From: Prescottella soli
Lineage (GTDB): Bacteria; Actinomycetota; Actinomycetes; Mycobacteriales; Mycobacteriaceae
Length of the DNA: 64,000 nucleotides
Reading direction: 5' to 3'
NCBI RefSeq assembly: GCF_040024445.1
Contig: NZ_CP157276.1
Coordinates: forward strand, 2,976,001-3,040,000
Part shown: one piece after another, positions 1 through 64,000 of the stretch
How the letters are laid out: every line of letters begins with the position of its first letter
Numbering within the stretch: position 1 is the first letter of the stretch
Translations under genes and position numbers: made by a program
Notes under the pieces: generated by a model
Seen by the model: only the letters and a program-made list of their open reading frames with translations
Database searches by the model: none
Told to the model about the DNA's origin: nothing

Positions 1-76
1 GCTTGGCGACCTCCTGCTCGGGCTTGTCGCCCTCGGCGCCGTTGCCCTGCTCGCCGGGCTTTCGGGGAGTGCTCAA
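1..76 (-). CDS. DUF3566-type membrane protein, N-terminal fragment (window edge)
   Basis: About 25 codons are visible, running off the left edge. A TTG start at 74-76 directly follows the gyrA stop codon and gives MSTPRKPGEQGNG..., a hydrophilic Gly/Glu-rich N-terminus. The DUF3566 membrane protein that normally follows gyrA in mycolata starts in the same way. The identification rests mainly on position, because no membrane segment lies inside the window. The zero-gap junction with gyrA implies co-transcription. Confidence 0.5.
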   Translation of the reverse strand, partial: MSTPRKPGEQGNGAEGDKPEQEVAK

Positions 77-2590
<2,514 letters not shown>

Positions 2591-2798
2591 CGGCTCCTCT
2601 TCTTCTCAGCAAAACGGTCCTGGTAGAGCCTGCGGACCCCGGGCGTGCGGACCGTCGAAGTTCGAAGGCTCCGGCGCCACGCACACGCAACCCGTCAAGT
2701 CTATAGGTGCAGGTCAGCCAGACCCGGCAGCACTCGCGGATTGCCCGGCCTTCCACGTCGAGTCGGGTGCCCCGGTGGAGGTGGTGAACGGCCGGGTA

Positions 2799-3386
2799 CT
2801 ACCCGACCGTCGAGCCGAGACGGGTGAGCGCGTACTCGGTGATCGTGACCAACGCGCCCTTCGCCGACTCCCGATCGCGGGCGTCGATGGACACGATCGG
2901 CACGTTCGCCGATACCGCGAGCGCCTGCCGGATCTCCTCGAGCGGATACTGCGGAGCATCGTCGAACTCGTTGACCGCGACCACGAACGGCAGGTTACGG
3001 GCCTCGAAGTAGTCGACGGCCGCGAACGATTCCTCCAGCCTGCGGGTGTCGATCAACACGATCGCCCCGATCGCGCCGCGGACGAGGTCGTCCCACATGA
3101 ACCAGAACCGCTGCTGGCCCGGCGTTCCGAACAGGTACAGGACGAGGTCCGGCGCGAGGCTGATGCGGCCGAAGTCCATCGCGACCGTCGTGGTCGATTT
3201 CTGCGGGATGGCGGTGAGATTGTCCACACCGTCGGAGGCGTTGGTGACCATCGCCTCGGTCCGCAGTGGGACGATCTCCGACACCGCGCCCACCAGCGTG
3301 GTCTTGCCGACGCCGAAGCCACCCGCGATGACGATCTTGGTCGAGGTCACCCGGGCGCGCTGCTCGCTAGATGTTGCGTAGTCCAC
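2799..3386 (-). CDS. Conservon GTPase (CvnD-like, MglA-type small GTP-binding protein)
   Basis: This 195-residue small GTPase is the fourth member of a conservon: kinase, roadblock, DUF742, GTPase. The P-loop GGFGVGKTT lies at residues 22-30 and the switch II-like segment is FGTPGQQRF. VNEFDD replaces the canonical NKxD base-recognition motif, as in actinobacterial CvnD proteins. The GTG start at 3386 overlaps the DUF742 gene by 20 nt, which points to translational coupling; an upstream in-frame extension has no ribosome-binding site. By analogy with Streptomyces conservons, it should cycle between GTP and GDP in a membrane-associated complex with the roadblock protein. The signal and the output are unknown. 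Confidence 0.9.
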   Translation of the reverse strand: MDYATSSEQRARVTSTKIVIAGGFGVGKTTLVGAVSEIVPLRTEAMVTNASDGVDNLTAIPQKSTTTVAMDFGRISLAPDLVLYLFGTPGQQRFWFMWDDLVRGAIGAIVLIDTRRLEESFAAVDYFEARNLPFVVAVNEFDDAPQYPLEEIRQALAVSANVPIVSIDARDRESAKGALVTITEYALTRLGSTVG

Positions 3387-3747
3387 CGAGGACCCTTTCG
3401 ATAAGTTCGCGACGTTCCGTGTCGCTGGCGTCGTCTTGGAGGGTTGCCAGAATCCGCAGGTGACCGGACTCGACAAGATCAGCGACGAGCACCCGCGCCA
3501 CACCGATCGGCACGCCCACTCGGGCGGCTATCTCGGCGAGCGAGGGCGACTGCGCGCACAGCGCGATGATCGTCGCCTCGATGTCCCCCAGGTCCGGGAG
3601 TTGATAGTCCCTCAGCGGCAGTGCCTGGATCAGGGCCTCCAGCGCCAGTTCCACCGCCGGCTTCGTCCGGCCCGAGGTGAGCGAGTACGGGCGCACCAGA
3701 TTCGGTCCGCGCACGCTCGCCTCGTCGTACTCGTTGTTCATGTCCAC
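3367..3747 (-). CDS. DUF742 protein (CvnC-like)
   Basis: A 126-residue conservon protein with a winged-helix-like core. The segment SLAEIAARVGVPIGVARVLVADLVESGHLRI (about 70-100) is the diagnostic DUF742 signature. A hydrophilic N-terminus with LVRPYSLTSGRT precedes it. Family members bind the roadblock and GTPase partners rather than showing any known enzyme activity. The GTG start at 3747 follows the roadblock stop by 2 nt; an ATG two codons downstream is an alternative. The 3' end overlaps the GTPase gene. Confidence 0.9.
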   Translation of the reverse strand: MDMNNEYDEASVRGPNLVRPYSLTSGRTKPAVELALEALIQALPLRDYQLPDLGDIEATIIALCAQSPSLAEIAARVGVPIGVARVLVADLVESGHLRILATLQDDASDTERRELIERVLGGLRNI

Positions 3748-3749
3748 GG

Positions 3750-4190
3750 TCAGGTTCCGAGCATCGACCGCGGCGTGGCCTCCACGGAACTGCCGACCCG
3801 CTCGACCAACAGCGCCATCTCATAGCCGACCTGCCCGATGTCGCACGACGAGGAGGTCAGCGCAGCCAGGTGCGATCCGTCACCGACGCTCATCAGCAAC
3901 AGATAGCCGCGCTGCATCTCGACGACCGACTGGAGGACGCCGCCCCCGTCGAAGAGGTTCGACACTCCGACCGACAGGCTGGCGAGTCCGGAGGTGACCG
4001 CCGCGAGCTGCTCCGCACGATCGATCGGGAGGTGCGCACTGTTCGCCATGAGAAGGCCGTCCGCGGACACCAGCACGGCGTGCGAGACGCCCGGGATCTC
4101 CTTGGCGAAGTTCGAGACCAGCCAGTCGAGCGAGCGGGCGCCACCGGATCCCGACTCCCCGTTCGACATGAATCCCTGATCGATGCTCAT
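3750..4190 (-). CDS. Roadblock/LC7 domain protein (CvnB-like)
   Basis: A 146-residue roadblock/LC7-fold protein. The core [32 protein letters not shown] (from about residue 20) is typical of actinobacterial CvnB. These proteins resemble GTPase-activating scaffolds such as MglB and likely dock on the GTPase encoded two genes downstream. The ATG overlaps the kinase stop as ATGA, so translation is coupled to the sensor kinase. Cytosolic, with no signal peptide. Confidence 0.92.
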
Positions 4191-6913
4191 CTGTCTCCTC
4201 CGATGCTGGCGCGGTCGGCCGAGCTCGCTGCGCGGCCGTCACGAGTTCCCTTTTGGTGGCGGCTCAGTTTCTCCCGGACAGCCTCCGGGTCGCGCAGCCG
4301 TCGACGGGCCGCGCCCTGGTCACCGACGTCGACTGCGCCCGGCACCAGCCGGTGCCCCGGGCTGCGCTGCGGCAAGCCGGATTCTGTCCGGGACTCCACG
4401 GACGCCTCGCCGGCCCGATGGGCCGCGGTCCATCCCTCGTCGGCCGCGGACGTCCATTCGAACTTTCCGATGTTCCCGGATTCGGTCGGGTCTGTGAGCC
4501 AGTCCGTGACCATGCCGGAGAAGATCGGCGTCCCGGTGGACGTAACATCCTGGGACGCAGTTGGATTCGGTCGAGCCTGGAAGAAAGATGCGGTCTTGGC
4601 GGCGTTGCCCAGGTAGCGGTGACGCCGCACCCGCGGCGAGTCGTCGACCGCCTCGGCGTGCGCGGGCACTGCCGAGTCGCCGCCGGCGGGCACCGGCGCG
4701 ACCGGTTCGGGCACCGGCGGCGGTGTCGGCTCGGCTACGGGCGCGGGTGGCGGAGCCGCGTACTGCTGCACGGACTCGTGTTGCGCCGGGACCGGATCCG
4801 CCGGAACCGGTGCGGGACCGCCGGCGCCCGGAGTCCGCTGCGACAGGCCCGTCGCACCGGGCGTCCGCTGCGGAAGGGCCATCGCGCCCGGAGTCCGCTG
4901 CGGCAGGACGGCGGCCGGATTCACCGCGGGCGTGGGCTCCTGCCGGACGGGATCGATGACCAGTTTCGGCATCGCCCCGGACGGGACGATGCTCACCTGC
5001 GGCAGCCCCGCGGTGTCGATGCGCGGAAAGGGACCGGTCGACGGCATCTCCACCGGCGAGACCAGCAGGGTGGCGGGCAGGTGCGCGCTCGCGGTGACGC
5101 CCTGGTCGGACGGTCCCTCGTGCGTCGGCCGCAGGCGGACCGTGAGTCCGTGGCGGGCGGCGAGACGACCGACGACGAACAGGCCCATGTGCCGGGCCGT
5201 CTCCGGACCGACCATGCCACCCGACGCGAGACGCTCGTTGACCTCGTCGAAGCGTTCGGTGGGCATACCGATTCCACTGTCGGCGATCTCGATCAGCACG
5301 CCGCCGTCGACCGAGCGGGCGAACGTGATCCGCACCACGCTGCCCGGCGGCGAGGCGCGCAGCGCATTGTCGAGGAGTTCGGCGATCACATGCACGACGT
5401 CGGCCGCGGCGGCACCGCTCAACGCGCCCTGCGGGGTGGACCCGACCTGCACGCGCTGGTAGTCCTCGACCTCGGACATCGCGGCGCGCACGAGGTCACC
5501 GAGCTGGACCGGCTCGGACTGTGCGCGGCGGACGCGGTTGCCGGAGAGGATCAGCAGGTTGTCGCCGTTGCGGCGCATGCGGGCCGCGAGGTGGTCGAGC
5601 CGGAACAGACTCTCGAGCCGCTTGGGGTCCTTCTCCTCGAACTCGAGGCTCTCGATCAGACCCAGCTGCTGGTCGACCAGCGACTTGCTGCGCCGGGCGA
5701 GGGTCTCGAACATGTCGCCGATCTGGAGTCGGAGGTGTGCCTGCTCACCGGCGAGCCGGAGCGCCTGGCCGTGCATGTCGTCGACGGCCCGCGCGAGCTG
5801 GCCGATCTCCTCTGTGGTGTACACGGGGATCGGGTCGAACTCGGTGACCGCGTCACTGTCGCCGACCTTGATCCGTTCGATCGCGTCGGGAAGATCGGCG
5901 TTGGCAACCTCGAGCGTTCCGCGCCGGAGCCGACGAATCGGGCGGATCAGTGACCGCGCGACCAGCACACCCAGCAAGACCGTCGCGAGCAGCGTCACGA
6001 GCACCACCGCGGCGGCCTGTATCGCGGACGTCTTCGTCTCGTCGGCGCGGGCGACCACCGTGTCGGCGATGGCGGTGGATGTCTGCCCGACGAGCGTGGT
6101 GTAGTTGGCGACGCTGGCCATCATCAGCTCACGCAGCTCGACGTGCGGCATCTGACCGAGCTTGGCGGTGGTGACCAGCTTGTACCGCGCCTGTGCTGAT
6201 TCCCGAATCTGCTCCAGTACAGGCGCCTGTTCGGGGTACGCGCGCATCATGGAGTCGACCGTCGCGAGCTCGGCGCCCGACGCCGCGATCATGTCGTACG
6301 GCGGCACCGTCGGGTCCATGATGTGCTTCATCATGCCCGCGACCTGGTCGGCGAGGCTCTTCTGCGCGGACCCCAGGTCCAGGAGCTGGCGGTAGGCGAC
6401 GATGACGGCGGGGTCATCGATGGGGCCGACGATCTCGTCGACGACGTGCATCAGGTCGGCGACGACCTTCGCGGTCTCGGCGGGCAGGTCCGGGCGGGCC
6501 ACGGTGCCGGACTTGATGTCGGCCACGAGGCTCTCGATCGTGGCCAGCGAGGACCGCACCGTGTCGGCCAGGTCGGTGGGCAACGCCGGATTGTCGGCGG
6601 CGGCTCGAGCCGCGACGACCGATTCATTGAAGTCCGTGATGTCGGACGGCTTGAACGTATTGACCGCGTAGCCGGCGGAGAGTAGACCGTAGTCGGTGGC
6701 GAGCGTGACGATGTCCGGAACACCGCCGACCCGGTCCGCGGCCGCACCGTAATCGATCGCGCGACTGAGTTGGTCCTGCACCTGCAGACCGCCCAGCACC
6801 GTCGCGACGGTGATGGGGAGCGCGACCACCGCAGTGACCTTCCAACGCAGGCCCCAGCCCTCGAGGTTCCACAGCCGCCTGAGCCTGCTGCCAGGCGCCG
6901 TTTGGGTCTTCAT
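4187..6913 (-). CDS. Conservon sensor histidine kinase (CvnA-like)
   Basis: A 908-residue membrane kinase that starts the conservon operon. An N-terminal membrane segment ([19 protein letters not shown], about 26-45) precedes a helical extracytoplasmic sensor of about 250 residues. A second membrane segment ([16 protein letters not shown]), a HAMP linker, the phosphoacceptor-like [16 protein letters not shown] and an ATPase domain ([22 protein letters not shown]) follow. The C-terminal ~250 residues are Pro-rich and carry four LPQRTPG-type repeats, a hallmark of this kinase family. The ATG at 6913 gives MKTQTAPGS; the ORF extends 23 codons further upstream without a good ribosome-binding site. 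No cognate response regulator is adjacent, as is normal for conservons. The stimulus is unknown. Confidence 0.9.
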
Positions 6914-7039
6914 CGTCCAAGCTCGCTTTCCACCCCAGGCCCGGCGCAAGTTGTCACACTCGTGCCCTCCCCCGGACCCCATAACAAGTTTGGCCGGAGG
7001 GAGTTGAGGCAGACTCCAAGGCCGCCCCGGAGTCTAGAG

Positions 7040-7091
7040 GCGCCGAGCCGAGCAAAGAAGTGATTGGAATCACATTTGCCCGGCTCGGCGC
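7040..7091 (-). terminator. Nested hairpin after gyrB, probable terminator
   Basis: Eleven bases beyond the gyrB stop, 17-nt arms (7040-7056 and 7075-7091, core GCGCCGAGCCG) pair fully in the minus-strand RNA with one G:U. Inside the loop a second perfect stem, GTGATT-GG-AATCAC (7060-7073), is nested. There is no U-tract, so either a Rho-independent role without tail or a processing/stability role is possible. It separates gyrB from the conservon operon. Confidence 0.6.
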
Positions 7092-7101
7092 ATCAGCTCA
7101 C

Positions 7102-9210
<2,109 letters not shown>

Positions 9211-9369
9211 TCAGCTGGCCGCCACGCACAACGAGGCACCGCGAGCGGTGTGTCGAGATTCGCCGCTAGTTACTCGACCATCTTACGTGTAGGTACCGAC
9301 ATGCAGGGCGCCTAACACACCCCTGATTGCCCCGCAGACGCGATTTCTCAGCCTCCGGCGGGTGAAACC

Positions 9370-10293
9370 TTAGGCAGAACCGGCCACATCGCTGTCCGTC
9401 GCGCCTCCGGCGGCAAGATCATCCACGAACGCCGCGGTGAGTCGGGCCACGTCCGCACCGTGTGAGATCGGTGACCAGTGACCTGCGGGCAGTTCCCGTC
9501 GCCGCAGGTCCGAAACCCACCGTTCGGTGTCCTCGTACCCGACGGGCCGAACCGCCTTGTCACGGCCGTTGAGGACCAACTGGACGGGCACGTCGGTCCG
9601 GCGTTCCCGCGGGTGACGCAGCCGCGGCCGGATGTTGGCCCGATACCGCTTGAGGCCGGTCACCATGTCTGTCGCCAGCGTCGGCGCGGGGCGCACGAGC
9701 GTCGGGTCCAGGCCGTCGAAGTACTTCAGGAACGTCGGCCAGATCCGCCACAGGCCCAGCCGAAACGGCAGTGTGCCGACGACGGGGATCTGGAACAGCA
9801 CCGTGTACGCCGACGCCGCGGCCTGCGCCAGCGGACCCGCGGGTCGCCGCTGCGCGAGCCGACGCCGCATCCACGTGCCCAGGTGGTCGAGGTTCGGCCC
9901 CGAGATCGACGTGTACGACGCGATCCGCTGCTCGGCCCCCGGCTCGCACACCGCCTCCCAGGTCTCCACCGCGCCCCAGTCGTGGGCGAGCACGTGTACC
10001 GGGGCGTCGGGGCTGACGGCGTCGATCACCGCGAACAGGTCCCGCGCCAGGAGCGGCAGCGCGTACGCCGACACCGCGCCGGGTGCGCTGCTGGCGCCGG
10101 CGCCGCGGGTGTCGTAGCTGACGATCCGGAACCGGTCCGCCAGGTGCGGGATCACGTGCCGCCACAGGTCGTGGGTGTCGGGCCAGCCGTGCACCAGCAC
10201 CAGCGTCTCGCCGGTGGGGTTGCCCTGCTCGTACACCGCGAGCCGGATGTCGCCGTTGGACACGAAACGCGGTTGCGCCACAAGCGCACTCAT
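9370..10293 (-). CDS. Alpha/beta hydrolase, epoxide-hydrolase-like
   Basis: A 307-residue alpha/beta hydrolase. The oxyanion motif is HGWPD (35-39). The nucleophile elbow is AHDWGA with Asp105 in place of Ser, which marks the epoxide hydrolase/haloalkane dehalogenase branch. The acid is likely in LVLNGRDKAV and the catalytic His in PAGHWSP (about 277). It resembles the hydrolase half of mycobacterial EphD. The ATG at 10293 has a strong GGGAGGAAA ribosome-binding site. It is the last gene of a probable operon with a reductase and a di-iron protein, so an epoxide or other oxygenation product of that pair is a plausible substrate (inference). Confidence 0.85.
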   Translation of the reverse strand: MSALVAQPRFVSNGDIRLAVYEQGNPTGETLVLVHGWPDTHDLWRHVIPHLADRFRIVSYDTRGAGASSAPGAVSAYALPLLARDLFAVIDAVSPDAPVHVLAHDWGAVETWEAVCEPGAEQRIASYTSISGPNLDHLGTWMRRRLAQRRPAGPLAQAAASAYTVLFQIPVVGTLPFRLGLWRIWPTFLKYFDGLDPTLVRPAPTLATDMVTGLKRYRANIRPRLRHPRERRTDVPVQLVLNGRDKAVRPVGYEDTERWVSDLRRRELPAGHWSPISHGADVARLTAAFVDDLAAGGATDSDVAGSA

Positions 10294-10317
10294 GAAATTT
10301 CCTCCCGGTCGGACGAT

Positions 10318-11439
10318 TCAGAGGTCGAGGATCAGACGGCCGCCGTCGGCGCGGGAGACACAGATCAGCATGTGGTCCTCCCGTTCCTGCGGGGTGAGCC
10401 GGTTCTCGCGGTGGTCCGGCGTGCCCGACAGCACCCGCACCTTGCAGGTGCCGCAGAAACCCTGCTGGCACGAGTAGCCGACGCCGGGCTGCCGCGCCTT
10501 GATCACCGCGAGCGCGGACTCGTCGGCGGGCACCTCGAGCACCTCGCCGGTGCTCACCAACTGCACCTCGAACGGCGCACCGCCCAGCACCGGCGGCGGC
10601 CCGAACCGCTCGAAGTGCATCGCCGCGGCGCCCGAGTCGGCGAAGCCGCCGCGGATCGCGTCGAGCATCGGTGTGGGTCCGCAGCAGTACACCGCGCCCC
10701 CGGCCGGGGCCCGGCCCAGCAGGTCGTCGGCGGTGGGCAGGCCGAACTCGTCGTCGGGGCGCACGAACACCCGATCCGCTTCCCACGTCGCGATCTCGTC
10801 GAGGAACGGCATGGACTCGCGGGAGCGCCCGGAATAGACGAAATGCCAATCCATTCCGGTCCGGCGAGCGGCCCGCACCATCGCGATGATCGGCGTGATG
10901 CCGATGCCGCCGGCGACGAACAGCGCGCGACCCTCGGGGACGAACGGGAAGCCGTTGCGGGGCCCGCGCACGGTGACGGTGGTGCCGGGCGTCAGCCCGT
11001 GCATCTCGATCGACCCGCCCCCGCCGTCGGGGATGGACCGCACGGCGATCCGGTAGTGCCGCCGGTCGGCCGGGTCGCCGCACAGCGAGTACTGGCGCCG
11101 GCGGCCGGACGGGAGGTGGAAGTCGAGGTGGCATCCGGGCTGCCAGGCGGGCAGGTCGCCGCCGTCGACGGCCGCGAACGTCACCGCCGCGACGTTCTCG
11201 TCGGCGGCGACGATCGTGCGCCCGGTGACGATCAGCGTCATCGCGGCGTCCGGGTTGTGCCCGGCGACGGCGGGGTCATAGTCGTACGCCGCGAGCACCC
11301 GCAGGTACTTGTCGGCGACGGCCTCGACGATCGCCATCGCCCGGTCGGGGTGATCGCGGCCCTGCAGGTCGGCCGGTGGCGCCGGTCGCGTCAGCGCGTC
11401 CGGGCGGGTCAGGAGGTCGCGCACCCGGGGAAACCTCAC
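10318..11439 (-). CDS. FAD/NAD(P)H oxidoreductase with C-terminal 2Fe-2S ferredoxin domain
   Basis: A 373-residue electron-transfer protein of the phthalate-dioxygenase-reductase/VanB type. In order: an unusual ~65-residue N-terminal extension; the flavin motif RQYSLCG (115-121); the nucleotide site GGIGITPIIAM (177-187); and YCCGPTPML (251-259). A plant-type 2Fe-2S domain follows with Cys324, Cys329, Cys332 and Cys360. Such proteins pass electrons from NAD(P)H to an oxygenase. The GTG start overlaps the stop of the di-iron gene (GTGA), so the two are translationally coupled and probably functional partners. Confidence 0.9.
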   Translation of the reverse strand: MRFPRVRDLLTRPDALTRPAPPADLQGRDHPDRAMAIVEAVADKYLRVLAAYDYDPAVAGHNPDAAMTLIVTGRTIVAADENVAAVTFAAVDGGDLPAWQPGCHLDFHLPSGRRRQYSLCGDPADRRHYRIAVRSIPDGGGGSIEMHGLTPGTTVTVRGPRNGFPFVPEGRALFVAGGIGITPIIAMVRAARRTGMDWHFVYSGRSRESMPFLDEIATWEADRVFVRPDDEFGLPTADDLLGRAPAGGAVYCCGPTPMLDAIRGGFADSGAAAMHFERFGPPPVLGGAPFEVQLVSTGEVLEVPADESALAVIKARQPGVGYSCQQGFCGTCKVRVLSGTPDHRENRLTPQEREDHMLICVSRADGGRLILDL

Positions 11440-12359
11440 CGCGCGGCCGCCCGTGCCGCCGGGGACGCCGCCAGATACGCGACGGCCTGCGCCGTCGAAC
11501 CCTCCTTGCCGGGGTGGTAGTCGCGACGGAAGTACGCCGACATGCGCCGGCCCAATTCGATTGTGGTGGGCAGGGTTCCACGACGGCCGGAGGCACGGAA
11601 GTCGGAGTAGCGCGGGCGGCGCCGGCTCGGCGCCCAGTTCTGCAGTTCGGGGTCGTTGCGCATCAGGAAGCGGGTCCCGCGCACCCACAGCCACACGATC
11701 ATCGGCGTCACGATCAACTGCGTGCGGATCCGCCGCGACTCGCGCTTGTCGAAGTAGCGCATCACGTCGTACGCGACGCTGCGGTGCTCCACTTCCTCGG
11801 CGCCGTGCCAGCGCAACAGGTCCAGCATGGTCGGGTGGATCCCGGCGCGGTCGAGGCCGTCGGCGTTGAGCACCCAGTCGCCGAGGAAGGCGGTGATGTG
11901 CTCGACGGCCGCGATGATCGCGAGCCGCTCGATCAGGTGGTTCTGCGCGCGCCGACCGACGAGCGGCTTGGGGCCGAGCAGCTTCTGGAACGCCCAGTGC
12001 ATCTGGTCGGTGTACGGCGTCGGATCGAGCCCGTTGGCCTTCAGGTGCTCGAGGACGCCGGTGTGGGCGCCCGCGTGCATGGCCTCCTGGCCGATGAAAC
12101 CGACGACGTCCTCGCGCAGCTTCTCGTCGTCGATGAGCGGGAGCGCCTCCTTGTAGGTGGCGACGAACCACTCCTCGCCGGCCGGCAGCAGCAGGTGCAG
12201 GACGTTGAAGACGTGCGTCGTGAACGGATCGCCCGGCATCCAGTGCATCGGGAGGTCCGACCAGTCGAACTCGACGTTCCGGGCCTGCAACAGGATGTGA
12301 TCGGGCTCGAGCTGGTCCGGCCCGGTCGCGGGTGTGTGCACTACGGAGGTGACCGCCAT
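11436..12359 (-). CDS. PF10118-type metal-dependent protein with di-iron oxygenase ligand pattern
   Basis: A 307-residue helical protein of the family annotated as predicted metal-dependent hydrolase. Carboxylate and histidine ligands fall in the classical ferritin-like pattern: Glu62/63 (GEEWF), E92-x-x-H95 (EAMH), Glu153 (VEHITAF) and E189-x-x-H192 (EEVEH). That arrangement is typical of four-helix-bundle di-iron oxygenases and desaturases. Coupling to a dedicated reductase supports oxygenase rather than hydrolase chemistry. The substrate is unknown. The ATG at 12359 is preceded by GGGAGC. First gene of a three-gene operon inserted between DUF721 and gyrB. Confidence 0.8.
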   Translation of the reverse strand: MAVTSVVHTPATGPDQLEPDHILLQARNVEFDWSDLPMHWMPGDPFTTHVFNVLHLLLPAGEEWFVATYKEALPLIDDEKLREDVVGFIGQEAMHAGAHTGVLEHLKANGLDPTPYTDQMHWAFQKLLGPKPLVGRRAQNHLIERLAIIAAVEHITAFLGDWVLNADGLDRAGIHPTMLDLLRWHGAEEVEHRSVAYDVMRYFDKRESRRIRTQLIVTPMIVWLWVRGTRFLMRNDPELQNWAPSRRRPRYSDFRASGRRGTLPTTIELGRRMSAYFRRDYHPGKEGSTAQAVAYLAASPAARAAAR

Positions 12360-12441
12360 GACTGCTCCCAGCTACTCGCGCAGGTCGATCCGCCGTCCCG
12401 CGGCAGCATCGTGACCCAGTTCACTCGACGAAGTAGCCGTA

Positions 12442-12452
12442 ACTGTAACAGT
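12442..12452. promoter_or_regulatory. Small palindrome upstream of the di-iron/reductase operon
   Basis: ACTGTAACAGT is a 5-bp inverted repeat around one base. It lies in the 114-nt gap ahead of the di-iron gene, next to an AT-richer GGTTATAGG. It could be an operator of a TetR-like repressor. No cognate regulator is adjacent, so this is tentative. Confidence 0.3.
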
Positions 12453-12473
12453 CGGTTATAGGTAAATCCAGGG

Positions 12474-13019
12474 TCAGCCGTACGTGTCCCGCGGACCCCG
12501 GCCGGGAATGTGCCGTTCGCCCTTTCGCCAGCTCGGCGCGGTGGGACCGGTGATCCGCAGCGACTTCACCACCCCGTGCCCCACCGCCGCCGCGATCTTG
12601 GCGAGGATCTGCGCCTGCATCATCCGCAGCTGCGTCGCCCACGCCGTCGACTCCGCCGACACGCTCAGCACGCCGTCCCGCAGACCCGTCGGCTCCGCGT
12701 GCGACGCGATGTCCGGCCCGACCACGTCGGCCCACCGGCCCAGCACGGTGCCCTCCGACACCTGCGACGACCAACCGCGCTGCTTCGACACCGCGCTCAC
12801 GAGCGCGCCGAACGGCTGCGGATCGCGGTCGTCCGGGCCCGCCCCCGACCACGAACGGCGACGCGACCGCAGCGCACGGACGCCGCCGCCGCGCGGCGAC
12901 TTGCGTCCCTGCCCGACGGACTTGCCGTTCGCCTTGGCCGCCGCCCGCGCCTCCTCGAGCGCACGTCGGGCCAGGTCGATGCCCTTCAGTTCGGGTTGCT
13001 CCGGTTCGTGGCCGGTCAC
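12474..13019 (-). CDS. DUF721 (DciA-like) protein
   Basis: A 181-residue member of the DUF721 family that normally sits between recF and gyrB in actinobacteria. The conserved core [21 protein letters not shown]... [13 protein letters not shown] (about 95-140) follows a basic, disordered N-terminus. Related DciA proteins load the replicative helicase DnaB, so a replication role next to dnaA, dnaN and recF is plausible. The GTG at 13019 overlaps the recF stop (GTGA). The usual gyrB neighbour has been displaced by 3.3 kb. Confidence 0.85.
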
Positions 13020-14242
13020 CGGTCCCCTCCTGTCGTGATGGTCCCGACGACGGGGGTGATCTGCGAGATCCGCCCATGGTCGGTGTCGTGGGCCGCCACC
13101 CCGAAGCGGGTGGCGGACAGCTCGTCGGGCACGTCCTCCGGCACGGCCGCGGTGATGAGGACCTGTTCGGCCGCGGCGGCGACGCCCGCGAGCGCGGTCC
13201 GGCGCTTGCGGTCCAGCTCGGCGAAGACGTCGTCGAGCATCAGCACCGGGTCGCTGCCGTCCGCACGCAGCAGGAAGAAGGCGCCGAGCCGCATCGACAA
13301 CGCATACGACCACGATTCACCATGGCTGGCAAAACCTTTCGCGGGCTGGTCGCCGAGGAACAACTCGAGGTCGTCGCGGTGCGGGCCGACGAGGCACACC
13401 CCGCGCTCGATCTCCCGCTGCCGCATCACCGACAACTCGTGCAGGAAGCTCGCCTCCAGCAGTTCGACGTCGTCCCGCTCGGGTGTCCTCGAGGGATCGA
13501 GCAATTCGGGCGGAAGCGAGGCGCCGAGGCTGCTCTTGTAACGCACCGACGCCGGACGCGACTCCGGCGCCAGCGACCGGTACGACGTCACCAGGTGCGG
13601 CGCCAGGTCGTGGACCAGCCGCAGCCGCGCCTCCAGCAACTGGGCGCCGTGGGCCGCCAGATGCCCGTCCCAGACATCAAGTGTTGCAAGGGCACTCGCA
13701 CCGTCCGACGACCGTGCGCCGCGCCGCAACGCGCCGCTCGCGGTCTTGAGCAGCGCCGACCGCTGCCGCAGCACCTTGTCGTAGTCCGCGCGCACCGCGG
13801 CCATCCGGGGGATCCGGGAGGTGAGCAGCTCGTCGAGGAACCGGCGCCGGTCCCCCGGGTCGCCGCGCACCAGCGACAGGTCCTCGGGGGCGAACAGCAC
13901 CGTCTGCAGGATGCCGACGATCTCCCGCGGCCGCCGCGCCGGCGACTGGTTGATCCGGGCGCGGTTGGCCTTCCCGTCGTTGATCTCGATGTCGATGCCC
14001 AGTTCGCGGCCGTGGTTGACCACCAGCGCACCCGCGTACGCCTGCGCCGCGCCCGCCCGGATCAGCGGCGCGTCGCTCGACACCCGGTGCGACGACAGCG
14101 TCGACAGGTAGCCCAGCGCCTCGAGCAGATTGGTCTTGCCGTGTCCGTTGCGTCCGACGAAGACGGTGGCGCCGGGCGTGAGGTCGACCGTGACGGCGTC
14201 CCACGACCGGAAGTCACGGAGGGAGAACTTGCGGACGAACAC
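13016..14242 (-). CDS. recF: DNA replication and repair protein RecF
   Basis: A 408-residue SMC-like ATPase that helps load RecA at single-strand gaps. The Walker A motif is GRNGHGKTN (30-38), the ABC-type signature region precedes [12 protein letters not shown] (Walker B), and a terminal H-loop region is present. The GTG start shares one base with the gnd stop codon. It sits between gnd and DUF721 in a tightly packed replication operon. Confidence 0.95.
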
Positions 14243-15165
14243 TAGCCTTCGGTCGCCGTTCCCTGGTCGGTGGCACCCGATCCTCCGACTCGCCGGACGG
14301 CGTGCTTGCCGAACTGGTTCCGCAGCGCCGACACCGCCTTCATCGCCGGCGAGTCGGGCTGCCGCGACGCGAACCGGGCGAAGAGCGCCGCGGAGATGAC
14401 CGGTGCCGGCACGGCATGGTCCAGTGCTTCCTGCACCGTCCAGCGTCCCTCACCGGAATCCTCTGTGTACCCGGCGATCTCGGCGAACCCGGGATCCTCG
14501 GCGAGCGCCTTCACCAGCAGCTCGAGCAGCCACGACCGGACGACGGTGCCGTGTGTCCACGCCTCGAGCACGCCGGGCACGTCGGTGATGAGGTCCTCGG
14601 CCTCGAGCAGCTCGTACCCCTCGGCGTACGACTGCATCAGCCCGTACTCGACCCCGTTGTGGATCATCTTGGCGTAGTGCCCGGCCCCGACCGGGCCGGC
14701 GTGCACGAAGCCACCGGCGCGTTCGCCTTCCGGGCGCAACGCGTCGAAGATCGGCATCGCCCGCTCGACGTCGGCGTCCGCGCCGCCGACCATCAGCCCG
14801 TATCCCTCGTCGAGACCCCAGATACCACCGGAGACACCGCAATCCAGAAATCCGATGCCCTCGGCGGCGAGCTGGTCCGCGTGCGGCCGATCGTCGGTGT
14901 AGCGGGAGTTGCCGCCGTCGATCACGAGGTCGCCCGGCTCGAGCACCGCCGCCAGTTCAGCGATCGTGCTCCGGGTGATCTCCCCGGCCGGCACCATCAC
15001 CCACACGATCCGCGGCGCCGCCAGCGACGACGCCAGCTCGGCGAGCGAGGCGACGTCGGTGACCTCCGCGCGCGGGTCGTAGCCGACGACGTCGTGCCCC
15101 CGCGCCCGCAACCGGACGCGCATGTTGAAACCCATCCTGCCGAGTCCGACCAGTCCGAGCTGCAT
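14242..15165 (-). CDS. gnd: 6-phosphogluconate dehydrogenase (decarboxylating), short actinobacterial type
   Basis: A 307-residue enzyme of the shorter YqeC/GndA-like class. It converts 6-phosphogluconate to ribulose-5-phosphate and CO2 in the pentose phosphate pathway. The N-terminal Rossmann motif is GLVGLGRMG. Substrate and catalytic motifs include [18 protein letters not shown] and the Lys/Asn segment [13 protein letters not shown]. The ATG at 15165 has GGAGGGA 8 nt upstream; an upstream in-frame GTG overlaps that site and is less likely. Its place between dnaN and recF is standard for mycolata. Confidence 0.93.
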
Positions 15166-15247
15166 CGTGAGATGTCCCTCCACTAGTGGTGATTCGAGCG
15201 GGGCTCCGAAGTGACCTCGGGGCGGCGCCGGTCGCCCGACGCGCGGA

Positions 15248-16432
15248 TCAGCCCGGGAGGCGGACCGGCATCAGCAGGTAGGTGTACTCGCTCTCGGGCG
15301 CCGGGAACGTGCCCGACTCGCCGCGCTCGGGCTCCTCCTCGCCGGCCGGACGCAGCACGGCGGGACGGCTCGGCGTGGTGAAGCCGAACAGCACCCGGTC
15401 CGAGTGCAGCGACGACAGACCGTCGATGAGGTAGCCGGGATTGAACGCGATGATCAGCGGCTCGCCCTGGAAAACGGCCTCGAGGGACTCCTCGGCGCGG
15501 CCGGCGTCGTCGCCACCGGCCGACAGCAGCAGCCCGTCACCGTTGAACTCGAGTCGCACCTGGGCGCCGCGCTCGGCGACCAGGGCCACGCGCTTGATCG
15601 CCTCGACCAGCGGCGCCACCTCGACGGTCGCCATCGCGGTGTGCTCGGCCGGCAGCAGCTGACGGAACTTGGGGAACTCGGCGTCGAGCAGACGCGTCGT
15701 GGTGCGTCGGCCGTCGGCGACGATGCCGAGCATGCCCTCGGTGCCCACCGACGACCCGGCGCCCAGCGCGAGCCCGACGGGGGAAAGCGTGTTGCCACCC
15801 AGCGTTTTCGCGGACTCGGACAGCGTCTTGGCCGGCACCAGCACGGCCGCAGAGGTGTCGCCGGCGGTCGGCATCCACTCGAGCTGACGGACCGCGAGCC
15901 GGAACCGGTCGGTGGCCGCGAGCACGACGTTGGTGCCCTCGATCTCGACACGGATGCCGGTGAGCATGGGGAGGGTGTCGTCCTTGCCGGCCGCGACGGC
16001 GACCTGGCTGACGGCCTCGGAGAACAGGTCCACGGGCAACGAGCCCGTCTGCTGCGGCAGCGCGGGCAGCTGCGGGTAGTCCTCGACCGGCATGGTCGGC
16101 AGCGAGAACTTGGCAGTACCGCACGTGATCAGGACACGGGTGCCGTCGACGGTCACGTCGACGGGCTTGTTGGGCAACGCGCGGGTGATGTCGGCGAGCA
16201 GCTTGCCCGAGACGAGCACCTGACCGGTGGTGGTGACCTCCGCGGAGACGCGGACCTGCGCGGAAACCTCGTAGTCGAAGCCGGAAACGGTCAGGCCCTG
16301 CTCGTCGGCACCGAGCAGCACACCGCCGAGAACCGGCACGGGCGGCCGGGACGGCAGGCTGCGCGCGACCCAGGCCACGGAGTCGGCGAAGTCCTCCCGA
16401 GCAACGCGAAACTTCATGCTTCCAAGCTCCAT
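15248..16432 (-). CDS. dnaN: DNA polymerase III sliding clamp (beta subunit)
   Basis: The 394-residue beta clamp, which encircles DNA and tethers the replicative polymerase. Three repeated clamp domains are evident, beginning [32 protein letters not shown] and ending with the C-terminal [10 protein letters not shown]. The start chosen is the ATG at 16432 (MELGSMKF). An ATG five codons in, preceded by GGAAGC, is an alternative. It is transcribed away from the origin. Confidence 0.96.
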
Positions 16433-16598
16433 CGCTCGGGTGTTCCTCTCGGTAGGCACGGTCGTATCGGCAGCAGCTGCGAACGAAGTCTGCAAAGGCT
16501 GCGCTAGCAGTCTGACACAGCGGCCAGGGGACACCGTATGCGTTCACCGGCCGTGTTGGAAAGCGGACGCCGGCGCCTCGAGACACCTCGAGGCGGGC

Positions 16599-16897
16599 TG
16601 TGAACAGGCGGCTCCCTGCCGGTTGTTCACAGCGCCTGTTTTCAAAGAACTTCTCTCGAGAAGACTTCAATCACAGTAATAGGCACTGTGGAATCTGTGG
16701 ATGGACGCCCGAAGCCGCAGGTCCCACCTACTCGAGGCATGGGGACTTCTCGAGGACGCACTCGAGGACAAACCGGACCAATCTGTGGATACCTCGAGAC
16801 AGTCCCCAGCTGTCCACCGGTTCTGCACCGTTTGTCCACCGGTTGTCCACAACGATTACACACTAGCCGCACGGCGGTATACACACACCTATCCACA
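16599..16897. promoter_or_regulatory. DnaA-box cluster in oriC
   Basis: Candidates against the actinobacterial TTGTCCACA consensus, in both orientations: 16599-16607 (reverse), 16623-16631 TTGTTCACA, 16696-16704 (reverse), 16784-16792 TGTGGATAC (reverse), 16810-16818 CTGTCCACC, 16832-16840 TTGTCCACC, 16843-16851 TTGTCCACA (perfect), 16889-16897 CTATCCACA. The last five are the densest part. Confidence 0.8.
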
Positions 16898-16940
16898 GGT
16901 GTGAGTACTTTTGGATCGTGTCTCGAGTCACCGTGAAACA

Positions 16941-16974
16941 TGACATCCGCACGGAAAGTTCCGTGCGGATGTCA
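16941..16974. repeat. Perfect 16-bp inverted repeat in oriC
   Basis: Arms 16941-16956 (TGACATCCGCACGGAA) and 16959-16974 are exact reverse complements separated by AG. There is no T-tract on either side. It lies between the DnaA boxes and the CTCGAG array. It may terminate dnaA transcription, form a cruciform, or bind a protein. Confidence 0.85.
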
Positions 16975-16998
16975 GTGATCGGGGGCGCCGGCGGGCGC

Positions 16999-17113
16999 CT
17001 CGAGGGTCTAGCTCGAGGCGCCCCGCTCGAGCGCTCCACCTCGAGGACCCAGCTCGAGGGCTTCACCTCGAGGCTCCAGCTCGAGGCTCCAGCTCGAGCG
17101 CTCGCGTCTCGAG
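16999..17113. repeat. Nine-unit CTCGAG array, 13-15 bp period, behind dnaA
   Basis: CTCGAG occurs at 16999, 17012, 17026, 17040, 17053, 17067, 17080, 17093 and 17108, giving steps of 13, 14, 14, 13, 14, 13, 13 and 15 bp. The spacers are partly repeated (CTTCACCTCGAGG, CTCCAGCTCGAGG), giving a degenerate ~27-bp higher repeat. Eight more CTCGAG sites lie at 16577, 16587, 16655, 16731, 16749, 16761, 16793 and 16922. The array ends 13 nt short of the dnaA stop codon. Confidence 0.9.
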
Positions 17114-17126
17114 GCGTGGGCCGGCG

Positions 17127-18719
17127 TCAGCTCTTCGAGCGCTGCTTGATGCGCGCCGTGAGCTCCTGGACCTGGTCGTACACCTTGCGACGCTCGGTCA
17201 TTTCCTTGCGAATCTTCTTGTCCGCGTACATGACCGTGGTGTGGTCCCGACCGAACGTCTGTCCGATCTTGGGCAGCGAGAGGTCGGTGAGTTCGCGGCA
17301 CAGGTACATGGCGATCTGCCGGGCCTGCGCGAGCGGGCGGGCCTTGCCGGGGCCGCACAGGTCGTCGATCGACGTGTTGAAGTACTCGGCGGTGACCGCC
17401 ATGATCGTCGACGCGTTGATCTCGAGTGCCGCCGAATCGGGCATCAGGTCCCGCATCACCACCTCGGCGAGCTTGAGGTCGAGGGCCTGGCGGTTGAGTG
17501 ACGCGAACGCCGTCACCCGGATCAGGGCCCCCTCGAGTTCGCGGATGTTGCGTTCGATGCGGCTGGCGATCAACTCGAGGACGTCGTACGGGACATTCAT
17601 GCGGTCCATCCGCGCCTTCTTCGACAGGATCGCGATGCGCGTCTCGAGTTCGGGCGGCTGGACGTCGGTGATCAGTCCCCACTCGAATCGGGTCCGCAGC
17701 CGATCCTCGAGTGTGGCCAGCTGCTTGGGCGGGCGGTCCGACGACACCACGATCTGCTTGTTCGCGTTGTGCAGGGTGTTGAAGGTGTGGAAGAACTCTT
17801 CCTGGATGCCTTCCTTGCCCTCGATGAACTGGATGTCGTCGACGAGCAGGATGTCTGTCTCGCGGTAGCGGCGCTTGAAGGCGACCTTGCGGTCGTCACG
17901 AAGACTGTTGATGAAGTCGTTCGTGAACTCCTCGGTGGAGACGTACTTCACCCGCATCCCGGGGAACAGGCGCTGCGCGTAATGGCCGGCGGCGTGCAGC
18001 AGATGCGTCTTGCCGAGCCCCGAGGCCCCCCAGATGAACAGCGGGTTGTAGGCCCGGGCGGGCGCCTCGGCGATCGCGACCGCCGCCGCGTGCGCGAACC
18101 GGTTGGACGCACCGATGACGAACGTGTCGAACGTGTACTTCGCGTTCAGGCTGTTGCTGCCCGACGATCCGGTCGTGGGACCAGCGGGCGGCTTGGTGAA
18201 GTACGACGGCCACGACTCGTGGACGCTGGCCAGCGCCTCCCGGTCGTCGTCGACCTCCTCGTGCTCGGCCAGTTCCGGCGCCGCGGCGTCCGTGGTGCCC
18301 ATCGCCAGGTGCCGCCGGCGCACCGTGGCCGCGCTGTCGCCGTACGCGCTGTCGCCGTACGCGCTGTCGCCGAACGCGCTGTCCGCGTAGGCGGTGTCCT
18401 GGAAGACGGGTTCGGCGGGCTCGTCCGGCTCGTCGACGTCCTCCGGTGCGGCGATGCGGACGCCGATGCCCTCGACCTTCTGCCCGAGATGGAGATTGAG
18501 GGCCCGCAGGATCGGTTCCCGCAGGTCGCGTTCGATCGCTTCCTGCGCCAGCGGCGACGGCACCGACAGCAGCGCGAAGCCCTGTGCATAGGTCAGCGGC
18601 CTGACCAGCGCGAGCCATGCCTTCTGTGCCTTGGTCAGGGCCGCGCCGTCGGATGCGGAGGTCAGCTCTGCAACGACGTCGCGCCAGACATTCGCCAAGG
18701 CGTTCGGATCGTCGTTCAC
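17127..18719 (-). CDS. dnaA: Chromosomal replication initiator DnaA
   Basis: A 530-residue AAA+ initiator that binds DnaA boxes and melts oriC. Domain I (1-90) has [11 protein letters not shown]. Domain II (about 91-190) is acidic and contains a tandem [10 protein letters not shown] repeat at residues 113-130, encoded by a 15-bp DNA repeat. Domain III has the Walker A GASGLGKT (231-238), Walker [10 protein letters not shown] and the arginine-finger region. Domain IV ends with the DNA-binding helix-turn-helix [19 protein letters not shown]. The GTG at 18719 has GGGGAGGA upstream; an upstream extension is out of character. The promoter region contains two DnaA boxes, which suggests autoregulation. 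Confidence 0.97.
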
Positions 18720-18842
18720 TGTTGTGTCCTCCCCGGGCCTGTGCCGACCCGCCGCCGTGGTGTGTGTCTGTCGAGCTCCTCCGGTGAGGCTGGACCCCTT
18801 ACCGGGCAACGAATATGCCACCCGAGCTGTGTTTCCACACAA

Positions 18843-18862
18843 TTATCCACAGATGTGGACAA
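18843..18862. promoter_or_regulatory. DnaA-box pair upstream of dnaA
   Basis: TTATCCACA (18843-18851) and the reverse-oriented TGTGGACAA (18854-18862) face each other across 2 nt, about 130 nt upstream of the dnaA start. Both match the 9-mer consensus. They are well placed for DnaA autorepression or as an accessory origin site. Confidence 0.75.
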
Positions 18863-19244
18863 CGCTCGAGTGCTGGGGCTCGCCGGCTCGGAATCTCCGC
18901 GTGAGGGGGATCCTCGATCCTCTCACCTGGTGATATGCGGTGGCCGATGCTTGGCCAGCCGCTACCTGCGCCAACTCGGGCCGCGGGCGTGGGTGTTAGT
19001 TGTCTTACAGTCCCGGTTCTCGAGCCTCGCTCGGAGAACGCTGCCGCGCGTCACGCCACCGCGTTGCGGCTCGAGCGTACGGGGCTTCGGCTGTGCCATG
19101 CACGGACGGTAACAACCGGAAGGTTTGTTCACGCCGATTCCGGGGATTCGGCGCGAAACGGGCGCGCGTCGCACAACGCCGTAGTCGATGCAAGGATTTC
19201 GGGGTCGTGGCGTGTCGCCGCGGCCGCATGCGACGGGTCCCGGT

Positions 19245-19273
19245 TTGACCTCTCTCGAGGCTGTCAGTACCCT
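19245..19273 (+). promoter_or_regulatory. Probable rpmH promoter
   Basis: TTGACC (19245-19250) and TACCCT (19268-19273) are separated by 17 nt. This matches the housekeeping TTGACN / TANNNT pattern of mycolata. The rpmH start lies about 135 nt downstream. Confidence 0.55.
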
Positions 19274-19408
19274 CGAACAGTCACCCGATGGTGGAGGATG
19301 CACGCTGGCCGGAGGTCGGTTTCCCGACGCCGCCGCGTGATCACGAGTTTCCGATGAAATGACAGACCGACGCCGACCGGCGTCACCTAACTTCGAGGAG
19401 TGTTGACC

Positions 19409-19552
19409 GTGGCCAAGGGCAAGCGGACGTTCCAGCCGAACAATCGCCGCCGCGCGCGCGTTCACGGCTTCCGTCTCCGTATGCGGACCCGTGCGGGTCG
19501 TGCAATCGTTTCGGCGCGTCGCCGCAAGGGCCGCGCCGAGCTCACCGCCTGA
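19409..19552 (+). CDS. rpmH: 50S ribosomal protein L34
   Basis: A 47-residue, very basic ribosomal protein: [19 protein letters not shown]... [10 protein letters not shown]... [11 protein letters not shown]. This is the standard L34 sequence of mycolata. The GTG at 19409 follows GAGGAG by 9 nt; a TTG two codons upstream is less likely. First gene of the rpmH-rnpA-yidD-yidC-jag operon, divergent from dnaA. Confidence 0.96.
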
Positions 19553-19579
19553 TTCCGAACCTGAATTCGGGAGCTCGGG

Positions 19580-19957
19580 GTGTTACCTGAGCCGTATCGC
19601 CTGCGCCGACGCTCGGATTTCTCCGAAACGGTGCGTCGTGGGCGTCGAATGGGTCGGCGAGATCTCGTCGTTCACGCTCTCGGGCGTGAAACGGCGGACT
19701 CGTTGGTGAGTAGCGGCGGGCCCCGTTTCGGGCTCGTCGTCAGCAAGGCTGTCGGGCCGGCGGTGATTCGACATCGAGTCGCTCGCCGGTTTCGTCATAT
19801 CTGCGCCGGGTTGGTCGACACCGTTCCGGTCGACACCGATGTGGTGATCCGCGCGTTGCCGGGATCGGCGACCGCGAGTTCCCGGGAACTCGACAAACAG
19901 CTGCGATCCGTCCTCAGGAAGTTGGATCTGCTGGCTGGCGAAGGCAATCCGGTATGA
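19580..19957 (+). CDS. rnpA: Ribonuclease P protein component
   Basis: A 125-residue basic subunit that helps the RNase P RNA process tRNA 5' ends. It begins [22 protein letters not shown], the typical N-terminus, and carries [25 protein letters not shown], the conserved RNR-like region (about 48-75). The GTG start is 27 nt after rpmH. Its 3' end overlaps yidD by 4 nt. Confidence 0.95.
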
Positions 19958-20292
19958 GCATCGAACACGACGAGGCGCGGACCGAATCCGGTCCGCGCTC
20001 TTCGTCGTTCGCGGGGGGCCTCTGGACGACGCTGCGACGCTTTCCCGCGCGCGTCCTCATCTTTCTGATCGAGCTGTACCGAACCTATGTGTCCCCGCTC
20101 CGCATGCCGACGTGCCGGTTCACGCCGACGTGCAGTGAGTACGCGGTCGACGCGTTGCGCACGCATGGCGCGATCAAGGGTTCGGCGCTCACTGTCGTGC
20201 GGTTGGTCAAGTGCGCGCCCTGGCACCCTGGAGGATGGGATCCGGTCCCGGAACGTCGCGGCCGGCACATCCACCATGTGAGCCAGGAATGA
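19954..20292 (+). CDS. yidD: Membrane protein insertion efficiency factor YidD
   Basis: A 112-residue protein with the family signature [35 protein letters not shown] and the C-terminal [13 protein letters not shown]. The conserved cysteines are in CRFTPTC and KCAPW. It assists YidC-dependent membrane insertion at the inner leaflet. The ATG overlaps the rnpA stop (ATGA). Confidence 0.94.
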
Positions 20293-20367
20293 CGCGCACC
20301 GCTCGCCCAGAACTTGCCAAGCACCACGGAGTGGTGAACGTGGACGAACAGAGGAGTGCTTAGAGCC

Positions 20368-21474
20368 GTGCTCGACTTCATTTACTATCCGGTGTCCGGG
20401 ATCCTGTGGGTCTGGCACAAGGTGTTCGGCTTCTTCCTCGGTGCCGACAACGGCATCGCGTGGGCGTTGTCCGTGATGTTCCTGGTGTTCACGCTGCGCG
20501 CCATCCTGTACAAGCCGTTCGTCAAGCAGGTGCGCACGACGCGGCAGATGCAGGAACTGCAGCCGCAGATCAAGGCACTGCAGAAGAAGTACGCCAAGGA
20601 CCGCCAGCGCATGGCGGTGGAGATGCAGAAGCTGCAGAAGGAACACGGCTTCAATCCCGTCATGGGCTGTCTGCCGGTTCTGCTGCAGGCACCGGTGTTC
20701 ATCGGTCTGTTCCATGTCCTGCGCTCGTTCAACCGGACCGGCACCGGTTACGGCGGCCTCGGGATGTCGATCGAGGACAACGCGAACACTGCGAACTATG
20801 TGTTCAGCCCCGACGACGTCCAGTCGTTCCTGAGCGCGCGTCTGTTCGGTGCCCCGATCTCGTCGTACATCACGATGCCGAAGGAGCAGCTCGAGTCGTT
20901 CGGTGCGTACGGCACGGTCCCGACCATCGCGAACATCGCGGCCGTCGCCGTCCCGCTCATGATCATCGCCTCCATCGCGACCCACTTCAACTCGCGCGCA
21001 TCGGTCGCCCGTCAGAGTGCCGCCGCCGCCGCGAACCCGCAGTCCGCGATCATGAACAAGCTCGCGCTGTGGGTGTTCCCGCTCGGCGTCCTCGTCGGTG
21101 GTCCGTTCCTGATGATCGCCATCCTCCTGTACTGGGTGTCGAACAACATCTGGACCTACGCGCAGCAGCACATCGTCTTCCGCAGGATCGACGCCGAGGA
21201 GGCCGCCAAGAAGCAGGCCGTGTTGGAGCGTCGAGCCGACAACGCGCCCAAGCCCGGTGCGCGGCCGAAGAAGGACACGCGCAAACAGGCGGCCCCGTCC
21301 GCCGCCACGGCGCCCGGGTCGGTCGCGGATGAGACGGAGCCGGACGACGAGTCCGCCGAGTCGCCCGGTGCCGGCGAGGGTACGAGTCCCGGCGCCTCGA
21401 GCACGCAGCGTCCGAAGCCCAAGCCGCGGCCCGCGGCCAACCGCCCCAAGAGCAACAAGCGCAAGCGGCGCTGA
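20368..21474 (+). CDS. yidC: Membrane protein insertase YidC
   Basis: A 368-residue insertase of the Gram-positive type, without the large periplasmic domain of E. coli YidC. Membrane segments include [57 protein letters not shown] and [19 protein letters not shown]. The coiled C1 loop ([23 protein letters not shown]) is clear. The C-terminal tail of about 95 residues is basic and disordered and ends KSNKRKRR, a likely ribosome-binding tail. The GTG at 20368 follows GAGGAG; an earlier GTG at 20356 has no ribosome-binding site. Confidence 0.96.
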
Positions 21475-21495
21475 CCTCGAGAAGAGAGAACGACG

Positions 21496-22065
21496 ATGAC
21501 CAGTGACCAGGACACCGCGCAGGACGGTGCGAACAGGGAGAGCGCGGACGTGGTACTCGAGACTCAGAATGCGGACACCGACACCGACACCGAAACCGAC
21601 ACCGAGGACGATCTGATCGAGGAAGGCGAGATCGCCGGCGACTACCTCGAGCAGCTGCTCGACGTCCTGGACTTCGACGGTGACATCGATCTCGACGTCG
21701 AGGGTGATCGCGCCGTCGTGAGCATCGACGGCGGCAAGGACCTGTCGAAGCTGGTCGGCCGCAAGGGTGAGGTGCTCGACGCGCTGCAGGAGCTGACGCG
21801 CCTGGCGGTCCAGCAGAGCACCGGTGTGCGCAGCCGCCTGATGCTCGACGTCGCGGGCTGGCGCGCCGGCCGCCGGGCCGAGCTCAGCGCCCTCGGCAAG
21901 GCCGCCGCGGAGCGCGTGCTGGCCTCCGGTGAGCGCGAGGAGCTCGCACCGATGACGCCGTTCGAGCGCAAGATCGTGCACGACGCGGTCGCGAAGGTCG
22001 ACGGTGTCTCCAGCGAGAGCGAGGGCGCGGAGCCGAACCGCCGCGTCGTCGTGATCAAGGACTGA
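21496..22065 (+). CDS. jag: Jag/KhpB RNA-binding protein (KH-R3H)
   Basis: A 189-residue RNA-binding protein. The N-terminus is acidic with a [13 protein letters not shown] run (about 27-39). A KH-like domain follows ([20 protein letters not shown], about 90-110). A C-terminal R3H domain carries [13 protein letters not shown]. KhpB proteins pair with KhpA and modulate expression of cell-division and wall genes. ATG start with GAGAAGAGAG upstream. Last gene of the rpmH operon: a strong terminator follows 22 nt later. Confidence 0.92.
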
Positions 22066-22087
22066 CTCAACGGTTCGTCCGGACACC

Positions 22088-22140
22088 AAGGACCGCGGGT
22101 CCCGGCCGCACGGCCGGGACCCGCGGTCCTTTCTCTTGTT
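22088..22140 (+). terminator. Strong intrinsic terminator after jag
   Basis: A perfect 21-bp stem, arms 22088-22108 and 22111-22131 (core GGACCGCGGGTCCCGG), is followed by a T-rich tail TTCTCTTGTT. It lies between jag and the first rsmG copy. It therefore separates rsmG from an operon that usually includes it. Confidence 0.9.
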
Positions 22141-22719
22141 GTGTGGTGGTGGGTTGGGGAGGATGTTTCACGTGGAACTGGTTGATGAGCAGTGGGATGT
22201 TGTCGGTGCGGCGGGGCGGGTGTTCGGTGAGCGGGTGGGGTTGGCGGAGGCGTATCACGCGTCGTTGGCGTCCGATGGTGTGGTGCGGGGGCTGATCGGT
22301 CCGCGGGAGGTGCCGCGGTTGTGGGTGCGGCATGTGCTCAATTGCGCGGTGTTGGGTGAGTTGGTGGGGGCCGGTGAGTCGGTGGTGGATGTGGGGTCGG
22401 GGGCTGGGTTGCCGGGGATTCCGTTGGCGATTGCGCGGCCGGATGTGCGGGTGACGTTGGTGGAGCCGCTGCTTCGTCGGTCGGTGTATTTGCAGGAGTT
22501 CGTGGATTCGGTGGGGTTGTCGAACGTGTCGGTCGTGCGTGGCCGTGCGGAACAGTCTGGGGTGGTGCAGGAGGTAGGGGGTGCCGATGTGGTGACCTCC
22601 CGTGCGGTGGCGCCGCTGGAGAAGCTGGTGCGGTGGTCGCTGCCGTTGGTGCGTGTCGGCGGTCGGATGCTCGCGTTGAAGGGTTCGAGTGCGGCGGAGG
22701 AGGTTTCCCGGGATCGCGC
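22138..22719 (+). repeat. Long direct repeat, copy A (rsmG1 5' part)
   Basis: 582 bp that match 24437-25018 at a constant offset of 2299; I find no difference by eye. The block starts 25 nt before the rsmG ATG and covers about 186 codons, then identity drops abruptly. It contains a parS site. Confidence 0.95.
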
Positions 22720-22846
22720 CGCGTTGTCGCGACTGGGAGCCGGGAAGCTCGAGGTCGTCGAGTGCGGTGGCGGGGTGTTGCCGGTGCCGACGGTGGTGGT
22801 GCGGGCCGAACGCGTCGCACACCACCGTCACCGCGGCCGGCACTGA
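22163..22846 (+). CDS. rsmG: 16S rRNA (guanine-N7)-methyltransferase RsmG, copy 1
   Basis: A 227-residue SAM-dependent methyltransferase that modifies G527 (E. coli numbering) of 16S rRNA. The SAM site is [29 protein letters not shown] (about 76-104), and the [14 protein letters not shown] motif follows. The ATG abuts GGGGAGG, so the GTG nine bases further in (22172) may be the true start. Codons end mostly in G or T (many TTG Leu, GGG Gly), unlike its C-ending neighbours. It is not linked to parA and is cut off from jag by a terminator. Its last ~40 codons differ from copy 2. Either copy could be redundant. Confidence 0.9.
22164..22179. promoter_or_regulatory. parS-type site overlapping rsmG1 start
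   Basis: TGTTTCACGTGGAACT matches the ParB-binding parS consensus (TGTTTCACGTGAAACA) around the CACGTG centre. It spans the rsmG1 start codon and encodes FHVE. Confidence 0.8.
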
Positions 22847-22895
22847 CCCCGACGCCGAGTGGGGTTCCGCTCCTCCCCTCCCCCACCGGATTCTG

Positions 22896-23847
22896 TCAGC
22901 CGCCCACGAACGGACGCACCGGGACGCACGGCACCGGCCGCGGGTGGGCCGGATCCAGCGCGTTGAGGACGTGCCCGGCCGCGACGCGCGACGCGGCGAG
23001 GGCGAGATGGTCCGAGAAGTCCTGCGGGCACGCGTCCTGAACCACGATGTTGGTCGCGTTGGGCTCCTCGACGTAGCCACTCGTGTACGGCAGGATCAGC
23101 TCGTCGTAGCGGGTCATGATGTTGGTGTAGGTCACCTCGGGTGCGTAGACCCCGTCCTCATGCATCTTCGCGAGAAACTCGGAGCCGGGCAGGAACTGGG
23201 GGCATCCCTGGCAGAACGGGATGAGTCCGCGCGCGTCGTCGGGGGCCAGGTCGAGCAACCATCGTCCGTCACCGTTGGGTCCCGTCCCCAGCATCCCGTT
23301 CCAGAGTGGGACCAGGGGCACGTACTTGTCGACCTTCGCGGCGCCACCGAGGTACTTCACGAAGTAGTTGGGACGAGCCCTGCGAGACGCCGAGGATGTC
23401 GACCCGTGCGGCCCCGGTCGCCGCGAGGACCTCGTCGACGAAAGCACCGACCTGTGCGGCGTTGTCCTCCGCGTACCCCATCCCCCCCGATCGCGTTGAT
23501 CGGGTACGGCTGGTCCGCGTAGTTGCCGTAGGTGAGCGCGAAGACGCAGTAGCCCTCGTTGGCGAGCAGCGGCGCGAACGTGGTCCCCATGTTGAGGCGA
23601 TTCGCGCCCGTGCCGTGCACGAGCACGACGGGGTTGGGATGCTCCACGCTGGGGCGGCACGACCAGTCGTTGGACCCCGCGGCGGAGCCGCCCGGGTTCG
23701 TGAACTCGTCCTGCACGAAGAGGTAGTACGGAACGGGGTACGTCGGCGCGGCGTTGCCCGTCGTGGGCGACAACACCGCCGCGACCCAGGCGACGATCAG
23801 TCCGACGGCGACTCGCCAACCGCCCCGATACCTCGTTCGTGCCTCAT
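22896..23847 (-). pseudogene. Secreted class-2-like lipase, broken by at least two frameshifts
   Basis: Read across frames, this is an exported alpha/beta hydrolase. A signal-like segment (VAVGLIVAWVAAVLSP) precedes NPVVLVHGTGANRLN, ANEGYCVFALTYGNYADQPYPINAIGG, the nucleophile elbow GVSQGS and the C-terminal PNYFVKYLGGAAKVDKYVPLVPLW... VQDACPQDF. The frame changes at a seven-C run (23482-23488), again near 23370-23380 beside the nucleophile, and probably once more between the ATG at 23847 and the signal segment. The ATG has GGGGAGGGG upstream. A single homopolymer change could be a sequencing error, but two or three argue for decay. It lies between the two rsmG copies. Confidence 0.75.
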
Positions 23848-23927
23848 CGGTTCCCCTCCCCGTTCGATTTGCTCACCCGAACGGTACGGGAGCGCCTGCG
23901 GCCGAGGGGCGGCATTCCGAGTTCCGA

Positions 23928-23943
23928 TGTTTCACATGAAACA
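23928..23943. promoter_or_regulatory. parS-like site
   Basis: TGTTTCACATGAAACA equals the 16-bp parS consensus except for one central base (CACATG for CACGTG), just upstream of the lipase pseudogene. Confidence 0.6.
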
Positions 23944-24190
23944 TGCTGTGCCGCAACGAGAAATGTGAATTGTTCAGAGTGGGCCATTCGTTCGGCGTCG
24001 AGGCCCTTGCCGGGACCCTGGACCGTTTCGTCACTGTGACAGTCAATTTCGATGTCGCTGACCGAACCGCCCCGACGGGCGACCGCGGAAGCTGTCCGGC
24101 CGCCCGTCCGGGCCTTCTCGCCGATGATCCGGATGTACCGCGGCGGCGCAGGACCCGCCCAGGCGTACCGAGCTCCGGTGGTGTCGACGA

Positions 24191-24206
24191 CGATTCACGT
24201 GAAACA
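24191..24206. promoter_or_regulatory. Degenerate parS site
   Basis: CGATTCACGTGAAACA has an intact right half and CACGTG centre, but three mismatches in the left half. Confidence 0.45.
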
Positions 24207-24321
24207 TCGCATCGTCGAGCCGCTCGACTCGGCAGTACCGATTCGCCCGCCGGAACATCGGCGCGGGCCGTCCGTATCCGAGGGGTTCGGCCGGTGCGCG
24301 GACGCGCGTGGATCGCGCCCG

Positions 24322-24337
24322 TGTTTCACGTGGAACC
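24322..24337. promoter_or_regulatory. parS-type site
   Basis: TGTTTCACGTGGAACC is the same variant as the sites at the two rsmG starts, 126 bp upstream of the rsmG2 coding sequence. Confidence 0.75.
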
Positions 24338-24436
24338 CGCGGGCCCGCATCCCGTCGCCGCCGCGCGAACCCCTCCCCTCCCCCGTCGATCCCGGTCCAC
24401 GTCGCACGGGTGACACGAAATACGGTGCCCGACTTG

Positions 24437-25018
24437 GTTGTGTGGTGGTGGGTTGGGGAGGATGTTTCACGTGGAACTGGTTGATGAGCAGTGGGATGTT
24501 GTCGGTGCGGCGGGGCGGGTGTTCGGTGAGCGGGTGGGGTTGGCGGAGGCGTATCACGCGTCGTTGGCGTCCGATGGTGTGGTGCGGGGGCTGATCGGTC
24601 CGCGGGAGGTGCCGCGGTTGTGGGTGCGGCATGTGCTCAATTGCGCGGTGTTGGGTGAGTTGGTGGGGGCCGGTGAGTCGGTGGTGGATGTGGGGTCGGG
24701 GGCTGGGTTGCCGGGGATTCCGTTGGCGATTGCGCGGCCGGATGTGCGGGTGACGTTGGTGGAGCCGCTGCTTCGTCGGTCGGTGTATTTGCAGGAGTTC
24801 GTGGATTCGGTGGGGTTGTCGAACGTGTCGGTCGTGCGTGGCCGTGCGGAACAGTCTGGGGTGGTGCAGGAGGTAGGGGGTGCCGATGTGGTGACCTCCC
24901 GTGCGGTGGCGCCGCTGGAGAAGCTGGTGCGGTGGTCGCTGCCGTTGGTGCGTGTCGGCGGTCGGATGCTCGCGTTGAAGGGTTCGAGTGCGGCGGAGGA
25001 GGTTTCCCGGGATCGCGC
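24437..25018 (+). repeat. Long direct repeat, copy B (rsmG2 5' part)
   Basis: The second copy of the 582-bp block at 22138-22719. Outside it, both the upstream sequence and the last ~120 coding bases differ from copy A, so this is not a simple tandem duplication with long flanks. Confidence 0.95.
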
Positions 25019-25142
25019 TTCCCTTGCGCGGTTGGGGGCTGGCAAGCTGGAGGTCGTCGAGTGCGGTGACGATGCACTGCCGGTGCCGACGATCGTGGTG
25101 AGCGCGGAGCGTGTTGCCCAACACGGTCGCCGGCACCGCTGA
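24462..25142 (+). CDS. rsmG: 16S rRNA (guanine-N7)-methyltransferase RsmG, copy 2
   Basis: A 226-residue protein, identical to copy 1 for its first ~186 residues (to EEVSRDRA) and then diverged: [38 protein letters not shown]. The SAM-binding motif and the parS-overlapping start are the same. It lies 70 nt upstream of parA, which is the ancestral rsmG-parA-parB position, so this is probably the original locus. The GTG at 24471 is an alternative start. Loss of RsmG activity is known to give low-level streptomycin resistance, so duplication would mask loss of one copy. Confidence 0.92.
24463..24478. promoter_or_regulatory. parS-type site overlapping rsmG2 start
   Basis: TGTTTCACGTGGAACT, identical to the rsmG1 site and part of the duplicated block. 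Confidence 0.8.
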
Positions 25143-25212
25143 GTTACGGGCTTTCGAGGGCTCGAGGGTTGAGAATTGCGTCATGAGTGGTCATCAAGTG
25201 AAGGAGCAGTAG

Positions 25213-26238
25213 ATGTCGGCAGGAGCTGAATCCGCCGTTTCACGTGAAACGGTTTCACGGGAGGCGGTTTCACGTGAAGCTGCCACCCCGCCGGACTCGA
25301 CGGACGGCAGTCGAGATCAGGACTTTGCCCACTCCTCCCCCTACGCGGGAATCTCCCTCGCGGACACCCCGATCGGCGCGGCGGCGCAGCGCGCGAGTCA
25401 GGTGCTCCACCCCGGCTCGGTGACGCTGCCGAAGCCGCCGCAGCGGCGGGTGTTCACGATCGCCAACCAGAAGGGCGGCGTCGGCAAGACGACGTCGACG
25501 GTGAATCTGGCGTCGGCGCTCGCGATCCAGGGGCTCACGGTGTTGGTCGTCGACCTCGATCCACAGGGCAACGCGAGCACCGCGCTCGGCATCCCGCACA
25601 CGTCGGGGACGCCGTCGAGCTACGAACTGCTCCTCGGCGAGGTGACCGCGAAGGAAGCGATTCAGCAGAGCCCGCACAACGAGCGTCTCTACTGCATCCC
25701 CGCCACGATCGATCTCGCCGGCGCCGAGATCGAACTCGTGTCGATGGTCGCGCGCGAGAACCGACTCAAGAACGCGCTCTCCCCGGCGGCCCTCTCCGAC
25801 CTCGACGCCGACTTCATCCTGATCGACTGCCCGCCGTCTCTGGGACTGCTCACCGTCAACGCGATGGTCGCGGCGAGGGAGGTGCTGATCCCGATCCAGT
25901 GCGAGTACTACGCACTCGAGGGCGTCGGGCAGCTGCTGCGCAACATCGAGCTGGTGCAGGCCCACCTGAACCCGGAGCTGCACGTCTCCACCGTCCTGCT
26001 GACGATGTACGACGCGCGTACCAAGCTCGCCGACCAGGTGGCCGAGGAGGTGCGCAAGCACTTCGGCGACGCGGTCCTGCGCGCGGTGATCCCGCGCTCG
26101 GTGAAGGTGTCGGAGGCGCCCGGCTACGGGATGACCGTCCTCGACTACGACCCCGGATCGAGGGGCGCGATGAGCTATCTCGATGCCGGCCGGGAACTCG
26201 CGGCACGCGGCATGTCCACCACGACGCAGGAGCAGTAG
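25213..26238 (+). CDS. parA: Chromosome partitioning ATPase ParA (Soj)
   Basis: A 341-residue Walker-type ATPase that moves ParB-bound origins. The deviant Walker A KGGVGKTT is at 87-94, followed by [15 protein letters not shown] and [17 protein letters not shown]. The N-terminal ~75 residues are disordered. Residues 9-23 read [15 protein letters not shown], a repeat imposed by three tandem parS-type sites within the coding sequence. ATG start with AAGGAGCAG upstream. Two bases separate it from parB. Confidence 0.96.
25236..25281. promoter_or_regulatory. Three tandem parS-type sites inside parA
   Basis: CGTTTCACGTGAAACG (25236-25251) is a perfect palindrome. GGTTTCACGGGAGGC (25251-25265) is a degenerate copy. 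GGTTTCACGTGAAGCT (25266-25281) has one arm mismatch. Their spacing is 15 bp, so each adds five codons in frame. Confidence 0.85.
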
Positions 26239-26240
26239 AG

Positions 26241-27395
26241 ATGGCGCAGACACGTAAGGGCGGACTCGGTCGTGGGCTCGCGGCACTGATCCCGACCGGG
26301 CCTGCGAACGGCGGACCGGGGCTGGGGAACGCGGCCGCGGATGTCATCATCGGCACCTCCGCTCCGACGGCCACCCCGGTCGACGGCGACGAGACGGTGG
26401 CCGCCGCTCCGGCCAAGCCGGCGCCCAAGGCCCCGCGGAAGACGGCCGCGAAGTCGGCCGCGAGCAAGACCGCGAAGGACACCGCGGAGTCCGCGAAGCA
26501 GCCGGCGAAGGACGCCGCCGAGGTCGTCGCGACCGCCCCGACCCCGGCGCCGCCGGTCCGCATCGACGAGGAACCCCTCTCCCCCGCCGGGGCGGTGTAC
26601 CACGAGATCGCGCCGCAGCTGATCGAGCCGAATCCCAAGCAGCCCCGCTCCGTCTTCGACGAGGAGGCTCTGGGCGAACTCGTCCACTCGATCCGCGAGT
26701 TCGGACTGATGCAGCCGATCGTGGTCCGCCGGGTCGGCCCCGATCAGTACCAGCTCGTCATGGGTGAGCGTCGCTGGCGCGCCAGCCAGATCGCCGGGCT
26801 CGAGACGATCCCGGCGATCGTCCGCGAGACCGCCGACGAGTCGATGCTGCGCGACGCGCTGCTGGAGAACATCCACCGCGTCCAGCTCAACCCGCTCGAA
26901 GAGGCGGCCGCGTATCAGCAGCTGCTCGAGGAGTTCGAGGTCACCCACGAGGAACTGGCCGCGCGGATCGGACGCTCCCGCCCTGTCGTGACGAACATGA
27001 TCCGTCTGCTCAAGCTCCCGATTCCGGTGCAGCGCCGGGTGGCGGCCGGCGTGCTGTCGGCCGGACACGCACGCGCCCTGCTGTCCCTCGAGGCCGGCGC
27101 GGACGCCCAGGAGGTCCTCGCCGCCCGCATCGTGGCGGAGGGCATGTCGGTCCGGGCGACCGAGGAAGCGGTCATGCTCGCCAACCGCGAGGGCCCCTCC
27201 CCTACCCCACCGGTGAAGCGGAAGCCGATCCAGATGCCGGGTCTGCAGGACGTCGCGGAACGCCTGTCGAACTCGTTCGACACCCGGGTGACGGTGAGCC
27301 TCGGCAAGCGTAAGGGCAAGATCGTCGTGGAGTTCGGGTCGGTCGACGACCTGGAGCGCATCGTGACGATGATGGAGAAGCAGTCGGACAACTGA
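26241..27395 (+). CDS. parB: Chromosome partitioning protein ParB (Spo0J)
   Basis: A 384-residue CTP-dependent clamp that binds parS. It begins [18 protein letters not shown] (ParA-contact region). A long Lys/Ala-rich, histone-like linker follows (about 50-110; [17 protein letters not shown]). The ParB core has [27 protein letters not shown], the CTP-binding [21 protein letters not shown] and the helix-turn-helix [23 protein letters not shown]. The C-terminal dimerisation domain ends [16 protein letters not shown] at 26241, coupled to parA. Confidence 0.96.
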
Positions 27396-27510
27396 CCGAT
27401 ACGTCACAGTGACGTTACGGGTGTGGCTGGAGGGGTCCGGTTCCGCACCGGCATCCGAAAGCGATTGCCCCTCCTACCCGTTCGGCGGCAAAATGCGCTG
27501 CCGCGCTGAG

Positions 27511-27549
27511 GACGGAACTATCCCCTATTCTGGAGGGGATAGTTCCGTC
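27511..27549. terminator. Perfect 15-bp hairpin between parB and the GNAT gene
   Basis: Arms 27511-27525 (GACGGAACTATCCCC) and 27535-27549 are exact reverse complements around a 9-nt loop. There is no T-run. It is either a parB terminator or an operator or attenuator for the acetyltransferase gene 62 nt downstream. Confidence 0.6.
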
Positions 27550-27610
27550 GAGGCGGGTGTGACTCCCCGAGTGGTCATGGAGGCTGGGGGCATGGAGGCT
27601 GGCGTACACG

Positions 27611-28300
27611 GTGTCGACTAGCGTCACGTCACTCACTCTGGACGGTCTCGACAAGCTGTCCTCCCACGCCCGGCGATGCGTCTTCTGGGAGATGGATCCG
27701 GCCGCCGTCCGTACCTCGCGCGACTTCTACGACCCCGAGTTCGAGAAGGAAGCATGGCTGTCGATGGTCATGCTCGAATGGGGTTCCTGCGGCCAGGTGG
27801 CCCTCGTCGACGACAAACCCGCCGGCTGCGCTCTGTACGCCCCGCCGAGCATGGTGCCGCGCGCCGACCTGTTCCCCACCTCCCCCGTCAGTGCCGACGC
27901 CGTCCTGCTCACGACGATGCGACTGGAACCCATCGGCGACGAGTACGGACTGGGCGCGACCCTGATCCAGGCCGCCGTCGCCGATCTGGTGCGCCGCGGC
28001 GTGCGGGCGCTCGAGGCCTTCGGCATCCGCGCCGACGCGGACCGCGCGGTGAGCGGCGTCCCGTCGGCCACCGCGGCCCGCGAATGCTCCCCGCAGGAGT
28101 GCATGATCAGCGCCGACTTCCTCGAGGACGTCGGATTCGAGGTGGTCGCACCCCATCACCGGTTCCCGCGCCTGCGACTCGAACTCGACCGCGACCACCT
28201 GTGGAAGGCGGACGTCGAGGCGGCCCTGGATCGGCTCCTGGAGTCCGCGGCCCTGTCGATGGTCGACATCGGCGAACGAAGCCCCGTAGCGGTCTGCTAG
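27611..28300 (+). CDS. GNAT-family N-acetyltransferase (Rv3916c-like)
   Basis: A 229-residue protein in the conserved slot between parB and cwlM, matching the position of Rv3916c. Acetyl-CoA-binding motif A is recognisable in MRLEPIGDEYGLGATLIQAAVADLVRRGVRALEAFG. The N-terminal HARRCVFWEMDPA is well conserved in this family. The GTG start has GGAGG about 12 nt upstream. The substrate is unknown. Confidence 0.8.
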   Translation: MSTSVTSLTLDGLDKLSSHARRCVFWEMDPAAVRTSRDFYDPEFEKEAWLSMVMLEWGSCGQVALVDDKPAGCALYAPPSMVPRADLFPTSPVSADAVLLTTMRLEPIGDEYGLGATLIQAAVADLVRRGVRALEAFGIRADADRAVSGVPSATAARECSPQECMISADFLEDVGFEVVAPHHRFPRLRLELDRDHLWKADVEAALDRLLESAALSMVDIGERSPVAVC

Positions 28301-28340
28301 GACCCTCTACGGGCCCCGTCCCGTCGCCTGTGGCGCGACG

Positions 28341-29543
28341 TCAGCGGCCGCGCTCGGCGTCCGCCAGTTCCTCGGCGAGCAGTTCGGCGAACGTGAACGT
28401 CCCGGTGGGCGCGTCGTCCTGGCCCAGCAGGTACAGCCGCTTGACCGCGATGAGGATCGCCTCGGCGATCGTGTCGCGCAGACGCGGATCGGTGAGCACG
28501 GCGACGTCGGAATCGCTTGTCAGATAACCGATGTCGACCTGCACCGTCGGCATCTTGGTGAGCCGCAACAGATCCCAGGTACGACCATGAGTTCTGCAGT
28601 CCCGCAACGGAGTTCGCGCAACGATCTCGCGCTGGATGAAGCCCGTGAGGATCTGCCCGATCATCGACGTGGAACCGTGCGAGTTGCCGAAGTGGAAGCT
28701 CGCCACACCGCTCGCGGCGGGGCTCGCGTGGCTGTCGCACCGCAGCGAGATCATGAGGTCGGCGTCGAACCCGTTGGACGTCTCGGCACGCTCGGCCTCG
28801 CTCGGGTTGGCGTGATGTGGACGCGACAGGAAGGTCTCCATGCCCGTCGCCGCCATCCGCCCCTCGAGCCGGCTCGCGAGGTCCCACAGGATCTCGGCCT
28901 CGCTCATCGGCCCGTTCGGGGTCCGCACGATCAGGCCGCTGTCCGGGCCGCCGAGGCCCGGATCGATCACGATCCGCTTACCGCTCAGTTGCGGACCCGA
29001 CCTGCGGACCAGCTCCTCCTCGCTGATCGCGTGCGGCGAACCGCCCGAGACGCGGGTGCCGAGCAACTCCAGCGACCGCAGCGTCGCCGGGCCGCAGATG
29101 CCGTCCGCGGCGATGCCGATCTCGCGCTGGAACGAGCTCAGCGCCTCGTGCGTCTGCGGGCCGAAATAGCCGTCGACGCGCCCGATGTAGAAGCCCAGGT
29201 CCTGCAGGCGGGTCTGCAGGTGCGCGACGTCGTCGCCGTACAGCGGGGCGGACAGCTGGTAGATGAGGGTGCGGGCACCGAGCCGGTACGACGCCTCCTT
29301 GAGGGAGCGGTACGTCGCCGGGCCGACGATGCCGTCGACGAGCAGGCCGCGCTGCTGCTGGAACGCGCGGACCGCGGAATCGAGGTGGTGGTCGAACACG
29401 GCGTCGGGGGCCACCCAGTGCGAGCCGTTGACGGTCTCGCGGTGCGTCTCCGCCACACCGTTGTGGAGGAATCCCAGGCCGGTCAAAGTACCCCGGATCT
29501 CGGCGACGGCGGGGCCGTGGTCGCCGTGACGGAGTAGCTGCAT
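28341..29543 (-). CDS. cwlM: CwlM-like amidase-fold peptidoglycan regulator
   Basis: A 400-residue protein with two N-terminal peptidoglycan-binding domains (HGDHGPAVAEIRGTLTGLGFL... DGIVGPATYRSL; and YGDDVAHLQTRLQDLGFYIG... DGICGPATLRSLELLG). A C-terminal amidase_3 domain follows (IVIDPGLGGPDSG, SLRCDSHASPAASGVASFHFG). The mycobacterial homologue lacks a signal peptide, is phosphorylated by PknB and activates MurA. No signal peptide is visible here either. The ATG at 29543 gives MQLLRHGDHGP. It converges with the GNAT gene and lies downstream of trxA. Confidence 0.9.
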   Translation of the reverse strand: MQLLRHGDHGPAVAEIRGTLTGLGFLHNGVAETHRETVNGSHWVAPDAVFDHHLDSAVRAFQQQRGLLVDGIVGPATYRSLKEASYRLGARTLIYQLSAPLYGDDVAHLQTRLQDLGFYIGRVDGYFGPQTHEALSSFQREIGIAADGICGPATLRSLELLGTRVSGGSPHAISEEELVRRSGPQLSGKRIVIDPGLGGPDSGLIVRTPNGPMSEAEILWDLASRLEGRMAATGMETFLSRPHHANPSEAERAETSNGFDADLMISLRCDSHASPAASGVASFHFGNSHGSTSMIGQILTGFIQREIVARTPLRDCRTHGRTWDLLRLTKMPTVQVDIGYLTSDSDVAVLTDPRLRDTIAEAILIAVKRLYLLGQDDAPTGTFTFAELLAEELADAERGR

Positions 29544-29695
29544 GCTCGCGGGCCTTTCGTAGCGGACGTCGATCGATTCTCTCAGACGGCCCCGTCGCAT
29601 CGACAATCCACTAGGCCACAGTGTGACAAGGCTGTGGTGGCAGTCAGGTCACACTGTGGCCGGATTCCGGACTTACCGGACAGGGCGCGGAGGGG

Positions 29696-30019
29696 TCAGA
29701 GCACCTCGGCGAGATCCTTGAGGAGCGCCGCCTTGCCCTTCGCCCCGACGATGGTCTTGATCGGCTGGCCGCCCTGGAACAGGATCATCGTCGGGATCGA
29801 CATCACCTTGAATTCACCGGCCGCACTCGGGTTCTGGTCGATGTCCAGCTTCGCGACGGTGAGCTTGTCGGCGTGCTCACCGGCGATCTCCTCGAGCACC
29901 GGCGCGACCATCTTGCACGGTCCGCACCAGGTGGCCCAGAAGTCGACGAGCACCGGCTTGTCGGATTCGAGGACATCCTGCTTGAACGAGTCGTCGCTGA
30001 TGGTGATGGTGTTCGCCAC
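29696..30019 (-). CDS. trxA: Thioredoxin
   Basis: A 107-residue cytosolic thioredoxin with the active site WCGPC (Cys32, Cys35) in VDFWATWCGPCKMVAP and the cis-proline segment MSIPTMILF. It reduces protein disulfides using electrons from the adjacent reductase. It lies 47 nt downstream of trxB, in one operon. Confidence 0.97.
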   Translation of the reverse strand: MANTITISDDSFKQDVLESDKPVLVDFWATWCGPCKMVAPVLEEIAGEHADKLTVAKLDIDQNPSAAGEFKVMSIPTMILFQGGQPIKTIVGAKGKAALLKDLAEVL

Positions 30020-30066
30020 GGGATCCTCCTGGGATCTGGTCCGGATCGGGTTGAGGGTGGAGCGGA

Positions 30067-31056
30067 TCAGGCGTCGACGGCGACGGGCTCGCCCGCGGCC
30101 GCGAGGGTGTTGCCGGGGACGTCGCCCTGCTCGGCCAGCCAGCGCTCGGCGTCGATCGCCGCGGAGCAGCCGGTGCCTGCGGCGGTGATGGCCTGGCGGT
30201 AGGTGTGGTCCACCAGGTCGCCGGCGGCGAAGACGCCCTCCGCGGAGGTGGCGGTGGTCGGCGACTGCACCTGCACGTAGCCGGCCTCGTCGAGGTCGAC
30301 CTGGCCCTTGACGAGCTCGCTGCGCGGGTCGTGGCCGATCGCGACGAACATGCCGGTCACGTCGAGCGTGGACTGCTCGCCGGTGACGGTGTCGCGGATC
30401 GCCAGGCCGGTGACGCTGTTCTCGCCCAGGACCTCGACCGGCTCGGCGTTGGTGACGAAGCGGATCTTCTCGTTCGCCTTGGCGCGCTCGAGCATGATCC
30501 GGGAGGCACGGAACTCCTCGCGGCGGTGCACGAGGGTGACGCTGCGGGCGAACTTGGTCAGGAAGGTGGCCTCCTCCATCGCGGAGTCACCGCCACCGAC
30601 CACGACGATGTCCTGGTCGCGGAAGAAGAAGCCGTCGCACGTCGCGCAGGCGCTCACACCGCGGCCGAGGAGCTTCTCCTCACCGGGGATGCCGAGGTAG
30701 CGGGCGGCGGCGCCCATCGCGAGGATGACGGCGCGGGCGTAGTAGGTCTCGCCGTTCGCGACGACCGTCTTGACCGGGCCGGACAGCTCGATCTCCTCGA
30801 CGTCCTCGGTGCGGATGTCGGCACCGAAGCGCTTGGCCTGCTCGCGCATCTCGTCCATCAGGTCCGGGCCCATGATGCCCTCGCGGAAGCCCGGGAAGTT
30901 CTCCACCTCGGTGGTGGTCATCAGCGAGCCGCCGAACTGGGTGCCCTCGAACAGGAGGGGCTCGAGTTCCGCGCGGGCGGCGTAGACACCGGCGGTGTAT
31001 CCGGCCGGTCCCGAGCCGACGATGATGAGATCACGGACCGTGGTCGGAGTAGTCAT
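30067..31056 (-). CDS. trxB: Thioredoxin reductase
   Basis: A 329-residue FAD/NADPH disulfide reductase. FAD motif [10 protein letters not shown] (14-23), redox pair C137-A-T-C140, NADPH motif [12 protein letters not shown] and the C-terminal FAD motif [15 protein letters not shown]. It transfers electrons from NADPH to thioredoxin. ATG at 31056. A SigH/SigR-like promoter lies about 100 nt upstream. Confidence 0.97.
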
Positions 31057-31157
31057 TCGGGCCTTCCTGTCCTTCTGAAGCTGTCCTGCGCTGCTGTCGT
31101 TCGCTGCTGCTCACACGAATTCGCCGGTGCGGCGCAGCTCGCGGAGTCGGTCAGGTC

Positions 31158-31184
31158 AACAACAGATTAGTGGGTGTTGTTCCC
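31158..31184 (-). promoter_or_regulatory. SigH/SigR-type promoter of trxB-trxA
   Basis: On the minus strand, GGGAAC (31184-31179) is followed 18 nt later by GTT (31160-31158). This matches the thiol-stress sigma consensus GGAAY-N18-GTT. Mycobacterial trxB2 is controlled by such a promoter. Confidence 0.6.
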
Positions 31185-31220
31185 AGCGTCGGGCCGGCGC
31201 ACTCGACCGGCGCTGTCGAA

Positions 31221-31236
31221 CGTTTCACGTGGAACC
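31221..31236. promoter_or_regulatory. Outlying parS-type site
   Basis: CGTTTCACGTGGAACC lies in the trxB-tetR gap, 6 kb beyond the parA cluster. It differs from the rsmG-type site only at the edge bases. Confidence 0.7.
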
Positions 31237-31279
31237 GCCGATGTGGAGCGAGTCATAGGCTCGCGGCGGCGTCCGGCGG

Positions 31280-31873
31280 TCAGCCGACGGGCCCGGCGAG
31301 CTCCGTCACGAAGGGTCGGACGAGGTCGGCGGCGGTCCGTCGCACGTGCTCGACGTCCTCCCCCCGCTCGACCTGCCGGGTCGCGGCGTGCAGCACCGCG
31401 TTGATCAACTCGGACATGGCCGCGGCGTCCTGCACTCCCAGCTCGGTGAGCGCGTCGGACAGCGGCGTGTAGAGGTCCTCGTGCATCGCGCGGCTCTTGG
31501 CGTCGAGTTCCGGGCCGGGCGCGATCTGCGCGAGTGCGGTCGCGATGGCGTGCTCGCCCTCGGCGACGAGGTTCAGGTTGGCGTCGATGTACGCCAGGAC
31601 GCGCTCCGCGGGGTCGGCGGCTTCGGCCATGGATGCGGCGACGCGGGCCGACCAGCGCGGGAAAGCATCCTCGATCAGTGCGTCGAGCAGGTGCTGACGG
31701 GACTTGAAGTACTGGTACATGCTCGACCGGGCGAGCCCGGCGCGGGCGGCGACCTCCCCGAACGACGGGATCTCGGTCGCGCCCTCGGCGAGCACCTCCC
31801 GGGCGGCGTCGAGGAGGGCACGTTTCTGCGCGGCTCGGTGTTCACCGACTGTCGGTGCATTGATCCGCGGCAC
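31280..31873 (-). CDS. TetR-family regulator
   Basis: A 197-residue regulator. The N-terminal helix-turn-helix is AARAGLARSSMYQYFKSRQHLLDALI (about 43-68), and a helical ligand domain follows. It lies 31 nt downstream of the ABC ATPase gene on the same strand, so it probably represses the exporter operon by binding the palindrome near 33.85 kb (inference). Confidence 0.88.
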   Translation of the reverse strand: MPRINAPTVGEHRAAQKRALLDAAREVLAEGATEIPSFGEVAARAGLARSSMYQYFKSRQHLLDALIEDAFPRWSARVAASMAEAADPAERVLAYIDANLNLVAEGEHAIATALAQIAPGPELDAKSRAMHEDLYTPLSDALTELGVQDAAAMSELINAVLHAATRQVERGEDVEHVRRTAADLVRPFVTELAGPVG

Positions 31874-31904
31874 GTGCCCTCCTCGCTCGCTGGGATGTAC
31901 CGGA

Positions 31905-32636
31905 CTACCGGGGCGTGAGCCGGCCGTCGGTCATCTCGACCACCCGGTCGCAATAGTCGAGCACATCGTAGTCATGCGTGACCATGACCGTGCCGACCAG
32001 TGATTCCCGGGTCTCCCGCGCGAGCAGCTGCACGATCTCGTGGCTGCGGGCCCGGTCGAGGGCGGCGGTCGGCTCGTCGACGAGCAGCAGCGACGGCGTC
32101 GACATCAGGGCACGGGCGATGCCCACGCGCTGCCGCTCGCCGCCGGAGAGCTGGTCGGGTCGGCGGTCGGCCTTGTGGCCCAGGCCCACCTGCTCGAGCA
32201 GCGCGATCGGATCGCGGAACTTCCTGCCCTTGGTGTTCCCGAGGTGCGACGTCAGGCGCAGCTGATCGGCCGCGGTGAGCGACGGGATCAGGTTGCCGCT
32301 CTGGAACACGAACCCGATGTGCTCGAGCCTGAACCTCGCGGCCTCCGCCTTCTTCATCGACAGCAGGTCGTGGCCGCCGACGCGGACACTGCCCGAGTCC
32401 GGGGTGGTGAGCGCGCCCGCGACGGCGAGCAGGCTCGACTTGCCCGAGCCCGACGGGCCGACGACGGCCACCATCTCGCCGGGGCGGACGGTCAGGCTGA
32501 CGGCGTCGAGGGCCGTCACGGTCTGCTCGCCGTCGCCCAGCCGCAGATTGGCGTCGACGATCTCGAGGGCGGCGGTGTCGATGCGGGTGCCCGTATCGGT
32601 CGCAGTGGTCACAGCAGAGTCCCTTCTGGCGCTCAT
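31905..32636 (-). CDS. ABC transporter ATP-binding protein (MacB/LolD type)
   Basis: A 243-residue ATPase: Walker A GPSGSGKSS, signature LSGGERQRVGIARAL, Walker B LLLVDEPTAALD and switch His in VTHDYDV. The N-terminal ~25 residues precede the fold. The ATG at 32636 overlaps the permease stop (ATGA); an in-frame GTG seven codons in is an alternative. It forms one exporter with the FtsX-like permease. Confidence 0.93.
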   Translation of the reverse strand: MSARRDSAVTTATDTGTRIDTAALEIVDANLRLGDGEQTVTALDAVSLTVRPGEMVAVVGPSGSGKSSLLAVAGALTTPDSGSVRVGGHDLLSMKKAEAARFRLEHIGFVFQSGNLIPSLTAADQLRLTSHLGNTKGRKFRDPIALLEQVGLGHKADRRPDQLSGGERQRVGIARALMSTPSLLLVDEPTAALDRARSHEIVQLLARETRESLVGTVMVTHDYDVLDYCDRVVEMTDGRLTPR

Positions 32637-33760
32637 CGCTGGCCTCCCAGCGCGTTCAACGGATTGACCGACGCGATCCGGACGATCGCGATCGCGGCAC
32701 CGATCAGGCCGAGGACCATCAGCAGGACCGCGGCGACCGCCACCGCGGCGGGCTCGAGCAGGAACGGCACTCCCCCGCCGATCAACGAGCCGAAGCCGTA
32801 GCCGACCGCGGCACCGACAGCGACCGAACCGAGCAGCAGGATGAACGCCTGGGCCAGACCGTCGCGCAGCAGGTAGCCGGTGGAGGCGCCCATCGCGCGC
32901 ATCACGGCGATCTCGTGCTTGCGCTGGATCGTCCACACCGTGAAGAAGGCGCCGACGACGAGCGCGGAGATGGCGTACAGGAACACCTTGATGAGGTCGA
33001 GGGTCATCGTCTCGGCGCTGAAACCCGGCGAGGACTGGAACGAGTCCTCGAGGGACACCGTCGACGTCCCCGCGGCGGCATCGCCGGCGGCGTAGTCGAG
33101 CGTGGCGCCGGGCTTCGTCTTCAGGGCGACCGCGGTGGACTCCGTCATCGCCTGGGCGGGGACGGGCTCGCCGGGGCGCACACCCGAGTGCAGCTGGCGC
33201 CACATGTCGATCGGCAGGTAGGCGACGTCGACGTGGCCGAAGGTCTGCTTGCCGGCGGTGACTCCGACGATCTTCAGCTCGGTGCCGAGACGGTCGATCG
33301 TGATGGTGTCGCCGAGGTCGACTCCCGCGTCGAGCGCGCTCTTGCTGATGACGATGCCGTCCGGCTCGCCCAGCCCGGTGCCGTCGGCGGCCGTGGGGGC
33401 GAGGAACGAATGGGCGGGGACGCCGAACAGCGCGAAGTCGACGGGTACGCCGTCCTCGTTGTGGGCGTTGACGAGCATGTTGCCGAACGGCTGCGCTTCG
33501 GCGACGCCGGGCTGTGCGCGCCAGGCGTCGACCTGCTCGTCGGTGACGATGCTGCGCGAGAACGCAGAGTCGGTCTTGGTGCCTTCGTTGAACGCGAACC
33601 CGTCGACCGGCATGGACTTCAGGCCCGAGACGCCGTCTTCGACGAGGCCGGAGGACAGGCCGGACAGCAGGACCATCAGCACGGAGATGAGGGCGATGAC
33701 ACCGCCCATCAGGCCGAATCTGGATCGCGCGAACCGCAGCTCCCGCAGGGCGAGGAACAT
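32633..33760 (-). CDS. ABC transporter permease (FtsX/MacB type)
   Basis: A 375-residue permease. One N-terminal membrane segment (GLMGGVIALISVLMVLLSG), a ~200-residue extracytoplasmic MacB-like domain, then three C-terminal segments (LYAISALVVGAFFTVWTI, AFILLLGSVAVGAAVGYGF, VAVAAVLLMVLGLIGAAIAIV). The motif KHEIAVMRAMGAS before segment 3 is diagnostic of the FtsX family. The ATG at 33760 has GGAG upstream. Such systems are mechanotransmitters or drug/lipid exporters; the substrate is unknown. Confidence 0.9.
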   Translation of the reverse strand: MFLALRELRFARSRFGLMGGVIALISVLMVLLSGLSSGLVEDGVSGLKSMPVDGFAFNEGTKTDSAFSRSIVTDEQVDAWRAQPGVAEAQPFGNMLVNAHNEDGVPVDFALFGVPAHSFLAPTAADGTGLGEPDGIVISKSALDAGVDLGDTITIDRLGTELKIVGVTAGKQTFGHVDVAYLPIDMWRQLHSGVRPGEPVPAQAMTESTAVALKTKPGATLDYAAGDAAAGTSTVSLEDSFQSSPGFSAETMTLDLIKVFLYAISALVVGAFFTVWTIQRKHEIAVMRAMGASTGYLLRDGLAQAFILLLGSVAVGAAVGYGFGSLIGGGVPFLLEPAAVAVAAVLLMVLGLIGAAIAIVRIASVNPLNALGGQR

Positions 33761-33851
33761 TTTTGACTCCTGGTCGGTGTGATCTGTCGATGCAGCCGAC
33801 GAAGGAAAACTCCCGGATGTCCGATTTTCCCGACGGCCTGTCGGCAAATAT

Positions 33852-33868
33852 ACCAACACCGTGTCGGT
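33852..33868. promoter_or_regulatory. Candidate TetR operator upstream of the ABC operon
   Basis: ACCAACACCGTGTCGGT is an imperfect inverted repeat (ACCaACA/TGTcGGT, 7-bp arms, one mismatch, 3-nt centre), about 90 nt upstream of the permease start. A second CTGTCGG half-site lies just beside it. Confidence 0.5.
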
Positions 33869-33899
33869 AACCTGGGGGTGACGCTGGTCTCGTCGTGAA

Positions 33900-35123
33900 C
33901 TACCGGCGGGCTTCGGGGCCGCTGTTCTCCCGGATCGCCTCGCGGACGACGCACCGCGTCCCGCTGTAGATCGTGGGCACGCACTTGTTGCAGTGGATGC
34001 ACATGCCCTCGGCGACGTGCTCGGTGCGGAACCTCTCGGGCAGGTACGGATCGCGCAGCAGCGCGCGGGCCATGCCGACGAACTCGAAGCCCTCGTCCAG
34101 TGCGGTGCGGATGGTGTCGAGTCGGTTGACGCCACCCAGCAGGATCAACGGCATCGACAGCGCCTCGCGGAACTGCCTGGCGAACGGGAGGAAGAACGCC
34201 ACCTCGAACGGGTAGGTCGGGAGGATGTGCGGCCCGTACACCCTGAGCCCGAGTCCCACCAGTTTCGATTGCGCCGCAATGAATTCCGACATCGGAACCT
34301 CGCCGCGGAAGTAGTACATGCCGTTGAGCAGCGAGCTGCCGCCGGTGAGTTGCAGCGCGTCGACGCAGCCGTCGGACTGGACGAGCCGGGCGATCTGCAG
34401 GCTCTGGTCGAGCCACAGTCCGTGCGGGACACCGTCGGCCATGTTGAACTTCGCCGTGACCGCGACGGAGTCGCCGACGGCGGCCCGGACCCGTTCGAGT
34501 ACCTCGCGCGGGAACCGGGACCGCGCCGCCACGCTGCCGCCGTAGACGTCGGTGCGCTTGTTGAGGTTCGGGCTCATGAAGCTGCTGAGCAGATAGTTGT
34601 GGCCCAGGTGCACCTCGACGGCGTCGAACCCGGCGGCGGTGGCAATCCGCGCGGCCGATTCGAAGTCCCGGGCCACCTGCTCGAGCTGCCGGTTCGTCGC
34701 GGACTTCACCAAACCCATTGCCGGAGCGCTGATTCGGGTGGACGGCGCGAGGGAGCGTGTCCGGTTGGAGATCTGGTTCGCCACGAGGCCGGCGTGTCCG
34801 ATCTGCGCGGCCGCCAGCGCGCCCTCGGCGTGCACGGCTTCGGTGAGGCGGCGCAGGTCCCGCCCCGTCGGGCCGTCGAGAACGAGGGAGTGGCGGTGCA
34901 CCCGGCCGCCGGGCGAGACGGCGCAGTAGGCGACGGTCGTCATCGCCGCTCCCCCGCGGGCGACCTCGGCGTGGAAATCGATCAACTGGTCGGTGACCCG
35001 GCCGTGCGGCATGACGCCTTCGAACGTGGCGGCCTTGATGATCCGGTTCCGCAGCGTCAGCGGGCCGAGCCGGGTGGGAGCCCAGATCGCCGCCGCCGGC
35101 GTCCTCGGCCCCGTCGGATTCAC
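33900..35123 (-). CDS. NADH:flavin oxidoreductase (old yellow enzyme family)
   Basis: A 407-residue FMN-binding TIM-barrel enzyme. It has APTRLGPLTLRNRIIKAATFEG, AAQIGHAGLVANQ, the catalytic-region HLGHNYLLSSFMSPNLNKRTDVYGG, and FVGMARALLRDPYLPERF. A terminal cysteine cluster, CIHCNKC...C, recalls the 2,4-dienoyl-CoA-reductase branch, but that branch's C-terminal FAD/NAD domain is absent. The GTG start overlaps the preceding SDR gene (GTGA). It reduces an activated C=C bond of an unknown substrate. Confidence 0.88.
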   Translation of the reverse strand: MNPTGPRTPAAAIWAPTRLGPLTLRNRIIKAATFEGVMPHGRVTDQLIDFHAEVARGGAAMTTVAYCAVSPGGRVHRHSLVLDGPTGRDLRRLTEAVHAEGALAAAQIGHAGLVANQISNRTRSLAPSTRISAPAMGLVKSATNRQLEQVARDFESAARIATAAGFDAVEVHLGHNYLLSSFMSPNLNKRTDVYGGSVAARSRFPREVLERVRAAVGDSVAVTAKFNMADGVPHGLWLDQSLQIARLVQSDGCVDALQLTGGSSLLNGMYYFRGEVPMSEFIAAQSKLVGLGLRVYGPHILPTYPFEVAFFLPFARQFREALSMPLILLGGVNRLDTIRTALDEGFEFVGMARALLRDPYLPERFRTEHVAEGMCIHCNKCVPTIYSGTRCVVREAIRENSGPEARR

Positions 35124-35647
35124 GGCGTTATCCCCTCCGGAGCGCCGGGTACCGGGGCGCGCACCGACGCGGACAGGGCCGCGCGCACCGGGCGCCATGT
35201 CAGGCCCAGTTCCGACAGTGTCCGCGAGCCGTCGGTCGGCGTGGCCGCGGTGAGCAGCCACGCCGCCTCGTAGCTCAGCCCGGCGCCGACCGGCAGTACC
35301 GCCCCGAGTGCGTCGGCGACGTCGCGCACGTCGATCATCTGCATGCCCCCGCGCATCCGCGGGGCGACACCGGCCGCGACCATGGGCGCCCACCCCGTGG
35401 CGGTCACCCCGCGCATGCCGCCGAGCCCGGGCCCGACGACGCTCGACGGGTACGTGATGACCACCGGCGCGCCCGCGTCCTGCAACGCGCGGGCGATGCG
35501 GTCGGCGGCGGCCCCGAACAGCGACGGCACGACGGACGCCGGCTCGTCCGGATGCACCAGCAGGCGGATGTCGTGACCGTCCACGAGCAGCGCCCGGGTG
35601 GTGTGCGCACCGAGGTAGCCGGTGCCTCCCGTGACCGCGACCTTCAT
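35120..35647 (-). CDS. NAD-dependent epimerase/SDR with apparent internal deletion
   Basis: A 175-residue protein that begins like an extended SDR (MKVAVTGGTGYLGAHTTRALL) and continues DIRLLVHPDE. Within about ten residues it jumps to AAADRIARALQDAGAPVVITYPSSVVGPG, which in full-length relatives follows the catalytic Tyr-x-x-x-Lys. About 110 residues, including the catalytic pair, seem to be missing in frame between residues 36 and 46. The frame is open and coupled to the flavoprotein gene. It may be non-catalytic or a decaying gene. Confidence 0.65.
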   Translation of the reverse strand: MKVAVTGGTGYLGAHTTRALLVDGHDIRLLVHPDEPASVVPSLFGAAADRIARALQDAGAPVVITYPSSVVGPGLGGMRGVTATGWAPMVAAGVAPRMRGGMQMIDVRDVADALGAVLPVGAGLSYEAAWLLTAATPTDGSRTLSELGLTWRPVRAALSASVRAPVPGAPEGITP

Positions 35648-35668
35648 GCCACCTCCCGTCGATCTCTA

Positions 35669-35691
35669 TTACGGTACCACTGGACTCGTAA
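35669..35691. promoter_or_regulatory. Candidate operator between SDR and TetR genes
   Basis: TTACG at 35669-35673 and CGTAA at 35687-35691 form a spaced inverted repeat around GTACCAC. It lies in the divergent gap and is a plausible target of the adjacent TetR protein. Confidence 0.35.
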
Positions 35692-35738
35692 ACGAAGGAA
35701 TGGCGCGAGCGAACCGTCTTGTTCGACAATTCGTGGCG

Positions 35739-36368
35739 ATGAATGCACACGTGACCGATAGCGCCTCCAGTACCGGACGCCCCAGGGATCCCCGAATCGA
35801 CGCCGACGTCCTGGCCGCCACCAGGGAAATGCTGTTGGAGGTCGGGTGGGAGCAGCTGAGCATGCGTGGGATCGCCGCGCGTGCCGGGGTGAGCCGGGCG
35901 GCGCTGTCGCGGCGCTGGGCGTCCAAGGCGCACCTGGTGCTCGACGCCCTCCTGGGCGCGACACCCGACCTCGAGCCGTTCGAGGGCACCGACCGCACCG
36001 GCTGGATCGACTGGGTGATCACCGGCAGCGCGCAGCTGTTCTCCCGGCCCGACGTGCGCGAGGCGGCACCCGGCCTGCTCGCGGCCCTGCGCGACCACGA
36101 GGACCTACGCACCGCGCTGTGGCAGGGATTCGGCGGGCCGGCCGCGGAACTGTTCGCCGCGCACGGCGCCGGCGCGGACGGTGCGGCGTCCGACGAGCAG
36201 CGGACACGCGACCTGCTGGACGCCAAGGCGGTGCTGGTGCTGGCGTCCGGGGCCGCGCTGTTCTCGAGCCTCATCGCCAAGGAGGACGACACACCCGAAC
36301 TGCGTGCCCGCATCCGGGAACTGCTGGTGCCGGTGGCGGACAGGCCCGCGAGGGCGGACGAAAAGTAG
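35739..36368 (+). CDS. TetR-family regulator
   Basis: A 209-residue regulator with the helix-turn-helix GIAARAGVSRAALSRRWASKAHLVLDALL and a helical C-terminal domain. It is divergent from the SDR/flavoprotein pair and probably represses it. The ATG at 35739 (MNAHVTDSAS) is chosen; a GTG four codons later is possible. The open frame extends further upstream into the operator region and is unlikely to be translated there. Confidence 0.85.
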   Translation: MNAHVTDSASSTGRPRDPRIDADVLAATREMLLEVGWEQLSMRGIAARAGVSRAALSRRWASKAHLVLDALLGATPDLEPFEGTDRTGWIDWVITGSAQLFSRPDVREAAPGLLAALRDHEDLRTALWQGFGGPAAELFAAHGAGADGAASDEQRTRDLLDAKAVLVLASGAALFSSLIAKEDDTPELRARIRELLVPVADRPARADEK

Positions 36369-36374
36369 ACGCGC

Positions 36375-37133
36375 TCAGCCGATTTCGGCCTGCGTGAGCA
36401 GGTCCGGAGTGGTGGCGTCGCAGTCGGTGCCGACGACCAGCGCGGTGAGGGCCGGTGGGTGCGGTCCGGCGAGGAGCATGAGCACGGCGTCGCCGCCGCG
36501 GAAACGCACGGCCCGGGCGCCCAGCACGGGTGTCGTTGGTTCGATCCCGTTGGCCTGCAGGCAGGCGCCGCGGATCTGCGGGTCGGCGAGGCGTCCGACG
36601 TCCGCCCCACCCTTCGCGCCGTGGAGCAGGGCGAGCACCTGGTTGCCGTCGAGGTCGCTGCCGAGGTCGGCGACCGGATCCCCCGACGTCGTGGACGTCG
36701 GTGTCGCGATCACCGCAGGAGCCGTCGAGTCGGCGTCGTCGAGTCCGGTGAGCGCGAACACGAGGGCGACGGCGGCGGCCGTCGCGGCGACCGCGACGGT
36801 CAGCCACGTCGCCGTACGTCGTCGCGAGGGTGCGTCCCTCAACGACGTGACCGCACCGGCCGAGCCGGCATCCTGCTGTTCCAGGGCTGAATTGATGCGA
36901 GCCGCGATCTCCGGAGGAACCGGGGTCCCGATGCTGTGATCGCGCCCCACCTCGCCGAGGCGCGCCGAGACGGCGTCGAGGGCGTCGAGTACCGCGAGTG
37001 CGTCGGAATCCTGCCGCACGAGCGGCCACAGGCGGGCGCTTACATCGTCGGGTAGGACGCCGGCGTGCAGGTCGGCGAGCAGTTCCGCCGAGAACGGGGG
37101 GCCGAGCATTTCTGCGCCGTCGTGGACCGCCAT
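36375..37133 (-). CDS. Anti-sigma-M factor (RsmA-like membrane protein)
   Basis: A 252-residue protein: a cytoplasmic N-terminal domain (1-108, FSAELLADLHAGVLPDDVSARLWPLV), one membrane segment (about 110-130) and an external C-terminal domain with two Cys in RGACLQANG and VGTDCDATT. This is the architecture and position of Rv3912/RsmA, the SigM anti-sigma factor. The ATG at 37133 has GGAGGTGAG directly upstream. It is the last gene of the murJ-sigM-rsmA run. Confidence 0.85.
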   Translation of the reverse strand: MAVHDGAEMLGPPFSAELLADLHAGVLPDDVSARLWPLVRQDSDALAVLDALDAVSARLGEVGRDHSIGTPVPPEIAARINSALEQQDAGSAGAVTSLRDAPSRRRTATWLTVAVAATAAAVALVFALTGLDDADSTAPAVIATPTSTTSGDPVADLGSDLDGNQVLALLHGAKGGADVGRLADPQIRGACLQANGIEPTTPVLGARAVRFRGGDAVLMLLAGPHPPALTALVVGTDCDATTPDLLTQAEIG

Positions 37134-37197
37134 CTCACCTCCTACCCGCGGGTTCCGGGGCACGATCGTGCCTTCAATTGGTTCAGACGCGGGGAGA

Positions 37198-37779
37198 TCA
37201 AGATCGGTTCCCTACATCACGCAAGTATTCCAAATGCGAGGCCAGCTTGGCGCGGGCGCGGGCGCAGCGGCTCTTGACCGTCCCCTCCGGCACACCGAGC
37301 CGCTGCGCGGCCTCGGCCACCGAATACCCCTCCATGTCGACGGCGACGATCGCGGCCCGCTGCTCGGGCGGCAGCCGCAGCAGCGCCCGGTCGACGAGCA
37401 ACGCGGTCTCGCGCTCCGCGATGTGGTCCCGCTCGTCGCGTGGATCGACGGTCTCGTCGGACGACAGCGACACCGTCGGTCGGGCGCGGTTCCGCCGGAT
37501 CCGGTCGAGGCACGCGTTCACCACGATCGTGTGCAGCCAGCTGCGCACGGCCGCGTCCTCCCGGAACGACCCCGCCGTGCGGTGCGCGGACAGCAGCGCC
37601 TCCTGCAGCGCGTCGGCCGCGTCCTCGACGGTGTAGCTCGTTCTTCTCGCAACATGCCAAAGATGGTCGTAGTGCCGGCTCAGCAACTCCGCGAACGCGC
37701 CCCCGTCACCCGACGCGTGCGCTGCCAAGAGTTCTGCATCCGACAGACCAGATTTGGCGACCCCCCTGAAGATTCGCAC
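37198..37779 (-). CDS. sigM: ECF sigma factor SigM
   Basis: A 193-residue ECF sigma factor. Region 2: FAELLSRHYDHLWHVARRTSYTVEDAADALQEALLSAHR. Region 4: LPPEQRAAIVAVDMEGYSVAEAAQRLGVPEGTVKSRCARARAKL. Only these two domains are present, as expected. GTG start at 37779. It lies immediately downstream of murJ and upstream of its anti-sigma gene. In mycobacteria SigM regulates surface and secreted proteins late in growth. Confidence 0.93.
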   Translation of the reverse strand: MRIFRGVAKSGLSDAELLAAHASGDGGAFAELLSRHYDHLWHVARRTSYTVEDAADALQEALLSAHRTAGSFREDAAVRSWLHTIVVNACLDRIRRNRARPTVSLSSDETVDPRDERDHIAERETALLVDRALLRLPPEQRAAIVAVDMEGYSVAEAAQRLGVPEGTVKSRCARARAKLASHLEYLRDVGNRS

Positions 37780-37838
37780 CGGCGGATGTTAGCCGATCGG
37801 TTGCCCGGCGGTCCCGTTCGGGACCGGCGCGAATCCGG

Positions 37839-40800
37839 TCAGGATGCGGCCGTGAACGCCACCTCGGCGATCCCGGACTGGTTCTTTCCGCCCGTCGTGC
37901 TCAGCCCGGTGATCCACACGAGGACGTTCTTGGTGGCGTCGTCCGCCTTCAGCGGGATGTCCGTCACGCCGTTCTGCAGCGTCGCGTTGCCGATCACCCG
38001 CGTCTGGTCGAGCGAAGTGTTCGGCGACGGCGCGGTGCGGATCTCCACCTGCGTCCCCGGGCTCGGCGACGTGATCTGCATGCTCGTGAGCTTCGCGGCG
38101 TCGGGCAGCGTCACCATCAGACCCACGCCGGGCTTGAGCGCCGGGAAGGGCTGGAAGTAGGCGTCGGTGTTCCAGACCGTCGCCGGGTTCCCGTCGATCG
38201 CCAGACCGGCGTTGGCGGCGTTGTCGGGCGTGCCCTGCGGCGAGAACACGGTCGCGCTCGCCGGCTTCACCGGTCCCGTCGCGGGCGGCGGCGCCGCCGA
38301 CGTGGGCGCGGCGGACGTCTCGGACGCCTCCGCCGACGTCGTCAGGCCGAGGTTCTGGTTCGTCAGTGGCTCGTCGGAGTTGCCGCCCGCCAGCAGGTTC
38401 GCCAGCCACCAGCCGATCAGCGCGAGCACGAGCACGGTGAGCGCGCCCAGCGAGACCAGCGCGATGAGGGTGCGGTTCGACTTCTGCTTCTCCGCCGCGA
38501 CCGCCTCGGGATCGGCGAGCGCGTGACTGTCGCTGCCCGGCACCCGCTGGCCCAGTCGCAGCGCCGGCATGAGATCGGTCTTCTGGTCCACGACCGTCGC
38601 CTGGTCGAGGATGTGCTGCACGGTCGCGGCCGCGCGGATGCCGCTGTCGCCGCCCAGTGCCCGCACCGCGACCGCGGAGATCTCGAACGGGACCTCCGGG
38701 CGCACCGCGCGCGGTTCGACGGGCCGGCCCGACGGGTCACGGTCGGCCGGACGCATGTCCTCGGACGACTCGGCGCCCGGCTCGCCCAGCGGCCACCGAG
38801 CCGTGATCAGGGCGTAGAGCATCGCGCCGAGACCCTTGACGTCGGCGGCCGGGTCGGCGTCGGACAGGGTTCCCGGGAACGCCATGACGGCGTCGCCGGC
38901 GGTGCTGATGCGGATCCGGTCGGGGTCGTCGATCGACAACGCGCTGCCGCCGCGGTGCGCGGCCTCCGCGGCCGACGCGAGCGCGCGCACCGCCCGGGCC
39001 GCACCGATCGGCGACGGCTCGGTCTCGGCCATCTCCTTCAGCGACCGGCCGGGCGTCCACTCGGCGACGACGATGCCACCCGAGCTGCCACGCACGACGT
39101 CGAGGACGCGGGCGAGGCCGGGCGAGTTGATCCGGCCCAGGCGCAGGGTGCGGGACAGGATCGCCTGGGGGCCGTCGGGACCCGTCGCGGCGGGCCCCTC
39201 GGCCCGCTGCTCGGCGTCGACGAACGTGAGCGCGACCTCGCGGTCGAGCTTGATGTCGAGTGCCTGCCAGAACTGGAGCCCGCGGGCACCGCCGTGCGGC
39301 GCGAGGAGCCGGTAGCGGCCACCGGCCACCGACGCACCCGCGATCAGCTGCGGTCCGCGCAGGCGGCGCGGTTCCGGAACGGCGCCGGTCACGCGCAGCG
39401 GCGGCAGCTGCGGCGAACCGATCGGGAAGACGCCGGTGTCGACGTTGAGGTCGCGACGGCGGCGGCGTTCGCGTTCGCGTTCACGCGCCGCGTCATCGGA
39501 AGTCGCTGCAGCAGAGCTGGTTTCGTCCGTGTCGTTCGGAGCGGGCGGCGTCGTGGACTGGTCGTCCGTCGTGTCCGCGGCGGCCGTGTCCGCCACCTTC
39601 GTGGTGCCGTTCTCGACGTCAGTCGCCGTGCCGGACTTCTTGTCGGCACCGTCGTCGTCGCTCACACGCGCTCCTTCTATGAACTCGTCGGGAATATAGT
39701 CCCCACCGACGTATGCCTCGCTGCGTCCAGGGTACGGGAGACCGTCCGGTCTATCGAGGGCCCGCGGGAGGTCGCGGATCACCGGAATCAATTCGGTATC
39801 AGGCTCGTACGACGATCCCACCGCGACCGCGGCCGGCGTCTCGTCGATTCCCGCGCCACCGCGGCTGCGCAGCCCCGGGATCCTCCGCTGGACCGCGACC
39901 GTGATCGCGACGACCTCGGGCACCTTCGCGAGCCACATGAGGATGAACGTGACCACGAGCATCAGCGATCCGGTGATCGCGACGCGGATCATCGCGCCGG
40001 GGCCGCCGAACGACTCCGACAGCCGGTCGAGGCCGAGCAGCGTGTCCGCCGCGAACATCGCCACCGCGCCGGCCGCGGACGCGAGCAGCACCACCCACAC
40101 CGTCTTGCCGACGTTCGCCATCCTCAGATCGCCGAGGCTGCGGTGCAACAGGAACCCACCGATGAACGCACCGGCCACGTACGCGAGTCCGTTCGCGACA
40201 CCGAGCAGGACCACCACCTGCTGGCTGTCCGAGGCGAGCACCGGTGCCAGCGCGGACAGCGCGATCTTCACACCGGTGATGCCGAGCACGATCCACGTCG
40301 GGGTCCACGCCTGTTCGCGCGCGTAGAACACGCGCAGGTGGATCAACACCAGCGAGTACGGGATGAGCGTGAACGCCGACCAGCTGACGGCCTCGCCGAG
40401 CCGTTCGGCGTTGCCGGTGCCGAAGTTGCCGTAGCCGTACAGCGCCTGTCCGATCTGGGGACCGGCGAACGTGAAGAACGTGATGACCGGGATCAGCGCG
40501 ATCATCGTCAGGCGGGTCGCCACGGACAGGTCGTCGACGACGGCGGGGGTGTCGTCGTCGGCCGCGTTGCGGCTGAGCCGCGGCATGATCGCGGTCAGGA
40601 CGGTGACGCCGAGGACGCCGTACGGCAGCTGCAGCAGCAGCCACGCGTTGGAGTAGATCGCCGGACCGGCCTCGTCGGCGTGCGCCGAGACGCGCGTCGC
40701 GAACATCATGCCGAGCTGGCTGATCAGCACGTACAGCACGATTGCGACGGCCATGCCGCCGAACTGCTTGAGACGGTCGTCGAGGCCCCACAGCGGGCGC

Positions 40801-42005
40801 AGGGAGACGCCCTGCTTGCGGATCGCGGGCAGCAGGCTCACGGCCTGCGTCACGACACCGGCGGTCACGCCGAGGCCGAGCAGCAGCACGTGCGGGTCGC
40901 TGATGCTGACCGGGTCGAGTGAGATCTCGCCGGGCAGCAGCCAGTACGCCGTGAGGATGGCGAGCACCACCAGGTTGTTCAGGACCGGCGCCCACGCGCC
41001 CGGTTTGAACACCTGCCGGGTGTTCAGGATCGCGGTGAGCAGCGCCGAGAGTCCGTAGAACAGGACCGCTGGCAGCAGCAGGAAGACCAGCGCGGTGGTC
41101 AGCTCCGTGTTGACCTCGCCGTCCTTCGGCAGGAAGACGTAGGTCGTGAGGAGCGGCGCGGCAGCGGTCGCGAAGAGCGTCGCCGTACCCAGCAGCGCGA
41201 GCGCCGCCGTGAAGAGTCTTCGGATGAACGCGGCGCCCTGATCCTCGTCCTCCTGTTCGGCCCGGACCAGCACCGGCACGACGATCGCCGTGAGCACCGC
41301 GCCGAGCACCAGCTCGGAGATCATGTTCGGGATCTGGCTGGCGACGGTGAACGCACTGGCCACGGCCGGGCCGAGCGCCGTCAGCAGCAGCAGCTGCTTG
41401 AGGAAGCCGGTCATGCGGCTGATCAGCGTCGCGATCGCGATCGACCCCGTGGCCGCGAGGAGGCTCTTCTTCTGCGGTTCCTTCTCGGCGACAGCCTGCG
41501 GCTGTGTCTGCGGCTGCTTCTGTGTCACCGGTGCCGGTGCAGGTGCCGGTGTCGGCCGCGGAGGCATGGGGCCCGGCGGACCGACCCGGGGCGGCATCGG
41601 GCGCGGAGGCAGGGGGCGCGGACCACCCGGGGGTCCACCCTGCGGGACGGGACGCGGACCACCCGGCGGCATCGGCCGCGGGCCGTTCGGCGGCATCGAG
41701 CGCGGCGGCATCCGGTGCGGACCACCCTGGGGCTGCGGCCGCGGCGGGTTCTGCATCGGGGGGTTCTGCGGCACGGGCCGCGGGGCGCCCGGCGGGGGCA
41801 CGGGGCGCGGACCGCTCGGCGGCACGGGCCGCGTGCCACGCGGCGGCATGGGCCGCGGCGGGTTCTGCGGCCGCGAGCCCGGCGGCATCGGTGGTTGTCC
41901 CTGGTCACGCGTCGGCCGGGGCCGCGGCGGCTGCGAGGTCCCCGGGTCCCGTGGGGTCGGCCGCGCCGACGACCGATAGCCCTCGCCGGGAGAGTTCTCG
42001 GTCAT
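37839..42005 (-). CDS. murJ: MurJ (MviN) lipid II flippase with pseudokinase and extracellular domains
   Basis: A 1388-residue multidomain protein, longer than mycobacterial MviN (about 1184). Residues 1-165 are almost pure Pro/Arg/Gly (repeated PRPMPP). MurJ membrane domain from about 180 (SLLAATGSIAIATLISRMTGFLKQ) to about 700, with 14 predicted segments. A Ser/Thr-kinase-like domain lies at about 880-1130 (GGRYRLLAPHGGARGLQFWQALDI... VAEWTPGRSLKEMAE); it lacks the catalytic HRD and DFG motifs, so it is a pseudokinase. A single membrane segment (about 1178-1200) and an external beta-sandwich domain (FSPQGTPDNAANAGLAIDGNPATVWNT) follow. In mycobacteria the phosphorylated pseudokinase recruits FhaA. 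The ATG overlaps the DUF6049 stop. Confidence 0.93.
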   Translation of the reverse strand: MTENSPGEGYRSSARPTPRDPGTSQPPRPRPTRDQGQPPMPPGSRPQNPPRPMPPRGTRPVPPSGPRPVPPPGAPRPVPQNPPMQNPPRPQPQGGPHRMPPRSMPPNGPRPMPPGGPRPVPQGGPPGGPRPLPPRPMPPRVGPPGPMPPRPTPAPAPAPVTQKQPQTQPQAVAEKEPQKKSLLAATGSIAIATLISRMTGFLKQLLLLTALGPAVASAFTVASQIPNMISELVLGAVLTAIVVPVLVRAEQEDEDQGAAFIRRLFTAALALLGTATLFATAAAPLLTTYVFLPKDGEVNTELTTALVFLLLPAVLFYGLSALLTAILNTRQVFKPGAWAPVLNNLVVLAILTAYWLLPGEISLDPVSISDPHVLLLGLGVTAGVVTQAVSLLPAIRKQGVSLRPLWGLDDRLKQFGGMAVAIVLYVLISQLGMMFATRVSAHADEAGPAIYSNAWLLLQLPYGVLGVTVLTAIMPRLSRNAADDDTPAVVDDLSVATRLTMIALIPVITFFTFAGPQIGQALYGYGNFGTGNAERLGEAVSWSAFTLIPYSLVLIHLRVFYAREQAWTPTWIVLGITGVKIALSALAPVLASDSQQVVVLLGVANGLAYVAGAFIGGFLLHRSLGDLRMANVGKTVWVVLLASAAGAVAMFAADTLLGLDRLSESFGGPGAMIRVAITGSLMLVVTFILMWLAKVPEVVAITVAVQRRIPGLRSRGGAGIDETPAAVAVGSSYEPDTELIPVIRDLPRALDRPDGLPYPGRSEAYVGGDYIPDEFIEGARVSDDDGADKKSGTATDVENGTTKVADTAAADTTDDQSTTPPAPNDTDETSSAAATSDDAARERERERRRRRDLNVDTGVFPIGSPQLPPLRVTGAVPEPRRLRGPQLIAGASVAGGRYRLLAPHGGARGLQFWQALDIKLDREVALTFVDAEQRAEGPAATGPDGPQAILSRTLRLGRINSPGLARVLDVVRGSSGGIVVAEWTPGRSLKEMAETEPSPIGAARAVRALASAAEAAHRGGSALSIDDPDRIRISTAGDAVMAFPGTLSDADPAADVKGLGAMLYALITARWPLGEPGAESSEDMRPADRDPSGRPVEPRAVRPEVPFEISAVAVRALGGDSGIRAAATVQHILDQATVVDQKTDLMPALRLGQRVPGSDSHALADPEAVAAEKQKSNRTLIALVSLGALTVLVLALIGWWLANLLAGGNSDEPLTNQNLGLTTSAEASETSAAPTSAAPPPATGPVKPASATVFSPQGTPDNAANAGLAIDGNPATVWNTDAYFQPFPALKPGVGLMVTLPDAAKLTSMQITSPSPGTQVEIRTAPSPNTSLDQTRVIGNATLQNGVTDIPLKADDATKNVLVWITGLSTTGGKNQSGIAEVAFTAAS

Positions 42006-44485
42006 TGACGTTCATACCCTTCGTCGGCTCGATCCGGCTGGCCCCGGAACCGGTGCCAGAGTCGGCGCCCGGCGAGGAGCAGCAGGAGTGCACCAGCACA
42101 CGCGGTAATTATCGCCAAAGCTTGCCCGTATGCATTCGACCGCACCGTGACCGAAGTCTGTTCGCCCAGCTCATGGCCGCTTTCGGTGGTCAATGAGAAA
42201 TCGACCACCATGGTCCGCGAGTCGGAGATCTCGGCCGGCACCTGCAGCGACCGGCTGCCGCGGGGCGGCAGCTGTTGCGGCCCGATGTCGGTGATCCGCA
42301 CCCCATCGGGGGCGTCGACCTGCAGTTGCACGGTGATCGCCACCGGCAGGTCGTTGCGGGCCACCAGCAGCAGCGGGCTCTGCTCGGACGCGAGCGTGTA
42401 CACGCCGCCCGGGGCGAGGATCGTGACCGCCGCGTACATGCCGTCGATCGCGTGGGCGACGTTGCCCACGCGTGTGTGGGCGTCCTGCTCGGCAGCGGTG
42501 GCCGTCGCGGTGCTCTGGTCCCGTCGGCCCGACAGACTCATGGAACGCAGCAGGTCCTCGCGCAGCGGTGCCATGAACCGGGTCGGCGTCAGCGGCACCT
42601 GCGGGTCCTCGACCAGCGCCTGCTTCATCTGGTCGATGCGCGGGCTCTGCATCCCGACGCCCCATTCGATCGACTCGGGGGTGCCGTCGACGATCGCGCT
42701 CTGCGGGTAGGCCAGATCGGCGACGTCCGCCGTCGTGGGCCGCTGCTCGGCGACCCGCTCGAGGGGGCGTGCGGTCGCGAGACCCGACCGGAGCAGGGTG
42801 GCGACGGTCGACAGGACCGCGGAGGCCTCGTCGCCGTCGGCGGACCACTGCTGCGGCGGGACGATCAGCATCGACCGGTCCGACGTGCGGCTCGACGCGG
42901 TGGCGCCCGACGAACTGCCCGAGCCCTGCAGCGACAGCCACGTCACCGCGCCCAACGCGTCCTGCAGGCGGGCCGTGCGCGAGTCCCGGTCCAGGTTGTA
43001 GCGCGCGCGTTCGGGAACGTACGACGGCGTCTGCGGGTCGGAGCCGACCGCGGCCAGCGCGGCGGCCGCCGAGACGTCGAAGAGGGCGGCGTCGACGGCG
43101 TCCTCGCCGCCACCCGCGATCGTCACCTTCCGCGCCGACGACGGCGTGGACTCGACCGCATTCGCGGCCAGCAGCGTCGTGGTGGGCCCGAGCCCGTGCA
43201 GCATCTGTGCCGACGACTCGTCGAGGACGCCGGCGTCGGGCCAGGTCACGTGCCGCAGCGAGGTCACGCCGAGGATCGAGTCGACGATGTCGGCCGGCGA
43301 CTCCAGCGCGCTCCGGGTCAGGGTGTCGTCGCCCAACCGGCTCAGCGCGGCGAGGTCGACCTGCGAGAACGGCACCGCGGTGATGCACATCTTCCGGGCG
43401 AGCGTCTCGAGCCGGTCCAGCCACGCCGCGGCCGCGTCACGTCCCACGCCGTCGTGGGCGGAACCGGTCGGATTCGCCGGGTCGTCGACCACCAGGTAGC
43501 CCTGGGTCATGTTGCTGACGGTGATCAGCAGGTCGGGGTCGACGGCCAGGCACATGCTGTCGGTGAGCCGGCGGTCGCGGTCCATGTCGGGGCCGGTCGC
43601 GATCTCGGCGGCACCGAGGAGTTGGTCGAGCCGGCCGCCCTTCGAGAGGGAGCCCGCGAGGTCGTCGTCGGCCAGCCGGACCTTCTCGTTGACCGATCCG
43701 GGGATCCCGGCGGCCAGCTGTGGCTCGTCGGCGAGCGGCCACAACATCGTGACCGCCAGCGGGTCGGAGGTGTCCGGGGGAACCGGGGCGGTCGGCGAGG
43801 TGGAGGCCGAACCCTGCGGGGTGCTGTCCGTGGTGCCCGACACGTGCGGCAGACCCAGCACCGGGAGCAGGAAGCGGGCGTCGTCGAGGCGCGCCTGTCC
43901 GCCGTAGGCGGGGGTGCCGTTGACGTTGACCAGCAGCGGGTAGACGCCGGGTGCGGTGATGTCGAGGGACGACCCGGTCAGCGAGCGCAGCGGCAGCGAC
44001 AGCGTGAACTGCTTCCGCTCCCCCTCGGCGAGGCTGTCCGTGACCTCGACGAATGGCCCGACGACGTCGAACTCGCCCTGATCGAGCTCCAGCGACGTGC
44101 GCAGCTCCAGGCTCGAGGCCACCGCGGGGGCCCGCTGGAGCCGGACCCCGATGTCGGTGACCGGGCGGTCGCCGACGTTCGTGACGGTCCCGGTGACGGT
44201 GACGACGGGTTCGGTCGTGGTCGTCACCGTGGTCGGCGTGACGTCGTCGATGTGCAGGTTCAGGAACTCGGGCTGCGCCCGGGACTTGGTCACCGGCGCC
44301 CGGGTGGTGGACGTGGTCGTCTCGGATCCCGTTCCGGGCCCGGTCGACGTCGTGGTCTGCGCGGATGCGGAACCGGCGCCGATCGTGCCGAGCAGCACGG
44401 CACTGATCAGCATCAGGACGAGCGTCAGCGCCGTGAGAACGGTGGCACCGGATCGTCGCCATGCCGGACGCGATGCCACTGTCAT
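42002..44485 (-). CDS. DUF6049 secreted/membrane-anchored protein (Rv3909-like)
   Basis: An 827-residue protein with a signal peptide ([27 protein letters not shown]), a Thr/Ser-rich linker, a beta-rich domain with [18 protein letters not shown], a large central region and one C-terminal membrane segment ([21 protein letters not shown]) with a short cytoplasmic tail. This is the gene that invariably precedes murJ in mycolata. It probably acts outside the membrane in the same cell-wall process, but no activity is known. It overlaps both neighbours by 4 nt. Confidence 0.85.
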
Positions 44486-45036
44486 TCCGCGTCGGACCCC
44501 CTGGTGCGTGAGGGTTCCATGTCCGCGATCAGCTGGCCGGCGATCTCCGCGAGCTTGCGCTCGTCGGCGTAGGCCAGGCGGGAGTCGAGTTCCGACAGCG
44601 GCACCCAGGCCACCTCGGTGACCTCGATGTCGGCGTCGGACAGCTCACCGCCGAGCGACCGCATCAGGTAGTGGTGCACGGTCTTGTGGACCCGCCGGCC
44701 CTCGGTGACGAACCAGTAGTCGATGCTGCCGAGGGAGGCGACGACGGCACCCCGGATGCCGGTCTCCTCGGCGACCTCGCGCATCGCGGTCTGTTCGGCG
44801 GTCTCGCCCTGCTCGATGTGGCCCTTCGGCAGCGACCACAGCAGGCGCCCGCGGCGGTCGGTGCGTCCGATGAGGGCGGCGCACAATTTGTCCTGGGGGC
44901 CGCCGAGGCCGTCGACGACCAGTCCTCCGGCGGAGGTTTCGCGCACGGTCCGCATGTGCGGAGTGGCGGACCCGGCGCCCGCGCCGCGCCGCCGCGAGGA
45001 GCGGCGGTTGCGGTTTGCACGTTCGGCGGCGGACAC
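44482..45036 (-). CDS. NUDIX hydrolase (MutT4-like)
   Basis: A 184-residue NUDIX protein. The box [23 protein letters not shown] fits Gx5Ex7REUxEExGU. A basic N-terminus ([13 protein letters not shown]) precedes it. Position equals Rv3908/mutT4, first gene of the DUF6049-murJ-sigM block and divergent from pcnA. The GTG at 45036 is my choice; a TTG seven codons upstream and longer forms are possible, since no start has a convincing ribosome-binding site. It hydrolyses a nucleoside-diphosphate derivative; the substrate is not predictable. Confidence 0.85.
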
Positions 45037-45148
45037 CTCATCGATCGTAGTTGACAAATCAGGAGCGGCCGGACTCCCACGCCCGCATGGGTGAGGGGCC
45101 ACTGCATGCGCATTCCGCTATTTGTCGACCTCGGTAAGGTTTGCTGAC

Positions 45149-46603
<1,455 letters not shown>

Positions 46604-46643
46604 TCAACGAGCTTCGGCGGCTCCACCGGCGCACAATGGGGCG

Positions 46644-47639
46644 GTGGCTTTCGTCGACGCCCCTTTGACGCTCTCCACCGCGGCGACCTCGTGGCACTGG
46701 GACGTTCCCACCCTCGTTGTCGTGGGAGCGATCGGCGCCGCGTACTGGCGGGCGAACGTGGTGGCGGCACGCCGCGGCGCGGGGGTGGGACCAGGACGTC
46801 GTAGCTGTTTCCTGCTCCTCGGGTGCGCGCTGTGGCTGCTGACCGCGCTCAGTTTCATCGGCGTCTACGCCGACACCCTGTTCTGGGTGCGGGCACTGCA
46901 GGTGGTGCTGCTGTTCATGGTGGTGCCGTTCGGGTTGGCCCTCGGGAAGCCGGTCACGGTGCTGCGCGACGCGCTCGGCTACCCGGGGCGGGCGCGGCTC
47001 GACGCGGTGTTGGCCGGCCGGGCCGCGCGGATGCTGACCTACCCGGCGACGACGTCGATCGCGGTCCTCGTCACGCCGTGGCTGCTCTACCTGACGCCCT
47101 GGTATCCGGCGGTCCTCACGAACGAGTGGGTCGACCAGCTCACCAGGCTCGCCCTCGTCGCGATCGGTTTCGCCTATTTCTATTCCCGCATCCAGGTCGA
47201 TCCGGTCCCCCACCGGTACCCGCAGTTGATCTCGATGGGCATCACCATCGCGGAGGTTCTCGGCGACGGGATTCTCGGGATCGTGATCTGGCTGGGGCCC
47301 GAGATCGCCGCGGAGTACTACGGCCAGTTCCAACGCACGTGGGGACCGAGTCCGCGCACCGACCAGTCGATCGGTGCGGGAATCCTGTGGCTGCTCGGTG
47401 ACGCGATCGGGATTCCGTTCCTGCTCGTGCTGATGCGTGCCTTCACCGTCGACGAACGCGCGAACGCGGCCGCGATCGACGCCGAGCTGGACGAACTCGA
47501 GCAGGCCGAGGATGCGGACGGTGCAGCGGCCGGTACCCAGCATGCGACCGAGGCGCCGGCTCAGGCGCCGATGTCGAAGCTGTGGTGGGAGAACGATCCG
47601 CAGATCCAGGAGCGGTTTCGACGCGAATCGGGGCGGTAG
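46644..47639 (+). CDS. Cytochrome c oxidase assembly protein, CtaG/caa3 type
   Basis: A 331-residue polytopic membrane protein of the caa3_CtaG family. About seven hydrophobic segments (for example SCFLLLGCALWLLTALSFI, ALQVVLLFMVVPFGLALG, SIAVLVTPWLLYLTPWY, AGILWLLGDAIGIPFLLVL). The N-terminal TSWHWDVPTLVVVG and the histidine/tryptophan spacing are typical. A hydrophilic C-terminal tail of about 60 residues ends MSKLWWENDPQIQERFRRESGR. Probably aids copper delivery to cytochrome oxidase. GTG start. Confidence 0.8.
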   Translation: MAFVDAPLTLSTAATSWHWDVPTLVVVGAIGAAYWRANVVAARRGAGVGPGRRSCFLLLGCALWLLTALSFIGVYADTLFWVRALQVVLLFMVVPFGLALGKPVTVLRDALGYPGRARLDAVLAGRAARMLTYPATTSIAVLVTPWLLYLTPWYPAVLTNEWVDQLTRLALVAIGFAYFYSRIQVDPVPHRYPQLISMGITIAEVLGDGILGIVIWLGPEIAAEYYGQFQRTWGPSPRTDQSIGAGILWLLGDAIGIPFLLVLMRAFTVDERANAAAIDAELDELEQAEDADGAAAGTQHATEAPAQAPMSKLWWENDPQIQERFRRESGR

Positions 47640-47655
47640 CGACCGGTCCCTATGA

Positions 47656-47672
47656 CCGAATCGCAGATTCGG
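47656..47672. promoter_or_regulatory. Inverted repeat upstream of the molybdate operon
   Basis: CCGAATCGCAGATTCGG has perfect 7-bp arms around a 3-nt centre. A related CGCATCTGCGGATC follows about 20 nt later, just before the start of the HTH-TOBE gene. Probable autoregulatory operator. Confidence 0.5.
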
Positions 47673-47718
47673 ATCGGATCGATTGTTGGTCCCGCATCTG
47701 CGGATCTAGAATTCGTGG

Positions 47719-48126
47719 ATGCCCGACATTCGGATACGCGATGCGGCCCAGTTGCTCGGTGTCAGTGACGACACCGTCCGCCGGTGGGTCGACGCCGGCA
47801 CCCTCGACGCGCACAAGGACGACGCCGGCCGGATGGTCGTCGACGGTAAGCAGCTCGCGGAGTTCGCCCGCGCCAACGCGGCGCCGGCGCCCGAAAACCC
47901 GCTCGGCGTGGGCAGTTCGGCGCGTAACCGCTTCGTCGGGCTGGTCACCCGGGTGGTCGCCGACGGCGTCATGGCCCAGGTGGAGATGCAGTGCGGACCG
48001 TTCTCGGTCGTCTCGCTCATGAGTTCGGAGTCGGCGCAGGAGTTGAAGCTCGAGCCCGGCAGTGTCGCGGTCGCCGTGGTGAAGGCGACGACCGTGATCG
48101 TCGAGACGCCGGGGGCATCGTCGTGA
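47719..48126 (+). CDS. HTH-TOBE molybdate-responsive regulator
   Basis: A 135-residue protein. An N-terminal excisionase/MerR-like helix-turn-helix ([28 protein letters not shown], 6-33) is joined to a C-terminal TOBE domain ([27 protein letters not shown]... VKATTVIVE), which binds molybdate. It starts the modABC operon and overlaps modA by 4 nt, so it likely senses molybdate and controls the transporter, in the role ModE plays in E. coli. Confidence 0.88.
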
Positions 48127-48920
48127 GGCGCCTGCGGGTAGCGGTCGTGGCGCTCGTCGCGGTCCTGGCGACGGCGGTCGCCGGCTGCAGTTCGGGCGAG
48201 ACGGAGGCCGTCACCCAGCCGGGCACCGAGCCCGGCACCCAGCCCGTCGAGTCGATCACGGTGTTCGCGGCGGCGTCGCTGCGGTCGACGTTCACCGAAC
48301 TGGGTCGGCGCTTCGAGGCCTCGCACCCTGGGACCCGGGTGGTGTTCAACTTCGGCGGCTCGTCCGATCTGTTCACGCAGCTCGACCAGGGCGCGCCGGG
48401 CGACGTCTTCGCGTCCGCGGACACGGCGAACATGACCAAGGCGCGGGGCGCTGGCCTGACGGCGACCGACCCGGTGAACTTCGCCACCAACGTGCTGACC
48501 ATCGCTGTCCCGCCGGGCAATCCGGCGAACATCACGTCCTTCGCGGACCTGGCGAGGCCCGGCGTGAACGTGGTCGTCTGCGCGCCGCAGGTGCCGTGCG
48601 GCACCGCGACGCGCAGGGTCGCCGACGCGGCCGGGGTGCGACTGTCCCCGGTGAGCGAGGAGTCCTCGGTCACCGACGTCTTCGGCAAGGTCGTCACCGG
48701 CCAGGCCGACGCCGGACTGGTCTACGTCACGGACGTCGCCGGTGCGGACGGCAAGGTCACCGGCATCCCGTTTCCGGAAGCCGTGCGGGTCGTCAACACC
48801 TACCCGATCGCGGTGTTGAACAAGTCCGAACATCGGGACGTGGCAGGAGAATTCGTCGCACTCGTCATCGGCCCCGAGGGTCGGCGGGTCCTGTCCGACG
48901 CAGGATTCGGCACGCCGTGA
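48123..48920 (+). CDS. modA: Molybdate ABC transporter substrate-binding lipoprotein
   Basis: A 265-residue lipoprotein. The signal ends at lipobox TAVAGC (Cys22). The mature part has [43 protein letters not shown] and [23 protein letters not shown], the ModA signature. It captures molybdate/tungstate outside the membrane. The GTG start overlaps the regulator stop (GTGA). Confidence 0.95.
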
Positions 48921-49723
48921 TCGGCCGGCCGCCGGGGCGGATCCCGGCCGGACTCCCGGCCTGGATCTTCGTTCCCGCGGCCGTGGGCAGCCTCCTGGTG
49001 GTGCTGCCGCTCGTGGCGATGCTGGTCGGGGTGGACTGGTCCAACTTCGTCGGGTTGGTGACATCCGAATCGTCCTTGGCCGCACTCGGACTGAGCCTGA
49101 AGACGGCGTCGGTCAGCACGCTGCTGTGCGTCGTGCTGGGGGTGCCGATGGCGCTCGTGTCGGCACGGTGCCGGTTCCCGGGCCTGGCGGCGCTGCGCGC
49201 GCTGGTGCTGCTGCCGCTCGTACTGCCGCCGGTCGTGGGCGGTCTGGCGCTGCTCTACACGTTCGGCCGGAAGGGGCTGATCGGCCGCCACCTCGAGGTC
49301 GCGGGCATCCACATCGCCTTCTCCACCACCGCGGTGGTGCTGGCCCAGACGTTCGTCGCGCTGCCCTTCCTCGTGATCAGCCTCGAGGGTGCCCTGCGCA
49401 CCGCCGGACGCCGCTACGAGGACGTCGCCGCGACGCTGGGAGCGCCGCCCACCACCGTGCTGCGCCGGGTGACGGTGCCGCTGGTGCTGCCCGGCCTGGT
49501 GTCCGGCGCGGTGCTCGCATTCGCCCGCGCGCTGGGTGAATTCGGGGCCACTCTCACGTTCGCCGGCAGCCTGCAGGGTGTCACGCGCACGCTCCCGCTC
49601 GAGATCTACCTGCAACGCGAGACCGACCCGGAGGCCGCGGTGGCGCTGTCGCTGGTGCTGGTCGTCGTGGCCGTCGCGATCGTCCTCGGTGCCCGGACCC
49701 GACGCGCGGCGGGTGCGCTGTGA
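48917..49723 (+). CDS. modB: Molybdate ABC transporter permease
   Basis: A 268-residue permease with about six hydrophobic segments. It carries the EAA-type coupling loop [28 protein letters not shown] and the ModB signature [14 protein letters not shown]. It lies between modA and modC with 4-nt overlaps on both sides, so subunit ratios are translationally coupled. Confidence 0.95.
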
Positions 49724-50826
49724 CCGGCCTCGAGGTGCGCGCGCGCGTCGAGTCACGCGGCCTCGACGTCGAACTCGCGGTCGCGCCGGGCGAGGTGCTC
49801 GCCGTTCTCGGGCCCAACGGTGCGGGCAAGTCCACACTGCTCGACGTCGTCGCGGGTCTGCTGCGTCCCGACGCCGGCCGTGTCGTGCTCGACGACCGCG
49901 TCCTCACGGACACCGCGAGTGATGTTGCGGTGCAACCACACCGTCGATCGGTGGGGCTGCTCGCCCAGGAGCCGTTGCTGTTCCCGCACCTGACGGTGCG
50001 GGAGAACGTCGCGTTCGCGCCGCGCAGCGCCGGGCGGGGCCGTCGCGAGTCGTACGCGGCTGCCACACGGTGGCTCGAGGAGGTGGACGCGGTCGCGCTC
50101 GCGGACCGACGGCCGCGGCAGCTGTCCGGCGGTCAGGCGCAGCGGGTCGCGGTGGCGCGGGCGCTGGCCGCCGAACCCGGACTGCTGCTGCTCGACGAAC
50201 CGATGGCCGCCCTCGACGTCGGCGCCGCCCCGGCTGTGCGGTCGCTGCTGCGCCGCGTCCTGCGTACCGCCGACCGCACGGCGATCCTCGTGACTCACGA
50301 TGTGCTGGACGCGCTTTCGCTCGCCGACCGTGCGGTGGTGGTCGACGGCGGGCGGATCGTCGAGGAGGGGGCGGTGGACCGGGTGCTGACCCGTCCGCGC
50401 AGTGGCTTCGCGGCGCGGATCGCCGGGATCAACCTGCTGTCGGGCAAGGTCGGCGCCGACGGCCTGGACACCGTCGCCGGGCCCGTCCACGGCATCACCG
50501 AGGACGGCTGCGTCCCCGGTGACCCCGCCGTCGCGGTGTTCGCTCCGGCCGCGGTCGCGATCCACCGAATCCACCCGGAAGGAAGCCCGCGCAACATGTT
50601 CCGCGTGCGGATCGCGGAGATCGAGGGCCGGCAGGGGCCGGGCGGGCACGGTCACGCCATCCGCGTGCGCGCCGAGGACCACAGCGACGGTTCCCCCGGG
50701 CTCATGGCCGATGTCACGGCCGCCGCCGTCGCGGAACTCGACCTCGCCCCCGGTGACGACGTGTGGTTCGCGGTCAAGGCCACCGAGGTGGCGGTGTATC
50801 CGGGCGGTCCCGCCCCGGGCGTCTAG
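49720..50826 (+). CDS. modC: Molybdate ABC transporter ATP-binding protein
   Basis: A 368-residue ATPase: Walker [10 protein letters not shown] (31-39), signature [15 protein letters not shown], Walker [13 protein letters not shown] and switch VTHDVLD. A C-terminal TOBE/MOP-like domain (about 300-365, [14 protein letters not shown]) gives molybdate-responsive inhibition in this family. GTG start overlapping modB. Confidence 0.95.
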
Positions 50827-50980
50827 CGAACCGCGTGCGGGTCTCGCGAAGCGCCTGTTCTTCGCCCCGTATTCGGTCCGGGTTCATCGGGTCCGCCGCC
50901 GTCCGTCACCTGCCTTCCATAGCTTTCACGCCGTCGCGCATCGCGTCCGCAGACCGCCTTCGAGGAGGGATCCCCAACCC

Positions 50981-51712
50981 GTGAACCGACCGCTGATCAT
51001 CGCGCACCGCGGAAACTCCTCGGTGGCACCGGAGAACACGATGCTCGCGTTCCGCTCCGCCGTCCTGGCCGGCGCCGACATGATCGAGATCGACGTGCAC
51101 GTCGATCGCGACGGCACCGCCGTCGTGATACACGACGACACCGTCGACCGCACCACCGACGGGTCCGGCGCGGTCGCCGACCTCGGCACCGAGCAGATCC
51201 GCGGCCTGGACGCGGGTGTCGGGTTCGCCACGGAGACGGCCGGGCAGCGGGTGCCGCTGCTGACGGACGTCGTGGACCTGATGGTCGCGCACCCCCACCT
51301 GCGGTTGCTCCTCGAGCTGAAGGGCGTGTGGGCGCCCGATCAGGTGCAGCGGATGTTCGAGGATCTGGGGCCGGTCCTTCCCCGCGTCCTGCCGCAGAGC
51401 TTCGACGTGCCGACCGTGCGGGCGCTCGCCGACGTCGCCCCCGACGTGCCGCGCGGCCTGCTGGTGGTCACGGTCGACGACGAGGTCTCGGCGTTGTGCG
51501 CGGAACTCGCGGTGGCGGCGTGCAATCCGTATGTCGGATTCGTGCAGGACGACATCGGTGTGGTCGCGAAGCTGCACGCCGCGGGGCTGCAGACCATGGT
51601 GTGGACCGCGAACGATCCGGTGCAGTGGCGGCGGCTGGTGGACGCCGGCGTGGACGGTGTGATCACCGACCGCCCGGACCGGCTGGCCGGGTGGCTCGAC
51701 GCCCAGCGGTGA
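50981..51712 (+). CDS. Glycerophosphodiester phosphodiesterase
   Basis: A 243-residue cytosolic GDPD. The metal/catalytic motif is IAHRGNSSVAPENTMLAFRSAVLAGADMIEIDVHVDRDGTAVVIHDDTVDRTT, and the C-terminal GLQTMVWTANDP... GVDGVITDRPDRL completes the TIM barrel. It hydrolyses glycerophosphodiesters to glycerol-3-phosphate and an alcohol. The GTG at 50981 has GAGGAGGGA about 11 nt upstream. Confidence 0.92.
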   Translation: MNRPLIIAHRGNSSVAPENTMLAFRSAVLAGADMIEIDVHVDRDGTAVVIHDDTVDRTTDGSGAVADLGTEQIRGLDAGVGFATETAGQRVPLLTDVVDLMVAHPHLRLLLELKGVWAPDQVQRMFEDLGPVLPRVLPQSFDVPTVRALADVAPDVPRGLLVVTVDDEVSALCAELAVAACNPYVGFVQDDIGVVAKLHAAGLQTMVWTANDPVQWRRLVDAGVDGVITDRPDRLAGWLDAQR

Positions 51713-51717
51713 ACTGG

Positions 51718-51764
51718 CCGAATGTCACAGGCGTCCAGTTGGACTGAACGCGTGTGACATTCGG
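51718..51764. terminator. Long inverted repeat after the GDPD gene
   Basis: Perfect 12-nt outer arms CCGAATGTCACA (51718-51729) and TGTGACATTCGG (51753-51764) are continued inward by an imperfect stem (GCGTccAGT/ACTgaACGC). It begins 5 nt after the stop codon. It has no T-run. Terminator or protein site. Confidence 0.65.
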
Positions 51765-51777
51765 TCGATGCACGGGG

Positions 51778-51819
51778 TTGTCCACAGCTGTGGACGGCGC
51801 CGGCGCAGGCTGTGGATAA
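51778..51819. promoter_or_regulatory. Distal DnaA-box trio
   Basis: TTGTCCACA (51778-51786, perfect), TGTGGACGG (51789-51797, reverse) and TGTGGATAA (51811-51819, exact reverse of TTATCCACA) fall within 42 bp, 34 kb from oriC. Confidence 0.65.
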
Positions 51820-51893
51820 CCCCCCGTCGGAGTGCTCCTCGGTCCCGCCCGGTCGGGTAGCGTCCGGCTCGGAGGGAACAAGCGAACGGGGGG

Positions 51894-52217
51894 ATGCCGA
51901 TGTCGGAGGTGTGGGTCGACCCGGGAATGCTCGTCGACACCGCGCGGGCCGTGTCGCTGCTCGGTGACGGTGTCGACTCGGCGAAACCTGTTGCTGCGCT
52001 GACAGATACGGCCATGTTCGGATCGCAGACGGTCGCCGCGTGCGGTGCGGGTAGTCGCGCGGCGGCCCGCGCGGTGGCGGTCGTCGGCGACGGTCTGCGC
52101 CGGTGGGCGACGACCGCGGATCGGTCGGCGGACGAGTACACGCGTGTGGACGACGCGACCGCGCGGCGCCTGGTCGAGGTGGGGCGCGCCCTCCGGGTGG
52201 CGGGTGACGGCCGGTGA
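51894..52217 (+). CDS. Small helical protein, ESX-substrate-partner-like
   Basis: A 107-residue protein predicted to be nearly all helix (DPGMLVDTARAVSLLGDGVDSAK... AAARAVAVVGDGLRRWATTADRSADEYTRVDDATARRL). The size, helical hairpin character and W/YxxxD-like end (DEYTRVDD) recall WXG100/EspC-type proteins that pair with larger type VII substrates. No classic WXG is present. The ATG at 51894 or 51900. Overlaps the next gene by 4 nt, which supports a heteromeric partnership. Confidence 0.6.
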   Translation: MPMSEVWVDPGMLVDTARAVSLLGDGVDSAKPVAALTDTAMFGSQTVAACGAGSRAAARAVAVVGDGLRRWATTADRSADEYTRVDDATARRLVEVGRALRVAGDGR

Positions 52218-53950
52218 CGGCGGCGACCGTGTCGCAGGCGCGGTCGTGGGCTCCCGCCGCGCTGGCCCGGCAGGCCGACGAGTGGCGGCGGGGCGCCGGT
52301 GTCCTGGACCGGGACCTGGGCGCGTTCGCGCTGGCGGTGGAGGCCGCCCGGGAGCACTGGGGCGGCAGCGCCGCCGACGCGGGGCGGGCGCGGGCCGACG
52401 AGATCCTCGCGCTCGGAACGCGGACGGCATCGGTCCTGCACGGGGCGGCGACGGCGGCGGACGCCGCGGCGGACGGCCTCGACCGCGCCCGGGCCGCCGT
52501 GCTCGCCGCCGTCGACGCCGCGCGGACGGAAGGGTTCGACGTCGGCGACGACGGTGCGGTTCGGGTGTCGCCCGCGATGGTCCCGATGTTCGTGCAGTCG
52601 GGGATGGACGGGTTGTTCGCCCGTGCCGTGCTCGAGCGTCGGGCCGGTCAGCATCGGGTCCTGATCGGGGCGGCGCTCGGCGATCTGGGTGCGGCCGACG
52701 GGCGGGCGCGGTCACTGATCGATGCGGCGTTCGCGGAACTGCCGCGCGAGGGCGATCCGGGCACCGGATGGATTGGTGTGCAGACGGTTCCACCCGCCCC
52801 ACCGGCGTCCGCGAGCGCGCCGGACAATCATGCGTGGTGGGACTCGATGACCGCGTCGCAGCGACAACTGCTGCTCGAGACGTCCCCCGCCGTGATCGGC
52901 GACCGGGACGGACTTCCCGCCGAGGCCCGGCACCGCGCGAACCTCGCCCGGCTTCCGGCCGAGCGCGCCGCGCTGGAGGAGGCGCGCCGATCCCTGATCG
53001 ACCGGGCCTCCGGTTTCGGCGGCCTCGCCGACCAGGCGGCGCGGGGCGTGCTGGCGGACGTGGCGGGGCGGCTCGCGGACCTCGACGCGATCGAACGTGC
53101 CCTGCTCGACCACCCGGAGCGGCGGTTGCTGGTCCTCGACGCGCGCTCCGGTGAGCAGGTCCGGGCCGCGGTGGCCGTGGGCGATCCGGACACCGCCGAC
53201 CACATCGCGGTGACCACCCCCGGAATGAACGCCGGTGTGCGCGCGACGCTCGGTTCGATGACGGATGAGGCCGACGCGCTGCGGCAGGAAGCGCAGCGCC
53301 AGCTCCGGGCGACGCCGGGGCGCGGGCGCGAGACCGTGTCCGCCATCGCGTGGATCGGCTACGACCCGCCGCGGACGTCGGGCAGCGTCACCGACGCCGC
53401 CCGAGGCGGACTCGCTGTGGCACAGGAGGATCGCGCCCGCGCGGGTGCCCGAGCGCTCGCCCGCTTCTACGACGGCCTCGACGTCGCGCACACCGGGTCG
53501 GACCCACACATCACCGCCATCGGGCATTCGTACGGCTCCGTCACCACCGGCCTCGCGCTCCGGGAACCCGGCCGGCATCCGGTCGACGACCTCGTGGTCT
53601 ACGGGTCGCCCGGTCTGGTCGACGTGCGCTCGCCGAGCGACCTCGGACTGGGGTCGCGGCACGCGTACGAGATGACCGCGGTCGGCGACGTGATCGCGCG
53701 TCTCAACCGGTTCGGCCCCGGGCCGTTCGGTGGTGGACCGTACGCGACCGACGGATTCACGCACCTCGGGACGGACGCCGTCACGACACCCGACGGGGTG
53801 CGCCGCGACGGGGCCGCCGGGCACAGCGAGTACCCGCGCGTCGGGGACGACGGACACCTGCGCACGAGTGGCTACAACCTGGCGGTGGTCGTCGCCGGTC
53901 TCCCGGACCGGGCGATCGTCGTAGCCGGACCCCGGGGCGGAACCGATTGA
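52214..53950 (+). CDS. DUF1023 alpha/beta hydrolase with N-terminal helical (WXG-like) domain
   Basis: A 578-residue protein. The N-terminal ~170 residues are helical, with an EHWGGSAADAGRARADE segment (about 48-64) like a WXG hairpin. The C-terminal DUF1023 domain carries IAWIGYDPP, the nucleophile elbow GHSYGS (Ser439) and LVVYGSPGL. No signal peptide. The layout (helical targeting hairpin plus hydrolase) matches actinobacterial proteins thought to leave by type VII secretion. Substrate unknown. Confidence 0.75.
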   Translation: MTAATVSQARSWAPAALARQADEWRRGAGVLDRDLGAFALAVEAAREHWGGSAADAGRARADEILALGTRTASVLHGAATAADAAADGLDRARAAVLAAVDAARTEGFDVGDDGAVRVSPAMVPMFVQSGMDGLFARAVLERRAGQHRVLIGAALGDLGAADGRARSLIDAAFAELPREGDPGTGWIGVQTVPPAPPASASAPDNHAWWDSMTASQRQLLLETSPAVIGDRDGLPAEARHRANLARLPAERAALEEARRSLIDRASGFGGLADQAARGVLADVAGRLADLDAIERALLDHPERRLLVLDARSGEQVRAAVAVGDPDTADHIAVTTPGMNAGVRATLGSMTDEADALRQEAQRQLRATPGRGRETVSAIAWIGYDPPRTSGSVTDAARGGLAVAQEDRARAGARALARFYDGLDVAHTGSDPHITAIGHSYGSVTTGLALREPGRHPVDDLVVYGSPGLVDVRSPSDLGLGSRHAYEMTAVGDVIARLNRFGPGPFGGGPYATDGFTHLGTDAVTTPDGVRRDGAAGHSEYPRVGDDGHLRTSGYNLAVVVAGLPDRAIVVAGPRGGTD

Positions 53951-53973
53951 CGCCGCCCCGCGTCCATCCAGGT

Positions 53974-54495
53974 ATGGGAGCACTCGAGTACTGGTTCGGC
54001 ACCGGCGACGGCGACCCGACCGTGTGGTCGTCGGCGGCGGATCTGGACCTCGACGGGGACGGCGAGTTCGATTCGGTGCGTCTCGATTTCGACGGCGACG
54101 GCCTGCTCGACGACGCGATGTGGGATGTCGACGGCGATGGTGTCGTCGACCGCGCTGTCCTGGACGTGGGGCGGTCGTCGGTCCGCTGGTTCGCCGATCC
54201 GGCGCGCGGCGGCGTCTGGGCGCAGGAGGTGCCGCGGGAGCCGGTCCCGTCCACCCCGCCACCGGCCCCGTCGGGGTGGCGCAGCGTCGACCACGACGGT
54301 GACGGTGCGACCGACGACGCCGTCGTGGATTTCGATGGTGACGGCTCGCCGGACGTGGTACTGGTCTCGACGCGCGACGGCGCCCGGTACGACACCGTGC
54401 TGGTCGCCGAGGAGGACCCGGACCGGCTGTCGGTGCGGCTGACCGACACCGACGGCGACGGCCGCCTCGACACGGTGCACCGGGGTGGGGCGTGA
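53974..54495 (+). CDS. DxDGDGxxD-repeat protein (DUF6802-like, putative calcium binder)
   Basis: A 173-residue, strongly acidic protein with six copies of D-x-D-G-D-G-x-x-D (LDLDGDGEFDSV, DFDGDGLLDDA, DVDGDGVVDRA, DHDGDGATDDA, DFDGDGSPDVV, DTDGDGRLDTV), an EF-hand/dockerin-like calcium loop. There is no signal peptide. It lies 23 nt after the DUF1023 gene, so probably one operon. Function unknown; the DUF assignment is from memory of the repeat pattern. Confidence 0.7.
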   Translation: MGALEYWFGTGDGDPTVWSSAADLDLDGDGEFDSVRLDFDGDGLLDDAMWDVDGDGVVDRAVLDVGRSSVRWFADPARGGVWAQEVPREPVPSTPPPAPSGWRSVDHDGDGATDDAVVDFDGDGSPDVVLVSTRDGARYDTVLVAEEDPDRLSVRLTDTDGDGRLDTVHRGGA

Positions 54496-54499
54496 GTGT

Positions 54500-55804
54500 T
54501 CAGGCGACCGTGCGGCGGGAGTTGATCGCGATCCCGACGACACCGAGGGCGTAGATGCCGGCGGCGACGAGGACCAGCCCGAGTGACTCTCCGTCCGGCG
54601 CGACGACGGTGGCCGCGGCGGCGAGCGACGCGCAGAACGCGATGTTGAAGACCGTGTCCTGCAGCGCGAACACCTGCCCGCGGCGGTCGTCGTCGATGTC
54701 GATCTGCATCGCCGCGTCGCCGGTGAGCTTGACGGTCTGACCGGCGAACCCGAGCAGGAACGCGCCCACCAGCAGCAGCGGCTGGGACAGCGACGCGATG
54801 AGCGTGGCCTGCACGACGGTCGCGAAGACGAGCGCCACGGTGACGGTGCGCGCGCGTCCCAGGCGGGGGATCAGCCACGGCGTCGCGAGCGCCGCCAGCA
54901 GCATGCCGGCGGCGGTGGCACCCACCGCGACACCGAATCCGGCGAGGCCGGCGGGCAGCGGGGACGCGGCCGTCGGGTGGCGCAGGATGAGCACCATCAG
55001 GAGCGTGTTGATGCCGAACGCGATGCGATGGACGCCGATTCCGATCATCGTCGTGGTCACGCCGGGGGCCTCCCACACCGCCGTCGCGCCGGTGCGCAGA
55101 CCGGCGAGGACCGCGTTGACGGTCGCGAGCGTCTGCGCCGTGCCAGGTTCCACGTCGGTTGGTCCGAGGGCGTGGAGGGCGAAACCGCTGACCGCCCAGG
55201 CCGCGATCACCGACCCCAGGGCGCCGACAGCGACCGCGATACCCGAGCCCAGGTCGCCCTCCCCCACCACCCCGATGATGGTGACGGCGGTTCCGGCGCC
55301 GAGGGCCGAGAACAACGACCCGGCGGTGGCGAGTACGGAATTGGTTGGCACCAGCCAACTCTGACGTACCACGTGGGGTAGGGACGCCGAAGCTCCGGCG
55401 AGGACGAACCGGCTGACGCCGATCGCGGCGAGCGCCAGGATCAGCAGCGGCGTCTCCCCCGCCCCGGCGATCAGGAGGGCCGCGATGACGAGGATGAGGC
55501 TGCCGCGCAGCAGGTTTGCCCACAGCAGCACCGCGCGGCGGTCCCAGCGGTCGAGTAGCGCGCCCGCGAAGGGGCCGATCACCGAGTACGGCAAGAGCAG
55601 CACCGCGAAGCCGGCCGCGATCGCGAGCGGCTCGGTCTCGCGTTCGGGGTTGAACAGGATCGCGCCGCCCAGCGCCGCCTGGAACAGCCCGTCGCCGAAC
55701 TGGCTCGCGAACCGGACCGCCGTGAGGCGCGCGAGGCCCGGCGAGTGGCGCAGCGTCGTCGCGGCGGCCTCCCACGACCCCCGGACCGAACTCCATCTGC
55801 GCAC
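54500..55804 (-). CDS. MFS transporter
   Basis: A 434-residue protein with about 12 hydrophobic segments. The motif GPFAGALLDRWDRRAVLLW between segments 2 and 3 is the MFS motif A. The middle loop and second half are complete. It resembles MFS_3-type exporters, with no substrate clue. It converges with the DxDGDG gene (4 nt between stops) and lies 9 nt downstream of the NAD-binding gene, likely co-transcribed with it. Confidence 0.85.
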   Translation of the reverse strand: MRRWSSVRGSWEAAATTLRHSPGLARLTAVRFASQFGDGLFQAALGGAILFNPERETEPLAIAAGFAVLLLPYSVIGPFAGALLDRWDRRAVLLWANLLRGSLILVIAALLIAGAGETPLLILALAAIGVSRFVLAGASASLPHVVRQSWLVPTNSVLATAGSLFSALGAGTAVTIIGVVGEGDLGSGIAVAVGALGSVIAAWAVSGFALHALGPTDVEPGTAQTLATVNAVLAGLRTGATAVWEAPGVTTTMIGIGVHRIAFGINTLLMVLILRHPTAASPLPAGLAGFGVAVGATAAGMLLAALATPWLIPRLGRARTVTVALVFATVVQATLIASLSQPLLLVGAFLLGFAGQTVKLTGDAAMQIDIDDDRRGQVFALQDTVFNIAFCASLAAAATVVAPDGESLGLVLVAAGIYALGVVGIAINSRRTVA

Positions 55805-55813
55805 ACCGTGACC

Positions 55814-56761
55814 CTATCGGTCGGCGCGCGCCGTCAGCTCGTTCCGCCACCACCGGACGGTCTCGGCGGCGGCCTCGTCCAACGGGGTCGGCGCCAGGCC
55901 CAGCACCTGCTCGCTGCGGTGCGAGTCCATGACGAACGAGGCCTCGAACTGGTACAGCGTCTCGGCCAGTTCCCGGGTGGGGCGGTGCACCGTGCCGACG
56001 GTGCGCAGCAGCCACCCCGGCAGCGTCCCCACCTTCGGTGCGGGCACCTGCGCCGCGTCCGCGAAGGCCTCGACCATCTGCCGCTGCGTCACCGCGGGCG
56101 CGGTGGGTGCGTGCACCACGGTGTTCCACAGCCGGGCGTCGTGCGCCGCGGCGATCATCGCCGCCGCCAGGTCCGGCACGTACGTGAACGAATGGACCAC
56201 GTCGGCGCGTCCCATCACGCGAATGGTCTTCCCCGCCAGGACCGATGGCACCATCCGCTCCCCCGCATGCGCGCTGCGGACGTGCGGTCCGAAGAAGTCG
56301 GACGCGACGACGCTGACCGTGGGGACCGGGTGGGCGGCGCGGGCCGCGAGCAGCCGGGTGCGGACACCGAGCTTGCCGGTGCTCGCGTCCCGGGGGCTGT
56401 CCTCGGTCATCGGGCCGGCCGGGCGGCCGTACGAGTACAGGCTCTCCGGGAACACCACGACGGCCCCGATGTGCTGCGCGGCGTCCATCACCACCTGCTC
56501 GGCGGCGGGCAGTTCACGCTCCCAGGCGCGGGCGTCGTACGCGGAGCCGTGGATGCAGTGGAAGACCGCGGTGGCACCCTCCAGCGCCGGCGCGAGGGTC
56601 GCGGGATCGGAGACGTCCACCTTCCGGCGTTCGATCCGCGGATGGACCGGCCCGCTGCCCGAGCGGGTCAGCACCCGCACGTCGTGGCCGGCGTCGGCCA
56701 GTTGCTCGGCGACGGTCCAGCCGACAGGTCCCGCCCCGGTCACTACCTGCGGATTCGACAT
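55814..56761 (-). CDS. NAD(P)-dependent epimerase/atypical SDR
   Basis: A 315-residue protein: nucleotide motif VVTGAGPVGWTVAEQLADAGHDVRVLTRSGSG (a variant GxGxxG), VFHCIHGSAYDARAWE and VVVFPESLYSYGRPAGPM. The Tyr-x-x-x-Lys pair is not canonical, so it is atypical and may be a binding or reductase protein. First gene after the operator region shared with the divergent TetR gene. Confidence 0.8.
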   Translation of the reverse strand: MSNPQVVTGAGPVGWTVAEQLADAGHDVRVLTRSGSGPVHPRIERRKVDVSDPATLAPALEGATAVFHCIHGSAYDARAWERELPAAEQVVMDAAQHIGAVVVFPESLYSYGRPAGPMTEDSPRDASTGKLGVRTRLLAARAAHPVPTVSVVASDFFGPHVRSAHAGERMVPSVLAGKTIRVMGRADVVHSFTYVPDLAAAMIAAAHDARLWNTVVHAPTAPAVTQRQMVEAFADAAQVPAPKVGTLPGWLLRTVGTVHRPTRELAETLYQFEASFVMDSHRSEQVLGLAPTPLDEAAAETVRWWRNELTARADR

Positions 56762-56796
56762 GGCGTGCTCGCTTTCTCGAGGAGATTTCCAGAATC

Positions 56797-56880
56797 GAGA
56801 GCACTGCTCTCTGTTTCCACAATGCGCGCCTGCCCGCGCGGTGTCAAGAGCAGTGCTCTCTTTTGTTGACAGTGCTCTCG
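56797..56880. promoter_or_regulatory. TetR operator pair between divergent genes
   Basis: GAGAGCACTGCTCTC (56797-56811) is a perfect 7-bp inverted repeat. AAGAGCAGTGCTCTC (56846-56860) is a near-identical second copy. A half-site GTGCTCTC lies at 56872-56879. They sit between the epimerase and TetR starts, about 50 bp apart. Confidence 0.75.
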
Positions 56881-56901
56881 CTTCTCGGGCAGGGTGGGGC
56901 C

Positions 56902-57594
56902 ATGACCGTCACCCCGCGCGAACGCGCCCGCGAGCAGACGCTCGCCGAGATCACCCGCATCGGACGCGAACACCTCGCCACGCACGGCGCGGCCGCGCTG
57001 TCGCTGCGGGCGGTCGCGCGGGACCTCGGGGTGGTTTCGTCGGCGGTGTACCGATACGTCGCGAGCCGCGACGAGCTGCTCACGCTGCTGGTCGTCGACG
57101 GCTACACCGAGTTGGGCGGCGAGGTGGACGCCGCCGTCGATGCGGTCCCGGCCGACGACCACCGCGGCCGGATGCACGCGCTCGCCCGCGCCGTGCGGGC
57201 GTGGGCCGTGCGGGAGCCCGCCCGGTACGCGCTGCTGTTCGGCAGCCCGGTGCCCGGGTATCACGCGCCGGCCGAGCGCACGACCGGTCCCGGCACCCGG
57301 GTCGTCGTCGCGATGGTGGGCATCCTCGAGGCCGCGTACAGGGCTGGCGGGGTCGTGCTGCCCGAGACGCCGATCGACCCGGGACTGAAGCTCGACCTCG
57401 ACCGCATCCGCGGCGAGATGGGCCTGACCGTGCCCGACGGCCTCCTCGCCCGCGGCGTGATGGGCTGGGCTGCGCTGTTCGGTGCGGTGAACTTCGAGGT
57501 GTTCGGGCAGTATGGCGCCGACACCTTCGCCGATCCCGCGGCGCTGTTCGGGCATCATCTCGTGGTTCTCGACGAGGTCCTGGGGCTGGTCTGA
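56902..57594 (+). CDS. TetR-family regulator
   Basis: A 230-residue regulator with the helix-turn-helix RAVARDLGVVSSAVYRYVASRDELLTLLV and a TetR_C-type ligand domain (WAVREPARYALLFGSPVPGYHAP). The ATG at 56902 is chosen (AGGGTGGGG upstream). The open frame extends into the operator, which argues against a longer form. Probably represses itself and the divergent epimerase-MFS pair. Confidence 0.88.
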   Translation: MTVTPRERAREQTLAEITRIGREHLATHGAAALSLRAVARDLGVVSSAVYRYVASRDELLTLLVVDGYTELGGEVDAAVDAVPADDHRGRMHALARAVRAWAVREPARYALLFGSPVPGYHAPAERTTGPGTRVVVAMVGILEAAYRAGGVVLPETPIDPGLKLDLDRIRGEMGLTVPDGLLARGVMGWAALFGAVNFEVFGQYGADTFADPAALFGHHLVVLDEVLGLV

Positions 57595-57628
57595 GGCGTC
57601 GAAACGTGGTCGACGACACGTCGACCCC

Positions 57629-57677
57629 TATACCCCTCGGGGTATACAGTGTGGATCGAACGACCCCCTCGGGGGTC
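57629..57677. promoter_or_regulatory. CsoR/CstR-like operator before the rhodanese gene
   Basis: TATACCCCTCGGGGTATA (57629-57646) has perfect 8-bp arms and a 2-nt centre, as in CsoR-family targets. A second palindrome GACCCCCTCGGGGGTC (57662-57677) follows. The first lies at promoter distance from the rhodanese start (57695). Confidence 0.7.
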
Positions 57678-57694
57678 TGGAGAAAGCGAGCAGG

Positions 57695-58030
57695 GTGGCC
57701 CTACTGTCGAAGTTCTTCCGCAAGTCGTACGGCGTCGTCGACGTCCACGAGGCCCGGAACCTCGTCGAAGGGGGCGCGGTCCTGCTGGACGTGCGGTCCC
57801 TTCCCGAATGGGACTCGGGGCACGCGCCCGGCGCGACACACCTGCCGCTGCACGAGGTGATCGAACGCGGCCCCGACGCCGTCGGCGATCGGCCGGTCGT
57901 CGCGATCTGCCGGTCCGGCGGGCGGTCGGCCACCGCGGCCCGCGTGCTCGCGCGCGCCGGCGCCGAGGCGTACTCGGTGCGTGGTGGCATGGACGCGTGG
58001 CGACGTGCGGGCCTGGAGATCACCGCCTGA
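57695..58030 (+). CDS. Rhodanese-domain sulfurtransferase
   Basis: A 111-residue single-domain rhodanese with LLDVRSLPEWDSGHAPGATHLPL and the active loop CRSGGRS (Cys72). It carries persulfide sulfur. GTG start with GGAGAAAG upstream. A DUF2892 membrane protein follows 29 nt later. With the CsoR-like operator, this resembles a reactive-sulfur response unit. Confidence 0.9.
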   Translation: MALLSKFFRKSYGVVDVHEARNLVEGGAVLLDVRSLPEWDSGHAPGATHLPLHEVIERGPDAVGDRPVVAICRSGGRSATAARVLARAGAEAYSVRGGMDAWRRAGLEITA

Positions 58031-58059
58031 CACCCACACATCCACGAGGAGATCTGGAA

Positions 58060-58320
58060 ATGGCACTGCCCAAGCATTCCGGTTGGTCCATCGAGCGCAT
58101 CGTTCCGCTGCTCGGCGGTTCGGTGGTCGGCGCGAGCCTGCTGCTCGGCCGCAAGCACTCGCCCAGGTGGCGCGGTCTCACCGCCTTCGCTTCGGCGAAC
58201 CTCGTCCTCTACGGGGTCGTCGGCTGGTGCCCGATGAGCCTGCTCCTGCAGAAGCTCGGCGTGCCCCGCGCCGCGTCGTGCCCGGTTCCGGCGCCGCGCA
58301 GCGAGGCCGAGGCGGCCTAG
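58060..58320 (+). CDS. DUF2892 (YgaP-like) small membrane protein
   Basis: An 86-residue protein with two hydrophobic segments (IVPLLGGSVVGASLLLG and GLTAFASANLVLYGVVGWCPM) and the family motif GWCPMSLLLQKLGV. DUF2892 occurs alone or fused to rhodanese domains in YgaP. Two cysteines (GWCP, SCPV) could carry sulfur. ATG start with GAGGAGA upstream, co-transcribed with the rhodanese. Confidence 0.88.
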   Translation: MALPKHSGWSIERIVPLLGGSVVGASLLLGRKHSPRWRGLTAFASANLVLYGVVGWCPMSLLLQKLGVPRAASCPVPAPRSEAEAA

Positions 58321-58384
58321 GCACGACACGGCCGATCGCGGTTCGCATCTCCCGCCAGGGCCGCGTCGATGAGATGATGACCCC

Positions 58385-58990
58385 GTGGCGCACTCGGAGG
58401 ACCCTGAGGACCGCACAGCCCCGGCTCAGCCGGCGGTGCGGCCGGGCACCCTGCTGGTGTCGTCGACCGAACTGTTCGAACCGACGTTCCGCCGGACCGT
58501 CGTCTACATGATCGAACACAACGACGCCGGCAGTCTCGGCGTCGTCATCAATCGCCGCAGCGACACCTCCGTGCAGGAGGTGCTGCCGCAGTGGGCGGAC
58601 CTCGCGTCCGATCCCAAGGCGATCTACGTCGGCGGCCCGGTCACCCGCGACGCTGCGCTGTGCCTGGCGACGCTGCGCACCGGAGTGGACATCACGGGGG
58701 TCGACGGCCTGCGTCGCATCGACGGCCGCGTCGTCATGGTGGACCTCGACGCCGACCCCGACACGATCGCGCCGGTGATCGAGGGGCTGCGGATCTTCGC
58801 CGGCTACGCGGGCTGGACGTTCGGTCAGCTCGACTCCGAGATCGAGCACGACGATTGGATCGTGTTGTCCGCGTTGGCTTCCGACGTCGTCAGCCCGCCC
58901 CGCGTGGACGTCTGGGGTCAGGTGCTGCGTCGGCAGCCCATGCCGCTCGCGCTGCTCGCGACGCACCCCATCGACGTCGACCTGAACTGA
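58385..58990 (+). CDS. YqgE/AlgH family protein (DUF179)
   Basis: A 201-residue protein with the family core GTLLVSSTELFEPTFRRTVVYMIEHNDAGSLGVVINRR and VGGPVTRDAALCL. It ends WGQVLRRQPMPLALLATHPID. YqgE/AlgH has no settled biochemical role. A homologue (Rv0038) lies near the origin in M. tuberculosis. GTG start. Confidence 0.92.
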   Translation: MAHSEDPEDRTAPAQPAVRPGTLLVSSTELFEPTFRRTVVYMIEHNDAGSLGVVINRRSDTSVQEVLPQWADLASDPKAIYVGGPVTRDAALCLATLRTGVDITGVDGLRRIDGRVVMVDLDADPDTIAPVIEGLRIFAGYAGWTFGQLDSEIEHDDWIVLSALASDVVSPPRVDVWGQVLRRQPMPLALLATHPIDVDLN

Positions 58991-59033
58991 CCTGAACCCG
59001 CGCCGTCTGCGCGGCCGCAGGAGCAGACTCGCC

Positions 59034-59645
59034 TCAGAGACGAATGTGCCGGACTCCCACCGCGGCTCGTCGCACCTGGTAGCGAACCCGGCTCATGCGG
59101 GCTCCCGCGAGCGGCAGGTCCGCGCGTGCGGCGATGTCCTCGACGACCTCGTCGATGGCGCGATCGTCGGTGGCGACGTGCTCTGCGAACCGCTCCGACT
59201 GCAGGGCCGCGACGCAGCGGTCGATCTGCTGCATCGCCCAGGTCTCGTCCCGCCCCACCGCACGTCCCAGCCAGTAGCCGCTACGTGTCCGCAGCCGCTG
59301 TCGGAGGGTGTCGGGCGAGGCGGTCAGCGCGTAGTGCCGCACCTCGACGTCCGCGGCCGCCAGGCCGGACATGATCTCGTCGAAGTAATCCGGATTCACG
59401 AGGGTCATCGGAACGATGACGGGTCCGTCGTTGGCCGCCACCGCGTCGGCGAGCGTCGCGACCACCGCAGAGCGCCACTGGGGCCGGTCCTGGAAGTCGC
59501 CGCGCGCCGAGGTCGGGAGCATCCGATGGACCGCGAACCCGATCAGTTCGGGATCGGCGACGTGCGCGGTGGGGAGGCGTCGGTGCAACTCGTACGCCGT
59601 CTGCGTCTTTCCCGCGCCGAACGCGCCGTTGATCCACACGAGCAC
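59034..59645 (-). CDS. P-loop ATPase/kinase, TmrB-like
   Basis: A 203-residue P-loop protein. Walker A in WINGAFGAGKTQTAYELHRRL, then PVIVPMTLVNPDYFDEI and HYALTASPDTLRQRLRTRSG (nucleotide-kinase-like lid). It resembles small AAA/TmrB-type ATPases linked to nucleoside-antibiotic resistance. The substrate is not predictable. The GTG at 59645 or two codons later. The ribosome-binding site is weak. Confidence 0.75.
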   Translation of the reverse strand: MLVWINGAFGAGKTQTAYELHRRLPTAHVADPELIGFAVHRMLPTSARGDFQDRPQWRSAVVATLADAVAANDGPVIVPMTLVNPDYFDEIMSGLAAADVEVRHYALTASPDTLRQRLRTRSGYWLGRAVGRDETWAMQQIDRCVAALQSERFAEHVATDDRAIDEVVEDIAARADLPLAGARMSRVRYQVRRAAVGVRHIRL

Positions 59646-59692
59646 AGCGCCGAGTCTATGTCGGCGACAGCCCGGAACGGGAATGCACGCGG

Positions 59693-61081
59693 TCAGTGCG
59701 CGAAGTGCCGGGCCTCCGAGTGGATGGCGACGTTCTCCTCGCGCAGGTGGGTGCACACGTTGACGACGTCGTCGAAGAGCAGCCGGGCCAGGTCGGCGCT
59801 GAAGCCCTCGCGGACCACGATGCGCAGGACCGCGACGTCGGTCGCGTCGGCGGGCATCGTGTAGGCCGGTACCTGCCAGCCGCGGGCACGCAGTTCGTGG
59901 GAGACGTCGAAGACCGTGAACCCCTCCTCGTCGGCGAGTTCGAACGCGATGACGGGGATGTCCGAGCCGTTGCTGATGATCCGGAAGGTACCTTCCTCGG
60001 AAAGGTTGGTGCTCAACCACATCGCGGTGGTCCGCAGTGTCTGCATGATGCTCCGGTAGCCGGAGCGGCCGAGCCGCAGAAAGTTGTAGTACTGGCCCAC
60101 GATCTGGTTGCCGGGGCGCGAGAAGTTGAGCGTGAACGTGGGCATGTCGCCGCCGAGGTAGTTCACCCGGAACACCAGTTCCTCGGGCAGGCGCTCGGCG
60201 TCGCGCCAGAGCACGAACCCGATGCCCGGATAGGTGAGGCCGTACTTGTGGCCGCTCACGTTGATCGAGACGACACGTGGAATCCTGAAGTCCCACACCA
60301 TATCCGGATGCAGGAACGGCACCACGAACCCGCCGCTGGCGGCATCGACGTGCACCGGGACGTCCGGCCCGCCGTCCGCCGCGAGCTTGTCCAGCGCATT
60401 CGCGATCTCCTCGACCGGTTCCAGTTCGCCGGTGTACGTGGTGCCGAAGATCGCGACCACGCCGATTGTGTTCTCGTCCACCGCCGCCATGACCTGCTCC
60501 GTGGTGATCACGTACCGGCCCGGCTCCATCGGCAGGTACACCGGCTCGACGTCGAAGTAGCGGCAGAACTTCTCCCAGACCACCTGAACGTTGCTGCCCA
60601 TCACCAGTTTCGGTCTGGACGCGTCCAAGCCGGCCCGCTCGCGCGCCTGCCGCCAGCGCCACTTCATCGCCAGCCCCGCGAGCATGACGGCCTCGCTCGA
60701 GCCGATCGTCGAGACGCCGGTCGCCGACGCGGGATCGGTCTTGGACAATCCCGGCGCGTTGAACAGTGCGGCCACCATGTTGACGCAGCGCTGCTCGATC
60801 GCCGACGTGGCCGGGTACTCATCCTTGTCGATGAGGTTCTTGTCGAACGTCTCGGCCATCAGCACGCCGGCCTCGGGGTCCATCCACGTCGTCACGAACG
60901 TCGCGAGGTTGAGCCGCGAGCTGCCGTCGAGCATCAGCTCGTCGTGGATGAACCGGTAGGCCGCGCGCGAGTCCATCGGGTCGTCGGGCAGGCGCAGGGC
61001 GGGAACGGGATTCGTTTCGAGTCGGCCCGTGTAGGCGGGCATGATGAGATCGCGGGACTCGTCGGGGTGACTCTTGCTCAC
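59693..61081 (-). CDS. gadB: Glutamate decarboxylase
   Basis: A 462-residue PLP enzyme converting glutamate to GABA and CO2 and consuming a proton. It has GSSEAVMLAGLAMKWRWRQ, HVDAASGGFV (Asp246 contacts the PLP ring) and the Schiff-base lysine Lys279 in SGHKYG. The C-terminal end EARHFAH includes the penultimate His region that gates GAD at neutral pH. GTG start with GGAGG 6 nt upstream. No glutamate/GABA antiporter is adjacent. Confidence 0.93.
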   Translation of the reverse strand: MSKSHPDESRDLIMPAYTGRLETNPVPALRLPDDPMDSRAAYRFIHDELMLDGSSRLNLATFVTTWMDPEAGVLMAETFDKNLIDKDEYPATSAIEQRCVNMVAALFNAPGLSKTDPASATGVSTIGSSEAVMLAGLAMKWRWRQARERAGLDASRPKLVMGSNVQVVWEKFCRYFDVEPVYLPMEPGRYVITTEQVMAAVDENTIGVVAIFGTTYTGELEPVEEIANALDKLAADGGPDVPVHVDAASGGFVVPFLHPDMVWDFRIPRVVSINVSGHKYGLTYPGIGFVLWRDAERLPEELVFRVNYLGGDMPTFTLNFSRPGNQIVGQYYNFLRLGRSGYRSIMQTLRTTAMWLSTNLSEEGTFRIISNGSDIPVIAFELADEEGFTVFDVSHELRARGWQVPAYTMPADATDVAVLRIVVREGFSADLARLLFDDVVNVCTHLREENVAIHSEARHFAH

Positions 61082-61191
61082 GTTCGCCTCCGAAAGCACG
61101 TCTGCATTTCCTCGGACAACACGACAACACCGGAACAGTCCATTCCATTGAACCGCAGGTGCCGCGGCGGCGTGCGCGAACGAGCGGGCGG

Positions 61192-62178
61192 TCAGGAAGT
61201 GACCGGCTCCGGATCGGTCCGTTTCGCGAACCTCTGCGCGATCGCGGCACAGACGATCAGCTGGATCTGATGAAAGATCATCAGCGGCAGCACGATCAGG
61301 CCCACGGGTTGACCGGCGAACAGCACCGATGCCATCGGCAGGCCCGTTGCGAGGCTCTTCTTGGAGCCGCAGAAGACGATCACGATGCGGTCCGGCAGCG
61401 AGAAACCGAGCTTCTTGCCGGCGAACGCGGTGATGCCGAGTACCGCGGCCAGGATGCCGCAGCACACCACGACCACCGCGAGGACCTCGAGCACCGTCAC
61501 GGTGCTCCAGACGTGCTCGTTCATCGACTCGCTGAACGCCGAGAACACGACCAGCAGGATCGAGCCGCGGTCGACCAGCTTGGTCGGTTGCGCGTACTTC
61601 TGCAGCCAGTCGATGACGAGCGGCCGGATGAGCTGGCCGATCAGGAACGGCAGCAGCAGTTGCAGCACGATGTCGATCACGGACGAGAAATCGACCGTCG
61701 CCTGACCGGTCGTGTTCATCAGCAGGACCACCAACACCGGCGTGACGAAGACGCCGAGCAGGTTCGAGAACGACGCGCTGACGATGGCGCCCGCGACGTT
61801 GCCGCGCGCGATCGAGGTGAACGCGATCGACGACTGCACCGTCGACGGCACCAGGCACAGGTAGAGGATGCCCGTGTACATCTCGTCGGTGATCACGGTG
61901 GGCACCAGGATCCGCAGCGCCAGGCCGATGAGCGGGAACAGCACGAAGGTCGCGGCGAACACCACCGAGTGCAGGCGCCAGTGCTTGAGGCCCTGCAGCG
62001 CCTCGGCCGGCGACAGGCGCGCGCCGTAGAGCAGGAACAGGAATCCGATCGCGATCTTGGTGGCCCAGTCGAGCACCGTCTGACCGCTGCCGGAAACGGG
62101 GAACAGGCTGCCGAGGACCGCCACCGCGACGATGGCCAGGATGAATCCGTCGATGTAGAACCTGCTCAGAAACTTCAC
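61192..62178 (-). CDS. Bile acid:sodium symporter (BASS) family transporter, SBF-like
   Basis: A 328-residue membrane protein with about ten hydrophobic segments, starting MKFLSRFYIDGFILAIVAVAVLG. Family motifs are LYGARLSPAEALQGLKHWRLH, LVPSTVQSSIAFTSIARGNVAGAI and FCGSKKSLATGLPMA. This is the SBF_like (PF13593) branch; bacterial substrates are mostly unknown organic acids. Divergent from a LysR regulator, which probably controls it. Confidence 0.9.
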   Translation of the reverse strand: MKFLSRFYIDGFILAIVAVAVLGSLFPVSGSGQTVLDWATKIAIGFLFLLYGARLSPAEALQGLKHWRLHSVVFAATFVLFPLIGLALRILVPTVITDEMYTGILYLCLVPSTVQSSIAFTSIARGNVAGAIVSASFSNLLGVFVTPVLVVLLMNTTGQATVDFSSVIDIVLQLLLPFLIGQLIRPLVIDWLQKYAQPTKLVDRGSILLVVFSAFSESMNEHVWSTVTVLEVLAVVVVCCGILAAVLGITAFAGKKLGFSLPDRIVIVFCGSKKSLATGLPMASVLFAGQPVGLIVLPLMIFHQIQLIVCAAIAQRFAKRTDPEPVTS

Positions 62179-62201
62179 CGGTCAACGGTATATGTCCCCG
62201 A

Positions 62202-62224
62202 ATTGATCATGAAAGCCGTTCAAT
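62202..62224. promoter_or_regulatory. LysR-type operator in the BASS/LysR gap
   Basis: ATTGA (62202-62206) and TCAAT (62220-62224) form an inverted repeat with 13-nt spacing, containing T-N11-A patterns. It sits in the 84-nt gap between the two divergent genes. Confidence 0.5.
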
Positions 62225-62262
62225 CCGTTAACTGTGATCACGTTGCGTGATATCCAGGAGCC

Positions 62263-63105
62263 ATGTTCGATCCGGTTCTCCTCAGGACGTTCCTCGCCGT
62301 CGAGCAGACGGGCGGGTTCACCGCTGCCGCTCGGCAGCTGGGTCTGCGCCAGTCCACCGTCAGTGGGCACATCGCGCGGCTCGAGCAGGCGGCGGGCTGC
62401 GTGCTCGTCGCGCGCGACACGCACACTGTCGAACTCACCGCCGACGGCACCGCGATGGTGGGGTTCGCCCGTTCGATCCTCGACGCCCACGGCCGGGCCA
62501 GCCGGTACTTCGAGGGCTCGACGCTCACCGGGAGGCTCCGGTTCGGCGCGGCAGAAGATCTGGTCGCCAAGGGGCTGCCGGAGATCCTGCGCGACTTCCG
62601 GAGGACGCACCCCCTCGTCGACCTCCAGCTCACGGTCGGGCTGAGCCGCACGGTCCACGCGCAGTTGCGTGCCGGGGACCTCGATCTCGCGTTCGTGATG
62701 CGCCGGCCCGGCGAGACACACGGGGAGCTGGTGTGGCGCGACCGACTGGTGTGGGGCGGGACGACCGAGTCCCAGTGGGATCCGTCCACCCCGGTCCCGC
62801 TCGTGGTCTATCCCCCGCCGAGCATCACCCGCGCGTGCGCACTCGGCGCCCTCGAGTCGGCGCGGCTGCCGAGTCGGATCACCTGCCTGGCCAACAGTCG
62901 AGCGGGGCTGCGCGCCGCCGTGCTGGCCGGTCTGGGGTTCATCGTGCACGCGAACTCGCTGCTGCCCACCGAGCTGCGGCCCGTCGGCGATCGCTTCGGC
63001 CTGCCCGCCCCGGGCGACGTCGAGTTCGTGCTGATGGGCCGGTCGAGCACGCCCAGCGGCCCCGAGACGGCGCTCATGGAGGCGATCCGGGCGTCGGCGC
63101 TGTGA
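62263..63105 (+). CDS. LysR-family regulator
   Basis: A 280-residue regulator with the N-terminal helix-turn-helix LLRTFLAVEQTGGFTAAARQLGLRQSTVSGHIARLEQAAG and a shortish effector domain from about residue 88 (LTGRLRFGAAEDLV). It ends with the substrate-domain segment LAGLGFIVHANSLLP. ATG start. Likely activates the divergent transporter. Confidence 0.92.
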   Translation: MFDPVLLRTFLAVEQTGGFTAAARQLGLRQSTVSGHIARLEQAAGCVLVARDTHTVELTADGTAMVGFARSILDAHGRASRYFEGSTLTGRLRFGAAEDLVAKGLPEILRDFRRTHPLVDLQLTVGLSRTVHAQLRAGDLDLAFVMRRPGETHGELVWRDRLVWGGTTESQWDPSTPVPLVVYPPPSITRACALGALESARLPSRITCLANSRAGLRAAVLAGLGFIVHANSLLPTELRPVGDRFGLPAPGDVEFVLMGRSSTPSGPETALMEAIRASAL

Positions 63106-63145
63106 CGTTCAGGAGTGCTGTGACGTTCAGGAGTGGGGACGTTCA
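63100..63145. repeat. 18-bp tandem repeat at the LysR 3' end
   Basis: CTGTGACGTTCAGGAGTG occurs twice back-to-back (63100-63117, 63118-63135), then as a shortened third copy (GGGACGTTCAGG). The first unit contains the LysR stop codon. Confidence 0.8.
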
Positions 63146-63158
63146 GGGGCTGTGACAG

Positions 63159-63968
63159 TCACGACCGGGCCAGGCGCCGGTCGGCGAGGGTGTTGAGCGC
63201 ACCGGCGACCTCCTCGGCCCTCGCGGTGGTGACGGTGAGCTGATTCCCGCAGGCGAACGTGATCACGACGGCCGGTCCCGTGCGGGTGACGACGCCGTAG
63301 TTGCCGCGGCCCTTCGCCTTGAGCCCCCATCCGCCGAAATCCTGGAACGGGCGCAGGTGCGTGACCTTCGCGCCCAGCACCTCCTCGGTGCCGTACTCGA
63401 TCGCCGACATGCCCATGTTCTGCACGCGGATGCTGTCGGCGTCGACGACCAGTCGGAACTGCAGCAGAACCACGGTGAGTAGCACCACGGGCAGGTACAC
63501 GCCCATCAACCACCAGGAGTCCGCGAACCAGCACAACAACGCCGCGGGCATTGCGAGGACCATGGCCGTCGCAATGAGGCCGGACGCGCTCATACCCACC
63601 TGGTCGGTGATCGGCAGCTCTACGGCACTGCGAGGCAGGTCCGCCGACGGTGCCTCGGTGGCGACGGCACGGACCCGGTAGTCCCGGAGCAGTGACGCGC
63701 CGACCATCCCGGCGACCGCGCCGAAGGCGAGACCGGCACCGATCGCGTCGACGGGTAGTGGAGCGTCGGTGGGTGTCGTCATGTCGAGTTGCTGGATGGG
63801 AATCGCGATCTGCACGGCGACGATCAGCCCGACCACTGTCAGGCCGATCACGAGCATGATCCGGCGCGTCATCAACTGGGCCTGTGCGAGTGCGGCGATT
63901 CCGCTGCAGCCGCCACCGACGATCACCACCATCACGCCGGCCAACCACGCGCTGCCGGTGGGGCTCAT
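63159..63968 (-). CDS. Membrane protein of unknown function with C-terminal PH-like domain
   Basis: A 269-residue protein. Four or five hydrophobic segments (AWLAGVMVVIVGGG, IMLVIGLTVVGLIVAV, AGLAFGAVAGMVGASLL, GLIATAMVLAMPAALLCW, YLPVVLLTVVLLQF) are followed by a soluble beta-rich end (LVVDADSIRVQNMGMSAIEYG... VTRTGPAVVITFACGNQLTVTT) typical of bacterial PH-like domains. I do not recognise the family. The ATG at 63968 is the first good start; the rest of the window to 64000 shows nothing more. Confidence 0.6.
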   Translation of the reverse strand: MSPTGSAWLAGVMVVIVGGGCSGIAALAQAQLMTRRIMLVIGLTVVGLIVAVQIAIPIQQLDMTTPTDAPLPVDAIGAGLAFGAVAGMVGASLLRDYRVRAVATEAPSADLPRSAVELPITDQVGMSASGLIATAMVLAMPAALLCWFADSWWLMGVYLPVVLLTVVLLQFRLVVDADSIRVQNMGMSAIEYGTEEVLGAKVTHLRPFQDFGGWGLKAKGRGNYGVVTRTGPAVVITFACGNQLTVTTARAEEVAGALNTLADRRLARS

Positions 63969-64000
63969 GAAACTGGTGGCGGTGTCTCCCGACCACTGCG

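Follow-up and report, generated by a model that had tools for sequence, protein, structure and literature searches.

Why does the short gap between dnaA and dnaN of Prescottella soli carry so many copies of the palindrome CTCGAG, and what might these do at the origin of replication? The window, i.e. the 64,000 nucleotides of contig NZ_CP157276.1 that were analysed and to which all positions given without a genome or locus label refer, has dnaN at 15248-16432 (minus strand; start at 16417 or 16432) and dnaA at 17127-18695 (minus strand; the stop is at 17127, the start codon is a candidate only and the open frame reaches 18842). The non-coding gap of 709 bp that separates the two genes holds 17 CTCGAG sites (16577-17113). 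We report that this block consists of a conserved eight-site core and a fast-evolving nine-site array, and we discuss a C5 cytosine methyltransferase as the enzyme that would act on both.

As background we sampled 438 kb of this genome away from the origin, made up of 58 kb of the window and 19 further stretches of 20 kb, in which intergenic DNA was delimited by a home-made, simple codon-bias gene caller. This intergenic DNA has 26 CTCGAG in 57.2 kb, i.e. 0.45 per kb, and at most two in any of 230 stretches; the density in the gap is about 50 times that of the sampled intergenic DNA, and 17 sites are present where 0.32 would be expected (Poisson P about 1e-23). The count given in an initial annotation of the locus is thereby confirmed, and ordinary intergenic DNA, with which it had proposed to compare the gap, is not dense in the motif. 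Its remark that CTCGAG is common in coding DNA as Leu-Glu codons also holds: in the 438-kb sample the coding density is 1.1 per kb and 395 of 418 coding occurrences read in frame as Leu-Glu, and the coding excess is therefore ascribed to codon use. Relative to the expectation from shorter words the observed/expected ratio in the genome sample is 0.94, i.e. CTCGAG is not in excess.

A search of the whole chromosome located three CTCGAG at exactly 14-bp spacing in the gap and nowhere else. Pairs separated by 10-15 bp number 52 in the chromosome, and among the 50 listed 10 are in the gap and 36 outside it have the 12- or 15-bp distance that in-frame Leu-Glu codons produce. The remaining four, near 516 kb, 750 kb, 2715 kb and 5117 kb, are spaced differently; three of them look intergenic, and they have no evident theme. 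A regulon of close pairs was considered and rejected on these listed pairs.

The gap was aligned across 14 genomes of the genus (genus code g1), including that of the window. Each of the eight core sites (16577-16927) is preserved in 13 or all 14 of them while most of the DNA in between drifts; the 273 other 6-mers of the core stretch are intact in 5.4 genomes on average, and 7% of them reach 13. In most genus genomes the core spacings are 94, 32, 12, 18, 76, 65-68 and 10 bp, the first of which is 129 bp in the window's genome and its nearest relative, where there is common extra DNA. Other short stretches of the core are conserved too, DnaA boxes among them. That these positions are held constant is indicative of selection at the origin. 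The nine-site array behaves differently: each of its sites is matched in one to six of the 14 aligned genomes, six sites, precisely 15 bp apart and with differing spacers, occupy the corresponding region of the nearest relative (G001), and the other twelve have 0-2 CTCGAG, such that the genus range is 0 to 9 sites. Two units of the window's array are identical (CTCGAGGCTCCAG). In the comparison of close relatives suggested earlier, the core sites are retained. That the nine sites behind dnaA are 13-15 bp apart was correct (15, 13, 13, 14, 13, 14, 14 and 13 bp), and the excess is real; the reading of the block as a single array did not survive, since its two parts evolve differently and only the eight-site part lies among DnaA boxes. 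The regular spacing that had been emphasised is a property of the variable nine-site array, whereas the strongly conserved part is the irregular one.

Read from the dnaN side, core sites 8 (16577-16582) and 7 (16587-16592), 10 bp apart, are both intact in all 14 genus genomes, and site 6 (16655-16660; 13 of 14) falls in the 50-bp bin with the highest AT content of the whole gap (58%). Directly behind it, on the minus strand, is a possible unwinding module (16661-16705) with DnaA-type boxes, a short GC step and then TAT-TAC trios, which would match a known unwinding motif; the assignment is putative and was read from the sequence. Sites 5 (16731-16736), 4 (16749-16754) and 3 (16761-16766, 12 bp from site 4) are intact in 14 of 14. 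The same is true of the CTCGAG of site 2 (16793-16798), which forms a minus-strand composite (16784-16798) with the DnaA box GTATCCACA that follows it directly at 16784-16792. On the plus strand the DnaA boxes TTGTCCACC and TTGTCCACA (16832-16851) have one and zero mismatches to TTRTCCACA, and CTATCCACA (16889-16897) has one. Site 1 (16922-16927) is intact in 13 of 14; directly beside it, at 16928-16939, is TCACCGTGAAAC, which resembles part of a ParB parS site. A hairpin with perfect arms (16942-16973), possibly the dnaA terminator, separates the origin core from the nine-site array (16999-17113), which lies behind the dnaA stop.

Clustering of CTCGAG at this place has been known since 2016. 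According to the available part of Blow et al. 2016 (PMC4752239), conserved CTCGAG clusters occur in non-coding DNA from dnaA to the DNA polymerase III gene in Nocardiaceae and are strongly correlated with an orphan methyltransferase, and a role in replication was suggested there. The window's cluster, with 17 sites in 709 bp against 0.32 expected from background, is a case of these clusters: the hexamer, the place and the tie to a methyltransferase are the same as in that text. The view of the initial annotation that no origin element of this form had been described was consequently wrong. Blow et al. 2016, as far as the available text goes, report motif density and no test of function; relative to that text, the two-part layout, the position-conserved sites, the arrays at 11-15 bp, the register with DnaA boxes, the Vsr neighbour and the companion gene (see below) go further. 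Among the literature matches listed there was no later functional study of CTCGAG in methylation or replication in Rhodococcus or Nocardia.

Arrays are present in other genera as well: G035 has seven sites at 12 bp, G090 has seven at 11-12 bp, and G117 and Rhodococcus tibetensis have six each. Within the arrays of G001 and G035 hexamer and spacing are constant but the spacer sequences are not; G090 and several Nocardia sites have similar spacers as well. The seven-unit array of G090 (locus L117, gap positions 779-934) lies inside the origin core, which in this genome is about 700 bp from dnaA. Per origin, CTCGAG occurs 11 times in Rhodococcus tibetensis and 13 times in another Rhodococcus assembly, eight times each in Nocardia aurea, N. 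macrotermitis and N. nova, six times in N. ignorata, once in Gordonia paraffinivorans and not at all in three Mycobacterium origins. CTCGAG outnumbers the DnaA-box core TCCACA in the window's genus, and is equal to it or less frequent in Nocardia origins. Spacings are mixed, many being 11-12, 22 or 32 bp and hence near whole turns, with 13-15, 15 and 18 bp also present. No palindrome stood out as a substitute for CTCGAG among the commonest hexamers of array-less origins.

The composite at core site 2 has counterparts across the family: CTCGAG directly abuts NNNTCCACA (CTCGAG-NNN-TCCACA) in 33 of 37 array-bearing origins, the exceptions being G026, G031, G056 and G118. TCCACA starts exactly 3 bases past CTCGAG at 52 of 696 half-sites, while each other offset from 0 to 24 occurs at most eight times, and in 15 representatives the arrangement was seen 25 times, whereas random placement gives an expectation of 1.5 and no more than 7 in any of 2000 draws. 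Each of four Nocardia-type representatives carries three or four of these composites. Other offsets are also frequent, namely 25, 26 and 29 in the same orientation (33, 14 and 15 cases) and 17 and 29 in the opposite orientation (31 and 25); many cases, at all the frequent offsets, are inherited copies of one site. Origins of Nocardia and of genus code g22 (L022, L025 and L155) have TGTGGATTC-CTCGAG-GAATCC and the like, with DnaA-box-like halves on both sides.

The candidate enzyme is encoded outside the window. One C5 cytosine methyltransferase orthologue is present in all 14 genus genomes (the G003 copy reads short), in the window's genome at G000:C1:2617834-2618976 (PF00145, E 1.6e-46; TIGR00675 above cut-off), and directly behind it, 17 bases apart, is a Vsr gene (TIGR00632 above cut-off; the pair spans G000:C1:2617834-2619406). 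The pair lies near a Clp-type ATPase gene (locus L197, 1501-3073). Enzyme and Vsr occur together in 14 of 14 genus genomes, and Vsr is near the enzyme in 48 of the 50 loci examined; a PF00145/dcm domain with an adjacent Vsr is the arrangement of Dcm-Vsr, and Vsr repairs deaminated m5C. The adenine-methylase families PF07669, PF01555, PF02384 and PF02086 gave no match in the window's genome, and the first three have matches in some other genus members. CTCGAG is very probably the target of a conserved methylating enzyme, for which this methyltransferase is the probable candidate, and we infer that it is the Nocardia orphan enzyme of Blow et al. 2016.

Across the family sample an orthologue with at least 73% identity is found in 43 of 121 genomes. 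In 18 of the 121 a gene for a 285-aa companion is present, which adjoins the methyltransferase in 18 of 18 (e.g. L319:1501-2358) and sits between it and Vsr wherever Vsr was found. Searches of Pfam, NCBIfam and PADLOC up to an E value of 1 gave no match to the companion, and among solved structures none was convincing (best E 0.15). Distant relatives are found on six plasmid records, and one comes immediately after an N6 methylase, on a plasmid of Cryobacterium, which suggests that the companion is a candidate endonuclease. It is absent from all eight genus genomes searched, that of the window included, and in the remaining six enzyme and Vsr are adjacent. The window's genome has the conserved C5 methyltransferase with Vsr and lacks the companion, the presumed endonuclease that would stand beside the enzyme in a type II restriction-modification system; an unrelated endonuclease may be encoded elsewhere in the genome.

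To score co-occurrence an array was defined as at least four CTCGAG within 400 bp, and the origins of 93 of 127 genomes were scored; six genus members outside the 121-genome sample were entered as enzyme-present from the genus searches. The counts, which are not independent of descent, are 31 with enzyme and array, one with array only, 18 with enzyme only and 43 with neither. The sole array-only genome (G026) is 66% complete, and two of the genomes with neither have homologues with 65% and 48% identity. Genus code g21 agrees in six of six, G090 alone having both enzyme and array, and G033, G058, G074, G103 and G115 having neither. From 31 genomes with both, one with the array only and 18 with the enzyme only, it follows that the array practically needs the enzyme, and not the reverse, although the presence of array and enzyme rests on few independent events. 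The 18 enzyme-only genomes, with enzymes that are 73-80% identical and with 0-4 CTCGAG in the first 600 bp (in G104, 642 bp were readable), speak most strongly against a simple story: the enzyme has an older task, or else these lineages have another way of controlling initiation. A changed target recognition was considered for them and dropped, since the presumed recognition region looks alike by eye. By the rule used, alignment column 299 alone separates the groups, with D in 26 of 31 enzymes from array-bearing genomes and Q or S in all 18 from array-less ones (G125 excluded). With respect to the companion, and leaving out G125, which has a more distant enzyme and no array, enzyme-bearing genomes without it number 27 with and four without an array, and those with it four and 14, respectively. 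On the enzyme tree this amounts to 2-3 independent contrasts, and the link between companion loss and array is therefore not significant and a lead only.

We consider it somewhat better than even, at roughly 55%, that the CTCGAG cluster is a set of methylation sites in the origin whose state gates DnaA, similar to Dam/SeqA. In the window's strain the C5 methyltransferase would methylate a C in CTCGAG, and passage of the fork would leave all 17 sites hemimethylated at once. Until they are re-methylated, loading of DnaA would be altered at the sites adjoining CTCGAG; an effect on DnaA loading is favoured because of the register with the DnaA boxes, by analogy with GATC in E. coli. A reader protein might bind over the hemimethylated sites, in the manner of SeqA in E. 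coli, or DnaA itself might sense the mark at the boxes that touch CTCGAG. Altered loading would then prevent re-initiation within one cycle. In this proposal the eight conserved sites would act as the switch, and the nine-site array would provide more local sites and a longer delay, such that its copy number can drift. A profile search for SRA (PF02182) as a reader domain was silent in 14 genomes, as was its control. Against the proposal, besides the 18 enzyme-only genomes, are the mixed spacings, the other frequent offsets between CTCGAG and DnaA-box cores, and the lack of a mutational signature of methylation in the genome sample, with observed/expected ratios of 1.02 for CTTGAG and 1.03 for TTCGAG. 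Among the three guesses of the initial annotation, control by methylation is the best supported, with 31 of 32 array genomes having the enzyme and with the correlation in the available text of Blow et al. 2016, and sites for a regulator or a nucleoid footprint are less so. A more elaborate version, to which we give distinctly less credence, is an m5C origin clock derived from a restriction system: an ancestral operon of methyltransferase, companion and Vsr would have lost its presumed endonuclease in several lineages, its target would have multiplied at oriC abutting DnaA boxes, m5C would gate DnaA directly and the expandable array would tune the delay.

Against gating by methylation stands foremost a dedicated CTCGAG-binding protein, an origin regulator or nucleoid protein blind to methylation, to which the methyltransferase would be a passenger in the same lineages or a competitor. 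We regard this as a possibility on the doubtful side. It would account for arrays that keep the hexamer only (G001 and G035), spacings of 11-12 bp would suit one small dimer per turn, and the 18 genomes with enzyme and without array are in its favour; yet the array tracks the enzyme in 31 of the 32 array-bearing genomes and inside g21, and the SRA-domain search, whose control was silent, gave no candidate. That the nine-site array is a thing apart from the core, being either an element of the 3' end of dnaA that acts on RNA, by affecting where the transcript ends or how stable it is, or a mere product of slippage, appears unlikely. Its place between the dnaA stop and the hairpin, the range of 0 to 9 sites in the genus and the two identical units are in keeping with it, but slippage alone would not give differing spacers with hexamer and spacing held, as in G001 and G035, and in G090 an array of this kind lies within the origin core, albeit with spacers that are alike.

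The methyltransferase might also be a leftover of restriction, the sites being kept for another, linked reason such as gain of CTCGAG driven by Vsr. The companion adjoins the enzyme in all 18 cases and has a relative placed immediately after an N6 methylase, where a restriction gene would be expected. Still, gain driven by Vsr should act on the whole chromosome, where CTCGAG is at 0.94 in the sample and at 0.45 per kb in other intergenic DNA, and the eight sites that keep their places speak for selection acting on the origin; we therefore consider this quite improbable. Enrichment by Vsr itself was rejected, as the sample has no excess of CTCGAG and no depletion of CTTGAG or TTCGAG. Chance or codon bias, which could draw on the frequency of CTCGAG in coding DNA, is refuted for practical purposes by the intergenic density, the P value in a gap that is non-coding and the conserved positions.

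Several known systems are similar in part. In E. coli, GATC lies inside or over several low-affinity DnaA sites (PMC8488378, available part), and some of the sites are kept in relatives (PMC5145175, available part). As in Dam/GATC/SeqA, to the extent that these texts describe it, a short palindromic methylation site is dense in oriC, touches DnaA sites and is conserved in part. The window's cluster differs in having a 6-bp site, a candidate enzyme for cytosine-5 and not for adenine, and the extra array behind dnaA. At the origin of chromosome 2 of Vibrio cholerae, RctB iterons with GATC are about 11-12 bp apart and have one methylation site each; conservation extends over the entire iteron, to which RctB binds, in contrast to several CTCGAG arrays that keep the hexamer only. 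A TTAA cluster in Arthrobacter and a CTAG cluster in Haloarchaea, described in the available part of PMC4752239, are likewise motifs of orphan methyltransferases at origins, but the motifs and the modified bases (m6A and m4C) are different. CTCGAG as an m5C motif is given for Halorubrum (PMC8112702) and, as a probable one, for Micrococcus luteus (PMC6346199), in the parts of these papers available.

As to what this means for replication in these bacteria, little is known, to our knowledge, about how a second start is blocked in actinobacteria, and we know of no SeqA-like system shown there. If true, an origin mark of m5C rather than m6A would be unusual. Together, the conserved sites, the candidate enzyme and the relatives that have the enzyme only, or neither enzyme nor array, turn the correlation of 2016 into one that can be tested.
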